Positions 1 to 18,349 of a DNA stretch of 18,349 nucleotides are shown here, piece after piece. A program made the position numbers and the translations under genes. The notes below the pieces were generated by a model that did not search any database, had not been told where the DNA came from, and worked only from the letters and a program-made list of their open reading frames with translations. The first letter of the stretch is position 1. Each line of letters starts with the position of its first letter. The DNA is from Solirubrobacteraceae bacterium. Lineage in GTDB: Bacteria; Actinomycetota; Thermoleophilia; Solirubrobacterales; Solirubrobacteraceae. The stretch spans positions 1 to 18,349 of the forward strand of contig JANJUA010000166.1 of the NCBI GenBank assembly GCA_024710825.1, given 5' to 3'.

Positions 1-890
1 ACCTCGCGGCCGGCGGGCCGAACGCTCCCGTCCGGTTCGTCGGCGACGCTCCCGCGCTCGCCAGGGCCTTCGGCGCCGACGCCCTGGCGCCGCGCCTGCG
101 CGGCGCGCGGCTGCACGCCGAGTCGCGCGCGGACGGCTCCGAGGTGCGCCTGGCGCTGCTCGGCCTGGAGGGGGCCGACGCGCTGCCGGACGGCGCGGCG
201 GCCGGCTGGGAGCTGCCGAGCCGGGACACGATCGGCGTCTCCGTGTCGCTGCGCGATCCCGCGGAGCTGCTCGTGGCGGCGACCCCGCTGCCGGGCGCGA
301 CCAGCGCCGGCGGCGGCTACGTCTGGGAGCGGAGGCTCGACCGCGCGCTCGGGATCGACGTGCGCGACGCGCTGCTGGGGCGCATGAGCGCCCTCACGGT
401 CGCGATCGAGGCCGCCTGCCCGCCGCCCGGGCTGCTCGCCTGCCACCCGGCGGTCACGCTCCAGGCGCAGCTTGACGAGCCGCGCCGCTTCGCGCGCGCC
501 CTGCGGCGCGCTTCCTCGCGGCTGCCCGCGCTCTTCGGCGGGCTCGGCTTCGGTCCGCTGCGCGTCACCCGCGACGGCGAAGCGACGGCGCTGGTCACCC
601 GCCAGCGGGAGCAGCCCGTCGCCTACGCGATCCACGGCGCCATCTTCGTCGCGCAGGTCGGGGTCATGCCGCTGCGGGTCGGCCGCACCGAGAGCGCGCC
701 CGACCTGCGCGGACGGATGGCGGTCCGGGGCTCGGGAGCGGTGCTGCGCTCCATCCTGCCGCGCTGGAAGCGGCTCACCCCGGCGCTCGACCGCGTCCTG
801 GCGGCGCTGGGCCGCTTCCAGATCGGCCTATGGGCCGACGGCGCCGACGTCTTCGCATCCCTGAACCACTCGGCCGCCGAAACGACATAG
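1..890 (+). CDS. Unrecognised protein, 3' part of a gene cut by the window edge
   Basis: The reading frame is open from position 3 with no stop before the TAG at 888-890, so the gene begins outside the window. A GTG at 144 is an internal codon, because the sequence before it (NAPVRFVGDAPALARAFG) reads as ordinary protein. About 295 residues are visible. They are Ala/Arg/Leu/Gly-rich with alternating short strands and helices; I see no catalytic motif, membrane segment or HTH. The phrasing (FARALRRA, LTPALDRVLAALGRFQIGLWADGADVFASL) resembles secreted DUF3352-like actinobacterial proteins that report a per-domain 'score', but this is a weak impression and not an assignment. It ends 33 bp before the ABC ATPase gene on the same strand, so it may be the first gene of that operon. 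Confidence 0.75.
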   Translation, partial: LAAGGPNAPVRFVGDAPALARAFGADALAPRLRGARLHAESRADGSEVRLALLGLEGADALPDGAAAGWELPSRDTIGVSVSLRDPAELLVAATPLPGATSAGGGYVWERRLDRALGIDVRDALLGRMSALTVAIEAACPPPGLLACHPAVTLQAQLDEPRRFARALRRASSRLPALFGGLGFGPLRVTRDGEATALVTRQREQPVAYAIHGAIFVAQVGVMPLRVGRTESAPDLRGRMAVRGSGAVLRSILPRWKRLTPALDRVLAALGRFQIGLWADGADVFASLNHSAAETT

Positions 891-923
891 AGCCGCCGTA
901 CCCGACCGGAGGAGAGGATTGAC

Positions 924-1718
924 GTGAGCGCGACGGGCATCAGCGTCCGCGGAGTAGAGATGGTCTTCCACCGCAAGCAGGAGAGCCAGGTGGTGCTGCG
1001 GGACGTGACGCTCGACGTCGCCGCCGGCCGGCTGGTCACGCTCCTGGGCCCGTCGGGCTGCGGCAAGAGCACCCTGCTCAAGATCGTCGGCGGCCTCCTG
1101 GCACCGACGTCGGGCAGCGTCACGATCGGCGGGCGCCCGGCGGAGGAGGCGGTCAAGGCGCGGCAGATCGGCCTGGTCTTCCAACGGCCCGCTCTGCTGC
1201 CGTGGAAGTCCGCGCTGGCCAACGTGTCGTTCCTCAACGAGATCATCGGCGGCCGTGGCGCGAAGGGAGCCGCGCGAACGACGGCCGAGCGCATGCTCGA
1301 CCTCGTCGGCCTCGGCGACGCGGGAACGAAGCTGCCCGAGGAGCTGTCGGGCGGCATGGCGCAGCGCGTCTCGATCGCCCGCGCCCTGGCGCTCGACCCG
1401 GCGATCCTGCTCATGGACGAGCCGTTCGGCGCGCTGGACGCGATCACCCGCGATCGCATGAACTCCTCGCTGCTGGACATCTGGTCGCAGACCGACAAGA
1501 CGATCGTCTTCGTGACGCACTCGATCGCCGAGGCGGTGTTCCTGTCCGACGAGATCCACGTCATGGAGGCGAACCCGGGGCGGATCGTCGAGACGCTGAC
1601 CGTGGAGCTGCCGCGGCCGCGCACGGCCGCCACGCTCGACGACCCACGCTTCGTCGAGTACGAGCGCCATCTGCGCCAGGGTCTCGTCGGCGGTGCGATC
1701 GAGGGGGTGACGGCGTGA
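924..1718 (+). CDS. ABC importer ATPase, NitT/TauT (SsuB/TauB) type
   Basis: This 264-residue protein is the nucleotide-binding subunit of an importer and hydrolyses ATP at the inner face of the membrane. Walker A GPSGCGKST is at residues 42-50, the Q-loop FQRP near 87, the signature LSGGMAQRVSIARAL from 141, Walker B ILLMDE at 161-166, D-loop FGALD just after, and the switch His in VTHS at 199. The Q-loop followed by LLPW is typical of the nitrate/sulfonate/taurine/pyrimidine subfamily. The GTG start at 924 follows a GGAGGAGAGG site about 10 bp upstream. Its TGA overlaps the GTG of the permease (GTGA at 1715-1718), so the two are translationally coupled. The fold and subfamily are clear; the substrate is not. 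Confidence 0.95.
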   Translation: MSATGISVRGVEMVFHRKQESQVVLRDVTLDVAAGRLVTLLGPSGCGKSTLLKIVGGLLAPTSGSVTIGGRPAEEAVKARQIGLVFQRPALLPWKSALANVSFLNEIIGGRGAKGAARTTAERMLDLVGLGDAGTKLPEELSGGMAQRVSIARALALDPAILLMDEPFGALDAITRDRMNSSLLDIWSQTDKTIVFVTHSIAEAVFLSDEIHVMEANPGRIVETLTVELPRPRTAATLDDPRFVEYERHLRQGLVGGAIEGVTA

Positions 1719-2554
1719 GCGCCGACACCATCGCACAGGCCGTGCCGACGACGCGGCGGCGGCGCCCATGGGCCGCGCTCGGGCGCGGGCTCGGCGGAAT
1801 CTGGCCGAGCGCGCTTCTGGCCACGCTGGCCGTGGTCGCCTGGGAGATCGTCGTCGACGTCTTCGACGTCTCTCACTTCGTCATCGCCAAGCCGAGCGAG
1901 ATCGCGGAGGAGCTCGTCGACAAGCGCGAGCTGCTGCTCGACGCCCTGTGGATCACGACCGAGGAGATCGTGTACGGCTTCGCGCTCAGCGCGGTCATCG
2001 GCGTCCTGCTCGCGCTCGTCGTCGCCCGCTTCCGCTGGGTCGACCGGGCCCTGTACCCGCTCATCGTGCTGTTCCAGAACGTGCCCAAGGTCGCCCTGGC
2101 GCCGATCTTCATCCTCTGGTTCGGCTACGGGCTGACGCCGAAGCTGCTGCTCGTCGTCGTGATCGCGTTCTTCCCGATCACGCTCAACATGCGCGTCGGG
2201 CTGCAGGCCGTCGACGGCGACCTGCTGCTGCTCATGCGCTCCGTCGGAGCGTCCCGCGGCCAGATCCTGCGGCGCATCCAGATCCCGACCGCGCTGCCGT
2301 ACCTGTTCGCCGGCATGCGCATCGCGATCACCTTCTGCGTCATCGGCGCGGTGGTCGCCGAGTTCGCCGGGGCGTCCGAGGGGCTGGGCTACCTGATCCA
2401 GTACGGCTCGACCCAGCTCGACACCCCGCTCGTGTTCTCGGGGCTCACGGTCATCTCGATCCTCGGGCTCGCCCTCTACTACGCGATGTCGGCGCTCGAG
2501 TGGCTCGTCGCCCGTCGCTTCCCGCTTCCCAACGCCGGTCAGGCCCAAGCCTGA
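1715..2554 (+). CDS. ABC importer permease, NitT/TauT (SsuC/TauC) type
   Basis: This 279-residue inner-membrane subunit would form the translocation channel. About six hydrophobic helices are visible, near residues 30-50, 83-103, 112-132, 138-157, 203-225 and 246-268. The cytoplasmic EAA coupling loop is in the stretch MRSVGASRGQILRRIQIPTALP (about 183-205), followed by the family phrase GAVVAEFAGASEGLGYLI. I chose the GTG at 1715: it overlaps the ATPase stop, has GAGGGGG just upstream, and gives the usual family length. An upstream open frame in the same phase is only read-through of the ATPase gene. The following receptor gene starts 39 bp after its stop. Confidence 0.94.
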   Translation: MSADTIAQAVPTTRRRRPWAALGRGLGGIWPSALLATLAVVAWEIVVDVFDVSHFVIAKPSEIAEELVDKRELLLDALWITTEEIVYGFALSAVIGVLLALVVARFRWVDRALYPLIVLFQNVPKVALAPIFILWFGYGLTPKLLLVVVIAFFPITLNMRVGLQAVDGDLLLLMRSVGASRGQILRRIQIPTALPYLFAGMRIAITFCVIGAVVAEFAGASEGLGYLIQYGSTQLDTPLVFSGLTVISILGLALYYAMSALEWLVARRFPLPNAGQAQA

Positions 2555-2593
2555 ACGGCAGCTCCGAGTCCCCCAAGAGGAGGTCGCACCACC

Positions 2594-3667
2594 ATGTCCC
2601 ATCTCGCACGACTGCTCGCCCTGGCGGCGGCATTCGCGCTGCTCGTGCTCGCCGGCTGCGGCGGCGAGGACGACGCCACCGAGTCCACCACGGCGGGCGG
2701 CACCGCTGCCGCTGCCGCCGCCGACGAGCCGAAGGACACCGTCAAGGTCCAGCTCGACTACCAGATCCGCGGCAACCACGGGATGTTCTTCGTGGCCGAG
2801 GAGCAGGGCTTCTTCGCGGAGGAGGGCATCGAGGTCGAGGACATCCGGATCGGCACCGGATCCGCGGACGCGATGCGCATCGTCGGTGACGGCCAGGCCG
2901 ACTTCGGGTTCGGCGACCTGCCGACGCTCGTCACCGCCCGCTCTCAGGGCGTCCCGGTCGTCGCCCTCGCGGCGGTCAACCAGCTGACCCCACTCGGCAT
3001 GTGCGCCAAGAACGACAAGCACCAGCTCAACTCCCCGGAGGACCTCAAGGGACTGACGTTCGGCGCCCACACGGCCGGGTCCACCTACATCTTCTACAAG
3101 GCCCTGCTCGCCGCCAACGGCATCGACCGGTCCGAGATCACGGAGCGTACGGTGACGCCGCCGTACGAGAACTTCCTGCTGCAGGATCGCGTCGACTTCG
3201 TGCCCTGCTACATCGACGCCGAGGTGCCTGAGCTGGAGGCCCATGCAGGAGGCCCGGGATCCCTGTCGATCCTGCCGGGCGCCGAGAACGGCTACGACGT
3301 GTACGGCTCGGGGCTGTTCACCAACCAGGAGCTCGTCGACGGGGACCCCGATCTCGTCCAGCGCTTCGTCAACGCGTACCTGAAGGCGTTCGCGTACGTC
3401 GTCGAGCACCCGGCCGAGACCGCGCAGCTGCTGGCGGAGTCCTCCCCCGAGCTCGAGGACAAGAAGGACGTCTTCCAGGCGCAGCTTCAGGCGGACATCG
3501 ACCACACCTTCACGAGCGAGAGCACGGAGGAGCACGGGCTCGGGGCCATGGATCGCGAGAAGTGGGAGAACACGATCACCACGCTCGCCGACCAGAAGGT
3601 CATCGAGACCTCGCCCGAGGTCGACACCGTCTACAGCGAGGAGTTCGTCTCCAACGCGCAGGGGTAG
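2594..3667 (+). CDS. Substrate-binding lipoprotein, NMT1/THI5-like
   Basis: This 357-residue protein is the external receptor of the transporter. It begins with a lipoprotein signal whose lipobox LAGC places the lipidated Cys at residue 22, followed by a Glu/Asp/Thr/Ala-rich linker to about residue 50. The mature part carries the NMT1/THI5-type opening (QLDYQIRGNHGMFFVAEEQGFF), the GSADAMRIVGDGQADFGFGD loop and the hinge phrase SPEDLKGLTFG. GAGGAGGT at 2577-2584 lies 9 bp before the ATG and fixes the start. Proteins of this superfamily bind pyrimidine precursors, riboflavin, nitrate or sulfonates. The GNH motif near the N terminus leans toward the pyrimidine/flavin branch, while the converging sulfite reductase genes lean toward sulfonates. 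I cannot decide between them; no ssuD, tauD or thi gene is present. Confidence 0.92.
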   Translation: MSHLARLLALAAAFALLVLAGCGGEDDATESTTAGGTAAAAAADEPKDTVKVQLDYQIRGNHGMFFVAEEQGFFAEEGIEVEDIRIGTGSADAMRIVGDGQADFGFGDLPTLVTARSQGVPVVALAAVNQLTPLGMCAKNDKHQLNSPEDLKGLTFGAHTAGSTYIFYKALLAANGIDRSEITERTVTPPYENFLLQDRVDFVPCYIDAEVPELEAHAGGPGSLSILPGAENGYDVYGSGLFTNQELVDGDPDLVQRFVNAYLKAFAYVVEHPAETAQLLAESSPELEDKKDVFQAQLQADIDHTFTSESTEEHGLGAMDREKWENTITTLADQKVIETSPEVDTVYSEEFVSNAQG

Positions 3668-3675
3668 CTCGTCAC

Positions 3676-3721
3676 GCCGGCGGCGAAGTCGTCCCCGGGG
3701 GGCGACGGCGTCGCCGCCGGC
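3676..3721. terminator. Candidate bidirectional hairpin terminator between convergent units
   Basis: GCCGGCGGCGA at 3676-3686 is the exact reverse complement of TCGCCGCCGGC at 3711-3721, giving an 11-bp all-matched stem around a 24-nt loop. The loop itself contains a smaller stem (GTCG / CGAC around a C4G4 core). It sits between the stop of the receptor gene (3667) and the converging stop of cysI (3742). There is no T-tract on either side, so an intrinsic terminator in the strict sense is unproven; the position and symmetry are the argument. Confidence 0.6.
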
Positions 3722-3741
3722 CACCCGAGCGCTCGCGGACT

Positions 3742-5472
3742 TCAGTCGTTGAAGAAGCGCCCTTCGGTCACCTCGGCGACGTAGCCGGCGCGGATCGCGA
3801 AGTCGCCGAAGCGCTCGCCCGGCTCTCGCTCCCGCGCGTAGTGGCCCAGCGTCGCGTCGAGCGCCTCGAGGATCTCGGGCTCGCCGACGTTCTCGAGGTA
3901 CATCTTGTTCAGCCGCTGGCCGTGGAAGCCACCGCCGAGGTAGAGGTTGTACTTGCCGGGCGCGCGTCCGGTCAGGCCGATCTCGGAGATGTAGGGCCGC
4001 GCGCAGCCGTTGGGGCAGCCGGTCATGCGGATGGTGATCGGCTCCTCCTTGAGGCCGTGGGCGTCGAGGAGCGTCTCGATCTTCGTCACCAGGTCGGGCA
4101 GGTAGCGCTCGCTCTCCGCCATCGCCAGGCCGCAGGTCGGCAGCGCGACGCAGGCCATCGAGTTGCGTCGCAGGGCGCTGCGGCGCTCGAGCGCGTCGAG
4201 GCCGTGCTCGGCCATCAGCTTCTCGATGGCGGGGCGGTCGCCGGGCTCGATGTCCGACAGGATGAGGTTCTGGTTCGGCGTGATCCGGAACGTGCCCTTG
4301 TGCACCTCGGCGATCGCGCGCAGCCCGTCCATCATCGGATGCTCGGGCGTGTTGATGACGCGGCCGTTCTGGATGAACAGCGTGCAGTGCTCGCGGCCGT
4401 CCTCGCCGGTGCTCCAGCCGAGCGGATCGCCGTTGGAGGTCAGCTCGTAGGGCTCCGCCGGCGCCAGGGGGAACCCGAGCCGCCGCTCGATCTCCTCCGT
4501 GATCCAGTCGAGCCCCTTGTCGTCGATCGTGTACTTGAAGCGCGCGTGCGCGCGGTCGACGCGATCGCCGTAGTCGCGCTGCACGGACATCACCGCGTCG
4601 ATCGTCTCGATCAGCCGGTCGGCGGGCACATAGCCGATCACGCTGGCCAGGCGCGGGTAGGTCTTCGGCGCCTGGTCGGTGCGGCCCAGCCCGCCGCCGA
4701 TCGCGACGTTGAAGCCCTGAAGCTCGCCGTCGCGGGCGATGGCGATGAAGCCGAGGTCCTGGCTGTAGACGTCGATGTCGTTGCTCGGCGGGATCGCGAA
4801 GCCGATCTTGAACTTCCGCGGCAGGTAGGTGCGCCCGTAGAAGGGCTCCTCGGGGCCCTTGGTGGGCCGCCGCTCGGCGCCGTACCAGATCTCGTCGTAG
4901 GCGCCCGTCTTGTGCGTGGCGTGGTCGCTCGCCCGGACGGCCAGCGCGTGCACCTGGGCGTGCAGTCGCGACAGGTTCGGGTTGACCGTGCACATCACGC
5001 CGCGGGTGTCGTCGCCGCAGGCCGCCTTCGTGTCGAGCAGCACCTCGCGCATGCCCCGGATGACCGTGCGCAGGTCGTGCTTCATGATGTGGTGCAGCTG
5101 GAACGTCTGGCGTGTCGTCAGGCGCAGGGTGTCACCCGCGTAGGCGCGCCCGAGCTCGTCGAGCTTGAGCCACTGGCTGGGGCTGCACACGCCGCCGGGC
5201 AGGCGGACGCGGGCCATGAAGGTGAAGGCCGGCTCGAGCTTCTGGCGGCGGCGCTCGTCGCGGATGTCGCGGTCGTCCTGCTGGTAGATGCCGAAGAACT
5301 TGATGAGCTTGGCGTCGTCGGCCGCCACCGCCGCGGTCACCTCGTCGACGAGGCTCTCCTTGATCGTGCCGCGCAGCTGGTCGCTGTCGGCCTTCAGGGT
5401 CTCGTCGGCGCCGAGCTGGTCGAGCGGCTGGGAGAGGTCCCGGCTGCGATCGGGCTGGGTGTTCGTGGTCAT
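3742..5472 (-). CDS. cysI: Sulfite reductase (NADPH) hemoprotein beta-subunit
   Basis: This 576-residue enzyme reduces sulfite to sulfide with six electrons at a coupled siroheme/[4Fe-4S] centre. The cluster cysteines are C441 and C447 (CVALPTC) and C486 and C490 (TGCPNGC). Their spacing of 6, 39 and 4 is the same as in the E. coli enzyme. The anion/siroheme-binding basic residues appear in ARVRLPGG, LTTRQTFQLH and YLPRKFKIGF. The protein is colinear with E. coli CysI (570 residues) from LIKFFGIYQQDDRD to the C terminus (GERFGDFAIRAGY). The ATG at 5472 follows the cysJ stop by 8 bp with a weak GAGG site, so it is the second gene of a cysJI operon. Nitrite reductases and ferredoxin-type SirA are related, but the adjacent flavoprotein makes the NADPH form nearly certain. 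Confidence 0.97.
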   Translation of the reverse strand: MTTNTQPDRSRDLSQPLDQLGADETLKADSDQLRGTIKESLVDEVTAAVAADDAKLIKFFGIYQQDDRDIRDERRRQKLEPAFTFMARVRLPGGVCSPSQWLKLDELGRAYAGDTLRLTTRQTFQLHHIMKHDLRTVIRGMREVLLDTKAACGDDTRGVMCTVNPNLSRLHAQVHALAVRASDHATHKTGAYDEIWYGAERRPTKGPEEPFYGRTYLPRKFKIGFAIPPSNDIDVYSQDLGFIAIARDGELQGFNVAIGGGLGRTDQAPKTYPRLASVIGYVPADRLIETIDAVMSVQRDYGDRVDRAHARFKYTIDDKGLDWITEEIERRLGFPLAPAEPYELTSNGDPLGWSTGEDGREHCTLFIQNGRVINTPEHPMMDGLRAIAEVHKGTFRITPNQNLILSDIEPGDRPAIEKLMAEHGLDALERRSALRRNSMACVALPTCGLAMAESERYLPDLVTKIETLLDAHGLKEEPITIRMTGCPNGCARPYISEIGLTGRAPGKYNLYLGGGFHGQRLNKMYLENVGEPEILEALDATLGHYAREREPGERFGDFAIRAGYVAEVTEGRFFND

Positions 5473-5480
5473 CGGTTGCC

Positions 5481-7328
5481 TCAGTACACGTCGAGTCGGT
5501 AGCGCCGGTCGCGCTTGAGCGCCGCGAGGTACTCGTCCGCGCCGTCGCGGTCCAGGCCGCCGTGCTCGGCCACGACGTCGACGAGCGCGGTGTGGACGTC
5601 GGGCGCCATGTTCGCGGCGTCCCCGCACACGTAGAGCCACGCGCCGTCCTCCAGCCATGCGTAGACGTCGCGGCCCGCCCGGCGCAGCCGGTCCTGCACG
5701 TACGTCTTGGGGGAGGCGTCGCGCGAGAACGCGAGGTCGAGGCGGGTCAGCGCGCCGCCCTTGAGCAGGTCCTGCCACTCGACCTGGTAGAGGAAGTCGC
5801 TGCGGAAGTTGCGCTCCCCGAAGAACAGCCAGGAGCGGCCGCCGGTGCCGCACGCCTCGCGCTCGTGCATGAACGAGCGGTACGGGGCGACGCCGGTCCC
5901 GGCCCCGATCATGATGATCGGGGAGTCGTCGTCGGGCAGGTGGAAGTGGTCGTTGGACTGGACGTACACTCCGACCGTGGCGTCCTCGTCGGTCAGCGCG
6001 GCGAGGTGGCCGGAGGCGACCCCGGTGCACGCGCGGTCGTGCAGCGCGTAGCGGACGGTGCTCACGGTGAGGTGCACCTCGTCCGGCGCCGCCGCGAGGC
6101 TGGAGGCGATCGAGTACAGGCGCGGCTGGAGCGGCCGCAGGCCCGTGGCGAACCGCTCCGCCTCGAGCCCCGGCACCGGGAAGCGGGAGACGATGTCGAT
6201 GACGTGATGGCCGTGCAGGAAGGCGGTGCGGGCCTTCGCCTGGTCGGGCGCGCACAGCGCCCGCAGCTCGGCTGAGTCGGTGAGCTCGCACCAGAGGTCG
6301 AGGAAGCGCGGGGTCGCGGCGGTGATCTCGAGCGTGGCGCCCAGGGCCTCGCCCAGGGTCGTCGTCTCCTTCTTGACCGTCACCGGCGCGTCGGCGGACA
6401 GACCCGTGCGCTCCAGGAGCGCCTCGACGAGCGCGGGGTCGTTGCGCGGCACGACGCCCAGCACGTCGCCCGGCCGGTAGTCCAGGCCAGAGCCCTCGAG
6501 CGAGAGCTCGACGTGGCGGGTCTCCTTGGTCGAGCCGCGGCCGGTGATGACCGTGTTCTCGAGAACCGCGGCCCGGAAGGGGTTGCGCTTGTCGAACGCC
6601 GGGTGCGGGGCGGCCCCGTTGGTGGCGGTGGGGGCGGACACCGCGACGGCGGGGGGCTGCTCGGGGGGCGCGAGCCGGCCGACCACGTCGGCGATCCAGA
6701 CGGCGGCGTCATCCTCGAAGTCGACGTCGCAGTCGACGCGGTCGCACAGGCGCTGCGCGCCCAGCTCCGCGAGCCGATCGTCGACCCGCTTGCCGGCGAG
6801 GCAGTACTGCTCGTAGGTCGAGTCGCCGAGCGCCAGGACGGCGAAGCGCACGTCCGGCAGCTTGGGCGCCTTGCGGCCCTCGAGGAACTCGAAGAAGCCG
6901 ATCGCGGTGTCCGGCGGGTCGCCTTCGCCGTGGGTGCTGGTGACGACGAGCAGGTCCTGCTCGTCACGCAGCGCCCGCGGCTTGTAGTCGGCCATGTCGA
7001 CCACACGCGCCTCGGTGCCCTTGGCGCGCACTGCGTCGGCGAGCTGGGCGGCCAGGTCCTTGCTGTTGGTCGTCTCGGTGCCGAACAGGATCGTCACCGT
7101 CCGGGTCGACTGCGCTGCCGGGATCGCCGCGGTCCCCGTCGGCGCGAGCGCGGGCGCCCCGGCCGCGGGGGCCGTGGCGAGCACCCCCGCGCGCGCCTGA
7201 TGGCTCAGGCCGGCGAAGTAGCCGCTGAGCCAGATCGCCTGCTCGTCGGTGAGCGAGGTCGCGAGCCGGGTGATCTGCTCGGACTGGTCGGCGGTGAGGA
7301 TCGCGCTGGGCAGTTGCATCATCGTCAT
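5481..7328 (-). CDS. cysJ: Sulfite reductase (NADPH) flavoprotein alpha-subunit
   Basis: This 615-residue diflavin reductase passes electrons from NADPH through FAD and FMN to CysI. In order: an N-terminal segment (PSAILTADQSEQITRL, WLSGYFAG) matching the E. coli N terminus; a flavodoxin FMN domain (about 76-220) with TETTN, STHGEGDPP and LALGDSTYEQYC; a Pro/Ala linker; the FAD domain with RLYSIASS at 403-410; the NADPH site GAGTGVAPYRSF from 475; YVCGD at 566-570; and the typical C-terminal DVY. I chose the ATG at 7328 because MTMMQLPSAIL lines up with the E. coli start (599 residues). There is no good ribosome site there, so ATGs at 7322 or 7319 remain possible. A 175-bp divergent control region lies upstream. 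Confidence 0.96.
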   Translation of the reverse strand: MTMMQLPSAILTADQSEQITRLATSLTDEQAIWLSGYFAGLSHQARAGVLATAPAAGAPALAPTGTAAIPAAQSTRTVTILFGTETTNSKDLAAQLADAVRAKGTEARVVDMADYKPRALRDEQDLLVVTSTHGEGDPPDTAIGFFEFLEGRKAPKLPDVRFAVLALGDSTYEQYCLAGKRVDDRLAELGAQRLCDRVDCDVDFEDDAAVWIADVVGRLAPPEQPPAVAVSAPTATNGAAPHPAFDKRNPFRAAVLENTVITGRGSTKETRHVELSLEGSGLDYRPGDVLGVVPRNDPALVEALLERTGLSADAPVTVKKETTTLGEALGATLEITAATPRFLDLWCELTDSAELRALCAPDQAKARTAFLHGHHVIDIVSRFPVPGLEAERFATGLRPLQPRLYSIASSLAAAPDEVHLTVSTVRYALHDRACTGVASGHLAALTDEDATVGVYVQSNDHFHLPDDDSPIIMIGAGTGVAPYRSFMHEREACGTGGRSWLFFGERNFRSDFLYQVEWQDLLKGGALTRLDLAFSRDASPKTYVQDRLRRAGRDVYAWLEDGAWLYVCGDAANMAPDVHTALVDVVAEHGGLDRDGADEYLAALKRDRRYRLDVY

Positions 7329-7394
7329 GGCGAAGGCTCGGCGGTGGGAGTTGCAGCGCACCGAGGCAGCGCGCTCCGCGGGCATGGTACCGGC

Positions 7395-7430
7395 TATTTG
7401 CCCGAAATGGGATCTGCTTTCGGGACAATA
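7395..7430. promoter_or_regulatory. 13-bp inverted repeat, probable operator for cysJI and/or the divergent gene
   Basis: TATTTGCCCGAAA at 7395-7407 and TTTCGGGACAATA at 7418-7430 are inverted copies matching at 11 of 13 positions. The inner seven bases match perfectly and the spacer is 10 bp. The block is notably AT-rich against its surroundings and lies between divergent genes, 67-102 bp upstream of the cysJ ATG and 74-109 bp upstream of the ATG at 7504. The size and symmetry fit a dimeric regulator. The regulator is not identified; a sulfur-responsive LysR or Rrf2 type protein is a guess from the target. Confidence 0.6.
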
Positions 7431-7490
7431 TCGTCCGACGGGGGTTCGGACACTGGGAATTCGCCCGGTGCGCGACCCGTGTGGGCTGCC

Positions 7491-7496
7491 TAGGAT
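7491..7496 (+). promoter_or_regulatory. Candidate -10 element, leaderless start
   Basis: TAGGAT ends 7 bp before the ATG at 7504 and no Shine-Dalgarno sequence lies between them. Transcription would therefore start at or next to the A of the start codon. No convincing -35 is seen. The same spacing recurs at three other genes here. Confidence 0.45.
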
Positions 7497-7503
7497 CGCC
7501 GCC

Positions 7504-8391
7504 ATGGTCACGGACGTCCCGATACGGCTGCTGGGCGCCGCCATCGCCGCCGCCGCGGCGATCGCCGTGGCCGCGCCGGCGGCGGCCGCGCCTCCGGCGC
7601 CGGACGGCTACACGATGACCGACTTCGATCCGGAGCGTCACAGCTTCCGGTTCGTCAACAGCTGGAACACCGGCGACCTCGCCGTCGACCTGCCGCTCGT
7701 CGGCGGCGCGAGCTTCAAGGGCATCCGTTACGGGCTGTGCGGCGGCATGAGCTTCGCCGCGCTCGACAGCTTCCACGCCGACCGCGTCGTCCCTGCCGGC
7801 CAGACGACCGAGCCGGCCGACGGAACGCCGTTGCGCGACTACGTCTGGAGTCGCCAGATCGACAGCCTCACGGTCGGCGGCGCCGGGGCGCTGGCCCGCT
7901 TCTTGGACTGGCAGTGGAAGCCGCTCGACGACCAGCACCTCTTCGGGGTGCGCGTGCAGAAGGGCCTCAGGACGCTCACCCGCGAGGAGTTCCTCTTCGA
8001 GCTGCGCCCGCGGCTCGCGCGTGGCGAGCCGGTCCCGCTGGGGATGGTGAACGTGTCCGGGTTCACGGAGCCGTGGGGCAACCACCAGGTCCTGGCCGTT
8101 GGGTACCGCAACCGTGGCGACGGGCATGCGTCGATCGCGATCTACGACCCGAACTACCCGATCAGCGCGGCCAACCCGGATGGCATCACGTTCCTGCACA
8201 CCGGCAACCGGCGCCAGACGCTCGGCCCGTCGCCGAACGGGGCCCGCGCGCACGACGGCCGCTTCCGAGGGCTGTTCCGGGCGCCCTACCAGAAGAAGGC
8301 GCCGCCGACGCCGCCGTGGACGCGTCCTGGGGACCGCGTGCAGTTGCGGCCCGGGACGATCGTCGGTCGGCCGGCGCCGATCCGACGCTGA
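7504..8391 (+). CDS. Secreted papain/C39-like cysteine-peptidase-fold protein
   Basis: This 295-residue protein has a signal peptide (hydrophobic residues 8-25, likely cleavage after an Ala run near 29) and should act outside the membrane. Three blocks set out a papain-like Cys-His-Asp/Asn centre: LCGGMSFAALD with C79, WGNHQVLAVGY with H194, and IYDPNYP with D215 and N217. I know these blocks (xLCGGM..., NHQVLAYGY, IYDPN) from a widespread family of uncharacterised bacterial proteins. The triad assignment is inferred from motif order and spacing. The C-terminal 50 residues are Pro/Arg-rich and look like a loose tail. It is transcribed away from cysJ and is followed 54 bp later by a regulator gene. 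Activity, substrate and any link to sulfur metabolism are unknown. Confidence 0.8.
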   Translation: MVTDVPIRLLGAAIAAAAAIAVAAPAAAAPPAPDGYTMTDFDPERHSFRFVNSWNTGDLAVDLPLVGGASFKGIRYGLCGGMSFAALDSFHADRVVPAGQTTEPADGTPLRDYVWSRQIDSLTVGGAGALARFLDWQWKPLDDQHLFGVRVQKGLRTLTREEFLFELRPRLARGEPVPLGMVNVSGFTEPWGNHQVLAVGYRNRGDGHASIAIYDPNYPISAANPDGITFLHTGNRRQTLGPSPNGARAHDGRFRGLFRAPYQKKAPPTPPWTRPGDRVQLRPGTIVGRPAPIRR

Positions 8392-8431
8392 CGGCCGCGC
8401 CGCGGCCCGGCCCGGGACGCCGAGGTCTCGG

Positions 8432-8437
8432 TACGCT
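8432..8437 (+). promoter_or_regulatory. Candidate -10 element for the LAL regulator
   Basis: TACGCT ends 8 bp before the ATG at 8446 with no Shine-Dalgarno site between, again suggesting a leaderless transcript. No -35 consensus is visible in the very GC-rich upstream sequence. Confidence 0.35.
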
Positions 8438-8445
8438 GCCGCGCC

Positions 8446-11235
8446 ATGGCCGCAGAGGTCGTCGGGCGCAGCCGCGAGCGCGCGCGGATCGGTCGTCTGA
8501 TCGAGGAGGCGCGGGGCGGACACGGTGCCGGGCTGCTCATCACGGGGGACGCGGGGGCCGGCAAGACCGCGATGCTGGAGTGGGCCGCGGGGCATGCCGA
8601 CGGGATCTCGGTGCTGCGGGCCGGCGGGCTCGAGGACGAGTCCGAGCTGGGCTTCGCGGCGCTGCACGAGCTCCTCGCCCCGATGGGCGACCGGGTGGCG
8701 AGGCTGCCGCCGGAGCAGGCGACCGCCCTGCGCGCCGCGCTCGGGCTCGGAGCCGCGGCCGCGGTCGACCCCTACGGAGCGTTCCAGGCCGCGACCGCGC
8801 TCCTGGCCGACGCCGCCGACGAGCTCTCTCCGCTCCTCCTGCTGATCGACGACGCCCAGTGGATCGACGGATCCAGCGCCGCAGCCCTGCGGTTCGCGAT
8901 CCGGCGGTTGTCGCACAGCGGCGTCGCCGTGCTCGCAACCGCCCGGGAAGGCGCCGACACCCCGCTGGCGAGCGTCCTCGAGCCGCTGCGCCTGGAGGGA
9001 CTGGACGGCCCGACCGCGGCGGCGCTCCTGGAGCGCCGCGGCATGCCGGTGTCGCCGCGGGTGCTCGAGCTGCTCGTCGGCGCCACCGCCGGCAACCCGC
9101 TCGCCCTGCTCGAGACGGTGGCGCTGCTCGACCCGGCTCAGCGCGCCGGGCGCGAGCCGGTGTCGGAGCCGCTGCCCGCCGGCGCCTCGGCGGAGCGGGT
9201 CTTCGGCCGGCGGCTCGCCGAGCTCCGGCCGGTCGAGCGGCGGGTGCTCCTGCTGGCCGCGACCAGCACCGACGGCGCGCTCGCTCCCGTCATCGCGGCG
9301 GCCGGCGACGGGCCCGCGACCCGCGCCGCGTTCGACGAGCTCGAGCGCCGAGAGCTGGCCGTCCGCTCCGCCGGGCGGATCGTGTTCGCCCATCCGCTGC
9401 TTCGCGGTGTCGTCTATCACGCCGCCGCCCATCGCGAGCGTCGTGCGGCGCATGCCGCGCTCGCGGCGGCTCTGGACGCCGACGGCGCGGCGGAGATCCG
9501 GGCGTGGCACCTGGGCGAGAGCGTCGACGAGCCGGATGCCGCGATCGCCGGAGTGCTCGAGAAGGCGGGGGAGCGCTGGCGCGCACGCGGAAGCCCGTCC
9601 GCGGCGGCGAACGCGCTCGAGCGCGCCGCGCGCCTCACGCCGCCGGCCGACACGATCGGCCTGACGCGGCGGTTGGTGGGCGCCGCGGACGCGCACGCGC
9701 TGTTCGGAGCGGCGGACGCGGCTCGCCGCCTGCTCGACGAGGTGGTGACCGTGGCGCCGCACGAGGAGGCGCACACGCTTGCGGCGATCTCCCGCGCGCG
9801 CCTCGAGCTGTGGCACGAGCCGCGTGCCGCCGCCCGGCTCCTACGCGCGACCGCGGCTCGGGTGCAGCGCCGCGATCGCGATCGCGGCGGGCGAATGCTG
9901 GCCGACGCCGCGGTCGCGCTGTCGCTGGCGGGCGACATGGCCGACGCCAAGGCGCTCGGCGCCCTTGCGCGCGAGACGGCCGCCGGCGGCCCCGGCGAGC
10001 CGTGGGCGGAGATCGCGCACGCGTACGCGCTCTGCCTCGGCGGCGAGATCCGCACCGCCCGGCCGCTGCTTGCGCGCGCGGAGGCGAGGCTGCGCGGAGG
10101 CGGCGACGCGCCGGTCCGCTACGTGTCGCTCGCCGCGCTCGCGCTCGGCTGGGACGGGTGCACCGACGAGGCGCTCGAGCTGCTGGCGGACTTCGTCGCC
10201 GAGGCCCGTCGCCGCGCCGCGCCGAGCGAGCTCGGCGTCATCCTGGCCAGCATGGGCGAGGTCGCGCGGGTGGCGGGGCGCTGGCGGTCGGGGGAGGCGG
10301 CGCTGACCGAGGCGCTCGAGCTCACCGAGCAGACGGAGCAGCGAGGCGCGCACACGATCGCGACGACGACGCTCGCGTGGCTGGACGCGGCGCGTGGCCG
10401 CGAGTCCGACTGTCGGCGGCGGCTGGCCGAGATCGCCTCGGCGCTCGAGCGGCTGGCGCTCGTGCCGTTCGCGACGTTCGCGCACGCGGCCGAGGGGCTG
10501 CTCGAGCTGGGCCTGGGCCACCATGCCGCCGCCGTCGCCCAGCTCGAGATGGCGCGCGATCTCGCCGACGGCGCGGGGATCTCGCATCCGGCGGTGATGG
10601 GCTACGGCCCCGACCTGGTCGAGGCGCAGGTGCGGGTCGGCCGTCCCGCGGACGCCGCCCGTACGCTGGCGGCGCTCGAGCGCGACGCGCGCGCCGCCGA
10701 CGACGCGCGCACGCTCGCGGCCGTCGAGCGCTGCCACGGGCTCCTCGCGCCGCGGGATCGCTTCGCCGAGCGATTCGAGGAGGCGCTCGAGCGCCACGAC
10801 GGGATGCACGATCCGTTCGGACGGGCGCGGACGCAGCTCTGCTTCGGCGAGCGCCTGCGGCGGGCGCGGCGGCGCGCCGCCTCGCGGCGCCACCTTCACG
10901 CGGCGCTGGCGACCTTCGAGCGGCTGGACGCGTCGGCGTGGGCGCAGCGTGCGCGGGTCGCGCTCGGCCGGGCGGGAGGTTCCGTGATCGGGGAGCGGGC
11001 CGCGGGCGACACGGAGGCCGCCTTGTCGGCGCTGACGCCGCACGAGCTGCAGGTCGCGGCCGTCGTGGCGACGGGGGCCACTAACCGCCAGGTCGGCGCG
11101 CAGCTCTTCGTCAGCGCGAAGACCGTCGACTATCACCTGCGCAACATCTACCGCAAGCTCGGTATCGGCACCCGCACCGAGCTGGCGCGGATCGTGGCCG
11201 TGGCGGACGGCGCCAGCCCGCCGACGTGGCGGTGA
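8446..11235 (+). CDS. Large ATP-binding LuxR-family (LAL/MalT-like) transcription regulator
   Basis: This 929-residue protein would be a signal-dependent activator. It has an N-terminal AAA/STAND ATPase domain (VVGRSRERARI; Walker A GDAGAGKT at 34-41; Walker B LLLLIDDAQWID at 130-141). A long helical, TPR-like sensor region of Ala/Arg/Leu/Glu-rich repeats follows (about 350-850). A C-terminal LuxR helix-turn-helix runs from about 863 (LTPHELQVAAVVATGATNRQVGAQLFVSAKTVDYHLRNIYRKLGI). The length is normal for the LAL family. The ATG at 8446 fits a leaderless start and the motif VGRxxE begins at residue 6, as usual. It may control the preceding secreted protein, but nothing in the sequence shows its target or ligand. 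Confidence 0.95.
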   Translation: MAAEVVGRSRERARIGRLIEEARGGHGAGLLITGDAGAGKTAMLEWAAGHADGISVLRAGGLEDESELGFAALHELLAPMGDRVARLPPEQATALRAALGLGAAAAVDPYGAFQAATALLADAADELSPLLLLIDDAQWIDGSSAAALRFAIRRLSHSGVAVLATAREGADTPLASVLEPLRLEGLDGPTAAALLERRGMPVSPRVLELLVGATAGNPLALLETVALLDPAQRAGREPVSEPLPAGASAERVFGRRLAELRPVERRVLLLAATSTDGALAPVIAAAGDGPATRAAFDELERRELAVRSAGRIVFAHPLLRGVVYHAAAHRERRAAHAALAAALDADGAAEIRAWHLGESVDEPDAAIAGVLEKAGERWRARGSPSAAANALERAARLTPPADTIGLTRRLVGAADAHALFGAADAARRLLDEVVTVAPHEEAHTLAAISRARLELWHEPRAAARLLRATAARVQRRDRDRGGRMLADAAVALSLAGDMADAKALGALARETAAGGPGEPWAEIAHAYALCLGGEIRTARPLLARAEARLRGGGDAPVRYVSLAALALGWDGCTDEALELLADFVAEARRRAAPSELGVILASMGEVARVAGRWRSGEAALTEALELTEQTEQRGAHTIATTTLAWLDAARGRESDCRRRLAEIASALERLALVPFATFAHAAEGLLELGLGHHAAAVAQLEMARDLADGAGISHPAVMGYGPDLVEAQVRVGRPADAARTLAALERDARAADDARTLAAVERCHGLLAPRDRFAERFEEALERHDGMHDPFGRARTQLCFGERLRRARRRAASRRHLHAALATFERLDASAWAQRARVALGRAGGSVIGERAAGDTEAALSALTPHELQVAAVVATGATNRQVGAQLFVSAKTVDYHLRNIYRKLGIGTRTELARIVAVADGASPPTWR
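9868..9889. repeat. Perfect 22-bp palindrome inside the LAL gene
   Basis: The 22 bases read identically on both strands, with the axis between 9878 and 9879. They contain two overlapping GCGATCGC octamers (9872-9879 and 9878-9885). In the protein this encodes the charged stretch RRDRDRGGR in the helical middle region. It is either a codon-level coincidence in a GC-rich gene or a short symmetrical site. Confidence 0.6.
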
Positions 11236-11260
11236 GCGGCGGCGCCGTCGCGGCCGCCGC
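11236..11260. terminator. Candidate hairpin between convergent genes
   Basis: GCGGCGGC at 11236-11243 pairs exactly with GCCGCCGC at 11253-11260 around a 9-nt loop. It begins on the base after the regulator's stop codon and ends 9 bp before the stop of the converging AHSA1 gene. No T-tract follows, so function as a terminator is inferred from position. Confidence 0.45.
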
Positions 11261-11269
11261 CCGCCGTTC

Positions 11270-11755
11270 TCAGGACAGCGAGATCGCCAACTGCTCCAGC
11301 CGGTCGAAGGCGTCCTGCATGCCGGCCTCCATCCCGGACTCGATGTGCATGTCCCGCGCCTGCGCGGTGGTGTGCTGGACCAGGGTGCGCATCACGGTCG
11401 CTCCGTCGCGCTCGACCAGCGTCATCGTGTTCGTCGACGGGTCGTCGGGGAACGGCTCGAACGTCTCCGTCTGCACGATCCGCTCGTGGGGGACGATCTC
11501 GAGGAACTCTCCGTAGAAGGCGAACTCGTCCCCGCCCTCGGGCCGCATCGCGTAGCGCCAGGCGCCGCCGACGCGGAGGTCGATCTCGCAGGCCGTCATC
11601 TCGCCGCGGCCGGCGTGCCACCAGCGCCGCACGAGCTCCGGCTCCGTGACGGCGCGCCACACGAGCGCCGCGGGCGCCGCGAACTCGCGCTCGATGAGGA
11701 TCTGGTCGTCGGCGGGCAGGGTCACCTTCGCGCTCCCGCTAGTCGCGTGTGTCAT
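11270..11755 (-). CDS. AHSA1/SRPBCC domain protein (START-like fold)
   Basis: This 161-residue cytoplasmic protein has the Aha1-C/SRPBCC (CalC-type) pattern: an N-terminal strand IEREFAAPAALVWRAVTEPELVRRWW, then GGAWRYAM, then YGEFLEIVPHERIVQTETFE, and a long C-terminal helix (ESGMEAGMQDAFDRLEQL). The fold forms a deep hydrophobic pocket for lipids or small molecules; there is no catalytic signature. The ATG at 11755 lies 17 bp inside the end of the ArsR gene, so the two are expressed together. ArsR-AHSA1 pairs are common in actinobacteria, usually with no known ligand. Confidence 0.92.
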   Translation of the reverse strand: MTHATSGSAKVTLPADDQILIEREFAAPAALVWRAVTEPELVRRWWHAGRGEMTACEIDLRVGGAWRYAMRPEGGDEFAFYGEFLEIVPHERIVQTETFEPFPDDPSTNTMTLVERDGATVMRTLVQHTTAQARDMHIESGMEAGMQDAFDRLEQLAISLS

Positions 11756-12089
11756 CGCTGCGCTCCTTCTCGAGGTCTTCCAGGACGTCGTCCAGCAGCT
11801 CGAAGCGCTCCGACCACAGCGCCTCGTAGCCCTTCACCCAGTCGTGGATCGGCTTGAGCGCGCGACCGTCGACGCGATACAGCCGTCGCCGCCCCTCTTC
11901 GCGCGCCTTCACCAGCCCCACCTCCCTGAGCACGCGCAGGTGCTTGGACACCTGCGGCTGGCCGAGCCCGAGCTCTTCCACCAGGTCGCCGACCGCCCGC
12001 TCGCCGCCGGCCAGCAGATCCAGGATCTGCCGGCGCCGGGGCTCGGCCACGGCGTTGAACGGGTCGGTCGTGGTGGCGGCTCGGGCCAT
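11739..12089 (-). CDS. ArsR-family winged-helix repressor
   Basis: This 116-residue DNA-binding protein has an ArsR winged helix: FNAVAEPRRRQILDLLAGG, the recognition helices AVGDLVEELGLGQPQVSKHLRVLREVGLV (32-60) and the wing KAREEGRRRLYRVD. It has no cysteine, so the classical metal-thiolate sites are absent and the inducer is unlikely to be arsenite or cadmium. I chose the ATG at 12089 over the one at 12119. The later start matches the family N terminus (MARAATTTDPFNAVAEP), and the earlier one would translate through the promoter palindrome. It precedes and overlaps the AHSA1 gene and probably represses its own operon. Confidence 0.93.
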   Translation of the reverse strand: MARAATTTDPFNAVAEPRRRQILDLLAGGERAVGDLVEELGLGQPQVSKHLRVLREVGLVKAREEGRRRLYRVDGRALKPIHDWVKGYEALWSERFELLDDVLEDLEKERSDDTRD

Positions 12090-12096
12090 GGCGGAG

Positions 12097-12126
12097 AATA
12101 TATATACCGATATCGGCATATGTCAA
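12097..12126 (-). promoter_or_regulatory. Strong promoter with palindromic operator for arsR-AHSA1
   Basis: On the minus strand TTGACA (12126-12121) is followed after 18 bp by TATATT (12102-12097), and the arsR ATG is 7 bp further on, so the transcript is probably leaderless. The spacer holds the perfect palindrome CCGATATCGG (12107-12116). It extends to a 20-bp dyad at 12102-12121 with 9 of 10 pairs matched. A bound dimer would cover the -35 to -10 region, which fits autorepression by the ArsR protein. This AT-rich patch stands out sharply in the window. Confidence 0.75.
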
Positions 12127-12149
12127 TGCGCGGGTGGCGAACCAACCGC

Positions 12150-12177
12150 TGACGGAGGGCTTCGACGGGAGTAACGT
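12150..12177 (+). promoter_or_regulatory. Weak candidate promoter for the methyltransferase
   Basis: TGACGG (12150-12155), 16 bp, TAACGT (12172-12177) would start transcription near 12184, about 30 bp before the ATG at 12215. The match to consensus is modest. The 12090-12214 gap otherwise holds only the arsR control region. Confidence 0.3.
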
Positions 12178-12214
12178 TGGCGGTCGGACCGCCCGCGTGA
12201 GAGGGGAGCCGCGC

Positions 12215-13057
12215 ATGGATTCCGAGCAGATGCAGACGATGAGCTACGAGGTCGCCGAGGCGATCGCGCCGACCTGGGAGCGCCGCCGCGAGGCGATCGA
12301 GGAGGTCACCGCCCCGGTCCGCGCCTGGATGGTCGAGCGGCTGGCGCCGCGACACGGCGAGACCGTGCTCGAGCTGGCGGCGGGCGTGGGCGACACCGGC
12401 TTCGAGGTCGCCGCGCGCCTGGGCGAGGAGGGCATGCTGATCTCGACCGACTTCTCTCCGAGGATGCTCGAGGCGGCCCGGCGCCGCGGCGCGAAGCTCG
12501 GCGTGGCGAACGTCGACTATCGGGTGATCGACGCGCAGCGGATCGAGCTGGCGGCCGACTCCGTGGACGGCGTGCTCTGCCGCTACGGGTTCATGCTGAT
12601 GCCCGACCAGGCCGCGGCGCTGGCGGAGACGCGCCGGGTGCTGCGCCCCGGCGGTCGCCTCGCCCTGGCGGTCTGGGGGCCGCCCGAGCGCAACCCGTTC
12701 TTCACGCTCGTCGGGGCGGAGATGGTCGCCCGCGGCCTCTTCCCGCCGCCGCAGCCGCCGCCCGCGCCGGGCCTGTTCAGCATGGACGACGAGGAGCGCA
12801 CGACCGCGCTGCTGCACGACGCGGGCTTCGACGACGTGCAGACCGAGGAGCTGCCCGTCGCCTTTGGCGTCACCGACGCGGGCGCGTACCTCGACTTCGT
12901 CGCCGACACGGCGGGGCCGCTCGCCCTGGCGGTCCGCGCCCTGGCCGACGACGAGCGCGAGCGGATCCGCGCCCGGCTGGAGGAGGCGCTGGCGCCCTTC
13001 GCGACCGAGCGCGGCTACGAGGTGCCGGGCCTGGCGCTGGCCGCGCTGGCGCGCTGA
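12215..13057 (+). CDS. Class I SAM-dependent methyltransferase (UbiE-like)
   Basis: This 280-residue protein has the Rossmann methyltransferase pattern: motif I VLELAAGVGDTGFEVA (51-66), acidic ISTDFSPRMLEAARRRG for ribose binding, the DYRVIDAQRIEL loop, and post-motif RRVLRPGGRLALAVWG (about 140-155). The rest (PPPQPPPAPGLFSMDD, then a helical C terminus) is the usual small-molecule methyltransferase cap; the acceptor is unknown. The ATG at 12215 has GAGGGGAG about 7 bp upstream. A GTG at 12134 in the same frame would add 27 residues of low-quality sequence and was not used. It faces away from arsR. Confidence 0.92.
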   Translation: MDSEQMQTMSYEVAEAIAPTWERRREAIEEVTAPVRAWMVERLAPRHGETVLELAAGVGDTGFEVAARLGEEGMLISTDFSPRMLEAARRRGAKLGVANVDYRVIDAQRIELAADSVDGVLCRYGFMLMPDQAAALAETRRVLRPGGRLALAVWGPPERNPFFTLVGAEMVARGLFPPPQPPPAPGLFSMDDEERTTALLHDAGFDDVQTEELPVAFGVTDAGAYLDFVADTAGPLALAVRALADDERERIRARLEEALAPFATERGYEVPGLALAALAR

Positions 13058-13106
13058 GCGCGCGACGCGACGTCACGGTCCGACGGCCGGCCCGGGTCGG
13101 CCGACC
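13049..13106. terminator. Dyad symmetries after the methyltransferase gene
   Basis: GCGCGCT-G-AGCGCGC (13049-13063) is an exact odd palindrome centred in the TGA stop. Beyond it, CGGCCG at 13084-13089 pairs with CGGCCG at 13098-13103 across an 8-nt loop. The second arm lies in a perfect 12-bp palindrome, GGTCGGCCGACC (13095-13106). These could end the methyltransferase transcript or be an operator for the amine oxidase gene at 13196. There is no T-tract. The rest of the 138-bp gap shows no convincing promoter. Confidence 0.35.
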
Positions 13107-13195
13107 GCGACCTTCACTCGACCCCGCCTGTCGGAGCGTCACATAGGGCAACTGCCCGATGCGCCGGCGCGTCGGCTCTGATCGGCTACCCGGTC

Positions 13196-14575
13196 ATGTC
13201 CATCCAGGAGTCAGAGGATCGGGCCCGCGTCGACGCGATCGTGATCGGCGCCGGCCTGTCGGGGCTGACGGCCGCGCGGCGCTGCGTCGACGCCGGGCTG
13301 TCGGTCGTGGTGCTCGAGGCGCGTTCGCGGGTCGGCGGACGAGTGTGGAGCCAACCGCTGGAGGAAGGTGGCTGGCTCGACCTCGGGGGGCAGTGGATCG
13401 GCCCGGGGCAGACGCGCGTCGCCACGCTCGCCGAGCGGCTCGGGCTGGAGACCTTTCCCACGCACACCGCGGGCGAGAGCCGGCTCGACCTCGCCGGCCA
13501 CCGCGCTCGCTTCGCCGGCGACCTGCCGTTGGCGCCGGCCGACCTGGCCGCGATCGCCGAGACGATGGCCGCCTTCGACGCGATGGCGGGCAACATCCCG
13601 CCCGAGGCTGCGCACGACGCGCCGCGAGCGCACGCCTGGGACGGGCAGACGGTGGAGACGTGGCTGCGGCGTCAGACCCGCAGCGAGGCGGCCCGTGCCT
13701 ACCTGCGAGTGACGATCGCGTCGATGATCGGCGCCTCGACGAGCGAGCTGTCGCTGCTGCACATGCTGTTCTACGCGCGGGCGGCCGGCGGCCTCGCCGC
13801 CCTGATCGACATCGACGGCGGCGCGCAGCAGACGCGGATCGTCGGCGGCACCCAGCAGCTCGCGGCGGCGCTCGCCGACGGTCTCGGCGACCGGCTGCGG
13901 CTCGATACGCCGGCGCGGGCGATCGAGGTGCGCGGCCCCGGCGACGTCACCGTCCACGCCGCGGACGGCAGCCGGCGCGCGGCGGGCGTCGTGGTCGCGG
14001 TTCCGCCGGCGCTGGCCGGTCGCCTCGCCTACGACCCTCCGCTGCCGCCCGCGCGTGACCTGCTCACCCAGCGTTACCCGATGGGCGCTGTCATCAAGGT
14101 CCAGGCGGTCTACCCGACGCCGTTCTGGCGCGAGGCGGGGCTCAACGGGCTCTCGCTGAGCGATCGCGGCCCGGTCGTGGGGACGTTCGACAACTCGCCT
14201 CCCGACGAGAGCTGCGGCGTGCTCATGGGGTTCGTGGAGGGTCACGAGGCGCTGCGAGCCACCGCCTGGCCCGCCGACCGCCGCCGCACCGCGGTGCTGG
14301 ACGCCTTCGCGGGCGTCGTCGGCGACGGGGCGGCCCGACCGCTGCGCTACGTCGAGGCCGACTGGACCCGCGAGCGGTGGTCGGGCGGCGGGCCGGTGGG
14401 CTACGCGCCCCCGGGCACGTGGACGGGCTACGGCGCGGCGGTGCGGGCGCCCGTCGGGCCGATCCACTGGGCGGGCACGGAGACCGCGACCGTGTGGAAC
14501 GGCTACATGGAGGGAGCGCTGCAGGCCGGCGAGCGCGCCGCCGACGAGCTGCTCGCGGGGGCCTCCGGGGGATGA
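13196..14575 (+). CDS. Flavin-dependent monoamine-oxidase-like protein
   Basis: This 459-residue FAD enzyme opens with the dinucleotide fold AIVIGAGLSGLTAARRC and ends the second strand with VLEARSRVGGR (E41 for the ribose). GGWLDLGGQWIGPGQ follows. Near the C terminus is the FAD-contact phrase IHWAGTETATVWNGYMEGALQAGERAADELL. It should oxidise an amine to an imine/aldehyde with release of hydrogen peroxide; the substrate is not evident. No Cys lies where mammalian MAO carries covalent flavin, so FAD is probably non-covalent. The ATG at 13196 has no clear ribosome site but sits directly before the family N terminus. Its TGA overlaps the next ATG (ATGA at 14572-14575). Confidence 0.93.
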   Translation: MSIQESEDRARVDAIVIGAGLSGLTAARRCVDAGLSVVVLEARSRVGGRVWSQPLEEGGWLDLGGQWIGPGQTRVATLAERLGLETFPTHTAGESRLDLAGHRARFAGDLPLAPADLAAIAETMAAFDAMAGNIPPEAAHDAPRAHAWDGQTVETWLRRQTRSEAARAYLRVTIASMIGASTSELSLLHMLFYARAAGGLAALIDIDGGAQQTRIVGGTQQLAAALADGLGDRLRLDTPARAIEVRGPGDVTVHAADGSRRAAGVVVAVPPALAGRLAYDPPLPPARDLLTQRYPMGAVIKVQAVYPTPFWREAGLNGLSLSDRGPVVGTFDNSPPDESCGVLMGFVEGHEALRATAWPADRRRTAVLDAFAGVVGDGAARPLRYVEADWTRERWSGGGPVGYAPPGTWTGYGAAVRAPVGPIHWAGTETATVWNGYMEGALQAGERAADELLAGASGG

Positions 14576-15126
14576 GCGTCGCGTCCGCCGCGCCGAGCGT
14601 CGGTCAGCGCCGCGCTCTGCGCCTGGCCGAAGGGGCGCTCGGGCTCGCCGTCGCCCTGGCGCTGGTCGTCGCCGCCGGCCGTGACGCCGGGACGCACGCG
14701 ATGACGGTGCTGCTCGGCACGGGCCAGCTCGTGCTCGGCCTCATGGAGCTGTCGGCGGCGATGCGGGCCGCGCCCGGGGCACGCGGCCGCATCGGGCTGT
14801 TCGTGGGGGCCACGGTGAGCACCGTCTCCGGAGCGTTCGTCCTGGGCTACGGCGGGTCGACCGTCGATCGCCTGCGCGTGGCGATGGCGATCTGGTTCGC
14901 GCTGATCGCCCTGCTCGATCTCGCGACCGCGCGCCAGGACCGCCCCCGAGGCCAGCACCTGGGGGCGGGCGTGGTCGGGCTCGCCCTCGCCGCCGTGCTG
15001 GTCGTCGGCGCTTGGGGGCTGCCCGCCCTCACGTGGCTGCTGGCCTGCGCGTTCGCGGTGCGGGGCGGGCACGAGCTCGTCCTCGCGCGCCGGCAGCCCC
15101 GGTACGATCGCCCCGGGAGCGATTGA
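14572..15126 (+). CDS. Small polytopic membrane protein, possibly HdeD/DUF308-like
   Basis: This 184-residue protein has five to six hydrophobic helices (about 23-40, 45-65, 75-98, 104-122, 131-149, 150-167) with short loops and Arg-rich ends. The helix pattern and phrases such as GTGQLVLGLMELSAAMRA recall HdeD/DUF308 membrane proteins, but I see no diagnostic motif and hold this loosely. It starts inside the amine oxidase stop codon (ATGA), so translation is coupled to that enzyme. Function unknown. Confidence 0.8.
   Translation: MSVASAAPSVGQRRALRLAEGALGLAVALALVVAAGRDAGTHAMTVLLGTGQLVLGLMELSAAMRAAPGARGRIGLFVGATVSTVSGAFVLGYGGSTVDRLRVAMAIWFALIALLDLATARQDRPRGQHLGAGVVGLALAAVLVVGAWGLPALTWLLACAFAVRGGHELVLARRQPRYDRPGSD
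15103..15108 (+). promoter_or_regulatory. Weak candidate -10 for the DHFR-like gene
   Basis: TACGAT in the last codons of the membrane protein gene would start transcription near 15115, leaving a 15-nt leader that contains the GAAGG ribosome site of the gene at 15131. No -35 is recognisable; read-through from upstream is equally likely. Confidence 0.25.
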
Positions 15127-15130
15127 AGGC

Positions 15131-15694
15131 ATGTTGATCTACTCGATGGGCGTCTCGGTGGACGGGTTCATCTGCGACCGCCGGGGCGGCTTCGACTGGA
15201 CGGCTCCGATTGACGAGCTGTTCCGCTTCCATCTCGCGCGCGTCGGCGGGCTCGGCGCGTACCTGCTGGGCCGGAGGCTCTACGAGGCGATGCGGGTCTG
15301 GGAGACCGACCCGTCGCTGCGTGACGGCGCGGACGCGAACGAGTTCGCCGACGTCTGGTGCGCGCTTCCGAAGATCGTCTTCAGCCGCACGCTCGACGAC
15401 GTCCAGGGCAACGCGCGGCTGGCCGAGGCCTCGGTGACCGACGAGGTCGCCGCGACGCTCGCCGCGACCGACAAGGACGTCGAGATCGGCGGCGCGGGCC
15501 TGGCCGCGACCGCGTTCGAGCTGGGCCTCGTCGACGAGCTGCGCATGTTCCGCTACCCGGTCGTGGTCGGCGGCGGTACGCCGTTCCTGCCTCCGGTCGC
15601 CGAGGACGTGGCGCTCGACCTGGTCGAGAGCCGTACGTTCGGCTCGCGGGTGATCTACGAGCGCTACCGCCTCGTCCGCGACGCTCCGGCCTGA
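15131..15694 (+). CDS. Dihydrofolate-reductase-like protein (RibD C-terminal fold)
   Basis: This 187-residue protein has the DHFR/RibD-C pattern of the YwjB/YyaP group: MGVSVDGFICDRRGGFDW at the N terminus, YLLGRRLYEAMRVWE, PKIVFSRTLDDVQGNARL, the NADPH loop VEIGGAGLAATAFELGLVDELRMF (with the IGGAG turn), and VVVGGGTPFLPP. It is probably an NADPH-dependent reductase of unknown substrate. Standalone proteins of this group are not folate biosynthetic DHFR. The ATG at 15131 follows GAAGG and starts 4 bp after the membrane gene stop. Its last 31 bp overlap the antisense 3' end of the next gene. Confidence 0.92.
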   Translation: MLIYSMGVSVDGFICDRRGGFDWTAPIDELFRFHLARVGGLGAYLLGRRLYEAMRVWETDPSLRDGADANEFADVWCALPKIVFSRTLDDVQGNARLAEASVTDEVAATLAATDKDVEIGGAGLAATAFELGLVDELRMFRYPVVVGGGTPFLPPVAEDVALDLVESRTFGSRVIYERYRLVRDAPA

Positions 15695-16560
15695 CCCAGC
15701 GCGTCGCGAGCAGCGTCGGCGAAGCTCGTCAGCGGGAACGGGAGCAGCTCTCCGATGCGGTCGTCGCGGACGACCGTCGCGTTGCGCAGGCCCTCGACGA
15801 GCGGGCGGGCGACGCTCGCCCCGACCGGCGTGACGAGGTGCAGCCAGTACGAGGACAGCCGCGGGCTGAGCACCGGCACCTTCACGATCCGACGGCGCTT
15901 GCCGCGCAGCCGAGCGATCTGCCGGATCATCTCCCCGTAGTCGATGACGTCCGGGCCGCCGACGTCGAAGCTCTCGCCCAGCGCCTCGCTCCGGCCGGCC
16001 ACGCCGGTCAGGTAGCGGATCACGTCGGCGAGGGCGATCGGCTGGGTGGGGGTCGAGACCCATCGCGGCGCGACCATCACCGGGAGCCGGTCGACGAGGG
16101 CGACGATGGTCTCGAACGCGGCGCTGCCGTGCCCGACCACGACGGCGGCGCTCAGCGTCGTCACCGGAACCGACGAGGACGACAGCACGGCGCCGGTCTC
16201 CCGCCGGCTGCGGAGGTGCGGGGAGAGGTCCGGCGAGTCGTCGCCGAGCCCGCCGAGATAGACGAGCTGGGAGACGCCGGCGCGCTCGGCCTCGGTGACG
16301 ACGTTCTCCGCCACCTGCCGATCGAGCTCGGAGAAGTCGCGCGCGCCGAGCGAGTGGACGAGGTGATAGGCGACGTCGACTCCCTCGAGCGCGCCGCGTG
16401 TCGACTCGGCACTGGTGAGATCGGCGGCGAGCGAGCGGATGCCGGGGTGCGCAGGCGTGCTCCCGCTCCGGGAGATCGCGACCACCTCGCCGCGCTCCGC
16501 GAGCGCCGGGACGAGGGCGCGGCCGATGAAGCCGGTGGCTCCGAGGACGGCAGCTCTCAC
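15664..16560 (-). CDS. NAD(P)-binding atypical short-chain dehydrogenase (YbjT-like)
   Basis: This 298-residue Rossmann protein has the nucleotide motif GATGFIG at 7-13, an Arg after the second strand (ISRSG), DLTSAESTRGAL, and the family phrases AYHLVHSLGARDFSELDRQVAENV, YLGGLGDD and PRWVSTPTQPIALADVIRYL. Family members often carry a C-terminal DUF2867 domain; at this length that domain seems to be missing. It starts with GTG at 16560, overlapping the stop of the regulator upstream by 4 bp (GTGA), so it is translationally coupled to the B12-type regulator and likely shares its control. Substrate unknown. Confidence 0.9.
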   Translation of the reverse strand: MRAAVLGATGFIGRALVPALAERGEVVAISRSGSTPAHPGIRSLAADLTSAESTRGALEGVDVAYHLVHSLGARDFSELDRQVAENVVTEAERAGVSQLVYLGGLGDDSPDLSPHLRSRRETGAVLSSSSVPVTTLSAAVVVGHGSAAFETIVALVDRLPVMVAPRWVSTPTQPIALADVIRYLTGVAGRSEALGESFDVGGPDVIDYGEMIRQIARLRGKRRRIVKVPVLSPRLSSYWLHLVTPVGASVARPLVEGLRNATVVRDDRIGELLPFPLTSFADAARDALGQAGASRTRR

Positions 16561-17447
16561 GAGGGCTCACCACCGTCCCCGACCAGCGCCATCACGCGCG
16601 CCGCCTCGGCGATCGGGTCGCCGGACAGGGCGAGGGCGCCGCTGTCGTCCAGCACGCCGTTCGCGGCGGCGGCGCCGCCGACCGCGAGCCGTTGCCGGCC
16701 GGCGAGCGCGCGCAGCTGCGGCACGACCGGTTGCAGGCGCTCGCCGCTGACGCCGCTGAGAACCGCCAGGCTCGGATCGCGTCGGCGGCTGATCTCCTCC
16801 ACCGTCTCGATCGGCGAGTCGGCGCCGAGGTAGACGATGCGCCAGCCCCGCGCGCGCAGCGCCAGCCCGAACGCGATCAGACCGAGGTCGTGCTGCTCAC
16901 CGGGCAGACAGGCGAGCACCGCGGTCGGGCCCAGCCCGAGGCCCCAGCCCCGCGCCAGGCCGAGGAGCCGCCCGCGCACGATGCTCGAGGCGAAGTGCTC
17001 CTGGGCGACCGAGGCGTCGCCGCGCTGCCAGCGGTCTCCCAGCTCGTGCAGGTACGGCAGGACGACGTCGCCGAGCAGCGTCTCCACGGTCACCACGGCG
17101 AGCAGCCGGTCGAAGATCGCCTGGGCGCGCGGCTCGTCGAAGCCTTCGAGCGCATCGGCGAGATCGTCGCGTACCGCGTCGGGCCGGAGCGCCGTCGGGG
17201 CCGCTTGGTCGTCGGCGTCGGCTCGCAGGGCGAGCGCCGCCGCCTCGGCGGCGGCCAGGCCGTCGGAGAGGTGTCGGCGCATGACGCGCACCCGCTCCAC
17301 GTCCGCGGGCGTGTAGAGCCGGAGCCCGCCGGTCGAGCGGACCGGGCGCAGGAGCCCGTATCGGCGCTCCCATGCGCGCAGCAGCTCGGGGCTCACGCCC
17401 GATCGCTTGCTCAGCTCGCCGATTCGGAGGACTCCGTCGCCGTCCAT
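16557..17447 (-). CDS. CarH/LitR-type MerR regulator with adenosylcobalamin photoreceptor domain
   Basis: In this 296-residue protein a MerR winged helix (LRIGELSKRSGVSPELLRAWERRYGLLRPVRSTGGLRLY, residues 7-45) is followed by a four-helix cap and a Rossmann B12 domain. The cap has the Wx9EH signature (W140, E150, H151). The B12 domain has ExHxxG (E184, H186, G189; H186 is the expected lower cobalt ligand), then YLGADSP and GVSGERL. Proteins of this class bind adenosylcobalamin, repress as tetramers in the dark and release DNA in light. The residue after W140 is Gln, where Thermus CarH has His132. I chose the ATG at 17447; it is 7 bp after a -10 box, so probably leaderless. An in-frame TTG at 17474 would run through the promoter. 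Confidence 0.93.
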   Translation of the reverse strand: MDGDGVLRIGELSKRSGVSPELLRAWERRYGLLRPVRSTGGLRLYTPADVERVRVMRRHLSDGLAAAEAAALALRADADDQAAPTALRPDAVRDDLADALEGFDEPRAQAIFDRLLAVVTVETLLGDVVLPYLHELGDRWQRGDASVAQEHFASSIVRGRLLGLARGWGLGLGPTAVLACLPGEQHDLGLIAFGLALRARGWRIVYLGADSPIETVEEISRRRDPSLAVLSGVSGERLQPVVPQLRALAGRQRLAVGGAAAANGVLDDSGALALSGDPIAEAARVMALVGDGGEPS

Positions 17448-17454
17448 GCCCACA

Positions 17455-17485
17455 ACTATACGGCTTCTGGACAAGAGCTTGACAA
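17455..17485 (-). promoter_or_regulatory. Promoter of the CarH-like gene, 19-bp spacer
   Basis: On the minus strand TTGTCA (17485-17480), a 19-bp spacer and TATAGT (17460-17455) precede the ATG at 17447 by 7 bp. A 19-bp spacer is the typical overlong spacing of MerR-controlled promoters. Its -35 overlaps the -35 of the divergent promoter, so the two cannot easily be used at once. Array 1 of 11-bp repeats lies across it. Confidence 0.7.
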
Positions 17486-17490
17486 CTCGC
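17458..17490. promoter_or_regulatory. Array 1: three 11-bp-phased repeats over the carH-like promoter
   Basis: ATACGG at 17458, GGACAA at 17469 and TGACAA at 17480 begin consecutive 11-bp units sharing the core (T/G)AC(A/G)(A/G). They cover the spacer, -10 edge and -35 of the regulator's own promoter and the -35 of the divergent promoter. CarH tetramers are known to contact tandem direct repeats with this period, so this is a likely autoregulatory operator; binding is inferred. Confidence 0.6.
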
Positions 17491-17508
17491 GACGGGCGGC
17501 GCTACCGT
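17479..17508 (+). promoter_or_regulatory. Promoter of the DUF378-FAS1 unit
   Basis: A perfect -35 TTGACA (17479-17484), an 18-bp spacer and TACCGT (17503-17508) predict a transcript start near 17515, about 30 nt before the ATG at 17546. It is divergent from, and overlaps at the -35, the promoter of the CarH-like gene. Confidence 0.65.
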
Positions 17509-17550
17509 ACGGAACATGGACAACATCCGTACAGGAGGTGGACAGATGAA
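17507..17550 (+). promoter_or_regulatory. Array 2: four 11-bp-phased repeats from the -10 into the ribosome site of DUF378
   Basis: GTACGG at 17507, GGACAA at 17518, GTACAG at 17529 and GGACAG at 17540 start four consecutive 11-bp units with the common core G(T/G)AC(A/G)(A/G), the same core as array 1. Together they cover the end of the -10, the start site, the leader and the AGGAGG ribosome site. A bound CarH tetramer here would block the DUF378-FAS1 promoter in the dark. The repeats are seen directly; the binding protein is inferred from the adjacent gene. Confidence 0.6.
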
Positions 17551-17794
17551 GGGTCTGAACGCGGTCGCCGGGGCACTGCTCGTCGTCGGGGGGCTCAACT
17601 GGGGTCTCGTCGCCATCGCGAGGTTCGACCTCGTCGCCTGGATCTTCGGCGAGGAGTTCGGCACGACGAACGCCGCGAGCCGCATCGTCTACGGCCTCGT
17701 CGGCCTCGCCGCCGTCTACGCGATCGGCGCGCTGCTCGCCCAGCGCCGGCCCGCCGACCATGACGCGCGCCACGCGGCCACCGCGCAGCGCTAG
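17546..17794 (+). CDS. DUF378 family small membrane protein
   Basis: This 82-residue protein of two helices has the DUF378 signature: LNAVAGALLVVGGLNWGLVAIARFDLVAWIFG in the first half and SRIVYGLVGLAAVYAIGALLA in the second, joined by a short acidic loop. The C terminus is a polar, His/Arg-rich tail. AGGAGG at 17533-17538 lies 7 bp before the ATG at 17546 and decides the start; an in-frame ATG at 17516 would sit at the transcript start. The role of DUF378 is unknown. It precedes the FAS1 gene by 27 bp in the same direction, so they are likely one operon under the divergent B12-type regulator. Confidence 0.93.
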   Translation: MKGLNAVAGALLVVGGLNWGLVAIARFDLVAWIFGEEFGTTNAASRIVYGLVGLAAVYAIGALLAQRRPADHDARHAATAQR

Positions 17795-17821
17795 ATCGAT
17801 CACCGACAGGAGAGGAACACC

Positions 17822-18334
17822 ATGAAGAGGATCCGTATCGCCGCCGCCGCCGTGGCCGTCGCCTCAGCCGTGGCGGTCGCCGGTCCCGCGAGCGCCGGCG
17901 CTCAGGAGGGCGCGGCCGCGGCGGCCGCGAAGAAGACCGTCGTCGAGACCGCGGTCGACGCAGGGCAGTTCGACACCCTGGTCTCGCTCGTGAAGAAGGC
18001 GGGCCTGGCCAAGACCCTGAGCGGCAAGGGCCCGTTCACCGTGTTCGCGCCGACGGACGCGGCCTTCGCGAAGGTTCCGAACGGCGTCCTCGACGAGCTG
18101 GCCGAGGACAAGGCCAAGCTCCGCTCGGTTCTGCTGTACCACGTCGCGGGGAGCAAGCTGCCCGCGGCGAAGATCGCGGATCGGAGCTCGGTCAAGACGC
18201 TCAACGGCCAACGCGTCCGCGTCCGCACCCAGGGCAAGACCGTGCGGGTCGGCGACGCCCGGGTCACCACCGCCGACGTCGGCGCCTCGAACGGCGTCAT
18301 CCACGTCATCGACAAGGTCCTGATCCCTCGCTAG
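17822..18334 (+). CDS. Secreted single FAS1 (fasciclin) domain protein
   Basis: This 170-residue protein has a signal peptide (KRIRI, then a hydrophobic Ala/Val core, likely cleavage after ASA-GA near 25) and a single FAS1 domain from about 39 to the end. The conserved H1 block FTVFAPTDAAFAKVP is at 72-86, then YHV with LLYHVAGSKL, and the H2 block SNGVIHVIDKVLIP at 156-169. This domain mediates adhesion or ligand binding outside the cell; the mycobacterial MPT70/MPB83 proteins are single-domain relatives. AGGAGAGG ends about 6 bp before the ATG. No cell-wall anchor is seen, so it is probably released. Only 15 bp of unassigned sequence follows it in the window. Confidence 0.95.
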   Translation: MKRIRIAAAAVAVASAVAVAGPASAGAQEGAAAAAAKKTVVETAVDAGQFDTLVSLVKKAGLAKTLSGKGPFTVFAPTDAAFAKVPNGVLDELAEDKAKLRSVLLYHVAGSKLPAAKIADRSSVKTLNGQRVRVRTQGKTVRVGDARVTTADVGASNGVIHVIDKVLIPR

Positions 18335-18349
18335 ACCCTTTGGCGGGGG

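Follow-up and report, generated by a model that had tools for sequence, protein, structure and literature searches.

The carH-DUF378 intergenic region holds two arrays of 11-bp repeats

The window, that is the whole stretch of 18,349 nt that was analysed, contains a gene for a CarH-like regulator and, divergent from it, a DUF378-FAS1 gene pair, and a preliminary description of this DNA had reported seven copies of a short core, (T/G)AC(A/G)(A/G), in two arrays between them. This raises the question whether the arrays are operators of the neighbouring photoreceptor and, if they are, which promoters and which genes they would control. By scanning the window with KACRR, all seven cores were recovered, although each starts one base further downstream than had been reported, at 17459, 17470 and 17481 in array 1 and at 17508, 17519, 17530 and 17541 in array 2. 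An eighth core at 17491 is out of the 11-bp phase. The exact spacing of 11 bp inside each array was borne out by a period scan, in which period 11 alone yields runs of four and three cores and the longest run is two at all other periods from 5 to 20. It was also borne out when the 98-bp intergenic region was shuffled 100,000 times with its dinucleotides preserved: no shuffle gave a run of four or more at period 11 or the 4 + 3 arrangement at any one period, and a run of four or more at some period from 5 to 20 appeared in 11. In the host assembly (3.04 Mb, 90% complete), the relaxed triple pattern NNDACR-N5-TNDACA-N5-NNDACR has three matches, two of which are array 1 and array 2, and its reversed control has one. 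The shuffles together with the genome-wide pattern counts rule out a chance origin of the phased cores.

According to the accessible text of PMC9304148, the CarH operator consists of tandem 11-bp direct repeats, nnnnTnnACAn, full or partly degenerate, which overlap promoter elements, and a full repeat is defined as TnnACA. The proposal that the arrays are CarH-type tandem repeats of about 11 bp agrees with this published unit: four of the seven repeats are full and three (TATACG, CGTACG and CGTACA) are degenerate (Table 1). Array 1, with two full repeats and one degenerate repeat over likely promoter elements, has the form of a CarH operator and passes a strict test for TnnACA arrays, whereas array 2, in which only two of the four repeats are full, fails it.

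Table 1. Coordinates of the features around the two repeat arrays in the window
Feature	Position	Strand	Remarks
NmrA-like NAD(P)-binding protein gene	15664..16560	-	Pfam match; 4-nt overlap (GTGA, 16557-16560) with the carH stop
carH, 296 aa	16557..17447	-	MerR DNA-binding and cobalamin-binding domains; Wx9EH, ExHx2Gx41SxVx23GG
Putative carH -10, TATAGT	17455..17460	-	7 nt before the ATG at 17447; spans array 1 repeat 1
Array 1 repeat 1, TATACG	17457..17462	+	Degenerate
Array 1 repeat 2, TGGACA	17468..17473	+	Full TnnACA
Array 1 repeat 3, TTGACA	17479..17484	+	Full TnnACA; also the putative DUF378 -35
Putative DUF378-FAS1 -10, TACCGT	17503..17508	+	18-bp spacer; TAnnnT geometry in 20/52 loci
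Array 2 repeat 1, CGTACG	17506..17511	+	Degenerate
Array 2 repeat 2, TGGACA	17517..17522	+	Full
Array 2 repeat 3, CGTACA	17528..17533	+	ACA kept, without T
Shine-Dalgarno-like AGGAGG of DUF378	17533..17538	+	Between array 2 repeats 3 and 4; shares one base with repeat 3
Array 2 repeat 4, TGGACA	17539..17544	+	Full; one base 5' of the start codon at 17546
DUF378 small membrane protein, 82 aa	17546..17794	+	Pfam PF04070
FAS1 (fasciclin)	17822..18334	+	Pfam PF02469; PDB relatives; signal-peptide-like N-terminus by eye

The neighbouring regulator is a member of the CarH family

The carH product contains the Pfam domains MerR_1, B12-binding_2 and B12-binding, and its best solved relatives are PDB 3whp and 5c8d (E about 3e-36), the latter of which is named CarH; we take both to be the CarH of Thermus thermophilus. 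The adenosyl-capping motif Wx9EH is present from W140 to H151 (WQRGDASVAQEH), and W140, E150 and H151 are invariant in all 16 aligned proteins. The full cobalamin motif ExHx2Gx41SxVx23GG lies at residues 184-258. As Wx9EH and ExHx2Gx41SxV/Tx22-27GG are the motifs by which CarH homologues are defined (PMC8156234, accessible part), the protein has the domain architecture and both signature motifs of CarH (class I LitR), and the assignment of this gene as CarH-like is well founded. Within the same genus an orthologue is 72% identical to it, and an orthologue from a different genus of the family is 74% identical. Two matches to the PF01923 adenosyltransferase, which would supply adenosylcobalamin, were found in the host genome, and none to the PF02572 type.

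At the position of His132 of the T. thermophilus protein (TtCarH), the light-state ligand, the window CarH carries Gln (residue 141; 17025-17027, - strand). Among the 66 homologues of the 73 loci that could be parsed, this position is Glu in 22, Ala in 19, Gln in 8, Ser in 8, His in 3 and other residues in 6. With His there in only 3 of 66, TtCarH and its bis-His light state may be an exception among the homologues. In the accessible CarH literature this His is not given as family-defining, and the H132A variant of TtCarH is described as mostly keeping its tetrameric state on illumination, which contradicts an earlier report that the same paper cites (PMC10442372, accessible part). By analogy, light release by the window CarH could be weaker or different.

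The 11-bp phase is kept across carH loci while the spacers drift

A family scan detected carH in 35 of the 146 family genomes (E up to 1e-50). Loci were taken for 31 of the 39 family matches (8 were without a locus), seven came from the order (two more order matches were without a locus), and 50 were taken from at least 80 matches in named genomes, of which 30 distant ones were left out. Removal of 15 duplicates from these 88 loci left 73 carH loci, and the 200 bp upstream of each was read on the strand of the divergent gene. In these upstream regions, 108 TNDACR pairs are 11 bp apart, 49 are 22 bp and 12 are 33 bp apart, compared with an average of 2.06 pairs for each remaining distance between 6 and 40; mononucleotide shuffles (500 rounds) gave, for distance 11, a mean of 0.24 and a maximum of 3. 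At least two phased cores occur in 54 of the 73 regions and at least three in 31, counts that are not independent events because the loci are mutually related. Dinucleotide shuffles (200 rounds) gave on average 0.5 and 0.0 such loci, respectively, and among 2676 random non-overlapping segments of the same loci, 13 had at least two phased cores and none had three or more. The array-bearing records include Solirubrobacter, Conexibacter, Kribbella, Nocardioides, Gaiellaceae and Acidimicrobiales. The 19 loci without a strict array of at least two cores encode proteins with 31-52% identity to the window CarH; other loci of similar identity do bear arrays.

To the six aligned loci with DUF378 (L001, which is the window, L069, L008, L070, L009 and L072), array 1 contributes T..ACA letters with 97% pairwise identity and 5-bp spacers with 43%; in array 2 the identity is 77% for the cores and 52% for the spacers, and ACA is kept in 18 of 18 instances across the last three repeats. 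The operator pattern is thus conserved alongside carH in related genomes, and both the 73 upstream regions and these six-locus identities bear out the prediction that an orthologue alignment would keep the 11-bp phase while the intervening bases drift. Strict two-array designs occur in 19 of the 73 loci, a count that leaves out the window because two of its array 2 repeats are without T, and the second array is reversed in four of the 19 (L012, L071, L079 and L080).

Promoter-like hexamers lie at fixed distances from the repeats

In the 52 loci with forward arrays, the hexamer TAnnnT stands 17-19 nt past the last core in 20, and it was found 4 times at 21 other offsets (8 to 31). Of the 20 loci, 16 have TTGACA as their last core and 7 have TACCGT as the hexamer. 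Because the offset of TAnnnT after the last core is fixed, repeat 3 of array 1 (TTGACA) is likely to be the -35 element of the divergent gene, which in the window would give TTGACA-18-TACCGT as the DUF378-FAS1 promoter. A formal scan that required at least 4/6 matches in each hexamer returned no promoter here; the DUF378 -10 matches 3/6.

On the carH strand, TAnnnT spans the first core in 25 of the 52 loci, and 24 of these 25 have an in-frame ATG or GTG 6-8 nt beyond it. A hexamer 2 nt nearer to carH is present in 14 of the 52 loci, 8 of them in common with the 25, so that either hexamer is present in 31. With the -10 across repeat 1 and the start codon 6-8 nt away, the carH transcript is probably leaderless, its -10 lying inside array 1 repeat 1.

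These positions modify what had first been described. Array 1 had been placed over the regulator's own promoter, and its first repeat does overlap the likely carH -10, but the array would serve the divergent DUF378 promoter as well, for which repeat 3 is the likely -35. Array 2 had been drawn from the DUF378 -10 to the ribosome site; it begins at the -10 as described but reaches past the ribosome site to the start codon. Judged from these positions, array 1 appears to serve both promoters, and array 2 looks like a second operator that spans the DUF378 -10 to its start codon.

Genes next to carH

Twelve of the 73 loci have DUF378 as the divergent gene, at 116-166 nt from the carH anchor, and inspection by eye revealed L072 as a further DUF378 locus that is ended by a contig edge. 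FAS1 follows or replaces DUF378 in 15 of the 73 loci, at 135-636 nt from the anchor and always divergent. A Pfam tally of the first divergent gene, which covers 44 of the 73 loci and whose automatic pick missed DUF378 in some, counted DUF378 7 times, amine oxidase 6, fasciclin 5, sigma-70 region 2 5, PRC-barrel 4 and epimerase 4. On the carH side, the NmrA-like gene is probably part of the carH transcript. Relatives of it lie downstream of carH on the same strand in 5 of the 73 loci, directly after it in 4 (the window and three Kribbella loci), where they start 855-866 nt from the anchor. The literature listed for DUF378 indicated no function. The PDB relatives of the FAS1 protein include AstaP 8c18 (8e-11) and several FAS1 chains with better scores, such as 1w7d (2e-29) and MPT70 (8e-21).

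Two other places in the window were noted. An AHSA1/SRPBCC gene (Pfam) at 11270-12119 (-) adjoins a small ORF that by eye resembles an ArsR-type regulator, and a flavodoxin/FAD/NAD reductase gene (Pfam) at 5481-7544 (-) is followed by a frame at about 3742-5500 (-) that by eye is sulfite/nitrite reductase-like.

Arrays elsewhere in the genomes

Three phased TNDACR units have 62 matches in the 146 family genomes and 21 in the reversed control (summed by eye); a carH start adjoins 25 of the 62, so the triple pattern alone is noisy. Rows of three TNDACA units stand at a carH start in 19 of 23 cases (counted by eye). Of the matches in carH genomes that do not lie at a carH start, five were surveyed. 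In G104, which is rated 7% contaminated, the array of contig C454 (1502-1529) lies 113 bp before a second fasciclin frame (1643-2239, L203) and contains TTGACA followed after 18 bp by TAGACT; this contig is other than the two that carry carH in that genome. The array on C282 of the same genome is near an MMPL gene. The arrays on C100 of G116 and C201 of G117 are near short-chain dehydrogenases, and that on C265 of G117 is near a frame without a Pfam match, beside a RibD_C gene. With a looser pattern, an array in G027, about 3 kb from carH, was also found to adjoin a short-chain dehydrogenase.

Many of these genomes also contain TTCAC-type triplets that share the 11-bp period (e.g. G000, contig C102, 238-265) and would confuse a loose search for CarH arrays. 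The final genome pattern bars C at the third base and so leaves such triplets out.

Alternative explanations of the arrays

Array 1 might be the only operator, with the cores of array 2 being a by-product of promoter and ribosome-site sequence (TACCGT, AGGAGG and the start codon). The two T-less repeats of array 2 fit this explanation, as does a spacer identity (0.52) that is nearer to that of the cores (0.77) than in array 1, although this is partly because AGGAGG sits in a spacer. Against it stand the strict two-array designs, four of which have a reversed second array that translation signals would not explain, and the finding that in the six loci the ACA of the last three repeats stays constant while the nn positions and some ribosome-site letters vary. 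We therefore consider this explanation unlikely, though it is the strongest of the alternatives. Less probable still is a CarH-like repressor that acts on the repeats independently of B12 and light, as CarA of Myxococcus xanthus does. CarA and CarH share operators (PMC9304148, accessible part), and the window CarH has Gln in place of His132; but the B12-independence of CarA is largely due to the absence of Wx9EH (PMC8156234, accessible part), and the window CarH has both this motif, with its invariant residues, and the cobalamin motif intact.

Classical MerR-type activation of either promoter by CarH, in place of repression, would accord with its MerR family membership and with the 18-bp spacer of the DUF378 promoter. 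Yet the repeats are direct and, instead of forming a palindrome between -35 and -10, they lie over the -35 and over the stretch that starts with the -10, which makes activation very improbable. The arrays might finally belong to another regulator that uses 11-bp direct repeats, such as PhoP with its PHO boxes. PHO boxes are built of GTTCAC units, and the TTCAC-type triplets that the looser pattern finds in the same genomes presumably resemble them. The arrays themselves are without any TTCAC, and the carH start is where most three-TNDACA rows stand; the core sequence rules out the PHO-box reading, and any other owner of the arrays we regard as barely conceivable. A pair of CarH operators is the reading that we retain.

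Comparison with known systems

The window CarH resembles that of T. thermophilus in its MerR-B12 architecture and both signature motifs, and the operator of that species likewise has three tandem 11-bp TnnACA repeats, one of which includes the -35 (PMC9304148, accessible part). The window differs in having DUF378-FAS1 as the divergent genes, two arrays and Gln for His132. Operators of Bacillus megaterium and myxobacterial CarH proteins also combine full and degenerate repeats, three to five in number, over the -35 or -10 (PMC9304148, accessible part), whereas in the window one target promoter is enclosed by two arrays, the first of which also contains the likely carH -10. No description of paired arrays in one intergenic region was found in the accessible text of PMC9304148. 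The region is thus probably an operator of the known CarH kind, in a double form and with an output that we did not find described: searching the open literature, we recognised no account that links CarH/LitR to a fasciclin output and none of CarH in Conexibacter.

FAS1 proteins have been tied to light-driven oxidative stress in other bacteria. In the accessible parts of the sources, the FAS1 gene RSP_1409 of Rhodobacter is linked to photooxidative stress (PMC7074977), and a fasciclin of Azospirillum is placed under RpoE-ChrR in the same stress (PMC10949492, citing Dubey 2021). The fasciclin gene of the strain of PMC10949492 itself shows no expression under changing light, which speaks against a general rule. 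Unlike in Rhodobacter and Azospirillum, where other regulators act, a photoreceptor-repressor would act directly in the window.

Published regulons of CarH consist of carotenoid-synthesis genes, a feature that does not define the family; here the neighbours are DUF378-FAS1. Phytoene/squalene synthase (PF00494), the sole carotenoid family searched, has no match in the host genome, a 90% complete draft. It was undetected in 16 of 42 carH genomes, and in 13 of the 27 with at least 90% completeness and at most 5% contamination. Of the family genomes that carry DUF378, four (G000, G001, G024 and G074) are without PF00494 and three (G153, G163 and G104) have both; one of the four, Conexibacter arvalis DSM 23288 (G024), has the same DUF378-FAS1 arrangement as the window. 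Carotenoid binding by the window FAS1 in the manner of the AstaP fasciclins is disfavoured, as it shares the FAS1 fold with them but scores higher with 1w7d and MPT70, and as no phytoene/squalene synthase was found in its genome.

A proposed light switch

We consider it highly probable that the back-to-back promoters of this region contain a double CarH operator, by which DUF378-FAS1 is repressed in the dark and released by light. In the dark, CarH loaded with adenosylcobalamin would sit on the tandem 11-bp repeats along one face of the DNA. On the three repeats of array 1 it would cover the carH -10 together with the DUF378 -35, and on the four of array 2 the stretch between the DUF378 -10 and the start codon. 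Because array 1 covers both promoters and array 2 the stretch from the DUF378 -10 to the start, DUF378-FAS1 would be shut off twice over and carH would repress itself. Light would break the Co-C bond and make CarH leave the DNA, which would permit transcription of the DUF378-FAS1 operon and of carH with the overlapping NmrA-like gene. DUF378 and FAS1 may then protect the cells in the light, and the sense of the circuit would most likely be light-induced surface protection or aggregation.

More broadly, we lean slightly towards the view that the CarH proteins of Thermoleophilia and other Actinomycetota act independently of carotenoid synthesis, as light switches for genes of the cell surface and of photooxidative stress (FAS1, DUF378, short-chain dehydrogenases, MMPL, PRC-barrel and sigma-factor genes), and are kept in lineages without a detectable phytoene synthase, with two operators that bracket the target promoter and lock a leaderless, self-repressed carH. 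Accessible accounts of CarH present it as a regulator of carotenoid synthesis, and it is the basis of green-light optogenetic tools. With a conserved CarH operator before DUF378-FAS1 in genomes in which phytoene/squalene synthase was not detected, the photoreceptor would have a second output, fasciclin proteins would have a direct light input, and the locus would provide a compact two-way light-controlled promoter.
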